Assembly: GCF_001625215.2 (NCBI RefSeq)
Contig: NC_030385.2
Location: forward strand, 28,141,135 to 28,205,134
Length of the DNA stretch: 64,000 bases
Reading direction: 5' to 3'
Source of the DNA: Daucus carota subsp. sativus
Taxonomy: Eukaryota; Streptophyta; Magnoliopsida; Apiales; Apiaceae
The position numbers and the translations under genes are program-made. Below the pieces are notes generated by a model. The model did no database searches. It was not told the origin of the DNA and saw nothing but the letters and a program-made list of their open reading frames with translations. Positions 1 through 64,000 of this stretch are shown in pieces. Position 1 is the first letter of the stretch. The number at the start of each line of letters is the position of its first letter.

Positions 1-139
1 TCTGCTACATGTTCAATCCCTTTGGCTTGCCTGCTCTCAGTACACACACACACACACAGAGTAGTATGTGAAATATTTATTGTACTAGTGAAATCCACAA
101 AAATGGATATGGGCTGATTTGATATGAGTGATAATGAAG

Positions 140-3100
140 GTGTCAAGGAACATTGATCTGGTGTATGGAGGGGGGAGCATTGGCCTGATGGGATTGATTT
201 CTCAAGCTGTTCATGATGGTGGTAGGCATGTTATTGGGTAAGCTTACTTCTGTTACTGTAGTACAGTAATACTAGTACTACTACTCCAGTAGCATTTTCT
301 ATCTCAAATTCCACCATTTATAATCTCAATAAGAATGTTCAAATGTTCTGTTTGATAACAATTGTTTTTGCTATCCCCTAAAAACTCTGTTTTGTCATGT
401 TTTTATCTGCAGGGTTATTCCCAAGACGCTCATGCCTCGAGAGGTATGTCTGTCCTGCTATGCTCAACAAAGTTTTTGGCCTTTTACTTATTTTATAAAG
501 GAAAAAAGAAAAATCACTGCAACACTAGTATCTCCAGTTTCTTTGAGTTGAGCTTTTATTTGATGCTTGCTTGCTTCTAAAAATACCCATTTTTGCCTTC
601 TATAGGACCCTTGTTTGGTCACTAAAATACATATAGTCTAGTGATCTTGTCCAATTTTCTTTTCTGCTCCTCATTTCTTGGAGGATAGGAAGGGAAAAAA
701 TATATGTCAATAAAGTGTTTGAAAATTAATTGGTTTTGAAAAAGATCTTGGTGACTGCTTAGGCTTATCTAATATCTATCCATAGTAGTGTTGTACTAGC
801 TGTTGTAATTCTAAATATTTTGAGCTCTCAAAGGTGGTCTGTAAATTTCATTTTCAAAACAGTCCTTTATTACCTGTTCATCATGATTACAGTTCCCCTG
901 TTGTGTTTTCTTGGCTTTTCCTTAGGTATATCTACTGTTTATACATATGAGTATTAGTAGCATTTCTGGGACATGAGCTGCTTGTCTATTACAGTATGTC
1001 TAGTTTTCTTGATTTTAGTTCTTGGACCAATCCACCTGCAACTCTCATCATTGCTTCCCCTGCACAACTTGCACAACCACCCATACAAATATACTCTCTC
1101 TCTTGGTTTCTCTTCTTATTTGTTTAATATTCTTGTGTTTTGGGTTTTGGTACTATTTGCAGTTAACTGGTGAAACAGTGGGGGAAGTGAAGGCAGTAGC
1201 AGATATGCACCAAAGGAAAGCTGAGATGGCTAGGCACTCAGATGCTTTTATTGCATTGCCAGGTTAGTACAAGGCCTGCAATTTTCCCACTGTTTTTTAA
1301 CAATATATTAGGAAGATGAACACATATAATGGTGGAGTTTTTATATTTTCCATTTGCACCACTGCTAATAATGCAAGTAAATATTCATAGAATGGAATTG
1401 TGTGTATATACTAGCCAAAGCTCCACTCTGGGCTCTTATAACTTGATACTGCCAAAAATAGTCTAGCATTCTTCTATGGTGAAAGCAACTGCTGAAGCTC
1501 CCATTATGAGTTTCTTAAATATCTCACACAGAGCCCAAGACCCATCAATAGAAAGCAATCCTCCCAGCCTTAAATGTTGACTGATGACATACTGCACTGA
1601 ATCCACAGAGTTTCTCATCCTGACTTGCTCTGTCTCCATGATTAACATTAGTCAATACTCATACTTTTGGGCATAGTACCTATCTATTTTTATCCTTTTA
1701 TAGAAAAATTTAGTACTCCCTCCATCTCAAATTAGATGACCCCGTTGACTTTGGGCACACAGTTTAAGGTTCATTGACCGCATAGTTACATGTCTTATTT
1801 TTAAAATTTTATTTTTGCAAATAAATATTTAAATATGAAATTTTTATTTACAAAAGAAAAAATAAAAAAATAAATTTCGGAAGTAGACGGTCAATGCATC
1901 TAAAGTTACGTGCTCAGAGTCAACGGGATCATCTAATTTAGGATGGAGGTAGTATTTCATAATATGTTCAAATTGTCATTTCCAACTATCACCATTCGAC
2001 CTTTGGAAGAAACAGTGCTCATGATCACTCATTTCGAGGCCTTCTAATAAGCATCAGCTCACACTCATATATATATACACTGTCTGACTGTCATCAATAT
2101 CCCTGGAGACACAAGACATGAAAAAAATAAAATTAACTGTAATTGTAAGTGGATCATGCAAAGCACATTTGTGAAGATTATGTCTCTGATACAAGCAGAA
2201 GCTTTGGGTGTATAGACAATAAATACAGCTTTTAAATGAAAATATTACCACTGTTAGAACTTATTACCAAACCTTCAAAAACAATGATATTCAACATGGT
2301 AAAATTAATATTTGTCAAAATTATCATGCAGCTATGAATAAGGGATTAAATGCAATTATGAATTACCATGCACCTCCGTTAGAGTTTATTTTAGATTACT
2401 ACTACTATTTCTTTTATTCTATGCAACTGACATAGTTAATGTCCTTGGGAGCATTTCTGACCTTAGTGTTTAAGTGACCAAACAAGTAACTCTCCACTGT
2501 GATAAGTAAACTGGTAAAGATGACCACTCATGTTGTTGTACGGTCATAAAATTAACAATCTAATCTTATTTTGATTTTTATTTTAGGTCTAGCCTGTATC
2601 TCTCGTCAGCCTTTTGGCATTTTTAATGTTGTGATTGGTGTTTTGACAGGAATGTGTCAATGGCAGATTGATGTTAATCTATTAGATTATATTACATTTC
2701 CCTATCAATGTATGTTAAAGTAGATGATTGTTGTGCATTCAGGTGGTTATGGCACTCTTGAGGAACTCCTTGAAGTAATAACTTGGGCTCAACTTGGTAT
2801 CCATGAGAAACCGGTAACTTCACTGCATATATAATACAATGTGGAGGTTGTCGACCAGTCTGATGTACTCTTAAACTTAATTTACTAAAAGGGTAAAATA
2901 ATTGTACATTTTGGCAGGTGGGACTGCTCAACGTGGACGGATACTACAACTCGTTACTGTCATTTATTGACAAAGCGGTTGAGGAAGGCTTCATTAGCCC
3001 AAGTGCGCGCCATATTATCGTATCTGCGCCAACAGCAAAAGTGCTGGTTAAGAAATTAGAGGTAATTTTTTTGCCAGAAGTTAAAAAGGAAGACTCTTGT

Positions 3101-3347
3101 TTCAACACATGTTCTGACTTTCTTTTTAAACGCATATTGTCTAGACTTTAGATGAAAGAGAAATACAGTGTAGTGTTTATTATGTCATCAGAAAAACAGA
3201 TGAATTTACTATATCTAGTAGAAGCTTGAGCCTTGTTTTTTATGTTTGTTTTTGTAGGAGTATGTTCCCCGCCATGAGATAGCTGCTTCTAAGTTGAACT
3301 GGGAGACAGAGCAGCTTGCTTACCCTCCAGCATATGATATCTCCTGA
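140..3347 (+). CDS. LOG: Cytokinin riboside 5'-monophosphate phosphoribohydrolase (LOG family), 5' partial
   Basis: LOG enzymes release active free-base cytokinin from cytokinin riboside 5'-monophosphates, in cytosol and nucleus. Visible exons are 140-237, 413-443, 1163-1262, 2743-2813, 2918-3061 and 3258-3347; their sum is 534 nt, exactly 178 codons with the TGA. The first exon (about 35-40 residues) lies left of the window. Seen directly: the nucleotide-binding segment [10 protein letters not shown] in the first visible exon, and the family signature [12 protein letters not shown], which contains PGGxGTxxE and is split by an intron. [13 protein letters not shown] and [21 protein letters not shown] are typical of plant LOGs. 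No internal stop or frameshift. The third visible intron (1263-2742) is long and holds a Stowaway MITE. Which LOG paralogue this is cannot be said. Confidence 0.95.
1716..1952. mobile_element. Stowaway-type MITE inside a LOG intron
   Basis: The element begins CTCCCTCCATCTCAAATTAG and ends with the near-perfect reverse complement (CTACCTCCATCCTAAATTAG when read from the right). It is flanked by TA on both sides (1714-1715 and 1953-1954), the Tc1/mariner target duplication. Length 237 bp, no coding capacity. The terminal repeats continue inward through CCGTTGACT and GCAC, giving about 45 bp of pairing. Confidence 0.88.
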
Positions 3348-4325
3348 TGAATTTGGGTAGAACAGTATGGTAGATGAATGATATTTGGCAACGAAGAAGC
3401 TAACTGAAGATTACTATTAGTTTTTACTGTTTGGAGATGGGGATTCGTTCTTTTTGTAAATTACTGCTAAATGACCTCAGTTTAAACTTGTTTAGTACTC
3501 TATCTCCACTTGAAAGTTGTTTACTTTGAAATCATTGTAAGTATTTAGTACTTAATTGATGCATATGAAATTTCCTCCAATGTGGTTGACATGTTTTAGT
3601 GATTTTCTTCCAAATACAAAATAGCATTCTCGAATACCTTTGCTACAAGAAAGAAAGAAGCATTGTAAAATACAGACCAACTTAGGATAACAAGGAGTGG
3701 ATATATGGATCATGCATGCTAGCAAAGCTGAAGAGAAGCCATCTTAGGGGCAAATGTATAGTCTGCAACAATGATCAACTAGGTACATATTAATGTAATG
3801 GAATGGAGAATGGAGGGCCATGAAATGAATGAAGCTGAAGTCAGGGGTCCATCTCTTGGGGGGATTCATATGGATGTAGCTATAATGCCAAATGCTCTAT
3901 ATGCCAATTGTCATTCTATGTTCCCCATGATTGTTATTCCTGGTTTATACACTGAGAATGTTGGCGAAAAGTATGTATTGAGGATGCTTATGGCCTTTGT
4001 ATGCCCATTTCTTGCCATTTTTCGGGTTTTCGGATAGAGTTCCGTTCTCTCTTCTTCTTCTTGGAGGAATGAGATAATGGGAGGTGGAGCAGGATGACTA
4101 GGGAAGGGGAGAGGAAGAAAGGAGTGAAAGGAGCATGTGGGTGAGCATGGAGATATTGGTTTGGTTGGGTTGGGACAATGAAAGGGTGGCTTGGAACTAT
4201 CAACTATGGTCCCTGTTTTGATATTGTTTGTTGTACTACATACAACCTGTTCCTGTTTCTGAATTGACCCCATCCCAACTCAAGGAATCTTCGGAGGTTA
4301 ACATTTCGAAATTGATGCAGTTTAT
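3348..4325. other. Intergenic stretch after LOG
   Basis: Holds the LOG 3' untranslated region and flanking DNA. Open frames here (for example around 3800-4040 + and 3910-4270 -) show no recognisable domain and sit in purine- or pyrimidine-skewed DNA, so none is called as a gene. No clear transposon ends were seen. Confidence 0.6.
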
Positions 4326-4552
4326 GGGGCCGTTTGGGTTAGCTTAAAAGAAATGACTTCTGGCTTAAATTAAAGAAGTGGAGTAGAAGTGAAAAGTAAA
4401 TGAGTTAATAAAGTATTTGGAAAAAAAGTAGAAGCTGTGAGAGAGAAGCCAGTAATCTCAGCTTTTTAAAAGTGCTTCTACTTCTTTACACAAACAGATC
4501 AAATAAAGTAGAAGCTAGAAGCAACTTCTGCTTCTCTCCACCAAACAGGCAC
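4326..4552. mobile_element. Small MITE-like element, superfamily unresolved
   Basis: Ends are imperfect inverted repeats: GGGGCCGTTTGG on the left and CCAAACAGGCAC on the right (9 of 12 pair). The interior is rich in AGAAGC/GCTTCT motifs in opposite orientations near the two ends, as in subterminal repeats of hAT-type MITEs. A possible 3-bp TAT duplication flanks it, which does not identify a superfamily. Confidence 0.5.
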
Positions 4553-4711
4553 TATATGTTTTCCCTTTTGGAATTCAAACATGAAAATAACTCCCATTAT
4601 CACCTACTTGATGTCTGAAATGATGCTTAATCCTTTGACCAAGCATGCGCACTAATCATATAGGTTACGTTGGGGAGTATTATTTATGGTTGATTTGGTA
4701 TAAATTACTAA

Positions 4712-6353
4712 CTAGCACTCTAACCCGTGCGAGGCACAAACATGTTCTCATATGCGTGACTGGATGTTACTATTCTTGTGCTGTCAGACAATGTCAATAA
4801 TAGAGAATTAAAAATTTGAATCCTTGTTGTTGCAGTGCAGACTGCGGTATAAACATATCTTTTACTTTGTAAGCGTGCCGATAATGTGAGTTGGAAATAG
4901 TTGTCTTTAGAACAATGTAAGCAAAGTATTACAATATATTCTTATACCAGTGGTATATAACCATGATATTCAACTGGTTGTAATGTATCATCCTGATACT
5001 CCTCTGATATGAGAGTATCTTGTGGATAGTTAAGGCCCTTTCTGATTGAATATTCCTATTTCAATTAATAATTGTTGAAAATTGGCAAGTCGGTAGAGAA
5101 TTCACCCAAGAATTTAATTAAGTTTTTAAATATATTGGTCCACTCTCGTGGGAATTACACTGATACTCCTCCACCCATTGAGTATCATCCTGATACTCAA
5201 CTAGTTATGACATGTCATCATGTTAATCTTCTTATAGTCAAAAATTTTGTGGGTATTTTGAGAGCCCTCCAAACTGAATTTATGTATTTTGATTAAATAT
5301 TGTTGAGACATGATGAACATGCCGGGTATTTAGGGCCCCACCTAACTAAATATTCATATTTTGATCATATATTGTTGAAAACTGAGTATTTTGGCCGGGC
5401 ATTAACCCAAAAATTTAATTAAGCTCGCACTGATACTACTCCACCATTAGAGTAGCATCTTGATACTCAATTAGTTAGACGTATCGCCTTGCTAATCCTC
5501 TTACAATCAAATATATTATAAATATTTAGGACTCTCCCTACTAAATATTCATATTTTGGTTAAATGTTGTTGAGGTACGGGCATGTTGTCATACGTGCGA
5601 GGATGTTGCTATTTTTGTCGGAGTTGTCGCTGTCCAACAATGCATTTGACAAGAGTTTATTGTTACATAAGGTTTGGGTTCCTGTTGTAGGATGGTGCAC
5701 TAACCATTAATATGAATTAGATTTAGTAGTTCTTAATACAATGCGAGCAAAGTATTACACTGATATTCCCCTATAAGTCGAGTAGCACATATTTAACTGG
5801 CTGTTGTGTATTATCACGATACTGCTCCGACAATGAAGTATCTTGTAGATATTTAGAGACCTTCTAACCAAATATTCATATTTAGGTCAAATGTTGTTGA
5901 AAATTGGGTATTTTGACCCGACATTCACCAAGACTTTAATTAATTTTTGTTAAACATTATTAAAAATTGGATATTTTGAATTTTTATCGAGTATTTTTAA
6001 GCAAACGTATAAATACACACCCACATATAAATATATCGACGGTAAATTAATTATTCTGTTGTAAATGCTTTGATAATGTATAATATTTACAAATTTGATC
6101 ATGGATTAATTAATATGTTATCACACATATTAATTACAAACTATTAATTAGATGTATTAATGATGCAGGATAACACAATAATGTAATGATATGTATTAAT
6201 TACAAGATATTAATTATAAATATTGATGAAGCAGAAGGTTAAAAGAGTAATTTTCTATTAATGAACCAGAAGGTTAAAAGAGTAATTTTCTATGGTCAAT
6301 AAAATGTTGTTGTTGTGCTATTATATTTATAAATAGATAGATAGATAGATAGA
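4712..6353 (-). mobile_element. Helitron-like element with four degenerate internal repeats
   Basis: Read on the minus strand, the right terminus is a short hairpin (GTGC-CTC-GCAC, plus-strand 4727-4737) followed about 11 bases later by CTAG at 4712-4715, the Helitron 3' signature, inserted next to A/T. The other end lies in a GATA repeat (6333-6353) and reads TCTATC...TTTATAAATATAAT, like plant Helitron 5' ends; the exact base is uncertain. The interior has about four diverged units starting near 4930, 5157, 5428 and 5756, each with a 'CTGATACTCCTCC...GAGTATCATC' core followed by 'AAATATT..TATTTTGATTAAATATTGTTGA'. No Rep/helicase coding is seen, so it is non-autonomous. Confidence 0.6.
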
Positions 6354-6989
6354 TTTAATTTATTAATACCTGTCAATTTAATTTCTAAAAATCATTATGT
6401 ATTATGTATTTTTATAAAATTAATATGATAAGATTTATAATTAAATATTATTATATTTTAAACATTTATTAATATATTCTTAAAAATTTATCAATTGCCT
6501 TTGAGCAATTATTAATAATTTACTAATGTACTTCTCCCACCCGTTAAAGTCTTCTATTAATTTTATATTTTTAGACTATATATTTTTATATTTAAATTCA
6601 CTTTTTTGTTAAACTCTTGTTGTGTAATTGTATATTTGAATCAATGACATACTTGTGATACATAAATCTGTGTAATAAGGGAGTACATGTGTGAAATTCG
6701 GGATACAAATATATCATATTCATATCCAAAATTTTATTATTCAGATGTGATAAGTTAAAGAAATGAATATTTGACCTTCAGGGGATTGTTTAATTCCTCA
6801 TTTCTCCTATCCTATATACAAAATATATTTAACTTGCTCTCAAAAAGATATGGAATGCACACAAGCCTAGTGGTCGGTCCTTAACGTGTAATACACAGTG
6901 CCACGCGAACAGAGAAATGCATATAATATTGTAGTATACGAACCGTTCTCTGCAAAAATTTTGACACAATATTCAACTTTACACTACTC
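6354..6989. other. AT-rich intergenic stretch
   Basis: Very AT-rich sequence upstream of the laccase. No gene, RNA or transposon terminus could be supported here. Confidence 0.5.
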
Positions 6990-7200
6990 TAATATTATAA
7001 CGGTTTGTATAGTGTGTGCCCATGAGCACATACTAACGGAAATTTTTGTATTTGGAAGATTTTGATTGGTGTGGTTGGTGTATTTGCAGGGGGTCCACCA
7101 TTATCAAGAGAGAGGAACCAATCAAAATGATCTAAACACAAAATTTTCCGCGCTTAGCATGTGCCCATGGGCAAACCATAGAAAAACCGATATTCTAATT
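6990..7200. mobile_element. Inverted-repeat (MITE-like) element in the laccase promoter region
   Basis: Two arms of about 65-85 bp pair around a short centre near 7100. The left arm contains GTGCCCATGAGCACATACTA, ACGGAAATTTTTGT and GATTTTGATTGG; the right arm contains the matching reverse complements CCAATCAAAAT, ACAAAATTTTCCGCG and AGCATGTGCCCATGGGC. Pairing fades outward near 6990 and 7200, so exact ends and target duplication are not fixed. It lies about 290 bp upstream of the laccase start codon. Confidence 0.6.
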
Positions 7201-7405
7201 ATAATACTATTAATAGTAGCTTGTAAATTAATGTATTAAATCCAACAGAAACTACACTGATATCTCAACTTCCGTACACCCTTGCTTCCAAGCTTTGTTC
7301 AAAATCCTGCATTAGAGCAAAGCTTCCCTGCACTTTTTTCCTACGTTTCACCTAATGTGCTCCGTTTTCAAGTCTTCAGAATTTTTAGTCTTCACTAACA
7401 CTTGC

Positions 7406-7413
7406 TATATAAA
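7406..7413 (+). promoter_or_regulatory. Probable laccase TATA box
   Basis: TATATAAA stands 74 bp before the laccase ATG at 7487, a normal distance for a plant gene with a short 5' leader of about 45 nt. Confidence 0.6.
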
Positions 7414-7486
7414 CCAATCCATCCAACTCCATTTCTCATACAAACTCAAAACAAGATCTTCTTCCTCTGTTGAACCAAAAAAAAAA

Positions 7487-9633
7487 ATGACACTTTGCTT
7501 TAGATGGTCTCAAGCATTACTCTTTCTCTTCATCACCTGCACTGCAACTTTTATCATGGCTGATGCTGCGTTGAAGACGTATCAGTTTGATGTAAGTGCG
7601 TTGTTAACAGGCTGTAAATCTGTAATACTAGAAGTTTGATATTTGATCTTTACTCGTTAGTTAAAGCTAATTCATACTTTGTTCAATTTGATCAACAGGT
7701 CCAAGTGAAGAATGTGAGCAGATTGTGCCATGCAAAACCAATTGTTACAGTCAATGGGATGTTGCCGGGGCCTACTGTGTACGCTCGAGAAGGAGATCAG
7801 ATTCTTATAAACGTCACCAATCATGCACAATATAACTTGTCCATCCACTGGTACATAAATCTTGTTTATACAAGTTTAGTTTGGTTCCCTTATCTCATAT
7901 ATTTTGTGCCGCAACTGATACTGTGAGCATGCATGCAGGCATGGTCTGAAACAATTCCGCAATGGATGGGCTGATGGACCTGCATATATAACACAATGTC
8001 CGATTCAAACGGGGAACACTTACACTTACAATATGACTGTTAAGGGTCAGAGGGGAACGCTATGGTGGCATGCACATATTTTGTGGCTAAGAGCCACTGT
8101 TTATGGTGCCATTGTGATTATGCCTAAGGAAGGAACTCCTTTTCCATTCCCTCAACCTTACCGCGAAGCCAATTTAGTCTTGGGTTAGTTTTGCATATAA
8201 CTAATGATAGATTCGTCGTCTTTTACAGATTTTAAGAAGTTAATCATAAGTACTTATGCTGGTGATCATGAATGCAGGGGAATGGTGGAATGGAGATGTG
8301 GAAACAATTGTTAAGCAAGGGAATAAGTTGGGCTTACCACCACAAATGTCTGATGCTCATACCATCAATGGAAAGCCCGGGCCGCTCTTCCCATGTTCTG
8401 AGAAACGTAATTTCTGATTCAGCATTCATGAATTTCACTCATTCATCTACTAAAGATCTCTTTTTAATAATGACATATGTTAATTTGTAGATACTTTTGC
8501 AATGGAAGTTGAGTCCGGAAGAACATACCTGCTACGAATCATTAACGCTGCACTCAACGATGAACTCTTTTTTGCTATTGCGGGTCACACCTTGACAGTA
8601 GTAGAGATTGATGCTGTTTACACAAAGCCCTTCACGACGAGTGCCATTTTAATTGCACCAGGACAGACCACAAACGTATTAGTAAAAGCTGACCAATCTC
8701 CTGGCCGTTACTTCATGGCAGCAAGGCCTTTCATGGATGCACCAGTGCCTGTAGACAACAAAACGGCCACAGCAATCTTACAATACAAAGGAGTTTCAAA
8801 CACTTTACTTCCTACCTTACCTACACTTCCAGCTCCCAACAACACTAACTTCGCACTCAATTACACCAGCAAACTCAAAAGCCTAAACACTCCTCAATTT
8901 CCAGCTAATGTCCCTCTTCAAGTTGATCGACGCCTGTTTTACACCGTTGGTCTGGGGCAAAACGCATGCCCCAGCTGCCAGAACGGAACACAATTAACAG
9001 CATCACTGAATAACATAACCTTTGTGATGCCAAAGACAGGGCTCTTGCAGGCTCATTATTTCAACATGCCTGGAGTATTTAGGACCGATTTTCCTGACCG
9101 TCCATTAGCCCCTTTCAACTATACAGGTGCACCACTGACAGCTAATCTGGGGACTACTTTAGGCACCAGGTTAAGTAAGCTGAAGTTCAATTCTACAGTG
9201 GAATTGGTGCTGCAAGACACTAACCTCTTGACAGTTGAGTCTCATCCATTCCATCTTCATGGCTTCAATTTCTTTGTCGTGGGAAGCGGTGTAGGAAACT
9301 TTAACTCCAAGAAAGACCCTGCCAAGTTTAACTTGGTGGATCCACCTGAAAGAAATACTGTTGGAGTTCCTACTGGAGGTTGGACTGCTATCAGATTCAG
9401 AGCCGATAATCCAGGTAATAACTAGCACAAATGCGCAGATTTAGTCTAGATTTTGAGATGAATTGCTAACTAACATTTTGGATTTGCTATGTTCTGTTTT
9501 AGGTGTTTGGTTCATGCATTGTCACTTGGAACTCCACACAATGTGGGGATTAAAGATGGCTTTTGTGGTTGAAAATGGAAAGTCCGCAGAAGAATCTGTC
9601 CTGCCACCACCTAAGGACCTTCCTCCCTGCTAG
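7487..9633 (+). CDS. Laccase (multicopper oxidase), complete, six exons
   Basis: Secreted blue-copper oxidase; plant laccases oxidise monolignols and other phenolics in the cell wall. Exons 7487-7591, 7699-7850, 7939-8183, 8278-8406, 8491-9414 and 9503-9633 total 1686 nt, giving 561 aa. The N-terminus has a signal peptide ([17 protein letters not shown]) before the mature start ALKTYQFDV. All four copper-binding motifs are visible: IHWHG (split by intron 2), [18 protein letters not shown] and [16 protein letters not shown]. Many NxS/T sites suggest heavy glycosylation. Length and intron layout fit plant laccases (about 560-580 aa). A miR397-like site lies in exon 5. I cannot tell which laccase clade this is from memory; a LAC7-like protein is possible. 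Confidence 0.95.
8540..8560 (+). promoter_or_regulatory. Candidate miR397 target site in laccase exon 5
   Basis: The 21 bases encoding IINAALN match the complement of plant miR397 except at two positions: a G:U wobble near the miRNA 3' end (position 18) and an A:C mismatch at miRNA position 3. miR397 is known to target many laccases at exactly this conserved peptide. The seed-region mismatch could weaken cleavage. Confidence 0.7.
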
Positions 9634-10004
9634 ATTTTCAAGAATCGAAGAGACCTTAATTTGTTCTTTCAACCATGCATTGCATGTAAATTTCGCAAGC
9701 CATTCCAGCAAAGCTAAATTTCTTGTTTGGTCTGCAATGTTGCAATACATTCTTTTGTGAAGAGGTCTAAATGGGACCTTCACGTGTAACATAAAAGATG
9801 ATCAATGAAGTCATCAAGTTCCATGATAATTTTCTCATGATAATTTTCTTAATAATAATACGAGATCTCCATCTCGCATACAGACATATGCGCCTCCAAA
9901 TTAAAATTTATAATATATGCTACATCATTTGTAAATATTTGGGAAATTTATATTAGCCTCTCGTGTTGCATAATTATATTTCAATCTGAATAATAAAATA
10001 GTAC

Positions 10005-10169
10005 CTGACAAAAAAATAGCACAATGACATTAAATCCGGTGATGACCATGTACCACTTGGATGGAGTGAGGGAAGCCACATATACAAGAGGAAGTTGAAC
10101 GGCCCAACAAGTTTGTGTGTTGAAAGTTTCAGCCCATCTATTATCGTGGGGCGTTATCCGCTCTTTAAA
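10005..10169 (-). pseudogene. Orphan exon of an unidentified membrane protein
   Basis: On the minus strand a stretch of 165 bp (55 codons) is open in one frame and bordered by a good acceptor (ATTGCAG before 10169) and donor (CAG/GTACTA after 10005), phase 0 at both ends. It encodes a polypeptide containing RWAETFN, VQLPLVYVASLTPSKWYM and a hydrophobic tail VITGFNVIVLFFCQ. The quality of the borders and the protein-like composition suggest a real exon, but no partner exons were found on either side within several hundred bases. I do not recognise the family. It may be a remnant of a lost gene or a transposed fragment. Confidence 0.45.
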
Positions 10170-10491
10170 CTGCAATTGAGACTAACGCAAGCTGTTTCTC
10201 CGGATCTTTGCAAAAGAAATTCTAACAGTAAATAGTACTTGGTCAATAGTAGATGAGAGCGGTAATATTTTGAAAATGTCTTATGTATGACAATATAGGT
10301 AGGTGATGAATGTCCTGGGCCCCTGGCTGAATGGACATGGTTAAAAGTGAAGCAAGAAATGGTAAAAACAGAGGTCAGAGTACATATGCACATAATTCCC
10401 ACTTAAATTCTTCCCCACTAGTAGTAACAAAGCGACAGAGATTCGGGCCAAGCAGTCAGTCAATCACCTCATGGGACCAGTCCTATTTTTA
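10170..10491. other. Intergenic stretch, nothing recognised
   Basis: Short open frames on both strands, none with a recognisable domain. The next feature is the Stowaway element at 10492. Confidence 0.5.
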
Positions 10492-10847
10492 CTCCCTCCG
10501 TCCCGGTCAATAGTATACATTTCAATATAGTATAGTTCTATAAATTATTTTTAAAATTTTCTTTTTCTGTATAAAAATATAACATTTATACTTTTATACA
10601 AAAAAAAAAATTTTAAAAATAAGTTGTAGAACTATGTTTTATAAGTGCCTTAAATACATTTCAATATAGTATAGTTCTATAAATTATTTTTAAAATTTTC
10701 TTTTTCTGTATAAAAATATAACATTTATACTTTTATACAAAAAAAAAAAATTTAAAAATAAGTTGTAGAACTATGTTTTATAAGTGCCTTAAAAAACGTG
10801 TCGAGCAGTGAAAAAGAAACGTATACAATTGACTGGGACAGAGGGAG
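10492..10847. mobile_element. Stowaway MITE with an internal 139-bp tandem duplication
   Basis: It starts CTCCCTCCGTCCCGGTCAAT and ends ATTGACTGGGACAGAGGGAG, its near-perfect inverted repeat, with TA at 10490-10491 and 10848-10849. The interior consists of two almost identical 139-bp units (10516-10654 and 10655-10793), each itself a partial palindrome with TATAGTTCTATAAATTATTTT on one side and AAAATAAGTTGTAGAACTAT on the other. Unit differences are limited to a few bases around an A-tract. Confidence 0.88.
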
Positions 10848-11027
10848 TACATTTCTATACATTTAAGCAACCCATAGGCCATATGGGCCCATACCTCACA
10901 TTTTCCATACCTCACTTAAATTTTACTGTATTGTTTTCTTTGTTTAACGATCCACATATTACTATATGTTATTTTCACTGCGTTTCGACTTTTGCATAAA
11001 CCGGAAGTAGTTCATTTATATTGATAA

Positions 11028-11875
11028 CTAGTTCGGAAGCCCCGCGTTGCGGCGGCCTATAAAAATTATATTATTGATTTAATATTAATATTTGTAGAAT
11101 ATTAATCTGAAACAAAATTAGCATCCGAAACTTATTTCTAATATACCCGAAATTGAAAAAGGTAGTTCTAATTTTTGATATTTTTCATCCAAAAACTTCA
11201 GAAAATTAGAAAAATAGAATGGATCGATGTGAGAGGCGCCACATACACGCCCCTCATTTCCCCTCATTTCTCCTTTTATATGTGCAAAGAGACATGTGTG
11301 CTACTCTTTTCCATAATTAAATAATCTGAAACAAAATCAGATTAAAATTTTCAAGCTACTATATTTCATAAATAATTTGAAACAAAATCAGATTCTGAAA
11401 CTTACTTTTAATATACCCGAAACTAAAAAATGTAGTTCCAATTTTTGATATTTTTCATCCAAAAATTCCAAAAAATTAGAAAAATAGAATGGAGCGATGT
11501 GAGAGGCGCCACATACAAGCCAGAGAGAGGTAGGGTTGTGGTATTGAGAGGGAGGAGGTTGTGTTTAGATGATCCAAAATCTTACAATCTATAGGGGTAT
11601 TTATAGGTGCAGAGAGACTTGTGTGTTACTCTTTCCCATAATTAAATAATCTAAAACAAAATCAGATTAAAATTTTAAGTTACTATATTCCATAAATAAT
11701 ATGAAACAAAATCAGATTCTGAAACTTGTTTTTAATATACCCGAAACTAAAAAATATAGTTCTATTTTTTGATAATTTTCATTCAAAAATTCCAGAAAAT
11801 TAGAAAAATAGAACGGAGCAATGTGAAAGGCGCCACATACACGCCCCTCGCTTCTCCTTTATATAAGTATATTGA
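11028..11875 (-). mobile_element. Short non-autonomous Helitron with three internal repeats
   Basis: Read on the minus strand it begins TCAATATACTTATATAAAGG (right end at 11875, next to A/T), matching plant Helitron 5' ends. It ends with a CCGC-GTT-GCGG hairpin (plus-strand 11043-11053) followed by CTAG at 11028-11031, then T. Length 848 bp. Inside are three diverged copies of a roughly 150-bp unit (near 11106-11254, 11371-11519 and 11699-11850), recognised by CTGAAACAAAAT, AATATACCCGAAA, TTTTTCATCC and GGCGCCACATACA. No coding capacity. Confidence 0.72.
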
Positions 11876-12732
11876 TGATTAATTAATATTTTAGGTATGA
11901 TTTAGAGATATTTTTAATTGTGATTTTTGAAAACAAAATTCATTTATGAAATTCAAATATATTTAAAATGATTTTTAAAAAAATATATTCAAAATATTTA
12001 ATTAAGATTTTAAATTCTCCAAAATATATTGTATCTATCATGATTTTAAATTATACTTAAAATTTTGGTATTAAACTCAGCATCAATCCTATGATATTTT
12101 ATTTAAAATTCACTAGACTACATATAAAATCATATTTGTATACAATTCACTAAAATTTAATTATAAATTTATAATTAATCTATTAAAATAAAGTCGAATA
12201 CGGAGACTCAGATATGGGGCATACCAAATCATAAATTTAAATTTGTGAGACATTCAAATTCAGCGTATATTTTATGTCAAATATTTAGTTGATTTGATCA
12301 CAAAAAAGTCAAATAAGATGTTACATCCGGAACGGATGAGTATAATTTTGATAAATTAGTTATAAAAGTTAAATTTAATTATAAGAACATATTTATCATT
12401 TTAACATTATTTTTAATTATTTCTACGACCTATTTTTCTCTTGCGTTTAGTTTTGGAATGGAAGTTTTTAGATGATACTTCCTCCCCACCACACATTTCT
12501 TTACATATTTTTATCCGCTACTCGACACGTATTTTAAGGTTCTGATTAAGTATAGTTTCATAACTTGTTTTTGAGATTATTCTTTTATAAATAAAAGTTA
12601 AAAATTATATTTTTATTTAGAAAAAGAAAATTTCATTTATAAAAATATCCTTAATTCGAGTCTTAAGATACATGCTCAATCTTCATCTTTCGATATAATG
12701 AACCTAATTAGACGGATGGAGTATTTTAATAA
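11876..12732. other. AT-rich intergenic stretch
   Basis: No gene recognised. Around 12480-12720 there are degraded palindromic segments resembling decayed Stowaway ends (ATACTTCCTCC... and ...GACGGATGGAGTA), too diverged to place ends firmly. Confidence 0.45.
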
Positions 12733-13131
12733 GAGCATCTCCAATCATGAAGAGTCATTAACTAAAAATTAAGTTGATTTACTAAAAATAAGAAATATAG
12801 TCGTTTTAGAAAAAAAAAAAAAAACACGCTCTAACCACACCAAACTCTTATCTATAACTATAGCTAATATCCTGTGTAAGACTATATTTATTGAAACTCT
12901 ACATGCCTGCAAGAAATCTGTAGGAAAATTGCAAATTATTTATTACCATATTAAACTGATATATTCTATTTATAACAATATAAAAATTAATAAAATATTA
13001 TTTTTAAATTATAGCCATCTAATATAGCAAATACCATTGAAGCACAATATCTTGCAGGTTTAGCAAACTTTACGTAATATCTTATATGTCCAATTTAGCC
13101 AACAATCGTAACCAACTCCGTCAGAATGCTC
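12733..13131. mobile_element. Tourist-like (PIF/Harbinger-type) MITE
   Basis: Left end GAGCATCTCCAAT and right end, read inward, GAGCATTCTGACGGAGTTGG, form imperfect inverted repeats. TAA lies immediately outside each end (12730-12732 and 13132-13134), the 3-bp target duplication of this group. 399 bp, non-coding. Confidence 0.6.
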
Positions 13132-13134
13132 TAA

Positions 13135-14900
13135 GATTATTTTTCACTCCAGTTATTTCATTAATTCATTCCTAAAAGCACTTGAGAGCACAAACATGAG
13201 TCAAATTTCTTATTTTTAATTATGTTTTCACCTCTATTTAAAACTCGGTATTATCGTATAAGTTCGACAATAGATTGATTTGCGCCACATTTTTAAATCT
13301 TTGATCTACAGACTGCAGTAGTAAAACGATAAATGTTTGACTACTTTGCATTTCGAGCACCTGGGTGAATAAATAGAGATGAATAAATTGTTGGGATACG
13401 AGTATGAAGACTGACTCATTACTTAACTACGACTCCACGCAACAAGGAACAAGATCTCGTTAGCCTCATTTTTTTTAGATAAATGATATCAGCTTACGTA
13501 TAGAATTAATAAATTACTTGTTTAATGATTATTTTAAAGAGACTATAACTGTCTTTGTCTCTCTTCCGTTTCATGTGTTGGATTATAGAGAGGTTGAGAA
13601 CAGATCTCCCTGTCTATAACAATTATTTGTATTTTCCTGATTTCAAAGCAAATCCGGTGCGTGTTCAACAAAAAAAAAATATAATATAGTAGTAGTATAA
13701 TCTGTGAATTTTGTGATGTTACTCTAGAAAATTTCAGCATTTATCTGCCTTTAAAAGTGACTCGCTTTCGGGATAAATATGCATGCCACAATCTTCATCT
13801 TCTCGTAATAACAATTGACCGGGAATTTCACGAGAAGAAATAAAATAAATAAATTCACTGAAATAAAAACTAAATTTATGTATACAATGAACCTCCCATC
13901 TGAAATTTAACTCATTGACTTGATTTACTATTTTAAATTTTTGAGCATTATGATGAATACAGTATAATCAACTGATGGGATGTGTCGAGGTTTAAAAATA
14001 AAGAGTCAAGTAAATCAAATTCTTTTAATAAAAATTAAAATGTTAAAACAACTTCTTGTTCAAACACAAATTCGAAAGTTCACTGTTCTGGACAAAATAT
14101 GGCAAAGAATAATAAAAATATATAAATAAACAAACATATTCGTCTATTATTACATGTCCACTACTCTTCACCGAGAAGAAGATGTTGAGAAGAAGATGTC
14201 AATCCAATTGATGTAATTTGATTCGTACCATTTGTTTAAGATGAATTTTTTTTTAATTATTACTATAAAGAAAGATTTAAAAAAAGTATTTTGAATTGTT
14301 CATTAATCGTCGAAGATAATTTAGAACAACTTATTTATTATTACGATGTTTTCATTATTTTGACCGAGCGTTTTAGTTATTACTAGAAATAAACTATTGA
14401 AGGGACAAATGAAATAACAAATTTCTTTGACATTATCAATTTTCATGCGACACTTCTATTTCGTGTTATTCTCAGCCGGGTGTGATTTTTAGCATCTGAT
14501 TTAACACGGTCAAAAAGATAGTAGTATCATTTATTAGTTTAATAAAAATAGAACTATAAATTTGATATGAAATTTAGTATGTGGTTAATTTAAATCAATA
14601 ATTTCATTATATTTGATAATAGATGTATATATAAATTTTATATAATAATCAAAATTAACAGTCTCATCTGAATATAATAAAAAACATTGTACTTGTACTC
14701 TAAAATTAATTCAACGAGCTTTTACTGCGGAATGTGATAGAGCAGTAATATATGGGTGTGTGTGAAATTACGGTTTTCCATGTAGATAAAGCGGACAAAA
14801 CACCAAGTAACAAAAAAATCGTAAGCTCCGGGCGTACAAGTTAAACTGTATCTGCTAAAAACCAGTGTACAGATTACTACTAGCACTACTACTTTGGACT
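13135..14900. other. Intergenic stretch upstream of the ARF gene
   Basis: AT-rich, no recognisable gene or transposon terminus. The part near 14900 may contain distal promoter sequence of the ARF gene. Short open frames here have no domain signature. Confidence 0.5.
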
Positions 14901-15028
14901 AGTTTATACTTACATACATACTGTGACGATATATACACGCAGAGTGACAAAAGTGTGTGTCTGTATTATTCATGTACGAGAGCTTTATTATGGTGGTGAT
15001 TCTAGTGGACTTTTTTGTATTGATCCAA

Positions 15029-15088
15029 GAGAGTGAGTAAGAGAGAGATAAGAGAGAGAAAAAGTGCTGAGAGAGAGAGAGAGAGAGA
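15029..15088. repeat. GA-rich microsatellite in the ARF leader region
   Basis: Interrupted GAGA runs ending in about ten perfect GA units (15069-15088); a second (GA)n run lies at 15255-15272. GA tracts are common in plant promoters and 5' leaders. Both precede the ARF start codon and are probably transcribed. Confidence 0.8.
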
Positions 15089-15551
15089 ATATTGAATCTT
15101 TTGACAATCTTTGTGTGTCGGTCATGAACTTTGTTCTTGTTTGAAGACGACAGCACTCGAGTTCTCTACTAGTAGTAGTTGTATATGGATTTTTCAACTT
15201 CTTTTTTTCTTGTCGTTTCGATTCATCCTATCTTTTATTATACCTGTTGAATATTGAGAGAGAGAGAGAGAGGCAGTACTTGTGGAATCAATCCAAGATT
15301 CAGGTATCGTTTCTGTTATACATACATATCTTGATCTTTTAATCGTAATTGTGTTGATTGGATTTTAAAAGCTGACAATTCGTTTGTAGTAAATTTTGTT
15401 TCACCCCCCTTTTATATTTAGAGGAATTGTGTATTTACAATGGAAAACTGATTTATGTGTTAGTATGTGGCTCGTTTATGTGATTTGTGGTTAATTTTAT
15501 GAATTTGGTTATATGTTTACTGAGAGTGGTTCTGATTTGTTTTATGTAGTG

Positions 15552-18323
15552 ATGATTACTTTTATGGATTCTAATGAAAATTTGAGGGAGATTGAGAAAT
15601 GCTTAGATTCTCAGTTCTGGCATGCTTGTGCCGGCAGTATGGTGCAAATGCCGCCGGTGAACTCTAAGGTCTATTATTTCCCTCAGGGTCATTTCGAGCA
15701 TTCTTGTCAGAATGTGGATTTTGTGAATAGGGTTCCGCCTTATGTTGTCTGTAGAGTATTGAGTAATAGGTTCATGGCGGATCCGGAGACTGATGAGGTT
15801 TATGCTAACATGAGGCTGGTTCCCGTAAGTGGAAATGAGGTTAATTGTGACGATGATGAAAGTTTGTCAGATGCGCAAGATAAACCTACTTCGTTTGCCA
15901 AGACATTGACGCAGTCAGATGCCAATAATGGTGGGGGATTTTCAGTTCCTCGCTATTGTGCAGAGACAATTTTCCCACGGCTGGACTACTCTGCAGATCC
16001 TCCAGTCCAAACTATTCTTGCTAAAGATGTTCATGGTGAAACGTGGAAATTCCGTCATATTTACAGGGGAACACCTAGACGTCATCTTTTAACGACAGGA
16101 TGGAGTACTTTCGTAAATCAGAAAAAGCTTGTTGCGGGAGATTCAATTGTGTTCTTGAGAGCTGAAAATGGGGACCTTTGTGTTGGAATACGGAGGGCGA
16201 AGAGGGGAATTGGCGGTAACCCTGAATCAACTTCTGGATGGAATCCGGCTGGCGGAAATTGTGCTGTGCCATATGGTGGGTTCTCAGCATTTCTTAGGGA
16301 TGATGAAAACAAATTAACAAGATACGGTGATGGAGGAAGTCCATGTGGTAGTGGAAGTGGAATGAACAAGGGAAAAGTGAGAGCTGAATCAGTAATTGAA
16401 GCAGCAACCCTTGCAGCTAATGGGCATCCCTTTGAAGTTGTTTACTACCCTCGAGCAAGCACACCAGAGTTCTGTGTGAAAGCCTCACAAGTGAAATCTG
16501 CAATGCAAATCCGGTGGTGCTCAGGAATGAGATTTAAAATGCCCTTTGAAACCGAAGATTCGTCACGTATAAGTTGGTTCATGGGGACTATATCCTCTGT
16601 TCAAGTTGCGGATCCTATGCGTTGGCCTGATTCACCTTGGAGGCTTCTGCAGGTATATTTCAGTGTGCAGTTTTTGGTTTTGACAAAGCTTCCAAGTAAT
16701 TGTTTTACATTCTCATGAATTATTTTTGGTTCTTATGTAGTTTAATTTATGCAATAGTTTGTATAAACAAATTATACAGAATCTTGTAAGCATTTCCCTG
16801 ATGTGCTCAAGATAATTCTATAAATATGTTCAGGTTAGGATTTTAATTCCACGGTAAAGCATCAGGTTCTGTCACAATTGCAGACCAATATATTGATAAC
16901 AGCTTGAACTGAAATGCTTCCTTTAGTTTGTATCTTGGTCTTCCATTAGTTTTACCTGGTGGTACATACAACATATATAGTTAAGCCTTCACCTGATGTT
17001 CCAGCATTTGTCTAGTATTGTGGCTATGTTGCTCCCAACTGTCAATATTCCAGTGCAATACACTGTTGTTTCTCTGTCACTATATCCTGATATGGTAGCT
17101 TGATTTTAGTGTACTTCATGATTTACATGTTTTGTCGTTCTATACCTATAAAATCAAGTAATGTGGTGCAGGTCACCTGGGATGAACCTGATTTGCTTCA
17201 CAATGTGAAAAGTGTCAGCCCATGGCTTGTGGAATTGGTGTCAAACATGCCTAGTATTCATATTTCCCCCTTGTCACCACCACGAAAGAAGCTAAGACTA
17301 CCCCAACACCCAGATTTCCCTCTCGACTGGCAACTTCCGGTTCCAACATTTTCTGGTAATCTTCTAGGGCACACCAGTCCTTTTGATCATTTTTCAGATA
17401 TCACTCCTGCTGGCATGCAGGGAGCCAGGCACACTCAATATGGTTTACCATTACCAGAATTCCACTTTAACAAATTGCAGTCGGGTCTATTTCCGCCTGG
17501 TTTCTCACCTTTTGGTCATGGTTGTATACCTACCAGGCCTTCCATCAATCCAAGCTTTAATAAGTCTAGAAGCAGTGAGAATATTTCCTGTTTGTTGAGC
17601 ATCGGGAATTCAGCACACGCTGCAAAAAAGGCTGATGACCAAAAACCACAGCAATTCTTACTTTTTGGTCAGCCAATACTTACAAAACAGCAGATCTCAG
17701 TAAGCAGCTCTGGTGTCACAGTCTCGCCAGTTTGTGCCGGCAACAGTTCTTCTGAAGGGGATGTAGATAAGGTATCAAATTTATCTGACGGTGATGGTTC
17801 CGCCTCTGGTTCAGGTTTTGCACTTCGTCAACATGCGATACGAGAGCGCCCATCCTGCGAAGGACACCTTCAATACAAAGGTAATCCACAGGAAGCTGAC
17901 GCTAACTTGGAAATCGGACACTGTAAGGTTTTCATGGAATCTGAGGATGTAGGTCGCACTCTTGATCTCTCTTTGCTTTCATCTTATGAAGAACTGTGCA
18001 GAAAATTGGCAACCATGTTTGGCATAGAAAGCTCTGATATGTTGAATCATGTGCTATACCGTGACATCAGAGGTGCTGTAAAGCACATCGGAGATGAATC
18101 ATTCAGGTGACTTTAGTTTTGCTGTCTTCCTAAATTTTTTCTGTGCCCTGATCAAATCAGGGGGCTTTAACTTCTTTTCAACTTTTAGATTTTCTTTTGA
18201 TGTTTACAAAAATTTTGGTTTTGCCCGCTTTTCTCACTTTTACTCTCTTGCAGTGAATTCACAAAAACAGCAAGAAGATTGACAATTCTAACAGATGCCA
18301 GCAGCAATAGCATAGGAATCTAG
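15552..18323 (+). CDS. ARF16-like: Auxin response factor, ARF10/16/17-type, miR160-regulated
   Basis: Nuclear transcription factor binding auxin-response elements; this clade acts as repressors in auxin signalling. Exons 15552-16652, 17172-18106 and 18254-18323 total 2106 nt, giving 701 aa. Start chosen at MITFMDSNE, the usual clade start; an in-frame ATG upstream (15513) probably lies in a 5'-leader intron (donor near 15303, acceptor near 15549). Domains: B3 DNA-binding domain at about residues 112-216 (TSFAKTLTQSDANNGGGFSV... WSTFVNQKKLVAGDSIVFLR); the ARF dimerisation region at about 280-395; a Pro/Ser-rich middle region; and a C-terminal PB1 domain (GRTLDLSLLSSYEELCRKLATMFGI). The miR160 site lies in the middle region. 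The RLFG-like repression motif appears as LLFGQPI. ARF16 versus ARF10 cannot be settled by eye. Confidence 0.95.
17411..17431 (+). promoter_or_regulatory. miR160 target site in the ARF coding region
   Basis: The 21-nt segment centred on CAGGGAGCCAGG is complementary to plant miR160 at every position, counting one G:U wobble at miRNA position 15. miR160 cleavage of ARF10/16/17 transcripts at this site is well established, so this gene is very probably under miR160 control. Confidence 0.95.
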
Positions 18324-19047
18324 AAATTAACAGGAAATAGTTGATCCAGCATTTGAATGTTACTCTAGTTACGGCTGTCAGTTTTCAGTTTTCACTTTTC
18401 ACCTGCGAGATGTGATACTGCAACATTGGAGACATCTTGCTTGTATTTTGAGATATCAACTTTGGACTTCGGAGTTCAGACATTTCGATCAGATCTAGTC
18501 ATACGTAGGATTGGCGCTAACTTCAAGAGTTCGTTGAAGCTTACAAAGACAGAAGTTTAACGACATTTCACTTTTTAATCCTTGATATGATCCGGCCATT
18601 GCCTGCTTGGAAGGGCAGAATCCTTAGTTGTTTGAAATTGTAGTATTTGATGATTTGTATAGCAGTGACACTGATCAAATAACTTGACACACGTCAAGTT
18701 GTACAAGAAGCCTTGAGATATTAAAAAAAAGGTTGTGTAGTCTTGAATATTGATAAAGACTAGAGGAGGAACTGAGAGTTGCTGTCGAAAAAATGGAACA
18801 GGTGGGCTTATTACAACCCATATTCGTAATAATAAGGACAGAAATAATAAACAGGGTTTTAATGAGGCCTTTAAAGCTTCCCTGTTATGACAGGAGAGTG
18901 GGCTTACAGCACTGACAAATTCAGTTCAATTATCCATCCGACCTACATTCACAAGAAGCTGTCGACTTATCTCTCAGTTTCACTCTTTACATGATTTCAG
19001 ACTTATCACCCATCACTTTCCGCCAAAGTCCTGCAAAAATCTTTACA
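18324..19047. other. ARF 3' untranslated region and flank
   Basis: No further coding sequence recognised. The 3' untranslated region probably ends within the first few hundred bases. The duplicated 8 bases TCTTTACA at 19040-19047 mark the left border of the next transposon. Confidence 0.6.
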
Positions 19048-20746
19048 CGGGCCGGCTCAACTAAACATGAGGCCCTAAGCAAGATCTTAGTGGAGGCTCT
19101 TTTTTCATATATAAAAATATTTTTATTTCATTTCATATATAAATTTATATATTATTTGTATTAATACTTTTTTTATGTAATACTTATTTTTTATATCTGA
19201 AATAGTTTATATATTGTTCTTTTTATTTTTTTAGGTTTCGTATATTAATATAACATTTAACTTATTAAATTGTAGAAAAGTATTATTACACAGAAGATAG
19301 AAATCACATAATTATAATAACGTAAGAGTTATGAAAAATAAAAACAGATATTTTTTATTTAAACAGTGTGTTTATTAAATTTATTAAGTACTTACACATA
19401 TCACTGAAAAATTCAAAATCATTTGTTTTATCTAATTCTCAATTTTTTTATTTAATCTTATTTATATGTTTTAATATTTTATTGTGACTATTTAGTATTT
19501 TCTTTTTAAAATACAATAATCCATATTTCTTTTAGATATGTTTTCATATATACAAATCAATGTTTAATTATTATCACCTAAATATATATATAGACTCATG
19601 ATCAAATAAAAACCACTCTTAAAATAAAAACTAGAAACCAATACAAGTTAGTGATATTTTCAATACAATTTAGTGATATTCTCTTTAGGATTTAGTGATT
19701 TGTGTTGCATGAATTAGTGAAAAGTTGCAGAAACCGCCCATAATCTCCATACATGTTCCAAAAACTGCTCAAATCTCCAGATCTGTTCACGTTTTCGATT
19801 CAGATGGTGGTGACGATGGTGGAGATGGTGGAGGTGAAGGTGGAGATGGAGGAAGGATGATTGTAACGAAGGTGTGGGCGGCTTGAAGTAGGGGGTTGGA
19901 GCGTTGCCAGAATAGTGGTGGCTCCGCCTTTGAAGTTGAGCCGAGATGGAGAAAGAAGTATGAACGAAGCTGAAGCAGGTTGAAGCAGCTACAGGCGGAC
20001 CCATAGCTTTGGCTATGGGTTCCCGGGCACCCACTCAACTTCCCGCCGAAATGTAATTATAAGGTAAATTTCGGTTAAAAATTAATTTAAAATTAGCGGG
20101 AACCCACTAAAATATTTTACCAAATTCATAATTTACTTTAATAATTCAGAAATCTTATTAATTATTAGGCGATTGTTGTTCGAAATTATTTAACATCTCG
20201 TATTTATTAAGATATTTGTATAAACATATTCCTTTTAGTTTCCGTTGTTCTTTAAATTAACATTTAATATTAATATCAAAAATTTAAATATTAATATTTA
20301 ATTAAATATTTATTATTTATATTAATAAAATAAAACAAGGAACCCACTGAGAAAAAATTCTGGGTCCGCCACTGGAAGCAGCGACTAAGATGGGGTTGGT
20401 GAAGATGGAGTGAAGATTGTGTTGTTAGAGAAATAATGGAGATGGAGGGGGCGGGCGGCATAGAGGTGGTGGTGGTTATGGAGGAGGTGACGACGGAGGT
20501 GGTGGCAGTGACGGATGTGGAGGTGGGGTTGGTGAAGATGGAGGTGGAGATGGGGTTGTTTAAAAATTTAGTGGTATTTGCTTTAGAATTTAGTGATATT
20601 TCAGCTTGGTTTTTAGATTCTAGAATAAGGAGGTTTCTATTGGGGTATGACTCTATATATATATAACTATAAAGAATTTGGGGCCTCTTTGAGACTTGAG
20701 GGCCCTAAGGGACCGCTTAGTTGGCTTCACTGTTGAGCCCGCCCTG
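19048..20746. mobile_element. Non-autonomous hAT-like element, 1.7 kb
   Basis: A perfect 8-bp duplication TCTTTACA flanks it (19040-19047 and 20747-20754). The ends are imperfect inverted repeats: CGGGCCGGCTCAAC on the left, GTTGAGCCCGCCCTG on the right, with GAGGCCCTAAGC / GGGCCCTAAGG.. motifs further in. An 8-bp duplication and C(A/G)GGGC-type ends fit the hAT superfamily. There is no transposase. The interior has an AT-rich left half, a GGTGGAGATGG-type purine repeat region split by a nested element, and AATTTAGTGATATT motifs repeated on both sides. Confidence 0.8.
19990..20374. mobile_element. Nested 385-bp hAT-like MITE
   Basis: A perfect 8-bp duplication GAAGCAGC flanks it (19982-19989 and 20375-20382). 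The ends TACAGGCGGACCCA and TGGGTCCGCCACTG are inverted repeats (the right end reads CAGTGGCGGACCCA inward), followed by GGAACCCACT / AGTGGGTTCC-type subterminal sequence. It lies inside the 1.7-kb hAT-like element and interrupts its GAAGCAG-repeat region, so it inserted later. Confidence 0.85.
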
Positions 20747-21042
20747 TCTTTACAGCCTGGACTAGACACAGTTATTGACTTATTGTGTTTCAATATAACA
20801 GCATGATTTACTTTTTGCATGAGATGTAAAAAACACTGAAATTTGTACTATACGGGCATATACTAATATTTTCCAGAAACAGGAGGAAAGAGTTCTCGTC
20901 CAACGTCGTATCATACGAGTGCAAATCTTCATGAGATGTTTTCGCTTCTATTTTTGCACAGAATTATAGAACCCTAGATTCTCGGCTGTAATTTGAGTCG
21001 GGTTGCTCCCGACCAGCAAGCTCGGACTTGTTTAAATAAAAA

Positions 21043-21537
21043 AGAAATTTTTGATGGTACACTCATAGAATTGGCTTTTCTCAATGGTACCATCGCATTT
21101 TTGACTTCTACCAGTGGTACTCTCGTACTTTTAATTTATGTACTTTTGATCTACTCTCTATTGATTTCAGACTATAAAACAAATTGTATATTTGAAATCT
21201 TTGCCAAAACTTACATAAAATAGACCCTTAACTCATGTAAAACAGAGTCAAAATGAGTGAGATATTAATGACAAAGTTTGGTTATGAAGTTTGAATATAT
21301 CTCACTCATTTTGACTCTGTTTTACATGATTTAAGGGTCTATTTTATGTAACTTTTCGCAAAGATTTCAAATATACAATTTGTTTTACAATTTGAAATCA
21401 ATAGAGTAGATAAAAAGTACACGAGGGTACCATAGAGAGTAAATTAAAAGTACGAGCGTACCATCGGTAGAAGTCAAAAATGCGATGGTACCATTGAAAA
21501 AAGCCAATTCTACGAAGGTACCATCAAGAATTTACCT
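21043..21537. mobile_element. Foldback (long inverted repeat) MITE, Mutator-like
   Basis: Two arms of about 220-240 bp are reverse complements around a short spacer near 21265-21295. The left arm holds TTGATGGTAC, AGAATTGGCTTTT, CAATGGTACCATCGCATTTT, CAAATTGTATATTTGAAATC and AAAACAGAGTCAAAATGAGT; the right arm has each in reverse order and complement. AAATAAAAA lies just outside both ends (21034-21042 and 21538-21546), compatible with a 9-bp Mutator-type duplication, though such an A-rich word could be chance. Transcribed, it would form a long hairpin and be a source of small RNAs. Confidence 0.8.
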
Positions 21538-21683
21538 AAATAAAAACCAAGCTTGCTTGAATTGTATACGTGTCGAACTCGAAAAAGATTTCATATTCGT
21601 TTAGTTAAACGAGTCAGCTCGGCTCGACTCGATTTTTGAACCGAATTCGTGTAGAGATTTAACTTGATTAAGTGTAAATTAAA

Positions 21684-21980
21684 CGGGCCGACTCGATCAA
21701 CTTACTAAAATTCGACTTGTTTAGCTAAATGAGCCGACTTGACTCGACTCGACTCGACTCGTGAAATTAAATGAATTGAATTTGGACGGAGATTTTGACT
21801 CGATTTAGTTAAACGAGCATTGCTTGACACGATTAACTCAATTTAAATTACGATCAGCCCAAAACTAGACTTGCTAGGCCCAATTACAGCCCTGCTAAAC
21901 TCCATCCGGACAGAGCTGTACAATTGCAGCGATTTTAAAGCACGGAGCCTTTGAGTCCATTTTGCATAAATTTGCTAGTA
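21684..21980. repeat. 297-bp direct repeat, left copy
   Basis: Begins CGGGCCGACTCGATCAACTT and ends TTTGCTAGTA. The same 297 bases recur at 25469-25765 with two differences seen (T/C in the GACTCG run; A/G in CTGCTAAACTCC). It ends exactly where the Helitron-type terminus CTAG begins. Confidence 0.92.
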
Positions 21981-22737
21981 CTAGTATATCTGGCCCGTGC
22001 TTCGCACACGGGTAATGTTTGTTGTTTTCATATTTTTATAATTGATAATTTATCTGTACACATCCAATAATCAGGTTTTTATTGTGTATTGTTACGTGTC
22101 TCTTTTTCTAATTCCTAGTTGCACAATTGTATGGAATATACATACCATAGTCGGGTTATTAAAAGATGATCCAAATCTTTTTGGGAATTCATCAAAGAGA
22201 AAAGCTAACTTATAAAAAGAGTGAATTCAATGACTTCTTATTTCAAAAATTGTAAATCTGAGTAGTCTAACCAAATGAAACTTTTTGACAAACACCAATA
22301 AGTTAACTAATATCTATTGCGTAGAGATCAATAATAGGAACCGAAATTACTTGTGTTCTTATCCGGCATTACCAGCATTACTGTTATTTCTATTCGACAA
22401 AGCAATATTTTTATTTTACCAATATTTAAATATAGCTTATATTTAAAACCTAATGTTTATTTGACCATACCTGTTAAATTTATATGCTATAAACTCCTCG
22501 CAGAAGGAGAGGTAAAAAGTGGAGACATTGGGTGTTTGTTAACTTGACCTATATATGACCAAATTTAGACAAATGTATTAGCTTTACGATATTAAAACTG
22601 CAGCCAGCGCACATGTCTCATATTTCATTTAACTAACCAGATAAGCTTAATGATGCATAATGTGGAGAGAGGTGCGACAAATAAGTAGATGTTGATGGGG
22701 TGTGTAGCTGAGTAACATCTGAATATGGCAAAAGAAC

Positions 22738-22905
22738 GATGCAGTCCTGGAGAGCGTCACATCTGCCCTTATCAAGGCACTGGAGAACACGTTTCAACTT
22801 GTCCCTAGCCTAAACATCACCCGCATTCACTATAGCAGAGGTATGTTTAATTGTATAAAGATAGGCATTTACTTTAGCAGGTATTCCAGAATCTGGTAAA
22901 ATAAG
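22738..22905 (-). pseudogene. Decayed ubiquitin-activating enzyme E1 fragment, copy 1
   Basis: The minus-strand translation reads GIPAKVNAYLYTIKHTSAIVNAGDV, stop, ARDKLKRVLQCLDKGRCDALQDCI, which matches the plant E1 (UBA1-type) segment ahead of the second catalytic-cysteine half domain. An in-frame TAG replaces a conserved Gln in the GDAQARD motif, so it cannot code. It shares about 230 bp with copy 2, including downstream non-coding sequence to about 23030. Confidence 0.72.
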
Positions 22906-23876
22906 CAATAGCAAAGAGAGATCTTTTGTTCTCTTGTCACCAACTCTTTGACATCTAATTAAATGTAGAATATAGAATTCAAAATTTCCTTAATCTTAAG
23001 TACAACAGAATTAATAAGATCCAAATAACAAAAAAGAACCTTAGGGAATAATGTATATATTAGATTGGAAACTGAGATGCTTGTATAGGCCCATTGCACT
23101 TCTATTTGTTTATAGGAACATATTGCACTTGCCAAGCCTTTGAAATTAAAATCTTCGATGTTGGGTTCATTTTCATCAGGGGTACCCAAGTTAAACCTGA
23201 GATCAATAGGCATCAAAGTTTTCTAGCCACCTCTTTCCCTTTCCTATGTTTTGCTATGTGATATTCTGTATACATTTAAAAGATACTGATAGCCTTTCTT
23301 ATAATCAGATTATATATAGTATGATTTCAGATTTGATTATAAAAAATAATCAGAGCGACAGTAGCTTAGCCACGGACTGCAACAGAAAATACAGGACACT
23401 ATCCATTGACTTTGGTAACTATACTATTCTGGGAGGTTCCTAAACAACGTCTCTAAGGATTTGTGATCCTGTTTTTGTTACTACTGATTAGATTAAGAGG
23501 TACTTTGCATGGGAAGCAAAGATTAGATGTTTAAGTACATTAACCAAGACAACATATTGATTGATGCTGCACTACCAACCGTATGATCTGATCTCACTCG
23601 AGATCTCGCATATATTCCACTCATCAGACGGTTAATCATTAATATTATTTTAATCATCAATTTTGACTTTCCATGATGAATAACTATGATTTATTGTAAT
23701 TATCAAATTATATTAGTTGTTACTAAAATTTAGTAATAAATTGTCCTCTTATAGCCGGCAAGCTGGTTGGCATGGTGACTGATCAGACTTTTTGATTAAT
23801 AATATTATTATAATAATATTTATTCTACACACGATAAAGACATGCAAGTCACAGACAAAAGTTATACTCCCTCCGT

Positions 23877-24124
23877 CCCTTTTTACATGTCCACTTTGAC
23901 TTTTGACCAGTCAAATTGACTTTATTTTGACTGAACTTTACATGTATCAGATAATTGAGAAAAATAATAAAAATTATATCAATAGAAAGTACATTTAGTG
24001 TATTTTAATACGCAACTTTCAGATTTTAAAAATAATGAGTAGATAATTTGTAATATTTAGTCAAAAATTGGTCAATTTGACTCCTCGAAATGCATAATGG
24101 ACATGTAAAAGGGGACGGAGGGAG
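23877..24124. mobile_element. Stowaway MITE
   Basis: Starts CTCCCTCCGTCCCTTTTTAC and ends GTAAAAGGGGACGGAGGGAG, with TA on both sides (23875-23876 and 24125-24126). The arms continue ATGTCCACTTTGA... / ...ATAATGGACAT. 248 bp. The ends are well preserved, suggesting a younger insertion than the surrounding E1 fragments. Confidence 0.9.
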
Positions 24125-24126
24125 TA

Positions 24127-24947
24127 ACAATTCATCAAGCTAAGATTATCTAAAGTCCTCTAGAATAAAGTTTCCTTTGAAGCATACATATAAAGACTCA
24201 TTCTGTCTTCATATGAATCCAATTTAGATAATTTTAACTTCAAAATTACTAACTATCTTTCTTGAGGTTAAACAGGTACTATGTGAAGAATTTTGACAGG
24301 GTTCGCAAAATTCAGACTGAAGCAATGTATAAACTCTAACTTTATGCTAAGTGACATTAATAAAATCTTTAGTAAGCCTTTAAGTAATAATCAACATCTG
24401 GGTGCCTAGCAAAGGTAAAGATAACAACTCACATGCTACACACCAGATTTAATTTCGAAAAGAAGCTTTACATATTAATTAAGCATCTCAATTTTATGAC
24501 ATAAATGGTTACCTAGAGGGAATCTAATATATGCAAATCCAATTGTAGCTCAAACCACTAAACATAAAAGCTGCCTACAGTTAACAATCCACAGATGATC
24601 ACAAATTTTTTATAGGCTACATATAATTCACCACCAGAACAACCTACATAAGGCAACTAAGATTATAGGCTACCTAAGATTAGATAGTGCAACTATAGTT
24701 TAATTTGACCATTAGAATATAGATGAAATAACCTGTAACTGCAGTTGGACTTTCAGTTTTTGGCCTGAGCTCTGTTTGGAATACAGACCCATGTCCTCTC
24801 CTTTGCATATTTTATTCCAGACCCATGGAATTATGTACACACCTGGTAGATGAAGTGCAGAAATCAGCCACAATTTTCAGGATGATTCAGGCGGCGTTAC
24901 TTTTTTTAAATTTCTAAATCAGCCACAAAAGAAGTATGTCACATAAA
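24127..24947. other. AT-rich filler inside the 3.5-kb insertion
   Basis: No coding domain, RNA or terminus recognised between the Stowaway element and the second E1 fragment. Confidence 0.45.
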
Positions 24948-25274
24948 TTATGGTTGCAATTTCAAAACCATCACTCGATCAATAGCTTCTGCCAATGCCT
25001 TGGGCTGCACAGCCCAATCAAGAATAGTAATGCCGAACATCTCAGCTCGTAAAATGGAAGCTGCCATGACAAAATGCAAATTATTTGGATCACCAAGTAG
25101 TATACTGCTGTGGTTAGGAAACTTTTTAAACTTGTCCCTAGACTGAGCATCACCCGCATTCACTACAGCAGAGGAATATTTAATTGTATAAAGATAGGCA
25201 TTTACTTCAGCAGGTATTCCATAATTTGGTAACATAAGCAAAGAGAGATCTTTTGTTCTCTTGAAAGCGGTCAC
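24948..25274 (-). pseudogene. Ubiquitin-activating enzyme E1 fragment with internal deletion, copy 2
   Basis: The 108-codon minus-strand frame reads ...GIPAEVNAYLYTIKYSS, VVNAGDAQSRDK, then jumps to KFPNHSSILLGDPNNLHFV and MAASILRAEMFGITILDWA. Both halves match plant E1, but the segment that normally joins GDAQARD to the KRFP..LQF region (roughly 60 residues, still partly present in copy 1) is missing. Active-site Cys and adenylation domains are absent. It is therefore a truncated, rearranged gene piece, although its reading frame happens to be open. Confidence 0.75.
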
Positions 25275-25468
25275 TAACTCTTTGACATCTAATTAAATGT
25301 AGAATATAGAATTCAAAATTTCCTTAATCTTAAATACAACAGAATTAATAAGATCCAAATATGAGAGTTTTGAATAAACACCTAGAGCGAAGCAGGAGCT
25401 TGGGGTTGCTGCAGAGTGGTCTGGTCAATCAGCGTAACACAAATGCCATCATTTGTAAGAGCTTATTT

Positions 25469-25765
25469 CGGGCCGACTCGATCAACTTACTAAAATTCGA
25501 CTTGTTTAGCTAAATGAGCCGACTCGACTCGACTCGACTCGACTCGTGAAATTAAATGAATTGAATTTGGACGGAGATTTTGACTCGATTTAGTTAAACG
25601 AGCATTGCTTGACACGATTAACTCAATTTAAATTACGATCAGCCCAAAACTAGACTTGCTAGGCCCAATTACAGCCCTGCTAGACTCCATCCGGACAGAG
25701 CTGTACAATTGCAGCGATTTTAAAGCACGGAGCCTTTGAGTCCATTTTGCATAAATTTGCTAGTA
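25469..25765. repeat. 297-bp direct repeat, right copy
   Basis: Same length and order as the left copy (21684-21980), two mismatches seen. It continues on the right into TAATCTGCTCC, whereas the left copy continues into the insertion, so the two copies bracket the inserted DNA. Confidence 0.92.
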
Positions 25766-25949
25766 TAATCTGCTCCGGGACTCAATATGTATGGTAAAGC
25801 CCAGAGCCCGGCTATTAAAAAGCTTAGCCCATTCAAATTGAAAGTCATAATGCTATCATGTCCAAAGTCCAAACCGATACTTTCCTGTCTCATGGCGGCT
25901 TACCAGGATCCCGCGGATAATCGTTTATTTTTCCTCCCTTAGTTGCATG

Positions 25950-26716
25950 CAGAGCTGTAAAATATCCGGGCTACCGGGTACCTCCATGCTCAAGTATCGT
26001 ATCATAGTTTTAGCTTGTCCAGATTTGGGTCCGGAATCATTTTATTCGGATAATTTGGGTCCGGGATCATTTTATTCGGATATGAACTGACCCCGGATAT
26101 TTGAGATCCGGATCTGAACCGAATATGATCTAGTATCGTATTTTCTATATTTTAACCGGGTAGTTTATGATCCATTAAATATGAGCCGAATATGATCCAC
26201 TAACATTATATATCATTGTTATTTCAATTATTCGAATAATTATCATTTAGTCTATGTAAACATAATATTATAAATTATAATAATTTTAATTTTAAATTAA
26301 AATTTATATTTATATATTGGTATATATCATTTATTAAATATATATGGGGATAATAAGCATTATCACATTAAATAAACCATATTTTATGTAGATATAAACT
26401 TAAATAAGATATTAAAATTTTATAAAATGATGACTATTTAATTACAAATGTGATGGATTTAAAATTTATATGTATATTAGTTCGAATTGAATATGAACCG
26501 TGGATCATATTCGGGTATTCGGGTTATGAAAAATTATACCAGACCGAATCTGAACGGGTATAGGTGTGCTCATATCCGGGATCATATATTATACGAGCTT
26601 AATTTTTTCGCCAGATTTAGATCGTTTTCGAAACGGATGTGAGACATGTATCATATATTCGAGACGAATATTATAAGCCGAGACATCGGATAGTCTGTAT
26701 CGATTTACAGCCGCAA
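25950..26716. mobile_element. Possible decayed hAT-like element
   Basis: Left CAGAGCTGTAAAATATCC and right GATTTACAGCCGCAA give a GCTGTAAA inverted terminal match. The interior is rich in CCGGATAT/ATATCCGG and GAATATGATC words near both ends and AT-rich in the middle. Flanking duplication not found, so ends are approximate. Confidence 0.35.
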
Positions 26717-27019
26717 TTATATAGCAAATTATGTTAGGACCGTTTCAACAAGTTTAAAGGAGATATTTAAATTTTATAAGTAAAAATTATTACAAGTAGA
26801 AAGTAATTTTAATTTATATGTTTTGATAATATTTTGATATTTACTAAGTTATAAAATTTTTAATATATTTATTAAATATTTTAGATTATCTTTAAAAAAA
26901 ATATTATATTTTTTTATAAAATCAAATTTAAAAAATAAATAAATTATTCTAATTTATAAGTCAGCTTAACAAATAAGATCAAAAGTTTATTATGATACAT
27001 CTATGTATATCTATGTATA

Positions 27020-30000
27020 TCTATGTATATAATAAATACTTTTGCCTCTTCTGCATAGTATTGTTAAGCAGCTTAGCTTCCACCCTTCAACTTCACTCTA
27101 ATTACATTTCATGCCACTGCTTCTGCTATCTTCTCCCGCTGACACGTAACTCACGCACGTGCCTTTCATTTTTGAGTGTACTGCCTTTACATCTCCTCAA
27201 AGCTTGCCCAGCACACTGGATCCGAACTCAAACCAAGTTTTCTTTTGAAGAAAACCCATTGCCTGCTGCTGCTGTCCGTCATTACTTTTAAATTTTTGAA
27301 CAATAGATTTTTAAATTTCAAATTTCACGCACCAATAATACATACACCTTTCACTCTTTCAGTGTTCACTCTTCGGGCTTCTCGCACAAGATGTGCACAT
27401 TATTCAATGCCCGATTTCTGATTGCACTGATTTTGGTTTGTTGTAGCATAACTGTTTGATTAAAATCCTGTGAGAATTTATCTGTTTCTTCTGATTTCCA
27501 TTAATCTTATTCGTATCTGTTTGTTTTGCAGTTTAAGATGTGTGAATTTGTTGAAATCATACACCAGGTATATCTGCATTTCTTATAATTTATTCTCGAG
27601 ATCATTATGATCGATGATTGTTGGAATTTTCTTGATTTGATTTTTAATGCATATGTATTCTTTGATGGTTTGTGTAAGAGAAGCATCTTAAATATATACA
27701 AATGTACACTAATATTTTTGTTAGTTATGTATAAACTGAAGATTAAGGTCAATGAGTTTTTGCAGGGTCATCATTTATGGATTCTTCTTATTATTTTAGT
27801 TGCAGCTAAACTTTGTCCACAAACTGTTTGATGGTTTGTGCAAAAGAAATGGTTCGATAAATTTATTAATTATTTAATTGTAGTTGGTTAAGATTTTTTG
27901 TGCAGTAGTCTTGCTTGAAACTTTGTTTGCTGAAAGTATGCAAATATTTTAATCATCTTAACAGGCACGGTTGTTGATAATATACAATATGGACCACAAT
28001 TGAGAGGAAAGAAGCTTAGTGACAGCGAGGTACATAAGATGCTTAAGCTTGCTGACCTTGAGACCTTGGCTAATGAACCAGAGGTACTTAAATACCAACA
28101 ATTAAGTTTAAGTTTTATTTATCTAATATAGAATGTTTACCCTCTAGAGTTATTTTTAACATTTCCTTTGGCAGGTTTTGTTGTTGGATGAGCCCACAAG
28201 TGCATTGGATCCGATATCAACACCGAACATAGAGGATGTTTTAGTGAAGCTGAAGACAAACCAGGAAATGACTATTATTATGGTTTCTCATAGCATCAAA
28301 CAGATCCAGAGAGTTGTGGATGTCAAATGGAATGGACTACATTGGAGTATTATCTCTTTCACTGCTAGAGTAGTCCTAAAACACGTTATAGGATTTTATG
28401 ATTTGAATGTTTCTTGAAAATATTTCTCAGGATGTGGAGACAAAGAAATACTTATAACAGGACGATGACATAGGTATTTTTTATATATCGATGGCTTTAA
28501 TTCTCTACGTATTTCTGGAATTTTTAAGTGTATGTTGTTAGTGGTTTGACGTTTTCTTGATTTGAGAGTGTTCTACTATGCAAGACCCTGTTTTTTCAGA
28601 TTCATTAGACAATGATTATTTAGGTGGTATGTTTTTGTTCAAATTTTTTATTTTCTGGATTGCCATGCATACTTGCTATATCAGAGCATTACAAAGATTT
28701 AATGTTTAACTCTATCAGGTTATTCCAGTACTGATGATGATGAAGACTATAGTCCTGTAATAGCGGTCAGCACACTGTATACTTTTGAATTTATTACTCA
28801 GCATACTTAATCTTTAAGACTTCCTTCATTAGTGCAATTTCACTAACATTTTAACTTCTCACACTCCAAAGACCAGAGCAAATCGACTATGTTAAAAGTC
28901 ATACCTAAGGAATGGACATCTTTTATATATACTCATTAACATATTTACATTCTATAGTAACTTTAGACAGTTTCTGCATCTTATTGAATGGTACAGTTCA
29001 TTGTTATTATTATAGCCATCTTTGTTACTGGTAAGTAACTTTATGAGCTTCATGCTGAGAATGAAGGTTGTAATAAAATAGTAGGGTAAAACATTGTGCA
29101 TTGCATTCTGTGTTGCTAAGGAAATTAGTTTTGACAGCTTCACATATAGATTAATTGGTATTGCTGCAAAACTTTTGTCGTCATGAACTAGGATGCTGCT
29201 GAGATTCATGAGTACTGATGGACAATTCTCAGAGGTTGAGTAGTTATTTTAGGAATTATACAATTTTTTTGATAGACTTCTGTTTTTTTAATGTTTATTA
29301 ACCTTTAACTTAAATAAATCTATCAGGTTGGTGAAGCGAGAACAAAAATCCAGTGTGCAAAAATTGGACTTAAATATATCTACAAGGTTGGTTTATGTTT
29401 GTAGTACAAAACCTAATAGAATTCGAATGCATAAAGATGTTCTTATCCTTATTTAGCCTATAAAAGTTGGTGAATCGGAGAAACTGAAATGCACTCTCGA
29501 TGGGGAACTAAAATTTGCACTAGATTGTTGTGGTATATAATAATGGAGCAGCTATATGAGAAGAAGAAGTGTGTCATTGATTTGGATATTGGAAAGAACA
29601 GAAAACTCCCTAAGCTAAAACACGATATATTAGCACTTGATTCCTGTTTTCCTATTGCAGAGGTTGCAATTCCTGAGAGTCAGAGAAAAGGATGATAACG
29701 GAAGCAAAGAACAGTTAGAGTTCATAAATTCAAAATAATTTGTATTAGCTGTTGATGAAGTATTCGGAATTTCTTAGGTCATTTTTAATTAATATCATTG
29801 CTGACTTCTTGCTGTATATAAAAAATGATTTATTATAGGTCTTTAGCTATTATAGACGTGTGATAACAAAATGTCCCTGCAAAAAGATTGTATTAGCTTG
29901 CTTGAGATCACGGCCAATGTAAATGTTTTCTGTGAACTTAATAAGTCACTCATCATATTTTGAATATGTTGTTCTAATAACTGTATTTTTTGTATCTGAT

Positions 30001-30256
30001 TGTTGTTTTCCAGGCATCTAATATTAACGTGAACCAAGTAGAGAAGCCATGCTCTCCGGCACAATGTGCCATCCAAAATCGTTGTAATATTGTTGTACCA
30101 GGTCTTAAACACTCACATATATAGTTTTCACCATTTTTGCTGAGACTGTAACCCAAGAAATTTAAAGAAGTTGTAGATTTTTTCAAGCTAGGACCCAGCG
30201 TTATTTTTTGACAATTAACTGTTTGATTTAATATTTGAAATAATATTACGTTGTAA
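27020..30256 (+). mobile_element. Helitron-like segment (5' end only) carrying an ABC ATPase fragment
   Basis: Starts TCTATGTATATAATAAATAC next to A, a typical plant Helitron 5' end; the same opening and the following ~150 bp (GCCTCTTCTGCA.AGTA.TGTTA, CACCCTTCA.CTT, GACACGTA.CT..GCACGTG) recur at 30257. No 3' hairpin plus CTRR was found before 30257, so this copy may share the downstream terminus at 33566. Inside are the ABC ATPase remnant and several short exon-like pieces with intact splice consensus (for example near 28595-28620, 28718-28766 and 29329-29388) that I could not identify. Confidence 0.55.
27965..28326 (+). pseudogene. Captured ABC-transporter ATPase fragment (STAR1/ABCI17-like)
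   Basis: Two exon pieces (27965-28083 and 28175 to about 28326) join in frame: TVVDNIQYGPQLRGKKLSDS, then HKMLKLADLE, TLANEPE, then [42 protein letters not shown]. This matches a soluble ABC ATPase of the bacterial-type I subfamily (plant STAR1-like), with Walker B (LLLDEP), D-loop (SALD) and H-loop His (SHS) present. The segment between LADLE and TLANEPE that should carry the LSxGQ signature is deleted, and Walker A is absent. It cannot encode a working ATPase. Confidence 0.8.
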
Positions 30257-30485
30257 TCTATGTATATAATAAATACTGCTGCCTCTTCTGCACAGTACTG
30301 TTATGGTGCTTAACTTTCACCCTTCAGCCTTCTTATAATTACAACTCCTGCCATTCCACCTGATACACTCCGCTGTCGACACGTAGCTTGAGCACGTGGG
30401 CCTCCAATTTTGCTGCCAGCTCACAGCAGGTAACACAGATTGTATAACCGAAGCCAACAGAAGATAGTAAAAAAGGTAACACATA

Positions 30486-31410
30486 TTGAAGGAAATTATC
30501 AAATATAAAGGCTTTCAAGTAGTCCTGGCTGAAATTTCAGCTCTGCTACTTACTCATCCTACAATTTCAGATGCTGCAGTTGTTCCGTAAGTCTACTGAT
30601 CCTAATTCATTCTATGTACTCAAACTGAATCAGGAAATGCTAATACTTTTCCATTTACTTTCAGCATGATCGATGAGAAAGCTGGAGAGGTGCCTGTAGC
30701 GTTTGTTATGAGATTAAATGGTTTCACCACCACTGAGGAAGAAATCAAGCAATTCGTCTCAAAATAGGTGAGAATCATCAACACTTCTATTTTTCAGAGG
30801 ATGAAACAAGCTGTTTTTTTCCTTTTCCTTTTCCTTTTTTTTTTAATTTTAGATTATCTCCTGGAGGTTATTCCACATTGAATATTTTTGGTTAATGATT
30901 TCATCTGATTCTAAGCTAAGTTTGTCGACTTCGGTCTGGCAAAGGAAAGAAATGGAGGCTGCTATCTAAGGTGATAATATCTTACCTCTAAGTAATGGTT
31001 GTAAATGTATTATCTTTTCTTTGAGTACTTTGTGGAAGGCTGTCAGGCTTGCGAATTTGTAAGCCAGACTACCAGAGTCCAAATTCTCTATTCTGCTAAC
31101 CAAGTAGTTTGCTGTTGATGTGATATGGATTCCTTAAAAGTACGAGAAAACCCATAATTGTACTTTGGACTATTCTGAAAATGAAATGCTTGAAACTGGA
31201 ATGGAAATAATGCCTATGCGGAAAGTATGTTCCAACAAACTAATTGACGACTGAGGAAACTAGAGTAAAAAAATATAATAAAAGCAGGGAAGTGGAAGAG
31301 ATTGCCATGTGGCAGAAGTTGTAGATTGCTTGAATATTACTACTTGCCCTTTTGCAGGTTCTCTACAAAGTCTATGCTATCCGGAAAGAATGTTGTAGAA
31401 GCTAATAGAT
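30486..31410 (+). pseudogene. Captured 4-coumarate:CoA ligase-like C-terminal exons
   Basis: The exon-like piece 30486-30596 reads [34 protein letters not shown]. After a GT-AG intron, 30665-30767 reads [33 protein letters not shown] and then TAG exactly where the conserved Gln codon (CAG) should precede the donor. A third piece from 31358 begins VLYK and then KSMLSGKNV, matching the FYK and KSPSGKI motifs with the residues between them missing. This is the C-terminal domain of an ANL-family acyl-CoA ligase of the 4CL type. The N-terminal AMP-binding domain is absent. Nonsense mutation plus deletion make it a pseudogene. Confidence 0.82.
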
Positions 31411-32009
31411 TTGTCAAAGAACCAAGAAGCTTGAGTTTGAAACCTCCAAGCACAGGCCTGTATGTGTCTCCCTGATTTTCTTGGACTTATGCATTGTCTT
31501 TTAGTTTTCATATAAACTACTGTCTCGAAGGTTGGCGGAAACCAGTCAAAGAGTCACCATGTTAGTTTCTCAGAATACTCAACTCAGCAAGGCTCTCATA
31601 GCAAAAGAAAGGTAATTAAAGATTTACAAGAATGCAGAGCTTGGTCAGATGCAAATTCCAGCACTCTAATGACAAAATTAGAGTGTACAGAGAAAGAGAA
31701 TGCTATATCTCCCGATATTGTATTAAATCTATAGAGAAACATCTTCCTGATACATAGTTGTGAAATAAAGAGAGACATAGCAGGACAATGTTCGTAGCAA
31801 GCCTTTTAACCATGAATATGATACTAAATGTATAACTTAAAAAGGTGAAGTTTATTGACTTTTAAAGCAGTGGGTATGAAGAAGATAGTTGTACAATTAT
31901 TTTCTTTACCACCTGTGAATACTAATTAAAATCAGACACATAGTTCACAGAAGTCTTCTGTTTGCCTACCCAAAATAGTAAGAAACTACTACAGAGTACA
32001 AATTAAACA

Positions 32010-33440
32010 ATATTAATTGTATTTTTCTAAATTGAATATATTTAAATATGACTTTATAGGTGTTAATAGATAGAAGTTGTTGAAACTAGAATTATATTTT
32101 TATTATAATAAAATTATATATACCATATATGATATATTTATTGACAGTGTCATATTTATAGCGTTAAATCAATTATGAAATGGATTATTAATGAAGTGTT
32201 TGATGAAATGCATTTATAATAAGGGTCTTTAGATCTTACAATGTTTTTTGCTTCATTCAGTTTTGGATAATTCAGTGGTTAAGAGAGGACGTCAGTTAAC
32301 ATCTCGAATAGAAACTATAAGCACTTTTTTTAGATAATCTAAATGGCTCATTGTATCTTATTATGATATATAAATAATATTCATTGTATAAATTTGCGAT
32401 ATATTAGCATTTTGTAAGAAATTGAATATTATCTTTATATTACACTTTCTAAATACAATTAATGTATTTTTATGAATTTTTTTTAAATTGAATATTTTTT
32501 AAATATGACTTTATAGGTGTTAGTAGATAGAAGTCGAGGTATCGCCGAAAGCGATGCCGAGAAGTTGTTGAAACTAAAATTATATTTTTGTTATAATAAA
32601 ATTATATATACCACATGATAATATTTTGTGTTATCAATATTTATTAACAGTGTCATATTTATAGCGATACATCATTTATGAATGAATTATTAATGACGTG
32701 TTTGATGAAATGCATTTATAATAAGGGTCTTTAGATCTTAAAATCTTTTTTGCTTCATACAGTTTTGGATAACTTAGTGGTTAAGAGTTTATCCTTTGTC
32801 GTCCCTGTGTTCGATCCTGACTCACTCATGAATATCTTAGAAATTTTATTTTTGTTTATAGTTAACATCTCGAATAGAAGCTATAATTACTTTTTTTGGA
32901 TAATCTAAATGACTCATTGTATCTTATTATGATATATAAACAATATTAATTGCATAAATTTGCGATATATTAGTATTTTGTAAAAAAATTGAATATTATC
33001 TTTATATTACACTTTTTAAATATAATTAATGTATTTTTATGAATTTATTTAAATTGAATTAATTTAAATATGTCTTTATATGTTATAGAAGTCGAGGTAT
33101 CGCCGAAGGCGATGCCGAGAAGTTGTTGAAACTAATATATTTTTGTTATAATAAAGTTATATATATCACATGATAATCTTTTATGTTATCAATATTTATT
33201 GACAATGTCATACTTATAACAATAAATCATTTATGAAATGAATTATTAATGAGGTATTTGATGAAATGCATTTATGGTAAAGGTCTTTGGTTTTTTAAAT
33301 CTTTTTTGCTTCAAGTTTTTAAACTGTTGAGTATGGTTGCATAACTTAGTGGTTAAGAGTTTATTTTCAATCATCCCAGATCTGGGTTCGACCTTTCTCA
33401 CCCGCGAATATCTTAGAAACTATATTATGAATTCATATTC
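32010..33440. repeat. Three-unit repeat array with hairpin and tRNA-like boxes
   Basis: Units start near 32010, 32459 and 33026. Each has ...AAATATG.CTTTATA, then AGAAGTTGTTGAAACTA, a block ending GATGAAATGCATTTAT, TTTTTGCTTCA, and a .ATAA.T.AGTGGTTAAGAG box. Units 2 and 3 also contain GTATCGCCGAA(A/G)GCGATGCCGA, which folds as ATCGC-CGAAR-GCGAT. Unit 1 lacks that hairpin and most of the sequence between the AGTGGTTAAGAG box and the TTAACATCTCGAATAGAA segment. Confidence 0.8.
32763..32821 (+). repeat. tRNA-like (SINE-type) pol III box pair, unit 2
   Basis: TAACTTAGTGGTTAAGAG resembles the tRNA A box (TRGYNNARNGG) and GTGTTCGATCCTG the B box (GGTTCGANTCC), about 35 bp apart. A second pair occurs in unit 3 at about 33346-33397 (TAACTTAGTGGTTAAGAG and GGGTTCGACCT). 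No full cloverleaf can be drawn, so this is a tRNA-derived module, not a tRNA gene. Confidence 0.55.
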
Positions 33441-33790
33441 CACTTTCTATCTTATTTAAATGTTATTTGATGCTCAGTACAATCCAATTGCATTACAACG
33501 CTATATGGTGCTCAGTATAATCCAATTGCTAAATGTCCAAGTTGCTTACGCGGGCATCAATACTAGTATATATATGCAGCACAACTTTATGCAGAAATTG
33601 GGTCATAACATCCTATACATTGCTCTATCCAACTAAATAATATCACAACTTAAAATCATCAATCAAAAATTTTATTAATTTGAAAGTCACTGAAGTCGGT
33701 TAACATACTACACACATGAGCAATTCCTCGATGTTGGTTGAATCACGAGCTAGCGCATAAGCTTAAAAAATTAAACAAACCTGTTGATCA

Positions 33791-34258
33791 TTAATCTTCA
33801 AAACCAGTGTGTTTCCAAACAGCATTTCTTACCATTCTCATATCTCTCCCTTTGAGAGTCCTTCCAATACCTTCATGCACAGAGCATGAAGCAGCCCTAG
33901 TCCTCGCTAAATACTCATGAGGTGGCACCCTCTCATCCTCGTTCTCATTCTCGTCTTCCTCGATCTCGCCCATTCGATTTTTATACTCACCGCGGAGAAC
34001 TTTGGACCAGTCCATTACATTCACCGGCACTGACGTGGAAGTAACATCTCCTCTATGATCACCAGCATGATCATTCCTTGTCATGAATTTTTTAGCACCG
34101 AAAAATGGCCTTTTAGGCTCAACATGAGCTGAGTTCCACACGTCGGATTCGTCGAATTCAAAGTCATCCGAGACCGGACTGATCATTTTCTCTGATCCAA
34201 AGTAGAGATAGTTCTTCTTTGTTGCCATTGCAGACATAATGTGGAAAATGTTGATCAC
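33791..34258 (-). CDS. S40-type senescence regulator (DUF584)
   Basis: Single-exon gene of 155 aa if the first ATG (34258) is used; MATKKNYLYFG (start at 34228) looks like the conserved family start and would give 145 aa. The C-terminus VPPHEYLARTRAASCSVHEG, IGRTLKGRDMRMVRNAVWKHTG is the hallmark of the plant S40 family, whose members are small nuclear-associated proteins induced in senescence and by stress. VNVMDWSKVL in the middle is another conserved block. The middle also has an acidic run (EIEEDENENEDE). A TATATATA-type TATA box lies upstream on the minus strand near 34325-34334. The reading frame is intact. Confidence 0.9.
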   Translation of the reverse strand: MINIFHIMSAMATKKNYLYFGSEKMISPVSDDFEFDESDVWNSAHVEPKRPFFGAKKFMTRNDHAGDHRGDVTSTSVPVNVMDWSKVLRGEYKNRMGEIEEDENENEDERVPPHEYLARTRAASCSVHEGIGRTLKGRDMRMVRNAVWKHTGFED

Positions 34259-34324
34259 TTAGGATGAACAAGTTTTGTATTGAACAATTGTTTGACACGG
34301 TAGACTTGTAAAGCACGAGTCTTT

Positions 34325-34334
34325 GTATATATAA
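34325..34334 (-). promoter_or_regulatory. Probable TATA box of the S40-like gene
   Basis: On the minus strand TTATATATAC stands about 70 bp before the first ATG, giving a predicted leader of roughly 40 nt. Confidence 0.5.
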
Positions 34335-34923
34335 TGATGTTTGGTCAAGTTGTGGATAAGCTCTGTCATCTTTCCTCTTCAATATTGTACAGCCTGAGAA
34401 GTTACAGTAGATACCATGGACAAGTAATTGTAGTCATTACTACGGTCTTATCCTCATAATTCACCATAATTAACATGAACAGAACTACCGGAGTTTTGAC
34501 TGGCACAGCTATGTCCGCGAGCTTTTTACTATAAATATATGAGCGATGCTTTTACATTTGCGATTAAGCTAAAATTTATTTATTTTTACGTGAATTACTT
34601 TTTTTTCCCCTAAAAAAGAGATAACTTATCATTACGTCTTAGAATCATTTACCATTACATTCAGTAGTACATAATAATATAATATTTTTACGTGGTTGAG
34701 CTGCCGAGTGCCGACCAAACAAATCCATAACATACTTTAGATATTTTTTGATGATAAGGACAAATACGTGGACCAAGAAAGCTATATGCAATTACTCGGG
34801 CACGAACTTCTACCGGGTCCATTGCCATCACCATCCAATATGTTTATCAACTTTCTATTAGCTCCATCTTGGTACCAACTGTGATTGATATTAAACAAAT
34901 ATTAATGAACAGAACTAAAAATT
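34335..34923. other. Intergenic stretch upstream of the S40-like gene
   Basis: Presumed promoter-side DNA of the S40-like gene. No transposon ends or coding sequence recognised. Confidence 0.45.
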
Positions 34924-34932
34924 AAAAGGAGA

Positions 34933-35121
34933 AACTTTTGTAATCATTTTTAATATCAAGAATATTTATATTCTATCTGTTAAGCAATCTGAAAACAAAA
35001 CGGCTATTTGTTTAGCTCGATTTTTGTTTCACAATCAGGTTGTAGTTGTCAGTTTGGGGGTTTGTCCCGACTGTGTTCTTAAGTTCTATGTTTAATAAAA
35101 TCTTATTGTTCGTCAAAAAAA
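34933..35121 (+). mobile_element. Short 5'-truncated retroelement insertion with poly(A) tail
   Basis: The segment ends in AATAAAATCTTATTGTTCG followed by a run of A, and is bracketed by AAAAGGAGA at 34924-34932 and 35122-35130. A 3' A-tail with a 9-bp target duplication fits a LINE-type insertion, here about 190 bp and strongly 5'-truncated. A processed transcript of another gene inserted by LINE machinery is also possible. Confidence 0.55.
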
Positions 35122-35130
35122 AAAAGGAGA

Positions 35131-37680
35131 TATATACAACTTGCTTATGAAAAAGAAGAATACTTAGGAATGAAATTAAGAGAGAATAAAATTAATTTTA
35201 TATTTTTGATATGATGTTAATCACGGAAAATATTTATAATTTTCAATTCTTCGATCATTTCATTATTACTATTTAAATTAGAATTTTAATATACGTATTT
35301 TGGAAGAAATACTCATTCCATTTTAATATCATTTTTATATCATATTTTTCTACAATCTTTATCACAAGAAATTTAAACTCAATCATATTTGTTCATTAAT
35401 ATCTCATACTTTATTTTCTTTCATAAAACTTTTATAAAAATTTTCATTATAATATTCTTCATTCATCCCATTTTACCCAAATAAACACGGCCTTAGTCTT
35501 TCTATCTATTTAAACGTCACTTATTGCTTATTTAAAATAATTAACTTAAAACTCTTTCATAAATTATAATCATAATAACATGATTTAATTAAAAAAAACA
35601 CATTTTGCAAATATTGATTTTAATTATATTATTGAAAACTTACGCAAATTCAAATTACCGTTTTATATAGACATAAAGAATATATAATAGACGCATCGTC
35701 TGCATGTAAAATATTTACTAAGAATTACCTATGACAAAGACCTAAAAAAAGAAAGATAATGCACATTTTCTCGGTGTTACAGATCATGACAAGATCACTC
35801 ATTAGTCATTATTGTAAGATAATTGTTTTAGATTTATCATATATTAAAAAAAACATCAGCATAATTGTGGCCATTATTGAATCATGTTTATCCAAATATG
35901 AAAATACAATTAATTATGATGGTCCAGCTAGACATGAGTATAGCCGGATACTCAAACAGGTGTGTAATCGACTAAAACTGTTTGCGAGTTACTCCATCTT
36001 GACTCGTAAAATATTCGAATTTAATTCGGTAATAATAAAGTCGAGCTCGAACTATTTGAATGTTTTACCGAGCCGAGCTCGAGTTTCAAATTACTCGGCT
36101 CGTAAAGTTCGCGAGCCATATCGAGTCTCTTCTTTTTTTAATTTTTAACTATTAATACATTTTTACAAAAATAATTAATATTTTATTTATAATTTATATA
36201 TGTAATCGAATCGAACTTGAGTAGAACCGATCATATTTCGAATTTTTGTCAATATATGGTGATCTGATTCGAGTTTTTGAAAAACCAATCAAACTATTTA
36301 CGAACCGAGTTCGAAATTAAAGATGTTCGACTCGGTTCGGCTCGATAACACCCTAGACATAAATATGCGGTCTTTGATTTAGTTTGAGAGCATTTCGAAG
36401 GTCATTTTTATTTCAAAAACCAGTTAATCATAACTTTTACAAGTATAAATAATTTAAAAATATTTTACTCTAATGAAGTTTTCAATTTTTTATGATAATA
36501 TTTGATGACTATTTTGAATTTGAAATATAATTAGGTGTTTAAAATATCGATTTTATTTGAAATTTAGAATTCTAAATCGAGAATTTGAATTTCAGAATTA
36601 CAATTCCAAATTAGTTTGGTAAAAATAAAATTTCAAATTTTTTTTGCACAAATTGTCAAAACAAAACACAAATTATTATATAACTCTTCTTAATTCTAAG
36701 TTCTAACATTGCTTAATATATACAAGATAAACATCACATATCAATAATATTTCTCATTGCTAATGAATATATAAAATATGAAAAATATAATTTAAAATTA
36801 ATATAAAAATATATTGTCATATATTTATATTTGTAAAAATTTAAAAATAGATGAAAACTTTTTTATTATTTACGCCACCAATCTATAATATAAAACTTAG
36901 GTTGTTAAGAGAAAATTGAATCAGTTTGTTGTATAATTTAATAAAATTTCAATTTATTATTATTAAAACACAAAAAAGTAATATTTAAAATAAAATATTA
37001 AATAATAAATTTTAAACTGTATACTCACCTATTACGAATTTATAAATTTAAAATATTACTCTTTCTGTCCCATTTTATATGACTTTTTCACTTTTTGCAC
37101 AGGTAGGTAAAAGAAGTATTTGCACATATTATTTTTTCGTGATTTCTTTTTTTATTAAAATTTAAACTTTACACTTTTATATAAAATAAAAATTATGAAA
37201 AAATATTATATTTACATCCATCGAACACATCGAAGTACTCGGTGAACAAATCATATAAAATATAAGTAAGGAGTCGTTTGGTTCGAGGAGTGGTATCGGG
37301 TTGGAATGAGGAATCGGGTTAAGCTGGGATGAGTTTGAGGTATTATATCTAATATCACATGTTTGGTTGAGTGTTGGAATCAATATATACAATTTTTGTA
37401 AAAAATAAGTTATTAATTTATATTAATTAAAAATATTAATAAAATTATTATTGTCATATATTTTTGCATCACTGATTTAATTTTATATCAAATATTAATA
37501 TTTCATTATTTAAATAGAAACAATAAAAAAATTAAAAAATAAATGTATCTCATACCTCCATCTCATACCAGAAACTCATGAACCAATAGACCCCTGGGAC
37601 TCTTTGGTAAAGTAGGACAGGGTAAGTGTTCACTTTAGTTCATCCAGCCCAGACCGATGCAAGCTAACCAAAATAACTTC
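35131..37680. other. AT-rich intergenic stretch between S40-like gene and RPL12
   Basis: No intact gene. Around 35940-36350 there are many GAGCTCGA/TCGAGC and CTCGGCTCG words like those in the 297-bp repeats, suggesting a decayed member of the same repeat class. Near 37057-37275 a pair of weak Stowaway-like ends is seen. Confidence 0.5.
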
Positions 37681-37683
37681 AAC

Positions 37684-37767
37684 TTGGGCCATGTACCAAT
37701 AAAGCCTCCAAGAAGCCCAAATACCTCATCATGTCAAAACCCTAATGTTTATATAACCAAACCCTAA
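37684..37767 (+). promoter_or_regulatory. RPL12 promoter: site II-like and telo-box elements
   Basis: TTGGGCC (37684-37690) and AAGCCCAA (37713-37720) resemble site II elements. Two telo-boxes AAACCCTAA lie at 37737-37745 and 37759-37767, with TTATATAA between them (37749-37756). Telo-box plus site II is the classic promoter combination of plant ribosomal-protein genes. Confidence 0.75.
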
Positions 37768-37804
37768 AATCTCCCCTTCCAGTTTTTCTCTCTAATCTCC
37801 CAAA

Positions 37805-38305
37805 ATGCCGCCGAAATTCGATCCTTCTCAGGTCATCGACGTCTACGTCCGCGTCACCGGCGGCGAAGTCGGCGCGGCGAGTTCACTCGCTCCCAAAATC
37901 GGGCCCCTCGGTCTCTCCCCAAAGAAAATAGGTGAAGACATTGCCAAAGAGACGGCGAAAGACTGGAAAGGCCTCCGTGTCACCGTCAAGCTGACCGTGC
38001 AGAACCGCCAGGCCAAAGTCTCCGTGGTGCCGTCGGCGGCGGCTCTGGTAATCAAAGCTCTGAAAGAGCCTGAACGTGACCGGAAAAAGACTAAGAACAT
38101 CAAGCATACCGGTAACATTTCGCTGGATGACGTCATCGAGATAGCGAAGATTATGAGGCCGAGGTCGATGGCGAAGGAGCTGACTGGGACTGTGAAGGAG
38201 ATTTTAGGGACGTGTGTTTCGGTTGGATGTACGGTTGATGGAAAGGATCCTAAGGATTTGCAGGAGGAGATTGACGATGGCGATGTCGAGATTCCGCAAG
38301 ATTGA
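37805..38305 (+). CDS. RPL12: 60S ribosomal protein L12 (uL11), cytosolic
   Basis: Component of the large-subunit stalk base that binds the 28S rRNA GTPase-associated region and supports factor binding during translation. The 166-aa single-exon protein has the plant length. It starts [20 protein letters not shown] and contains the uL11 landmarks [18 protein letters not shown] (N-terminal domain) and, in the RNA-binding C-terminal domain, [39 protein letters not shown] and [13 protein letters not shown]. Coding GC is much higher than the surroundings, especially in the first half, as expected of a highly expressed gene. The lack of introns is normal for plant RPL12 genes. Directly preceded by telo-box and site II-like elements. 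Confidence 0.97.
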
Positions 38306-38700
38306 TTTTGATTATGATTTGACTGATGGTAGTGTTTTTTGCGGTTATTTTGTTATCGTTTAGTGTTTTGATAATGTATTATGATATAATGCTTGGAGTT
38401 TCAGGAGATTGCTACGATAATTTAAGCGCCATAGCTTTGTCATGTGCTGCATGATTATCGACTCATTTTGCTAAAGTGAATGAATTTCTATGAAGTTACT
38501 TTGCAATGTGTGATATAATTTGGGGCAATTGTAGGAATTCTTGTGAAGCTTGTTTATCGTTGTTAGTGTACTCAATTTTGTTAAGATTTATATGGTTTTG
38601 CTTTTTGTGGTAATCATGTTATGATTTTTTGGGTGTATTTTTATGTATATGGGATTGGTGCATTGTTTTGCTTTTAGTGATTACTCTTTATTACTTTGTT
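38306..38700. other. RPL12 3' flank
   Basis: T-rich 3' untranslated and flanking sequence. No other gene recognised. Confidence 0.5.
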
Positions 38701-40110
38701 CAACTTAGTATTGATTCTTGCATGTTATATATACCTATATAGAGATATTTTTTGATCATTTCATTGTTTTCCTTGATGCACTTTTAGTCTCTTGAATTGT
38801 GATCACTGTTTGGACAATTGTGTGGATTTTAAAGTTACGGGTATATTGCATTTGGAATAATCAATGTTGTTTGATGCACTTGGAGAGTTAATCAGCCTAT
38901 GGTTTGCAATTAGATGATTATTCTCATTTCTCCAATAGAAGTCACTATATAGATGTACAAGATGAATATGCTCCACCACTCTTTAATATGTAATTGAGAA
39001 ATAGTTATCCTGTTGTAAGTGTAGCAGGGTCATATCCTGTTTAAATCATGATTTACATCCCTAAATGGATGGCACCTTGAATGAATGCCTTTGTTGATGT
39101 CACCTTGAGTGTGTGGACTGGTTTTTTTAATAAAATGTCTTTTCCTGTTTTACTCATTTTTCACATCCCTTTGTAGTCAACAGCTTGAGCTGAGTTGCAC
39201 CTCTATTTTCACTGTTCTGCGGAAATGTTATGAGCATCATATATGTTTTTTTGTCCCTGCCCCCTGGTTTAGGGTAGTGTAAAACCATAAATTATGGTAC
39301 TGTGATGTACTACCCTTTTTTCACCCTGACAGACATGTTTTGATGGTGTTGTCATAACTCATACCAACTGGAAGAACTTCACAATTTGTGCAGTCCTGTT
39401 TTCATGACCAGCAATAGTTTATCTATTTCTATCTGCAAATTACTTTGTGCAACTTAGTATTGATTCTTGCAATTTATTTACATCTATACAGAGATATATT
39501 CTCATCATCATTGTTTTGCTTAATGCTATTTTAGTCTCTTAAAGTGTGATCACTGTTTCATCAGTTGTGTGGATTTTAAAGTTATGTGGTGCCGCATTTT
39601 GATTGGAATATGAATTATCAATTTTTTTGATGAACACTATATACACAGGAGAGTTAATCAGCTTATTCTTTGCAGTTTGCAGTTAATTGATTATTCTCCC
39701 CCACAATTTACTATATACATGAATACGTGCACATGATGAATACGCACCCTCACTATATACTATGCACTTTGTTGAGAACTTGTGTTCCTGTTGCAGTGAG
39801 TCTGGGTCGTTTTCTGTTTTAATCATGATTTACATCCTGATATTGATGGCACCTTGAATGCGAGTACTGGTTTTATTCCCTTATCACCATGTCTTGTGCT
39901 CAAGATATTGACTAAAGTTGCACCTCTCTTCTCTTTCTGCTGCCCTGCATGATTGTTGATCATCAAATTTTAGTACTCTTTTCTTAAGGACAAAATTTGG
40001 TACCTTTTTTCTGGTTTAGGAAAATGTAAAACCATAAATTATGTAGTGTGATGTACCCTTTTTAACCTTCACAGTCATATTGCAATGGAGTTGTTATATA
40101 GTAAACTTGA
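38701..40110. repeat. Old tandem duplication, ~750-bp units
   Basis: The interval 38,706-39,360 recurs in diverged form at about 39,456-40,100. Matching blocks in the same order: TTAGTATTGATTCTTGCA, TTTTAGTCTCTT...GTGATCACTGTTT, TGTGTGGATTTTAAAGTTA, GGAGAGTTAATCAGC, AATCATGATTTACATCC, GATGGCACCTTGAATG and GTAAAACCATAAATTATG. Many small indels and substitutions, so it is an old event. No open frame is conserved between the units. Confidence 0.8.
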
Positions 40111-42848
40111 AGTGATTGTGAATATAATACTCCATTTTGGTTGCATTATCTACCTTCAGTTTTTCTGCCTGGGAGTAGCCAGAAACACTGCATGCAGTTT
40201 ATAAACAGTTTCGCTTAGGAGCTACATGTTATTTCTTCGTAATTTGTAAGTAGCCATCATTTATCTATCTTGAAAACTCGTATGAGCCTATGAGGTAGGG
40301 ATCACATTTAAAAAGTTGATGCAACTTTAAAGTAATTTGGCTTTTGCGCAACCTTATGCTTCTGGTCTGGCGAAAATGTTTGAAATCTGCGTCAACTAGA
40401 TCTCCTAAGTTTACATAACTATTTCTCGGCTTGGATCTGGGACAATTTCTGGTTTTATTCTCATTGGTTCTATTTGATTGATTTTCTAGGAATTTAGCAT
40501 ATGTCAGTCGTTTTGAATAAATTTGTATCTGAATGAAGACTTGTTTTCATATGAAGTGAATGTATATATTAATAATGAATAGTAACTAAATACTGTGAAG
40601 CCATTTATGTTTGTAAGCACACTGGAAGGCATGAGAAAATGATAATTTACCTCTTGACCTCATCTAATACTAGAAGCAGTTCCACCTCCCGCTGTAAAGT
40701 TTGATTTTTGAACTTTTATAAACTTGTATAGTAATGTAGAACGTGTCGTGAAATACGAAGCAACTATTACGGACTTTATATGGTAGAGCCTTGATATTCG
40801 AACATAACGTGCTTGTTTCTCTCTTGGCTAAGATTTGTGGGTGCAATTCGAGTTCGTCGTTTGGTTGCCAACATAGACTAATGGCAGGTTGCAGAATGAG
40901 TGCTGCTCAAAATCAACTGAGCCAACCAGCATTCTATATTCTATACGCATTCATGGACACCTCCCCTCCAGTAATCAAATGCTGAAAATCTGTTCTTTAT
41001 AAAAAGAGTCTGGATGTCAGTGGCGACGAACAAATGTTCCATTTTTTTTTATGTGAACAGAACCAGAGAGGAATTAAATATGATGATGAAAGACAGAATG
41101 CAAGATAGAAGAGAGAAGAAAAACAATAGAGCAAACTAGAAGGAATAAGACACTCAGCTCCAAATTTGTGAAACAGCCCAAGGTTTGAATATGTATTACA
41201 CGGAGGAATAGAAAACAGGGGTTTTTAATGCTACATAAACTTTGGAACGTTTACCTAAAAGTATTAGAAATCTAATTTAAGTATCACCTACTTTCATTAC
41301 TTACAATCGAACAGAACAGAAGTGTAGAATCTCTATCTATAAATTCCCACTCTTGCAAAGAAGTTGATAACTATTTAAAGGAATTACGTTGTGGTTGCAG
41401 GGCCTTAAAGAGGAATGCTGAGTTCACTGCAACCCTCTTGTTTCTACAAATTACCGTCCTCGCTATTATTGGCTACATATCCCAAAACGATCTTGTTAAA
41501 AATCCAGACCCGAGAGCAAGTCCAATGCATTGCTATAATTGTATCTATTGCTATATTATAGCATCAAATGCTTAAAAAAACTCAACTCCGAAGGGGTGCA
41601 GGAATATCAGGGCAGTTCTATCGAGAGCATGCATGCTACAAAACAGTTAAGTTTAAGACCAGGAATTAATATATATATATATATATATTATTTGCAATAT
41701 ATTCTAAAAATATTCTGCATTCACATATGGAATGTTTTTAGCTTGGAAGGTGTCTCTGGTTGGGGCTGTGACTGAGATGTACATGGTGGCTCAGTGCCTT
41801 GGAGAAACATGCAGAGTTGGTGAAGTCATTTCAGAAGTCTGACTACTTCTGTTCTTGTTGACACTTTTGTCTCTGCCACCGACCACAAAAGAAATGCTTT
41901 GTGAATCTCATGTGAGTGCAAGTATAATTTTAACATAAGCTAAAACATAGTTTTCCTGAATATCGTTGGGCATAGATTGGGTAAATGGTAATGTCTGACC
42001 GACTGACTCTACTACTCTAGGTGCTGGCAATCACTTTCTACTGGATTTGCTGTATGTATCCATGGCTCACTTAGTTACCATCCCAACCACCGGAACTGGT
42101 ATCAACCTGGCTCTTTGTTTGCAGTCATCTATGGAAAAGAGAAAGCCTGGGATGATAGATTATGTATTTTTGGAGCTTGATAGTTTACCTAAGAGGTCTG
42201 AAGGGTACTTATTATTTATGGATAATGATTCTGCTAATTGACTATATATTCTACTATAATATATAATTGCAGTTAATATTCAGGCTGAGGCCATCCCTAG
42301 TGGCTGTTCAAGTTCTTGGATCATTCAGGAGCGACGTTCCATTGATCTTCTAGTTAAGAATGTTCTTTGGGAGATTACAAAGAAACTCATAGGGAGTGCA
42401 ACTGCGGGACAAGTTTTAAGTTGTTGGTCTAATGGATGTCATCAATTACAGGGGCAATTGTTTTTCTACGTGCAAATGCTAAGCTGCAAATCCTCTGTTT
42501 GGCCTATATTTGTTCATATATCTTTTCCATCCGCTGTTAGCCTATAACCTTCTGTTTTGAAGTATTTTACAATCATAATGCTTAAGCATGCAAATAGTTG
42601 CCATTTTTTTTGGTTATCTGAGCTCTTTGGTCTCCGCCCCTATCCCCTCGTGCTTTTTTTAGCTTTTGATCCTTGCTAATTCAAGTGTATATTATTATCA
42701 AGTTCTTCCATTGAGTTGGCAGAGTAATCAGCATGGTTTCATAAATATAATAATGTAAAAATAAAATAAAGTTATGATGTCTAATCTTACAAAATAGGCA
42801 TGTACCTAACTGGTAGGATCTGTTGGCAGAAATATCAGATGACGAGGA
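40111..42848. other. Intergenic stretch with an (AT)n repeat and possible decayed exons
   Basis: A perfect (AT)n microsatellite lies at 41669-41688. Between about 41750 and 42470 short plus-strand open frames look protein-like (for example AVTEMYMVAQCLGETCRVGE and SGCSSSWIIQERRSIDLLVK), and some end at GT or follow AG, but I could not assign a family or build a continuous gene. This may be the remains of an old gene. Confidence 0.4.
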
Positions 42849-44738
42849 TCACCAGTAATCTCCACAAGAGCAAGCACCATCCTTGAAGTGATGATATCTA
42901 TTCGCATCTCGCACTATAATAACCCTTTGTGTAACAGCTGATACAAATTTACTAAATGTGTGACAATCTCCACAAACACGAAGATTTTTTGTAATCCTGA
43001 TAGGACTGCCTTCAGCTGTGCTGATAAGGCCAAATGCAATCGCCAATTTCTCACTGTGTGAGTATAAGCTATCCAGCTTGAGCTCTTCATCCACATCATG
43101 TAGCACAAAATCTGTATTAGGAACATATCCTTTAAGCTCCAACTCCTTTATCAAATTCATTAGTTTCTCATAGATCTCCTTAGATTTGGGATGAGTACGG
43201 TCTCCAATGCTAAACTGATATGTTTGATTCTCCACTTCAATCCAAGTCCAGCCAGGGACTTTCTTCAGTCTCCTATGTGTCATTAGTTCCCTAATCTTTG
43301 CCACATCTTTCCACCTTCCTGCTTTGGCATAAATATTTGAAAGCAACACATAACTCCCTGGTTTCTGAGGTTGTAGTTCAAGAAGAGAGTGTGCCGCCTT
43401 CTCTGCTAGCTCTGTATGACCATGAATCCTGCATGCACCAAGCAGTGAGCTCCACAGCCCCTCATCTTTTTCAGCAGTCATTTCCTCGATCAGTTTCATA
43501 GCCTGGTCAAGTCTTCCAGCGCGTCCTAAAAGGTCCACCATACAAGTAAAATGTTTCACATCCGGTCTTATGTAGTATTCTTCTTTCATCAAGGAGAATA
43601 ACCTCAGGCCATCCTCAATCAAGCCGGAATGACTACAAGCATATAGCAGAGAAACGAAAGTGATCCTATTTGGCATAATCCCACTACTCAACATCACAGG
43701 AAGCAGATCAAGAGCTTTGCGCCCTTCTCCATGATACCCATAAGCTGCTATCATCGCACTCCACGATATAACGTTCTTCTCCCTCATACTGTCAAAAATC
43801 TCTCGAGCAGAATCAACACTCCCGCACTTAGCATACATATCAATCATTGCAGTTCCCAATATCACATCCAATGAAAACTTTTTCCCCAATATATAATCAT
43901 GCATTTGTCGAGCTTTATACATAACTCCTAATTTCGCACAAGCATTAACAGCAGTCACCATAGTAACTTTATCAGGTGCAACTCCTTCCTCACTCATCCG
44001 ATCAAACAAAACCAATGCTTCACCAGCATCACCAAGTTCAACACAAGCCCCAATCATAACAGTCCAACTAACAAGATCCTTCCTCACCATTCTATCAAAC
44101 AACCGCCTCGCATCATCAAGAACCCTACATCTTGCATACATATCAACAAGGGCAGCAACCACAAACTGATCCACATCCAACCCACACTTACACACAACAT
44201 TATGAATCAACGTACCCATACGCACATTCATCATGTCTCTACAAGCCCTAATCACATTTGGCAACGTATAATTATCGGGACACTCGCCCGTTCTAACATA
44301 CTCCCTAAAAGTACCAAAACAATTCATATAATCACCAATCTTGGCAAACCCACCAACCATAACACTCCAAGAATAAGGGTCTCTCTCAGGCATTCTATCA
44401 AACATCTCACAAGCATCATTCATATCTTTATACTGAACATACAAATAAAGAAGCTTGTTTGTAACAAATAAGTTTTCGAGCAGCCCAGTGACAGTCACTT
44501 GAGCATGAACTTGTCTGATATGGCAGACATTTCTACAGTCAACGAGTTTAGATAGGAAAAACTTAGGATTTATCGTAGGTTGCATTTGGCAGTTTGGAGA
44601 ATGCAATGTCTGAGCATTGCACGTCGAAAAGTGATTATGAGAATCTGCAACAAGCACCGCTGCTGCAGAAGTGGTTGAAAAGTAACGTAGGCTCTCATGT
44701 TTGAAAACAGAGCGTTTATATTGTTTAAACTTGGACAT
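42849..44738 (-). CDS. Pentatricopeptide repeat protein, PLS class with DYW domain
   Basis: Candidate organelle RNA editing factor: PPR tracts bind specific organelle transcripts and the DYW domain is a cytidine deaminase. Intronless, 629 aa from the chosen Met (44738), where MSKFKQYKRSVFKHESLRYF looks like an organelle presequence; the frame stays open to an upstream ATG at 44849 (666 aa). PPR motifs run through the middle (for example NKLLYLYVQYKDMNDACEMF, VVAALVDMYARCRVLDDARR, LGTAMIDMYAKCGSVDSARE). E motifs follow (VPGWTWIEVENQTYQF). The DYW domain has the deaminase HxE (HSEKLAIAFGL), zinc ligands CGDCH and a terminal CSCGDYW. Nothing is broken. The editing target cannot be predicted by eye. 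Upstream promoter DNA is AT-rich. Confidence 0.93.
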   Translation of the reverse strand: MSKFKQYKRSVFKHESLRYFSTTSAAAVLVADSHNHFSTCNAQTLHSPNCQMQPTINPKFFLSKLVDCRNVCHIRQVHAQVTVTGLLENLFVTNKLLYLYVQYKDMNDACEMFDRMPERDPYSWSVMVGGFAKIGDYMNCFGTFREYVRTGECPDNYTLPNVIRACRDMMNVRMGTLIHNVVCKCGLDVDQFVVAALVDMYARCRVLDDARRLFDRMVRKDLVSWTVMIGACVELGDAGEALVLFDRMSEEGVAPDKVTMVTAVNACAKLGVMYKARQMHDYILGKKFSLDVILGTAMIDMYAKCGSVDSAREIFDSMREKNVISWSAMIAAYGYHGEGRKALDLLPVMLSSGIMPNRITFVSLLYACSHSGLIEDGLRLFSLMKEEYYIRPDVKHFTCMVDLLGRAGRLDQAMKLIEEMTAEKDEGLWSSLLGACRIHGHTELAEKAAHSLLELQPQKPGSYVLLSNIYAKAGRWKDVAKIRELMTHRRLKKVPGWTWIEVENQTYQFSIGDRTHPKSKEIYEKLMNLIKELELKGYVPNTDFVLHDVDEELKLDSLYSHSEKLAIAFGLISTAEGSPIRITKNLRVCGDCHTFSKFVSAVTQRVIIVRDANRYHHFKDGACSCGDYW

Positions 44739-44849
44739 GAATAAATATGTTATGTCAAGTGCATGGACCAAATAATGTAGCCAAGCATGTATTCTCTTCT
44801 CTATCTGATAGTCGTCGTTTTGACTTTTCGCACGTATTTTGAGGTGCAA

Positions 44850-45469
44850 AAAAATTTAATATTATTTATTATTTTTTAAATTTTTTTCTGAATAAAAATA
44901 TTGATATTAAACTTTTTTAAGAAAAAGAAAATTTGAAAAATAATACGTAAAAGTATGAGTTTTTTTTACATCTCAGATTACAGATACAAGATGGTGTTAA
45001 CTGACCAATTAATTTTGGGCCGTTGAATGAATATCTCCAATGTCACGCACTCATCACACTGGTTTGTCAGGATCTTGATGCCTGTGGAAATCTGAGAAGA
45101 AACAGAAAACTCTCTCAAGTCTCAAGTACCTTCAACACCTAAATGAGTGTCTCTGTGTTGATGCTTGATAATCACTCAACTCAATTTTGCCATATACGCT
45201 TTTCTCCTTACTAAATTAATCCATTTTTACCCGGAATTTCTTGTATAAAACAGATGTGTAGACTAATGGATTGACAAAAAAAGAGTGCAAAGTGATAGAT
45301 ACAAGTCGAGGTCAAGGACCCCTTGGTGGGAAGTGGAAAACAGCCTTTGCTATATACAATTGCAATCTACTCTATGTCGTTTATTTTTAAGTAGATCATA
45401 TCCATTAAAGTTGCAATATTCTTTGCCACCATGGGTGTTCCGCAATCAGTCAAGCAATTGCAGACATAA
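44850..45469. other. Intergenic stretch upstream of the PPR gene
   Basis: AT-rich promoter-side sequence. The segment 44830-44985 has A- and T-runs in inverted arrangement and may be a decayed MITE. No gene seen. Confidence 0.4.
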
Positions 45470-45859
45470 GAGCAACCCAATTGTGTTACCCATTTTGAGC
45501 CCCTAAAATATAATAAAATAATGATTATTTAAAATATAGGTAAGCAAAAACTTGTTTTCCTCCAACAGTATTCCCTATAATCATCCCTATATTTGAAAAA
45601 ATAATATTTTATTAGAACTTTTACTATGATGGGGTAGATAAAAAGAGAGAGAAAATGAAAACTGAAAGAAAATGAGAGATGGAGATGAGGTGGAAAAAAT
45701 AAGAGTTTTTCTATTCCCTAAATAAGGGGTTTTGTTTTCTGTCACCTAAAAATTTTAGGTAAGGAGAGGATGGTTGGAGTGAAGAATTTTTACACAAACC
45801 CTTATTTTTGTCCACGTAGGCTCAGTATAGGTAAGGGAGATGTTCCCTTGGAGTTGCTC
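45470..45859. mobile_element. Tourist-like MITE
   Basis: Left end GAGCAACCCAATTG and right end CCTTGGAGTTGCTC pair as inverted repeats (GAGCAAC.CCAA), flanked by TAA on both sides (45467-45469 and 45860-45862). 390 bp, non-coding. Same group of ends as the elements at 12733 and 59990. Confidence 0.6.
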
Positions 45860-45986
45860 TAAAGATATGTAGCTTACCGGCACTGTTTTTTATATTCAAT
45901 CGAAAATATTTAATCCATCTCCTCCGTTTTTTCAGAGTTTTAATAAAATCGATAATGCTTATTCCGTCCCTCTTATTTGTATATAA

Positions 45987-45987
<1 letters not shown>

Positions 45988-46027
<40 letters not shown>
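45988..46027. repeat. (TTA)n microsatellite
   Basis: About 13 TTA units, followed by TCATCATCATTATTATTATA. Confidence 0.9.
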
Positions 46028-47807
46028 CATCATCATTATTATTATATATTTAATAACTCATAAATCATTAATAAGTAAAATTTCCCGAAGATATATTATA
46101 AACTCTCAACTTGTCAGATAAATTACGTTAAGTCATAAGTTACATTAAGTCATGAAGTTTAGCACGGGCTCTTAATCTAAGTTCAGCCAAGCAGGCTCTT
46201 AATCTCTATCTCCAATTAGTGTGACCTCAAAAACAAAATTGTTCCAACTTGAGTCTTGAGCATTCTATTCCACGTATTTGCTGCATGCTTTCTGCGATGT
46301 CATTTTCCTTTTATTTGTGCTTAATCAGTTGTGTAAGAATATAAACGAAGAAGCTATTCTTTTTATTATTTTGTCGGGTGAGAATAAAGCCCCCGTCGAA
46401 ATTTCTTTTGCAACTTCTCATCATTTTCAATTTTAACTTTTGAGTAACACACATGCTTGTATCTTTAGTGATTTTCTCGAGAACACTAATTTGATCAACA
46501 ATCATCTCATTGACATGACAACAACAATAAACTAACGGATTTTCTTCCATCATTTATGTCCGAAAACTTATGATTTCTTATACCCAAAATTACATAAAAG
46601 TACTGTAACATTTATATGGAATATTTCATTCGAATTTTCTAAAAAATCTTCTAAACACATAATCAATTTATAACCAACTCATTTAAAATATTAAAAATGA
46701 TCCGTCTCAAATTATTTGAACAACTTACTCTCTCAACGTACATTTTATATTCCGCGCTTTCACTTAATTTAAAAAATTATCTGTAAATTAAAAATAAAAA
46801 TATTTTTATGATACATAATTGAAATTGGTTTTTCTCAATAATACTAACACATTTTTGATTTATCTCTGGTGTTCTGTACTTATGATATTCCAGCCTCGTG
46901 AGTTGAACTGAAAAACTAATTTCATTCATGAATGTACCGAAAAGAATACGATATCCCTGAAAGTATATTAAAGCAAGAAAAGGTGATGTCTCTCTTGTGC
47001 TGTTCTATTTCCTATTATTGTGGCGGAATGACATAAGTTGTGTCACGAGAATGCCATGAAACCTAAACCCAAATTTCCCCTAGATTTTTATTCACTCTAC
47101 TAAGTATATAATAATAAGAGTAGGGCTACATGCACAAAATTGGGTACATAATTTTACACAAAATGACATGACAATCTAGGTGGGGAGTTTTAATTGGTGC
47201 TATTAATGCATGTACAGGGGCTCATTCCAATCATAAATTGACACATACTCATTCTGTGAATATTTCTGAATCCAATTATGTGCGTGTAGCATTTTCCTAA
47301 TAATAAATGCACACTGAATTAACAGTGCAGAGAAGAAGCACGCAGAAGAAAAGAGGAAAACAGGGAAGCTGCTCTTCACTTTTTGCAATATAATTCTTTC
47401 TAAACATCATTTCATTTGTACACACACAGAGTGGGTATGTACTGTATCTTTACATTAACAAACCCATTAACAAACACACTTTTGCCCCTACCCTCCTTCA
47501 ACTAATCATCATCATAATCTTCTCTTCCTCCCCTATTTATATCTTCATTTTCTTCATCCAAACCTCTGTACAATCATTCATTCTTTCACACCCCATTTCC
47601 CAATTATCATCATCTTTTTTTCATCTTAAAAATCCAATCTTGATTTTGTTATACCAGAAACAAGAAAAGCTTACATATTTACACATAACATACATATATA
47701 AACAGCCCCTTTTCTTGGAATCATGTTTTGCAAGTGTTGAGATCAGAAAGTTTTGATCTTTATTGGCTTTTTTGATTGTTCTTGAAATTTTAAGGAAAAA
47801 AGTTCAT
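46028..47807. other. Intergenic stretch and leader of the LUL-type E3 gene
   Basis: No gene recognised in the left part. From about 47400 the sequence becomes pyrimidine-rich (CTTCTTCATCC-type), as in plant 5' leaders. CATATATAAAC near 47692-47702 and CTATTTATA near 47533-47541 are two possible TATA boxes for the gene starting at 47808. Confidence 0.45.
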
Positions 47808-50800
47808 ATGGGTAACGTTGGCAGTAACAGCATGAATGGCCGGCGGCGACAGGGGAGTCGCCGGAGCCACCCACCGCCACCACCTCCTCAACAACCCCAG
47901 CAAGAAATTACCCCCAATCGATATGTATTCGCAGCTGCCACACCTTTACCTTCTCAATATCCTAACCCTAACCCTAACGCCCCTCCACCACCACCGTATT
48001 ATCAGTACCCTGGTTACCACCAGCCTCCCACGATGCCGGTGCCTTTACAGGCTCCGTATGATCACCATCATCGCGCGATGCCACCGCCTCAAATGCACCC
48101 GGGACAGGCTAATTGGGTTGGGGGACAGTATCCTTGTGGTTATGTAATGCCTGCTCCTACTCCTTATGTTGAACATCAGAAGGCTGTGACTATTAGGAAT
48201 GATGTTAACTTAAAGAAGGAGACTTTGCGGGTTGAGCCGGATGAGGAGAACCCCGGAAAGTTTCTTGTTACATTTACTTTTGATGCCACTGTTGCTGGAA
48301 GGTACTGCTGTTTCTGTTACAAGTTTAATTGTCCGATATTAGAATGACTTGATTATATTTTTCTTTTTGAACTGATATGTGAACCAAATTTACTTTAGAC
48401 ATTATTTTATTGGATTCAGCAGGACAAATATGTTTGTTCATATTTCATGTCAATATGTTTTATGTTAACTTATTTTTAATGTTATTGTTGAAGGAGAGAT
48501 TGACAATAAGCTATATTTTGAAAAATATAACATGATTTTTAGAGTTGAGATGAGTTCCAGTACTCTGATAAAGATATTTCAGCTTAACTTGTGAGAACAA
48601 TTTAATAGGAATGTATGAGACCCTGTTATAGTTTTTAGCACAGAAGAGTATGAAGACCTTTGTTGGAACTTGGAAGGTTAAGTTAAGAAGCGAGAATTTG
48701 TATGTGAACTTCTGAAAACTAGTTTGGTTTTAGGTTGGAAACATGCTTATTCTGTTAAGCTTTAAAGTGATATTCTCATAAGTTATTGTTTCACTGTTAG
48801 TTATACTAGAAGATCGCAATGCCAATTGCCAAGGCACATATTATTGAATCACTAGAACATTCATCCAAAAGATTTTGACTTGAGAAGTATATTGTTAATG
48901 TTACATCATAATAGAAAAAGTCATGGTATTATTTTCTAATTGGATTGTATTGTTAAATTGAATACAATTTTTCTTCCGTTATATATATAACTTATTGTCT
49001 GTCTACAACTTGGCCTCGATATGATTCTTCGTTTTGTTTTTAGATATCCTCCATTCTTTTTGCTCTGCAAGGTTGTCTTGGCACTATCGTACCTACACGT
49101 TAAAACAAAAGTTGACCCGTCTTGGTTTGCTGATATGACTGTTTATCTTTTGTTTAGCGTGCATGTTCATACTAATTACCATGTGTGGCAAATCTTGCTT
49201 TTAACAAAAGAAAATATAAGTGATGTACTTAAACACAGGACGCCTCCTCTAACCACTGATATTAAAGTCTAACTTGATTTCCTTTTGTTATGACATTTGT
49301 GCAGCATTACAGTTATTTTTTTCGCAAAAGAGGACGAAGACTGTAACCTGACACCAATGAAGGAAAGCATATATGCACCAGTAACAGTACATTTCCCACA
49401 AGGTTTGGGCCAGAAATTTAGACAGCCCTCAGGAACAGGGATAGACTTTTCAGCTTGTGAAGAGGCAGAACTAGTGAAAGAGGGTGAACTGGATGTTTAT
49501 CCACTTGTAGTGAAGGCAGAGACATCCCCAAGCGACCAAAGTGGATCAGCAGATGGAAACACTGAAACTGGAGCCAGCAACTCCCAGATCACTCAAGCAG
49601 TGTTTGAGAAGGAAAGGGGTGAATATCAGGTGAGAGTTCTGAAGCAAATTTTATGGGTGAATGGAATGAGGTATGAGCTTCAGGAGATATTTGGCATTGG
49701 TAATTCGGTTGATGGTGATCTAGACGGGAATGATCCTGGAAAAGAATGTGTTATCTGCTTGTCAGAACCTCGTGACACAACTGTACTTCCATGCAGACAC
49801 ATGGTAATCTTTTTTTCAGTTGTGTTTTGAAAAATCCTGAATGAGCCTAGTATTGTTAACCTTGTGCATAATTTCCTTTTTTAGCCATTCACACAATTAC
49901 AAACATATAAGTCTTGCTTGGCATGGCTACTTTTTGACTTGCACAATTAAGAAAAATTAACTTTATTTTTATTTAATAACATATATATGATGAATTTACG
50001 TCGTATTAAATTATAACTCTTACCAACCTATGGCACCTTTCATATATAACTGTGTCCTATATGGTTTTATAATATTTATTAATATCATTATGTTATCTAT
50101 AATAATTGTTTAGTAATATTGTTAAAAGTTTTATCACTTTCATGTGAACTTAGATTGAAACTGGACAATTTTTGTCATTTGCGTGCAGAACTTGACTTTA
50201 TACATGAAGAATTAGGGTTATTATTTCATACTTTTCAGTAATTCTGTATCTAGATTTGACCTTTAAATTTTATTATTTTCATTGAAAAATATTTGTTCAT
50301 TACTTTTACTTAATATAGTTAGAGATGGATAGAGTAACTTGTCGTATTCTTACGTGTGGATTATTTGCTTTTACTTTAATAATTTACTTGATGGGATTTA
50401 GAATTTGTTAATTTTTTATCGTAATCAAATCACACCATTTTCTTTTCGAATGTTTATACTTTTTCATTCTAGAGCAACTCTTCAAATATCAATGAAGATT
50501 ACTTAGAAATAATGATTTGTAGGAGAAGTCTCCATTTCCTAGATTTTAATTTTGTTTTCAATCTAAATCAAAGAACTTTAAAACTAACCTAGTCGAACCA
50601 ATATAACGGACTGCTTATTAGTTTAGTAACCGAGTTGGAATACCAAATTCCAAGAAGAATGAACAATTCAGCACCCAATAAAACTGCATGGCTCCAATTT
50701 AGTTTCTATAATACAGTATTGATGTGAGTGATATCTGTAGTTTCATGTCCCTTTATATCAGTGAGTGACTTTCTTTTTATTTATGTAATTGGGTAGACCA

Positions 50801-51336
50801 TTTAAACCTTAACCACCATTCAACATTCCCAATTAATAAATAGGAGAACAAACTTGGTAAATGTTGATTTCACCTAGAATAGTTGTTAGCAAAGCTTGTT
50901 GCCATATTCGATGAAATGGCTGGAAGCTGTTACAGTTCCAAGATTAAAGTATTGAAGAATAAATCTATTCCATAAGTGAAGAATGAGCTACCCCTGTCAT
51001 TAATTTAAACTTTTATAATTGACGCTTTCACTATATTGGCCTTGTATAGTTACATTGGTCATGTTATCTAGATTCGTTTCCCTAAGACTCTTGCATATAG
51101 CCTACTTTGCTTCTGCTCCCATTAAGGTAATGGCCTTCTATGTAATTTCCAGTTTTATGACCCGTATCTTATTATTTGATGCTTTCTTAATGCAGTGTAT
51201 GTGCAGTGGCTGTGCCAAAGTTCTAAGGTTCCAAACAAACAGGTGTCCTATATGTCGGCAGCCAGTTGAGAGGCTTCTGGAGATCAAGGTCAACAGTGAA
51301 ACTGTTGAGGCAAGCACAGATGAGTCTCTGCCATGA
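47808..51336 (+). CDS. LUL: RING E3 ubiquitin ligase, LOG2/LUL (MGRN1-like) family
   Basis: Exons 47808-48301, 49305-49803 and 51196-51336 total 1134 nt, giving 377 aa. The N-terminus MGNVGS is an N-myristoylation motif, followed by a Pro/Gln-rich, His/Tyr-rich low-complexity region (residues about 20-130). Next comes the conserved DAR2-like region ([18 protein letters not shown]... ITVIFFAKE... [19 protein letters not shown]), then a C-terminal RING at about residues 313-352 (CVICL... [16 protein letters not shown]... [10 protein letters not shown]), split by the last intron between CRHM and CMC. The family ubiquitinates membrane-associated targets; in Arabidopsis LOG2 acts with GLUTAMINE DUMPER proteins in amino-acid export. 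Start chosen for the myristoylation glycine; an in-frame ATG upstream at 47763 would destroy it. Which LUL paralogue is not resolved. Confidence 0.93.
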
Positions 51337-52262
51337 CAGTGATGTACTGTTGCGTGCTATCCGCTTTTCCTTACGCATTTTAATCAAACCTCGGTGTCTC
51401 CTGCATGACTAAGTTTAATAACTGAATTGGGATCTCATTAATATCCAGATTGATTCAAATGTAGTGGTGTGTTTTACGTGAGTTCGTAGCGCTAGATGTA
51501 CGCTGATTTTTTTTTTGCATGATTTTGCTGACTGCTTGTTGGCACTCTCCTAGTCTCCTTGTATTATTGGAAATGAGATATATAGTTTGTTTAGTTTGCA
51601 TTTGCTTTGTGCAGTTCCTTGTATGCTTTGGCATAGGAAATATACTAGTGTTTTGCTCCCGTTTTATTATCTTCCTACATTTCCGTTTGATAATCAATCA
51701 ATTAGATCCATCTTAATGTCGCTTCCTGGAGCTGCCCCAGCCAACAGTATGCCTAAGTAAGTTGATCTTTTAAGAATGTATGACCTCTTTTGACAAGCGA
51801 ACTCCTCAAGATTGAACCTCTTTCTTAGGTTGGTTAGGGAGCTTTAGCAATTGCCAGACGGATACTTGAGCTCTATGCTTCTGGTGAAGAATAGATCCCC
51901 ATAATTTCTCCTACACAGACCAGGTATGTTCGGTTATTCTCTTATTATATCTGGTTTATGATACAAGGGCGCGGCTCTTTGGATAAATGGTGGAGTTCAA
52001 AATAATAGTTACCCATTGCTAAGATCTCAAAGTATGGGAAGGTAAAGGCAGGTTAAAACTCACTAGTTAGCTTATGTACTCCATTTCATTGGGTTTGGGG
52101 TGACAAACGTACACTGGGCCCTTTGTTTCCCGGATGGTAAAACTATCCAGTGTCCGAACTGCTATCTTGTCAACCAAATTAGGTTCTGGTTTGCAGCCCA
52201 ATATCTAGGCACTGATGGTTCTCCCAAAAACCCTGTTTGGAAGTACTTTCTAAAGTTTACTA
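51337..52262. other. 3' flank of the LUL-type gene
   Basis: 3' untranslated region and flank. No additional coding domain recognised in either strand. Confidence 0.45.
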
Positions 52263-52388
52263 CTTCATTTATCCCTCTTATTTGAAAAAAAATTCAAAAT
52301 AATTTTTCAAACTATATTTCATGAGAGCAGTAGAATGTGTGCCGAGCTCCCGTCGCCCAATTTAAACAATTGAGAGGGATAGAGGGAG
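52263..52388. mobile_element. Very short degenerate Stowaway-like MITE
   Basis: Starts CTTCATTTATCCCTCTTATT and ends CAATTGAGAGGGATAGAGGG+AG, an imperfect inverted repeat, with TA on both sides (52261-52262 and 52389-52390). 126 bp. Confidence 0.6.
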
Positions 52389-52455
52389 TATTAAAATTAG
52401 CAAATTTGAACTGGTATGAATACCAGGGAACCCTGGTTTCTAGTACCAGGTAGGC

Positions 52456-52607
52456 TGCGTCCATCTCAAACTCCAGATACCCGTATCTTTGACATAATGG
52501 GTATGTTTGGATTACTGTTCTGATTATGTTTCGCGTCCATCTCAACCTCCCAATACCCATATTTTTGACATAACGGGTATGTTTGGATCACTGTTTTGAT
52601 TATTTCT
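52456..52607. repeat. Two-copy tandem repeat, ~76-bp unit
   Basis: GCGTCCATCTCAA.CTCC... followed by ATACCC.TAT.TTTGACATAA and GGGTATGTTTGGAT.ACTGTT occurs twice in a row (52456-52531 and 52532-52607), with about ten differences. Confidence 0.8.
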
Positions 52608-52666
52608 CGTAATACAATCAGGGGTGATCACGAATGACATTCACACAATATAAATCTAGCTAGTGA

Positions 52667-52675
<9 letters not shown>

Positions 52676-52698
<23 letters not shown>

Positions 52699-52702
52699 GC
52701 AG
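52676..52702. repeat. (CAG)9 microsatellite
   Basis: Nine perfect CAG units preceded by an (AC)n tract. It lies in no recognised coding frame. Confidence 0.9.
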
Positions 52703-54278
52703 TCCTGGGCAGAATGATTAGAGATGATGGGTGTACAAACTGGGCTCAGAATGATTACAAACTACTCAATGGTCTATATGAAAAGCTAAGCTAAATCAGC
52801 AAAAGAGCGCACAGAGTGAAGAAATGGTTGATGGGTTTAGCAATGATGAAACGAAATGCCCAGTGGGGCGTTTGATTCGGGAGGATCAAAAGGCATTGAT
52901 TAACACACAACAAAAATGGTGGGTGACATAAATTCCTATAATGTGCTTGTCTCCATGTACACAACGAATCAGATTCCATTCAAGTGGAGCACTCACAGAT
53001 ACACACATTATAACAACAATAATAATAATAACAATGCATATCTTAATTTGGTTAATGCTCCATTATTACACTCGGCTCATTGGTGTGCAAGGAGCCCTCT
53101 GTCGTTGTCATTACAGGGATATGGTATCTAGTAAAAGCAGAGATCATTTTCCTTGGACCTTTCATATGCTTCTGCCACTATGCTTTGACCTCATTTGCCA
53201 AACATGAATCAAAAATCATGTAATCGAGGAACGTTTTTTGGCGGCGAATTTTTTCTTATAATTATTTGGCTCTTGCTAGATAATTAGAGGTTAATTAAGA
53301 TGTGTGCATATATATTATAATTTTTGCAACTACAGGAAAGAATAGTGTGCATCTTGTATCCTATTGTATTGGGTTCGGATCCGGTTCGGATCCTCACATA
53401 TCTATGTCAACAACACATGTTTACTCAAAATATAATGCTAGACAGCTTAATTCTAATTTTATGATATGTACAAGGAGTGCTATAGTAGTATCATTTAGCT
53501 CGAAAATTAACTCATCTTTCAGGATTTTTCACATTTGACGCTCTTTCTTATCAAATATATATTAACATCGTTCATATATTTTGGACCAACTGTCATCTAT
53601 ATTAATTAAAAGATATTTTTTTTGACGGAAGTTTGAAGATATAATTTAAACCTGATATTATTGACTTTTGTCTCAAATGGCCTATTTATCATCGGTTTTA
53701 TTTCTATATCTACGATGATGTCCAGATTCGAGAAAAAGCAAAATATACAATTTGCTATAATATCTATTTTTGATTTGTTGCATGTGTTTTTAACGAAATG
53801 AAATGAATGAACTGGTATATGGTAAAACGCTTATTAAATTTTTTAATGCCCATAAATTCGTTAAGTATTTTAGTACATACTAATTGATCGTTAATTATTT
53901 ATAACTTTGGTAGGGTGAACACATGAGAATTATTATAATTATATTTATATTTATAATTACAACGTTGTTAATTTTGTATTTACATTCACGTATATCAAAA
54001 AAGTTTTATGAACGAAACACATACCCAATTTTTTTTACAGAAAAATAGTTTAATTAGTATTTAAATTTGAATTCTTAGCATAATAAAAGTGATTAGTTAT
54101 GTGATTAATATTATTACCAGATTGTACATGTATTCTCCCGCCCTTGTAACTTCTGGCTGCTGGCCGTCGTTCTCAAGAGGCGCAGCCAGTAGAAGCCCAA
54201 CACAAGAACTTTTCTGGTTTTGTTAGAGCCTAACATTTGTTCTTTTACAAGTTGTATGAATTTCATAGAATTTTAGAT
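52703..54278. other. Intergenic stretch upstream of the RING-CH gene
   Basis: AT-rich in the 53.5-54.1 kb part. No gene or transposon end recognised. The promoter of the RING-CH gene must lie near the right end. Confidence 0.45.
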
Positions 54279-56893
54279 ATGGAAAATTCCCATGATAATC
54301 ATTTGCACAAACATGATGATAGTGATCATGATAATGATATAGATGGTGATATTGATGCTACCATCAACAATCCAGCTCCTTCTACCCAGGTATTTGCTTC
54401 TTTTACCTTCAATTCTTGTTTTTTTTTTTTTTTGAAATTTATTTAATTCATGTCCTTGTCTTTAATTTCCCTGTTTTTTCCTTGTGTTTGTCAACTTAAA
54501 ATTCGAAAAATATTACATGTTGTTTTGTTTGGTGTTATGAATTTCTCAATGCTTCTGGATTATTAATTTATGCTCATGCAATCTTGCGATATATTTTTGG
54601 AATTTTTGAAGCCCGGGGAAAGACCATACCAGGCTGATGATGAAACAGAAAGAACAAGTTCTTGGCTAAAAATCCGAATTGTTGTACAAGAACATGCATG
54701 ATGCATGCATGGTTTCTGTGTTTGGCCACTACTAATTTTAACCAGTTTTGCTTTTTGTTCTGATGTTTTCTCGGAACAAATTATGTTTTTGAATTATGGC
54801 CTAGATTTTATTTTTTTGATTCATTGTTGTTTAGGGAGGAAGCCGGAGTGAAATAAGTGAAGAAGCGGTGTGGAATCAGCCAAACCTAGTTGTCCAGATT
54901 GCGGAGAGGAGTCATGAGAGCTCTTCTGCAGAGAACTCTGTGAAAATAAACATTGCCAGAACTCCCAGTAGAATGAACCTTCCAAGTACCCCTAGCTCTT
55001 CTAAAACCAATGTGCCTTCGAGTCCATTTGCTCAAGGTAGATCATCCTTTAAAGGCCTCTTTCCGAGACTGAATCTCAAAATGAGGGACACCAATGCAGG
55101 TTCACCATCATCACAACATAAGTCTTCCCCAAGGACTTTTTCAATCTCAAACCTATTTACAACCAAAATGAAGGTAGCAGCCTCTTTACCGGTATCACCA
55201 GTTGCACACTCGAATCCTGGGTCTACACATGGGGGGAAATCAACCAATTCACGGAGTACATTTGTAAGTATAAGCCTCTTGGTGGATACAGAGATACTTA
55301 GTCAGTTTTATACCCAATTTTTGCAATTAAATGTTCATGATACTTCAGATTAGAATTGTGTTCATGATAGGAATTTGATTGCTCAAGGAGCTACAAAGTT
55401 GTGTCTTAGTGTTTAAAAATTTTATAACTTCGTCTCTCTGTGAAAGAAGATTCAATCCGCTTTGTCGTTCTAAAATACTCAATTTACAGAAAAACGGAAA
55501 CATTCATAGATCACAATCAGTCCCGGACCTAATTAAAGGCACACAGTCGGATTCTTTAGGGGGTGTATTTCGTGTAATTCCAGCTACTCCCCATGTGGAA
55601 GGAGAAACTGGTGCAGCATCAATTTCTAATCAGCCTCTGGATGCTGGTAATTTTTGTTTTTAAGTTGCTATATATGCCTACTTGGATTTTTATTGTTCTG
55701 TGTTGCTTGGTTTAGAGAGTTCACACTTCTTAGTCTCCAACACCTTATCTGTAGTCTTGTATTTCAGATGAAAATGATGATGACCATGAACACATAGCGG
55801 AAGAAGAAGCCGTTTGTAGAATCTGCTTTGTAGAACTAGAGGAGGATGGAGATACCTTTAAGATGGAGTGTAACTGCAAAGGTGATCTTGCCCTGGTGCA
55901 CAAAGAATGTGTAATCAAATGGTTTAGCATCAAAGGTAACAAGACATGCGAGGTTTGCAAGCAAGAGGTTCAAAATCTACCTGTCACCCTTTTACGGATA
56001 CAATCTAATAGAAGCCGTAGAAACAGACCGAGACCTGCTCAAGCTAATCAAAACAGGCAAGTGATGTGCCTTGAAGAGTTAATTTCTTTTCTGTCAAATA
56101 AGAAGTTGCAGTATTGTGATATAAACTACAATTTTGAGGATCTTGGCCTGAAATCTGTATACGTTTGATCAGTATTTTGCAGAATGTGCCTGTACTAGTC
56201 TTGGTTAGCATGGTCTGCTACTTCTGTTTTCTGGAGGAACTTTTGGTAAGCCAAGATGAATCTTAGACTTTTATATTCTTACGTTTATAAGTGTCCTTAG
56301 AACTGATCTTTGGATGCAGTCTTCAGGATTAGGATCAACTGCAATAGCCATATCTTTGCCGTTTTCCTGCGTGATAGGTATCCTGGCATCCATAGCATCG
56401 ACAACAATGGGTATGTGTATCATTTCCGCTATTCTATGAACGTGATACGCCAAAGTAACTATTGTTGCCTCTGTGTGACTGAATCCTTGCAATTTGTATT
56501 TAGTACGGAAATCATTTGCCTGGTTATACGCAACCATGCAGCTGGCATTGGTGGTCCTCTATGCACACCTCTTCTATAAAGTGGTAAGTGACGTGTTCAA
56601 CTCGTTGCTTTAATCTACTGTCAAAATAGTAAACAAGCTTTCTGCCTTCCGTGATCTTTTCTCCTAAAGAAGCATGATGCTGAATTTTCATGGCTTCTGA
56701 TATTTTTTTTGAATATTTGGTGTGGGAACAGCTAGGCGTGCAGGCAATCTTGTCTGTTTTTCTTGCAGCATTTTGTGGATTCGGAACTGCAATAGTCGGA
56801 ACCATCAGCCTGATTGGACTCATAAAAATGATAAACGGATCGCAAGAAGCAAGCCTGCCGGAGCAGTCATCTGGTTCTCCGCGAGAGACTTGA
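54279..56893 (+). CDS. Membrane RING-CH (MARCH-like) E3 ubiquitin ligase
   Basis: Exons 54279-54389, 54835-55263, 55490-55646, 55768-56060, 56183-56245, 56320-56410, 56504-56583 and 56732-56893 total 1386 nt, giving 461 aa, all phases consistent. The N-terminus is His/Asp-rich ([17 protein letters not shown]), followed by a long Ser/Pro-rich region. The C4HC3 RING-CH (RINGv) domain lies at about residues 249-300: [40 protein letters not shown], then TCEVCK. Four hydrophobic segments follow ([65 protein letters not shown]), so it is a multi-pass membrane ligase. An alternative start (54237) would add MFFYKLYEFHRILD. A repeat spans the stop codon and 3' end. Confidence 0.9.
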
Positions 56894-57056
56894 ATCACGG
56901 TACCCAAATGCACCAAGCAACTGCCGAGTCATCTGGTTCTCCGCGAGAGACTTGAATCACGGTACCCCTAATGCACCCAGCAACTGCCTGCCGGAGCAGT
57001 CATCTGGTTTTCCGTGAGAAACTTGAATCACGGTAACCCAAATGCACCCAGCAACT
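56862..57056. repeat. Three-copy tandem repeat spanning the RING-CH stop codon
   Basis: A unit of about 60 bp containing GTCATCTGGTTCTCCGCGAG, AGACTTGAATCACGGTACC and AATGCACC.AGCAACTGCC repeats three times. The first unit encodes the last residues SSGSPRET and the TGA; the second and third lie in the presumed 3' untranslated region. Unit 3 has more changes (TTTTCCGTGAGAAAC). Confidence 0.88.
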
Positions 57057-57929
57057 GCGCACAAAATGTTTGTTGGTTCTTCATGTAAATTTATTAGGTC
57101 TTCAGATAGAAGCTTGAACCACACCAAGGAAAGATGAAAAACCATAGTATAGTCCATATATTAATGGGAGTAATTCTATCGTAGCAAGTACGTAATATAT
57201 ATTAGCAATTTTCTGTAGATGAAGACACTTTCAAGTAGTCTCTTACTCTTTCTACTTATATACAACTGGACCAAAACAAAAATCTTAGAAAATTTGACTG
57301 GCATAAAATTCTTATAGCCTATCGTCAATCCAAACTCTTGAAGCTTTAAACCACTGAACCATCTTCCAGGCTCCTCGACTAGTAATTGAGTATATAACAA
57401 AGAAGTCTAATATATTACAATCATCAATCTGTAAGTAACCAGCCACTCTTCAACAAATATAATCTCAATAGAACAACTTTTTGAAGAATCAAGACAGACG
57501 GGAGAATTAAAATCAGATCTAAACATTATGATATTTGTTTTAACAAACTGCATAAGAACCCTCGCAGTCCAGGCATGGAAAGATGCAATGACTGCATCAA
57601 AAATCCACATATAAATAACATTAACATCATCTTTGTGAATCAATTCCAACCAATAATGGTTAGAGAAAAAGGATCTGCAAGTTTAAAGTTAAATACGGTC
57701 CTTTATTTTTCGCCAATATCTTATAAACAACCATCTCATACTTACAGTGTAAGTAGTCACTCTCTAATCTAAAGTGCCACCAGTGGCTCCATTCCTAAGC
57801 TGTACATTGGATGTCCCTTGACCTCAGACCCGCAAATTATGTCTATGCACTGACCAATAGCGAATATGCAATTAAAGTTGCAACCTAGAAAACAGCTTTG
57901 GCGTTTGACTCTTCCGATGACAGGACTTG
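57057..57929. other. Convergent intergenic region between two genes
   Basis: 3' ends of the RING-CH gene (+) and the WD40 gene (-) face each other here. No further gene or repeat recognised. Confidence 0.5.
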
Positions 57930-58929
57930 TTATTGCCTGTAAGAACTAGTTTTTCCGGTGGACAAGGGCTTATCTTTCAAACTTGTAGCCAAAAGAGTGT
58001 CAGAGTTGGTCTGGCTTTCAGCAAAACCTGGCCTCATCCAGATTTTTATTTGTCCTTCTCGACATACTGTAAGAATAGATTGTGGTGTGAAAAGCAACCC
58101 TGATAGCGGCTCAGTATGAACACGATGAGCTACTAGAGGGGAAAGTTTTGGCACATCTCGCATGCGAGGGGCGGGTTGCAGAGTACCAACAGGACAACCA
58201 CTTTCCCAGTGAGAGGATTGACTTCCAGTACTAAATGTGGGTGAACCACCGGGAGGTCGGCGTACCGGCACTACAATTTCATCCATTTCCAGGTCCCATA
58301 GAAGTAATTGTGTATCCTACATAAAGGAAACATGCAGATAATAGAATATGGAAAAAGGCAGGTTATATATGGAACAACAAATTAACATAGGACACACATA
58401 ACGGCAATACAGGTCACTTTTCGTGGTCACCGATATAATAATATTCGATATAATAATATTTTCAGAAGACTAATGCTGAAAACACATACATAAATCTCTA
58501 AATTGGGATCACCTTCTACAAACCTGCAGCAGGTGGTCCTCTAATTTTAGAAATATGTATGTTTAAAACATAAATATTTGTTAAAAAACCAATGCACACC
58601 AAAGAGCAAAAGCATCAACGAGCATTAGCAAAAAAAAAGCACACAATACATGATAACTCAATATATATCGCATATATTTGATGTAAACATAATAATATTT
58701 TTCAATTTAACACAAATATGTTGTATTATATGCGATGCATGGGTATTTGTTATTATTTTAAATTTTCTTCTATATGTTTAAATAATTATAACAATATTTT
58801 ATTGAAATTCTAGCATAAATAATAATTATAAGTTTAAGAAAAATGAATTAGAATATAAAAATATGGATAATTTGGTTTCTAGTTTGTAGGCTAATTTGGT
58901 TTGTATTGAAGTAAGACTCTCTCTCTACA

Positions 58930-58980
<51 letters not shown>

Positions 58981-61900
58981 TTACTCCAATACAAACCACA
59001 CAACTTACAAAAAAAACCCTCCCTTTCTGTGCCGTTGAAAGATTTGTTTGAGCTGCACAAATCTTTTCAAATATCTAATACTTCTGGACCTATTTTTATT
59101 AAATGTGAATCTTTATTTTATAACAAAATCTGCCAAATCTCAGTTAGGTGTCCTTATCTAAAAACAATCTGAATCCATCTCAATTTGATACAAAACCCAG
59201 ATACAACTGGACATAATTCAGAAGTTTACGCTGTGCTTTTGATAATCCCATTAAAATCACAACATGAGAACAATTTATGGCAAAATTTAAATGTATTAAA
59301 TCTTTGGAAGGCTATGTAATCAAACCACCATTCTGGCTCCCAAAAAGTTTCATAGACATTTATTATGTATATTTTCCTTTTATTATTGGCTGATTTCTGT
59401 TCTCCAAATACATATATATACTAAAATCAGATTATATTCTTAATTGAAGTAAATTTAATTGCACCAAAAAATCACTAAGATATTTAATTGAAACGATAAA
59501 TACAAACTATTTATCAGATGACTATTTTATAATATACCTGACCAACGGACCCAAATCGGTAGACAACATTTTCCCCTGTTCCGTCTGTATTTGGTGCTGA
59601 CCAATACGAATCGAATGCCACTCCACTGACCTGCCAGACTCCAATTAAAATTAAGTTATGGTGTGGAATGATAACCTATTATAGCATGAACCTATGTCCT
59701 GAATTTTAGAAGTTTTAAAAACTTACCCACGAGTTGTGACCTTCACCCCATGCTATAATTTTTCGATCATCCATGCTCCAAACTTGAACGAGATCATCTT
59801 CACCTCCAGTTAGGATGTATTTTCCATCCATGCTGTAATATCATGTGCTGTTAATTACATACTTTAAGAACTTGCCAAAACAAAATCCAAATGGCAGGCT
59901 TCACTAGACTTGCATATGAAAAGCATATATGCAATATAATCAAATAATTATAAGAGAACTATGAAGTGAAGAGATTTATGACAAACTAAGAGCATCTCCA
60001 ATAGGCTCCTGAATCATTCTTTAAGAAATAATAAAATATGGGACTCCTGGTAAGTTAATATATTGAATAACGTGATAACTCCAACACTAGTCTTTATACT
60101 TGCTCCCTATTTATATTTTATTCTTATTTGAAGGAAAAGTTGGAGATAGAATTGGAGGGAAGTGAATATTATATCAATTATAATAATAATAATTTCAGAG
60201 CACCTACATATTCTTTGAAAGAGAGAAGAGAGAAGAGGCTCTTAAATTTTTAAAGAGCCTCTAGAGCCTATTGCAGCCCTAATTTTAGACATCTTCTTTA
60301 AATATGAAATTAAGAACATTAAAGAGACTAGTGGAGATGCTCTAAGACACAGACTGTATGCTATTAAAAAAAGATTACTACATACCTCACCACATAAAAG
60401 ATATATAGTAAGCCATTAAAAAATACACTACTACAAATCTCAACATGAAGGGATACACCTGTGTTAAACTATGAATACGGAAACAAACACATGAAGGTAC
60501 AAAATGGATAGAGTATTCAGCCTCTATTACGTGCTCCCTTTAATCATAAGCTAATTAAAGTTTGTTTAACTTAAGAAACAACATTATTGGCATACACACG
60601 GATACAAAGACAAAAAACAGTTATTTGAACACAAAAGGCATTCATTTTAAATTATAACCTCCAACTGCAACATAATAGAGCACCATAGTAGCTTTTTCCA
60701 CCGCATATAAGCTGTTCACTTTTGTAGTCAAATATTCGCAGATAACCTACATTATTGAGTGGTAACTGGTTTCAGGAAATAAACCAAGATAAATGATAAA
60801 AATTACTAAGCAAAATCCCGAGATCACATTCATACCGTCCCTTCCAACAGTTGCAATATATGCTCCGTCCCTTGAAAAAGCAATGCTATTAACTGAACCT
60901 TCGCAAATATGCCATCTGGCAATTGGATTCTGCATTCAACACCTCTTTAAAGATTCAGACTTCATCATCACTTTAAATTAATAAAGAAAAGATTATATTG
61001 CAAATAAGAAGTCTCTGACTGAACACATTCACAATGTCTCTGACTAGGAGATATATATTACTCGACTGGAATGCCTTTTTTCGCATTTACCTCCCTTCTC
61101 ATTAAGTTAGAATGCACAAGGAAGAAGTGCCATTATGTTCAAAGTTCTTCTTGCATAGAGAAAGAACATAGTGAACTCTACAGTCCACTAAGTTGTTTAC
61201 TGTCCCAATTATCTCTTCCAATAAGCTTTACAGAAAATAATTGTCTTGCTCTTAAAATTAATATATGATGTCCATCCTTAAACCCTAACCCTGTCCTCAC
61301 CTAACCACAAACACTGAATACTTATCCTGCCATATTTTCTTATTAGATCTTTGTGCTGGTGCCTAACAAGCTGACATCAAGCCTGGAAAAGTACTGAAGC
61401 ATTGTACTTAATGTAAAAATAGCTCCCCAGCATCATTTGTTACCAAAGGTAGGATATTGAGACTCGGCGGATGCAAATGGGTGCATTAGTATTTCAATTT
61501 CTTGTAACTGAACATAGCCCCATACCCAAAAAACACCCCCCGTATAATTATAGATCTAAAAAAACTTATCCCAGTTTCAAACAGCTGATTTTGTTTAAGC
61601 CTGATGACAGTATTTTAGGAGTAGCAAGCCTGCTAGCTATTCAAAATATAAAGAAAAGGCTCCTAGACATCTAACAGACCATCTCAACCTTCAAATTACA
61701 CTCCAAGCCAAAGACATATCCTCTTTCTGTTAGTAAAAAAAAGCAATTCTCAGTGAGTAGTATATCGAGCATAACATATCAACACTTGTAAAAAATTCCA
61801 CAAGCATTTAAGAAGGCTGATTTATGACCTTCAATATATTATAGATTGATAATAATATTAGTGATATATATATAATATCAAGTAATAACATTGGAGCCTG

Positions 61901-64000
61901 ATGCACATTATGTTAACTACCTTACTGTTACGTGCATGAGCAACAGAAAATTGAGTTTGATCCTTGATAATAGGGAAGGAAGGATCACCTGAACCTTCTT
62001 TGTTCTACAAAAAGGGAGAAATTTCATTTGAGTTACTATCAACTTCTGAAGCACTAATAAACATTGGCAGCCCAAGTATTTATATTATTATTTGATACGT
62101 ACTTTTTCATACACATAAAGGTTTCCATCTGCATATGCTACAATGAAAGTCCCGTCACCACTTGGCACCCAGGCAATACTATTACAGCGACTGTTCAAAG
62201 CAAGCAGATTACAGTATTAGATGACATCCATATCCTTCTACACTAATAGCAGTTTCTGCATCTACAGAGCTAAAATTTGTGAAAGCACAAAATGTGTTTC
62301 ATTTAATTTTACGTACAGTTTTTGATAGGTTAGAAGATTCAATTTCAAGTAATGTGTCATGGAATAACTTTTCAAAGCTGTAAATTCCATGATGCCACAT
62401 GTCAATTTTTGTTGTCAGCAGTGGCACGGGTAGCCACATACTCTGATTAAAGTGAAACAAGCAGGGCAAAAACAAAAATGTCTGCTCTTTTCGAGTTTAA
62501 ACAATGTGGTGAGAGATAGAATCAGACAGTGTTATTATAAATTCATCATATGAAAAAAATGTTGAGTAGCCTTATGCTATATAAAAAAAGGAAGAAAAAA
62601 AGAAGAAGAAAGAATAAAGAGGACCAAGTCAAGGCCTTGCCTATTATTGACACAACCATCTTTGTTATAATGCTGTGCTCCAACAAGTTTCTTCCCGACA
62701 TCTTGTAGTTGTTGTCTTAGTGAAACTGAATAAACTATACACAAATACATTATACTTTTAATATATTGATAATTAAATATGAGTCAACTAAGAATGTTTA
62801 CCATCTACTTCAACTGAAAATAGGTTTACCATCTCCAGATGCTAATCCAATAAGCAAGTCATGACCATCTTTCGAATCCTCGTCAAAGGCATGGCAAACT
62901 GGATTTGAATTACTAAAATGAATAGACTTTATTGGGTCCTACATTGAAAAACAAGATTTCACAATCCATGTCCCACATCATTACATAAATATATACAATA
63001 AATATGAGACGAGTGAAGTACCTTGTCCTGAGAATTCAAATCACTGATGAAAACTGTATCTCCAACATTGAATATCAAATAAGTTCCTTTTGCATCAAAA
63101 TTAGAGTTACTAGGCAGATTGTTGGAAGTTGAGGCCCCATATAATCCAGTTCTGTTTGATCCACTTACAGACTTGCTACCACCATTCCCTCCAACAAAAC
63201 TAAGGGCACGGCTTCCATTCCCTGTACCTAAGAACCTTGCAGCTGCAGATCTGACACCGCTACTAACACCCAAATTTGATGATGTTGGTGCAGCAGTAGC
63301 AGAAGGCTTATCTTTTAGTTGGGCTAGTGTTACCTGAAAAGTATAATTTACCAAAAGATTACTTATTGATAAGCAAACGAAGTTGGAAATACAGGCCATG
63401 GGATTATGACAAGGCTCTAGCATTTATTATGTCGTCAGCCTCCTATGTTAAATATATTATTTTATATGAAAATTAAAGTTGCAAATTTTATATGACAAGG
63501 TTTTTGAAGACAATGAGAAAGGAGGAGCAACAAACATTCATTTCAACTTTGATAGTTTTGATTTCTATTTTACCATAGCACCCATAAAATGAAGCAAAGA
63601 TTAGAATTTAATATATCATGATTGTATAAATTCCGTTATAATCTAACCAAATCCATCCATTCCACCCAATTTCATTCCTTCCAACCAGACTGCGGTTTAC
63701 AAGTACAGTCATAATTCACATTGAGTTTCAAGCTTACAAAAACTTCACCAAAGACGGGACTGAATGTACTAAATCAATTCAAAGTAGCAATAAACCGCTA
63801 ACTTATGAGCACAATTATACCAAACCACAGAATTCATCCTAAAAATTACATCTTCCAGCACTAGTAAATTTCATTAAAAATCCATTGGAGTCCCACCCAT
63901 TTTCATTCTTTCTAAACAAACTGAGCTGTACAAGTTACTTCACAATTCACATTGAGCCAAACCTGAATGTACTAAATGAATTCAATGTAGAAAAAAAAAT
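57930..64000 (-). CDS. WD40-repeat protein, WDR20/DMWD (CreC-like) family, 5' partial
   Basis: Exons on the minus strand, 5' to 3': 63022-63333, 62830-62938, 62641-62734, 62103-62190, 61921-62004, 60836-60929, 60659-60746, 59727-59832, 59538-59630 and 57930-58316, all in phase; 484 residues visible and the first exon(s) lie beyond 64000. WD-repeat segments: [60 protein letters not shown], and the hallmark [19 protein letters not shown] followed by [10 protein letters not shown]. These match the WDR20/DMWD group, which in animals and fungi are cofactors of USP12/46-type deubiquitinases; the same role in plants is an inference. The N-terminal part has a Ser/Gly/Asn-rich linker. The intron between 62641 and 62190 uses a GC donor (AG/GCAAGG). 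Confidence 0.92.
58898..58999. repeat. Foldback with (CA)n(GA)n core in a WD40 intron
   Basis: GGTTTGTATTGAAGTAAGAC followed by TCTCTCTCT on the left pairs with AGAGAGAG then GTCTTACTCCAATACAAACC on the right (one mismatch). Between lie about 11 CA units and a long GA run. The GA run extends the stem, making a hairpin of over 30 bp. Confidence 0.85.
59990..60342. mobile_element. Tourist-like MITE in a WD40 intron
   Basis: Ends GAGCATCTCCAATAGG and CTAGTGGAGATGCTC are inverted repeats, with TAA outside both (59987-59989 and 60343-60345). AGAGCCTCTAGAGCC.. / AGGCTCTTAAA motifs lie inside. 353 bp, non-coding. Confidence 0.75.
63655..64000. repeat. Direct repeat, ~230-bp spacing, in the first visible WD40 intron
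   Basis: CCACCCA.TTTCATTC.TTC, AACTG-type spacer, TACAAGT, CACAATTCACATTGAG and CTGAATGTACTAAAT.AATTCAA occur in order at 63660-63790 and again at 63892-63995. The window ends within or just after the second copy. Confidence 0.65.

What the first reader, a model, noticed from the sequence alone, without database searches (positions are those of the whole stretch)
21684..25765. 297-bp near-identical direct repeats bracket a Helitron-ended insertion
Seen directly: 297 bp at 21684-21980 recur at 25469-25765 with only two differences. The left copy stops exactly at a Helitron-type 3' terminus (hairpin plus CTAG), while the right copy continues into the flanking DNA. Helitrons are not known to make target duplications, and 297 bp is far beyond any transposase-made duplication. 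The simplest reading is that insertion was accompanied by a local duplication of the target, for example by strand invasion and repair synthesis. The two mismatches suggest the event is fairly recent.
Basis: partly seen in the sequence, partly recalled or inferred. Interest (0 to 1): 0.72.

Follow-up and report, generated by a model that had tools for sequence, protein, structure and literature searches.

The report
5'-truncated Helitrons with long target duplications
In what appears to be the carrot genome, a mobile element of the Helitron type, which is said not to duplicate its landing site, landed with a precise tail, a chopped-off head and a 297-base second copy of the landing site, and at least one other Helitron in the same genome clearly shows the same arrangement.

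Summary
The repeat is real: 21684-21980 and 25469-25765 differ at 2 of 297 bases; no other full copy was found. Between them lies a 3,488-bp Helitron piece on the minus strand with a canonical hairpin/CTAG 3' end at an A^T target. Relatives in the same genome show that its 5' end is missing: they continue about 0.97-1.0 kb further. At the break, host and Helitron overlap by 2 bases (CG). Five relatives with nearly complete 5' ends carry no such repeat. The left copy is the original: a dispersed repeat family runs through its outer edge but not through that of the right copy.

It recurs. Of 131 similar 3' ends, 30 were surveyed; 6 have a near-identical same-strand copy of the 3' flank upstream. 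In L065 (122 bp), and less directly L058 (693 bp), the copy runs straight into internal Helitron sequence, as in the window. In the other four (L051, L064, L067, L074) this was not shown, and insertion into an older local repeat is not excluded.

Best reading: the Helitron 3' end joined the T of the A^T target; the A-3'OH was extended along the target, then connected to internal Helitron sequence. New variant of a known kind.

The parts
21684..21980 (.). Left copy of the 297 bp: the original target segment, on the T side of the Helitron's A^T target (read on the minus strand it begins TACTAGC right after CTAG)
   Evidence: six members of a dispersed repeat align from 21597-21617 straight through the outer edge of this copy, four of them to about 21893
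21981..25468 (-). 5'-truncated non-autonomous Helitron, 3,488 bp, lacking about 0.97-1.0 kb of its 5' end
   Evidence: relatives on C4, C5 (two), C7, C9, 85-99.8% identical by segment; four of them have homologous sequence 5' of the break
21981..22012 (-). Helitron 3' terminus: hairpin CCCGTGTGCGAAGCACGGG, then CCAGATATACTAG, next base T
   Evidence: 131 matches to a pattern of such ends in the genome, none for the pattern read backwards
22792..23027 (-). First copy of a captured gene fragment (ubiquitin-activating enzyme E1-like, by reading; no Pfam hit for this copy)
   Evidence: the repeat is shared by relatives, so older than this insertion
23865..24126 (.). MITE with terminal inverted repeats, absent from the C7, C5a and C9 relatives, so probably inserted after this Helitron arrived
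24950..25361 (-). Second, internally deleted E1-like fragment (ends approximate)
   Evidence: Pfam PF10585 UBA_E1_SCCH E=6e-4, 20.2 bits against a gathering score of 21; weak E1 matches in the PDB, E 0.03 and 0.17
25469..25470 (.). 2-bp overlap (CG) at the junction of the new target copy and internal Helitron sequence
   Evidence: relatives read ...CTCATA-CG-AAATAAGC (C4: AAATTAGC); host reads ...GGCC-CG-TTTAATTT
25469..25765 (.). Right copy of the 297 bp: the newly made copy; begins abruptly at 25469 and restores the A^T target at 25765/25766

Best explanation
A Helitron insertion at an A^T target was completed precisely at its 3' end but not at its 5' end. Written on the Helitron strand: the host was nicked between A and T; the Helitron's CTAG-3' end was joined to the T (canonical; inferred from the product). 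The free A-3'OH was not joined to the Helitron's 5' TC; it was extended along the target for 297 nt, making a second copy of the target (inferred). The new end was then connected, at a 2-nt overlap, to sequence about 1 kb inside the Helitron, by template switch or end joining (inferred). Result: host-A + new 297 bp + truncated Helitron-CTAG + original 297 bp. Shown: the truncation, the exact CTAG|T edge, the restored A^T, which copy is original, and one clear (L065) and one likely (L058) further case. Inferred: order of steps, enzymes, and whether the 297-nt synthesis used the nicked target itself (strand displacement, or fill-in of a staggered break) or the sister chromatid.
For: (1) 2 mismatches in 297 bp; only two full copies found. 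(2) Relatives C5a, C9, C5b, C4 share homologous sequence 5' of the window break; in C4 it ends at A|TCTATATCTATATATTC, in C5a, C5b and C7 in the same sequence within a TATATC-rich stretch where the exact first base is ambiguous, and C9 is cut there by another Helitron. (3) None of these five relatives has its 3' flank (1.5 kb tested) repeated upstream from its first base. (4) Six of six members of a dispersed repeat align through the outer edge of the left copy; at the right copy three start at 25469 and three at 25477-25490. (5) Recurrence: of 30 surveyed 3' ends, 6 (L051, L058, L064, L065, L067, L074) have a same-strand upstream copy that covers the 3' flank from base 1: 122 bp 100% (L065), 195 bp 100% (L067), 246 bp 98% (L064), 693 bp 99.9% (L058), at least 500 bp 100% (L074), at least 100 bp 100% (L051). 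(6) In L065 the copy runs straight into sequence that relatives L050 and L064 hold inside their Helitrons; in L058 into a ~223-bp tandem array of relatives (indirect). (7) The base before the upstream copy is A in the window and in 6 of 6 (read in five; for L051 inferred from an aligned base). (8) All six copies lie upstream of the 3' end. (9) At four of the five junctions read (WIN, L058, L064, L067) no TC follows the copy; in L065 one ambiguous base would allow it.
Against: No empty-site allele could be inspected. For L051, L064, L067 and L074 it was not shown that the copy abuts Helitron sequence; a Helitron that landed in one unit of an older local direct repeat would also show an upstream copy from base 1 preceded by A. 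The two searches meant to test this (5' flanks of five copies; sequence after the L064 and L067 copies) were each sent seven times and never answered (and 125, 128, 131, 134, 137, 140, 143). In the letters held, the 5' flanks of L058, L064, L065 and L067 do not recur next to the Helitron side apart from a 15-base match for L064, but these letters are incomplete. L067's flank occurs four times in 8 kb, which fits an older repeat as well. The control, 19 segments 1.1 kb downstream, gave 1 local same-strand copy against 5 (plus the same tandem case) in those 19 loci: suggestive only; its list of 40 was also filled largely by one repeat. The 30 ends are the first of 131 (all on C1 and C2), and four flanks (L052, L053, L056, L061) lie in high-copy repeats. 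The two window copies differ slightly more (2/297) than the window Helitron and its C7 sister (3 substitutions in 2,781 aligned bases); the numbers are too small to weigh much.
Confidence: 0.73

Rival explanations
1. Patch-mediated double-strand-break repair without transposition: staggered nicks 297 bp apart were filled in and a piece of Helitron DNA was captured as filler between the filled ends.
For: Tandem and partially tandem duplications with insertions are common in rice and are attributed to nearby nicks and end joining (Vaughn & Bennetzen 2014, seen only as cited in PMC7407515). Paired nicks give tandem duplications by fill-in in mammalian cells, with microhomology when theta-mediated (PMC8355091, passages). 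Long direct repeats of target origin flank some transposed Arabidopsis genes (PMC2869330, section 8).
Against: In the window, L065 and L058 one edge of the insert is exactly the Helitron CTAG with T after it, and the duplication starts exactly there and restores A^T; random filler would not respect that. The loci other than the window were however selected for having a CTAGT end.
Confidence: 0.12
2. Sister-chromatid version of the best explanation: the 3' end joined, the other end stayed open, and the truncated Helitron end invaded the empty sister chromatid 297 bp inside the target and copied outward (break-induced replication or SDSA).
For: Gives the same product and explains the short overlap and the variable length (297, 122 and 693 bp in WIN, L065, L058).
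Against: Needs a break plus invasion at very short homology; extension of the ready-made A-3'OH is simpler. The final sequence cannot separate the two.
Confidence: 0.35
3. Older local repeat: the Helitron landed, in the normal way, in one unit of a direct repeat that was already there.
For: Would give an upstream copy from flank base 1 preceded by A. Not excluded for L051, L064, L067, L074; L067's flank has four copies in 8 kb.
Against: Excluded for the window and L065, where the copy runs straight into internal Helitron sequence and not into a second copy of the 5' flank; unlikely for L058. It does not explain the 5' truncation, and would put copies downstream as often as upstream (0 of 6 seen).
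Confidence: 0.03
4. Canonical insertion followed by an unrelated tandem duplication or unequal exchange that also deleted the 5' end.
For: Tandem duplications occur at such loci: L069/L070 ends are 5,282 bp apart and identical over at least 2,158 bp including 656 bp of Helitron.
Against: Would not by itself start at the first base after CTAG and restore A^T; L069/L070 shows a plain duplication, which includes Helitron sequence.
Confidence: 0.06
5. The 297 bp belongs to the element (long terminal repeat or captured flank).
For: Both copies abut the element.
Against: No full copy elsewhere was found; five relatives lack it.
Confidence: 0.01

Closest known systems
Canonical Helitron insertion (plant Helitrons; Helraiser in human cells, PMC4778049, PMC5876387)
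   Same: 3' hairpin, CTAG-3', insertion between A and T; relatives have the 5' end
   Different: Those insertions have TC-to-A and CTAG-to-T joints at one A^T and no target duplication (passages read); here the 5' end is missing and 297 bp of target is duplicated
Patch-mediated tandem duplications with insertions (rice, Vaughn & Bennetzen 2014)
   Same: Local sequence duplicated around an insert; explained by nicks on both strands and end joining
   Different: One boundary here is a precise transposon terminus at its own target dinucleotide. Paper known only through its citation in PMC7407515
Transposed Arabidopsis genes flanked by direct repeats (Woodhouse et al. 2010, PMC2869330)
   Same: Direct repeats of 30-550 bp, many present at the orthologous target site (section 8 read)
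   Different: Explained there by circles recombining at homologous repeats; the word Helitron does not occur in the main text; repeats are not tied to a transposon end
5'-truncated LINE insertions by target-primed reverse transcription (recalled)
   Same: Precise 3' end, 5' truncation, target copying, short overlap at the 5' junction
   Different: DNA element, no RNA template; the likeness is in outcome, not homology
Arrays of truncated Helitrons (Xiong et al., as described in PMC12628747, passages)
   Same: Truncated Helitrons in plants
   Different: Those arrays often have multiple 5' ends and a single 3' end; here a single copy lacks its 5' end and the target is duplicated

Membership tests
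Helitron (plant, non-autonomous) | 3' CTRR preceded by a short GC-rich hairpin | tested here: met
   CTAG at 21981-21984 with hairpin on the minus strand; 131 matches in the genome against 0 for the pattern read backwards
Helitron (plant, non-autonomous) | Insertion between A and T | tested here: met
   ...GATTA / TACTAG... and CTAG|T
Helitron (plant, non-autonomous) | 5' TC terminus | tested here: not met
   Absent from the window copy; relative C4 has A|TCTATATC. Filed as a truncated member of a family that has it
Helitron (plant, non-autonomous) | No target-site duplication | tested here: not met
   297-bp duplication of the target at this locus; no such duplication in 5 of 5 relatives examined
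Helitron (plant, non-autonomous) | RepHel transposase encoded by an autonomous partner | not tested
   no search for the transposase was made
Patch-mediated DSB repair | Insert boundaries unrelated to transposon termini | tested here: not met
   CTAG boundary exact in the window; the other loci were chosen for having that boundary
Patch-mediated DSB repair | Local sequence duplicated on both sides of the insert | tested here: met
   window and L065
LTR retrotransposon (direct repeats as LTRs) | Repeats are part of the element and recur with other copies | tested here: not met
   only two full copies of the 297 bp found; relatives lack them

The most novel reading that the evidence does not exclude
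Helitrons have a regular second mode of integration: 3'-end-first and target-primed, in which the nicked target's A-3'OH copies its own neighbourhood for 100-700 nt or more before switching into the interior of the element. 5'-truncated Helitrons with long duplications of the 3' flank would then be a standard product (up to one in five of the 3' ends surveyed here, if the four open loci prove to be of the same kind), comparable in outcome to 5'-truncated LINEs, and this would explain where 5'-truncated Helitrons come from.
Probability: 0.35. Interest if true: 0.82.

Novelty: new variant of a known kind. Interest (0 to 1): 0.65.

Why it matters
The Helitron papers whose passages I read state that Helitrons make no target duplications, and two of them take this as a sign of single-strand transfer (PMC5876387; PMC5148889). 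A product with a precise 3' joint, a missing 5' end and a long duplication of the 3' flank separates the two joining reactions: the 3' joint can be completed without the 5' joint, and the A-3'OH left at the target can be extended. It gives a route to 5'-truncated Helitrons, a source of local 0.1-0.7 kb target duplications, and a signature (start at CTAG|T, on the T side, running straight into internal Helitron sequence) that any assembled genome can be scanned for.

Tried and rejected
Element-end hypothesis (297 bp as LTR or element terminus): rejected by the genome search and the relatives. Assembly artefact: unlikely, the copies carry two differences and different flanks. The internal 22792-23027 / 25125-25361 repeat as a second target duplication: rejected, it is an E1-like gene fragment present twice and shared by relatives. 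L069/L070: a plain 5,282-bp tandem duplication that includes Helitron sequence; not counted. Not counted either: L062 (same-strand copies 38 kb upstream and 21-37 kb downstream), L050 (inverted copy 32 kb away), L066 and L072 (copies on other contigs), L073 (92% copy 10.6 kb downstream, not from base 1). L052, L053, L056, L061 flanks lie in high-copy repeats: undecided. The L051 duplication could not be measured because a MITE in its flank filled the hit list. The searches for the full length of the L074 copy, for a shorter L051 flank, for the L064 and L067 sequences after the copy, and for the 5' flanks of five upstream copies were sent repeatedly and never answered. So L064, L067, L051 and L074 stay open: older local repeat or same kind. 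Empty site: no second assembly or relative is held. Literature: full-text searches showed no paper on long target duplication by Helitrons by title or start of abstract; most listed papers were not opened, and the library lacks most subscription journals.
Full report
The source. The window lies in an assembly of 441,086,747 bases in 11 contigs. Size and chromosome number fit carrot DH1 v3, 440.7 Mb in nine chromosomes (PMC10581907, passages). No tool named the species, so carrot is an inference. The window is C5:28141135-28205134, plus strand.

The observation. The 297-bp copies at 21684-21980 and 25469-25765 differ at two positions, without indels. The left copy abuts CTAG at 21981; read on the minus strand this is the end of CCCGTGTGCGAAGCACGGGCCAGATATACTAG followed by T, a Helitron 3' terminus. 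The pattern GTGCGAAGCACGGGC-(4-14)-CTAGT occurs 131 times in the genome (100 listed), and 0 times when read backwards as a control. The 297 bp has two full copies among the places found; the other 50 listed matches are 71-81% identical and partial, members of a dispersed repeat (40 of 394 candidates scored).

Which copy is original. Six members of that dispersed repeat (L003-L008) were compared with both copies and their flanks. Their best alignments start at 21597-21617, left of the left copy, and run on into it. At the right copy three start exactly at 25469 and three at 25477-25490. So the left copy is continuous with its surroundings, and the right copy is a piece that begins abruptly.

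The element. The 3,488 bp between the copies match relatives on C7 (99.8%, without the MITE and with a 450-bp internal deletion), C5:4.77 Mb (C5a), C9:8.38 Mb, C5:29.9 Mb (C5b) and C4:47.12 Mb, 85-99.8% identical by segment. Four of these (C5a, C9, C5b, C4) have homologous sequence 5' of the point where the window copy stops (...GATACTCATA|CGAAATAAGC; C4 one base different). In C4 the element ends at A|TCTATATCTATATATTC, a Helitron-type 5' end; in C5a, C5b and C7 the same end lies in a TATATC-rich stretch, so its first base is ambiguous; in C9 the 3' end of another Helitron abuts it. The window copy lacks about 0.97-1.0 kb. At the break host and Helitron share CG. None of the five relatives has its 3' flank repeated upstream from the first base (1.5 kb of flank; C9 and C7 show only 52-66 bp matches of 77-80% elsewhere). 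The insert carries two fragments that read like a ubiquitin-activating enzyme E1 gene (PF10585, E=6e-4, below the gathering score, for one of them), shared by relatives, and a MITE at 23865-24126 that is absent from C7, C5a and C9.

Recurrence. I took the first 30 of the 131 3' ends (L046-L075, on C1 and C2). Within 1.5 kb upstream, 1 of 30 has a copy of its 3' flank from base 1: L065, 122 bp, 100%. The other 29 flanks (first 100 bases each) were searched genome-wide in three composite queries of 10, 9 and 10 flanks: L058 and L064, L067 and L074 and L051 have same-strand copies 2.3-4.5 kb upstream. Reading four of these gave 693 bp with one mismatch (L058), 246 bp at 98% (L064), 195 bp at 100% (L067) and at least 500 bp at 100% (L074, running past the fetched stretch). 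The base before the copy is A in the window, L065, L058, L064, L067 and L074, and by an aligned base in L051.

How firm each case is. In the window the copy runs straight into sequence that four relatives hold 1 kb inside the Helitron. In L065 it runs into sequence that L050 and L064 hold inside their Helitrons, with mutual homology continuing upstream; one ambiguous base there would allow a TC, but it is not a terminus in those relatives. In L058 it runs into sequence that in relatives forms a ~223-bp tandem array, at one of them 5.3-7.4 kb upstream of the 3' end C5:43283814; this is indirect. For L064, L067, L074 and L051 I could not show that what follows the copy is Helitron. A Helitron that landed normally in one unit of an older direct repeat would also give an upstream copy from base 1 preceded by A. 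In the letters held, the 5' flanks of the L058, L064, L065 and L067 copies do not recur beside the Helitron (apart from a 15-base match for L064), but the letters are incomplete, and the genome-wide searches for this did not complete. L067's flank has four copies in 8 kb, which suits either reading.

Controls and limits. Nineteen 100-base segments taken 1.1 kb downstream of 19 of the same ends gave a local same-strand copy at one locus, L069, the known tandem duplication; in the same 19 loci the flank itself gave five plus that one. The lists hold at most 40 scored places and high-copy repeats crowd them, in the control too, so the counts are lower bounds and not a genome-wide rate. L069/L070 were dropped as a plain tandem duplication; L062, L050, L066, L072 and L073 were not counted; L052, L053, L056 and L061 are undecided. 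All six copies lie upstream of the 3' end, none downstream.

Mechanism. A Helitron joins its 3' CTAG to the T and its 5' TC to the A of an A^T target (Helraiser, PMC4778049, passages). Here the first joint is perfect and the second did not happen at its proper place. Instead the A is followed by the target's own next bases, once more, for 297 bases (122 in L065, 693 in L058), and then by internal Helitron sequence. The simplest reading is that the A-3'OH was extended along the target and then jumped or was joined to the Helitron, helped by little or no homology (2 bases in the window). On the Helitron strand this is extension of a recessed 3' end; it needs strand displacement at a single nick, or a second nick on the other strand as proposed for patch-mediated duplications (cited in PMC7407515; compare PMC8355091), or an empty sister chromatid as template. 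The sequence cannot tell these apart. What is shown is the product's anatomy; order, enzymes and template are inferred.

What is known. Passages read in PMC5876387, PMC5148889, PMC4683698 and PMC10095026 state that Helitrons make no target duplications; the first two tie this to single-strand transfer. 5'-truncated Helitrons are mentioned in bats (PMC4778049). Long direct repeats of target origin flank some transposed Arabidopsis genes (PMC2869330, section 8), explained by recombining circles, without the word Helitron in the main text. Full-text searches showed no paper on long target duplications at Helitrons by title or start of abstract; most were not opened and many journals are not held.

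Verdict. One further locus is of the same kind, one probably, four possibly.

Noticed in passing
22792-23027 and 25125-25361 (minus strand), 24950-25361: The Helitron carries two partly overlapping fragments that read like a ubiquitin-activating enzyme E1 gene; the repeat is shared by relatives and so is older than this insertion.
   Followed up: partly
23865-24126: MITE listed at 28 other places in the genome (94-100% identical, capped list), absent from the C7 sister Helitron: probably a young family.
   Followed up: partly
L067 / C2:20427638-20435477: The 3' flank of this Helitron end occurs four times in 8 kb on the same strand (the other three 100%, 97% and 99%): repeated events at one place, or an older local repeat.
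   Followed up: no
L069/L070, C2:33511497 and 33516779: 5,282-bp tandem duplication, identical over at least 2,158 bp, including 656 bp of a Helitron 3' part; recent, or an assembly duplicate.
   Followed up: partly
L040 (C9:8.38 Mb): A different Helitron's 3' end (GCACGGGCAAGATTGCTAG) abuts the first bases of this family's copy: an insertion at or into an element end.
   Followed up: partly
21045-21533: Long inverted repeat (arms 91-95% complementary) just left of the 297-bp left copy, probably a foldback or MITE-type element.
   Followed up: no
C5:43289092-43291188 and C3:14047687-14049116: Relatives of the L058 Helitron piece form arrays of ~223-bp tandem repeats (about 10 and 7 units listed).
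   Followed up: no
15513-18110: ORFs that look like an auxin response factor gene (from reading the translation; recalled, no family search made), about 3.6 kb from the left copy.
   Followed up: no
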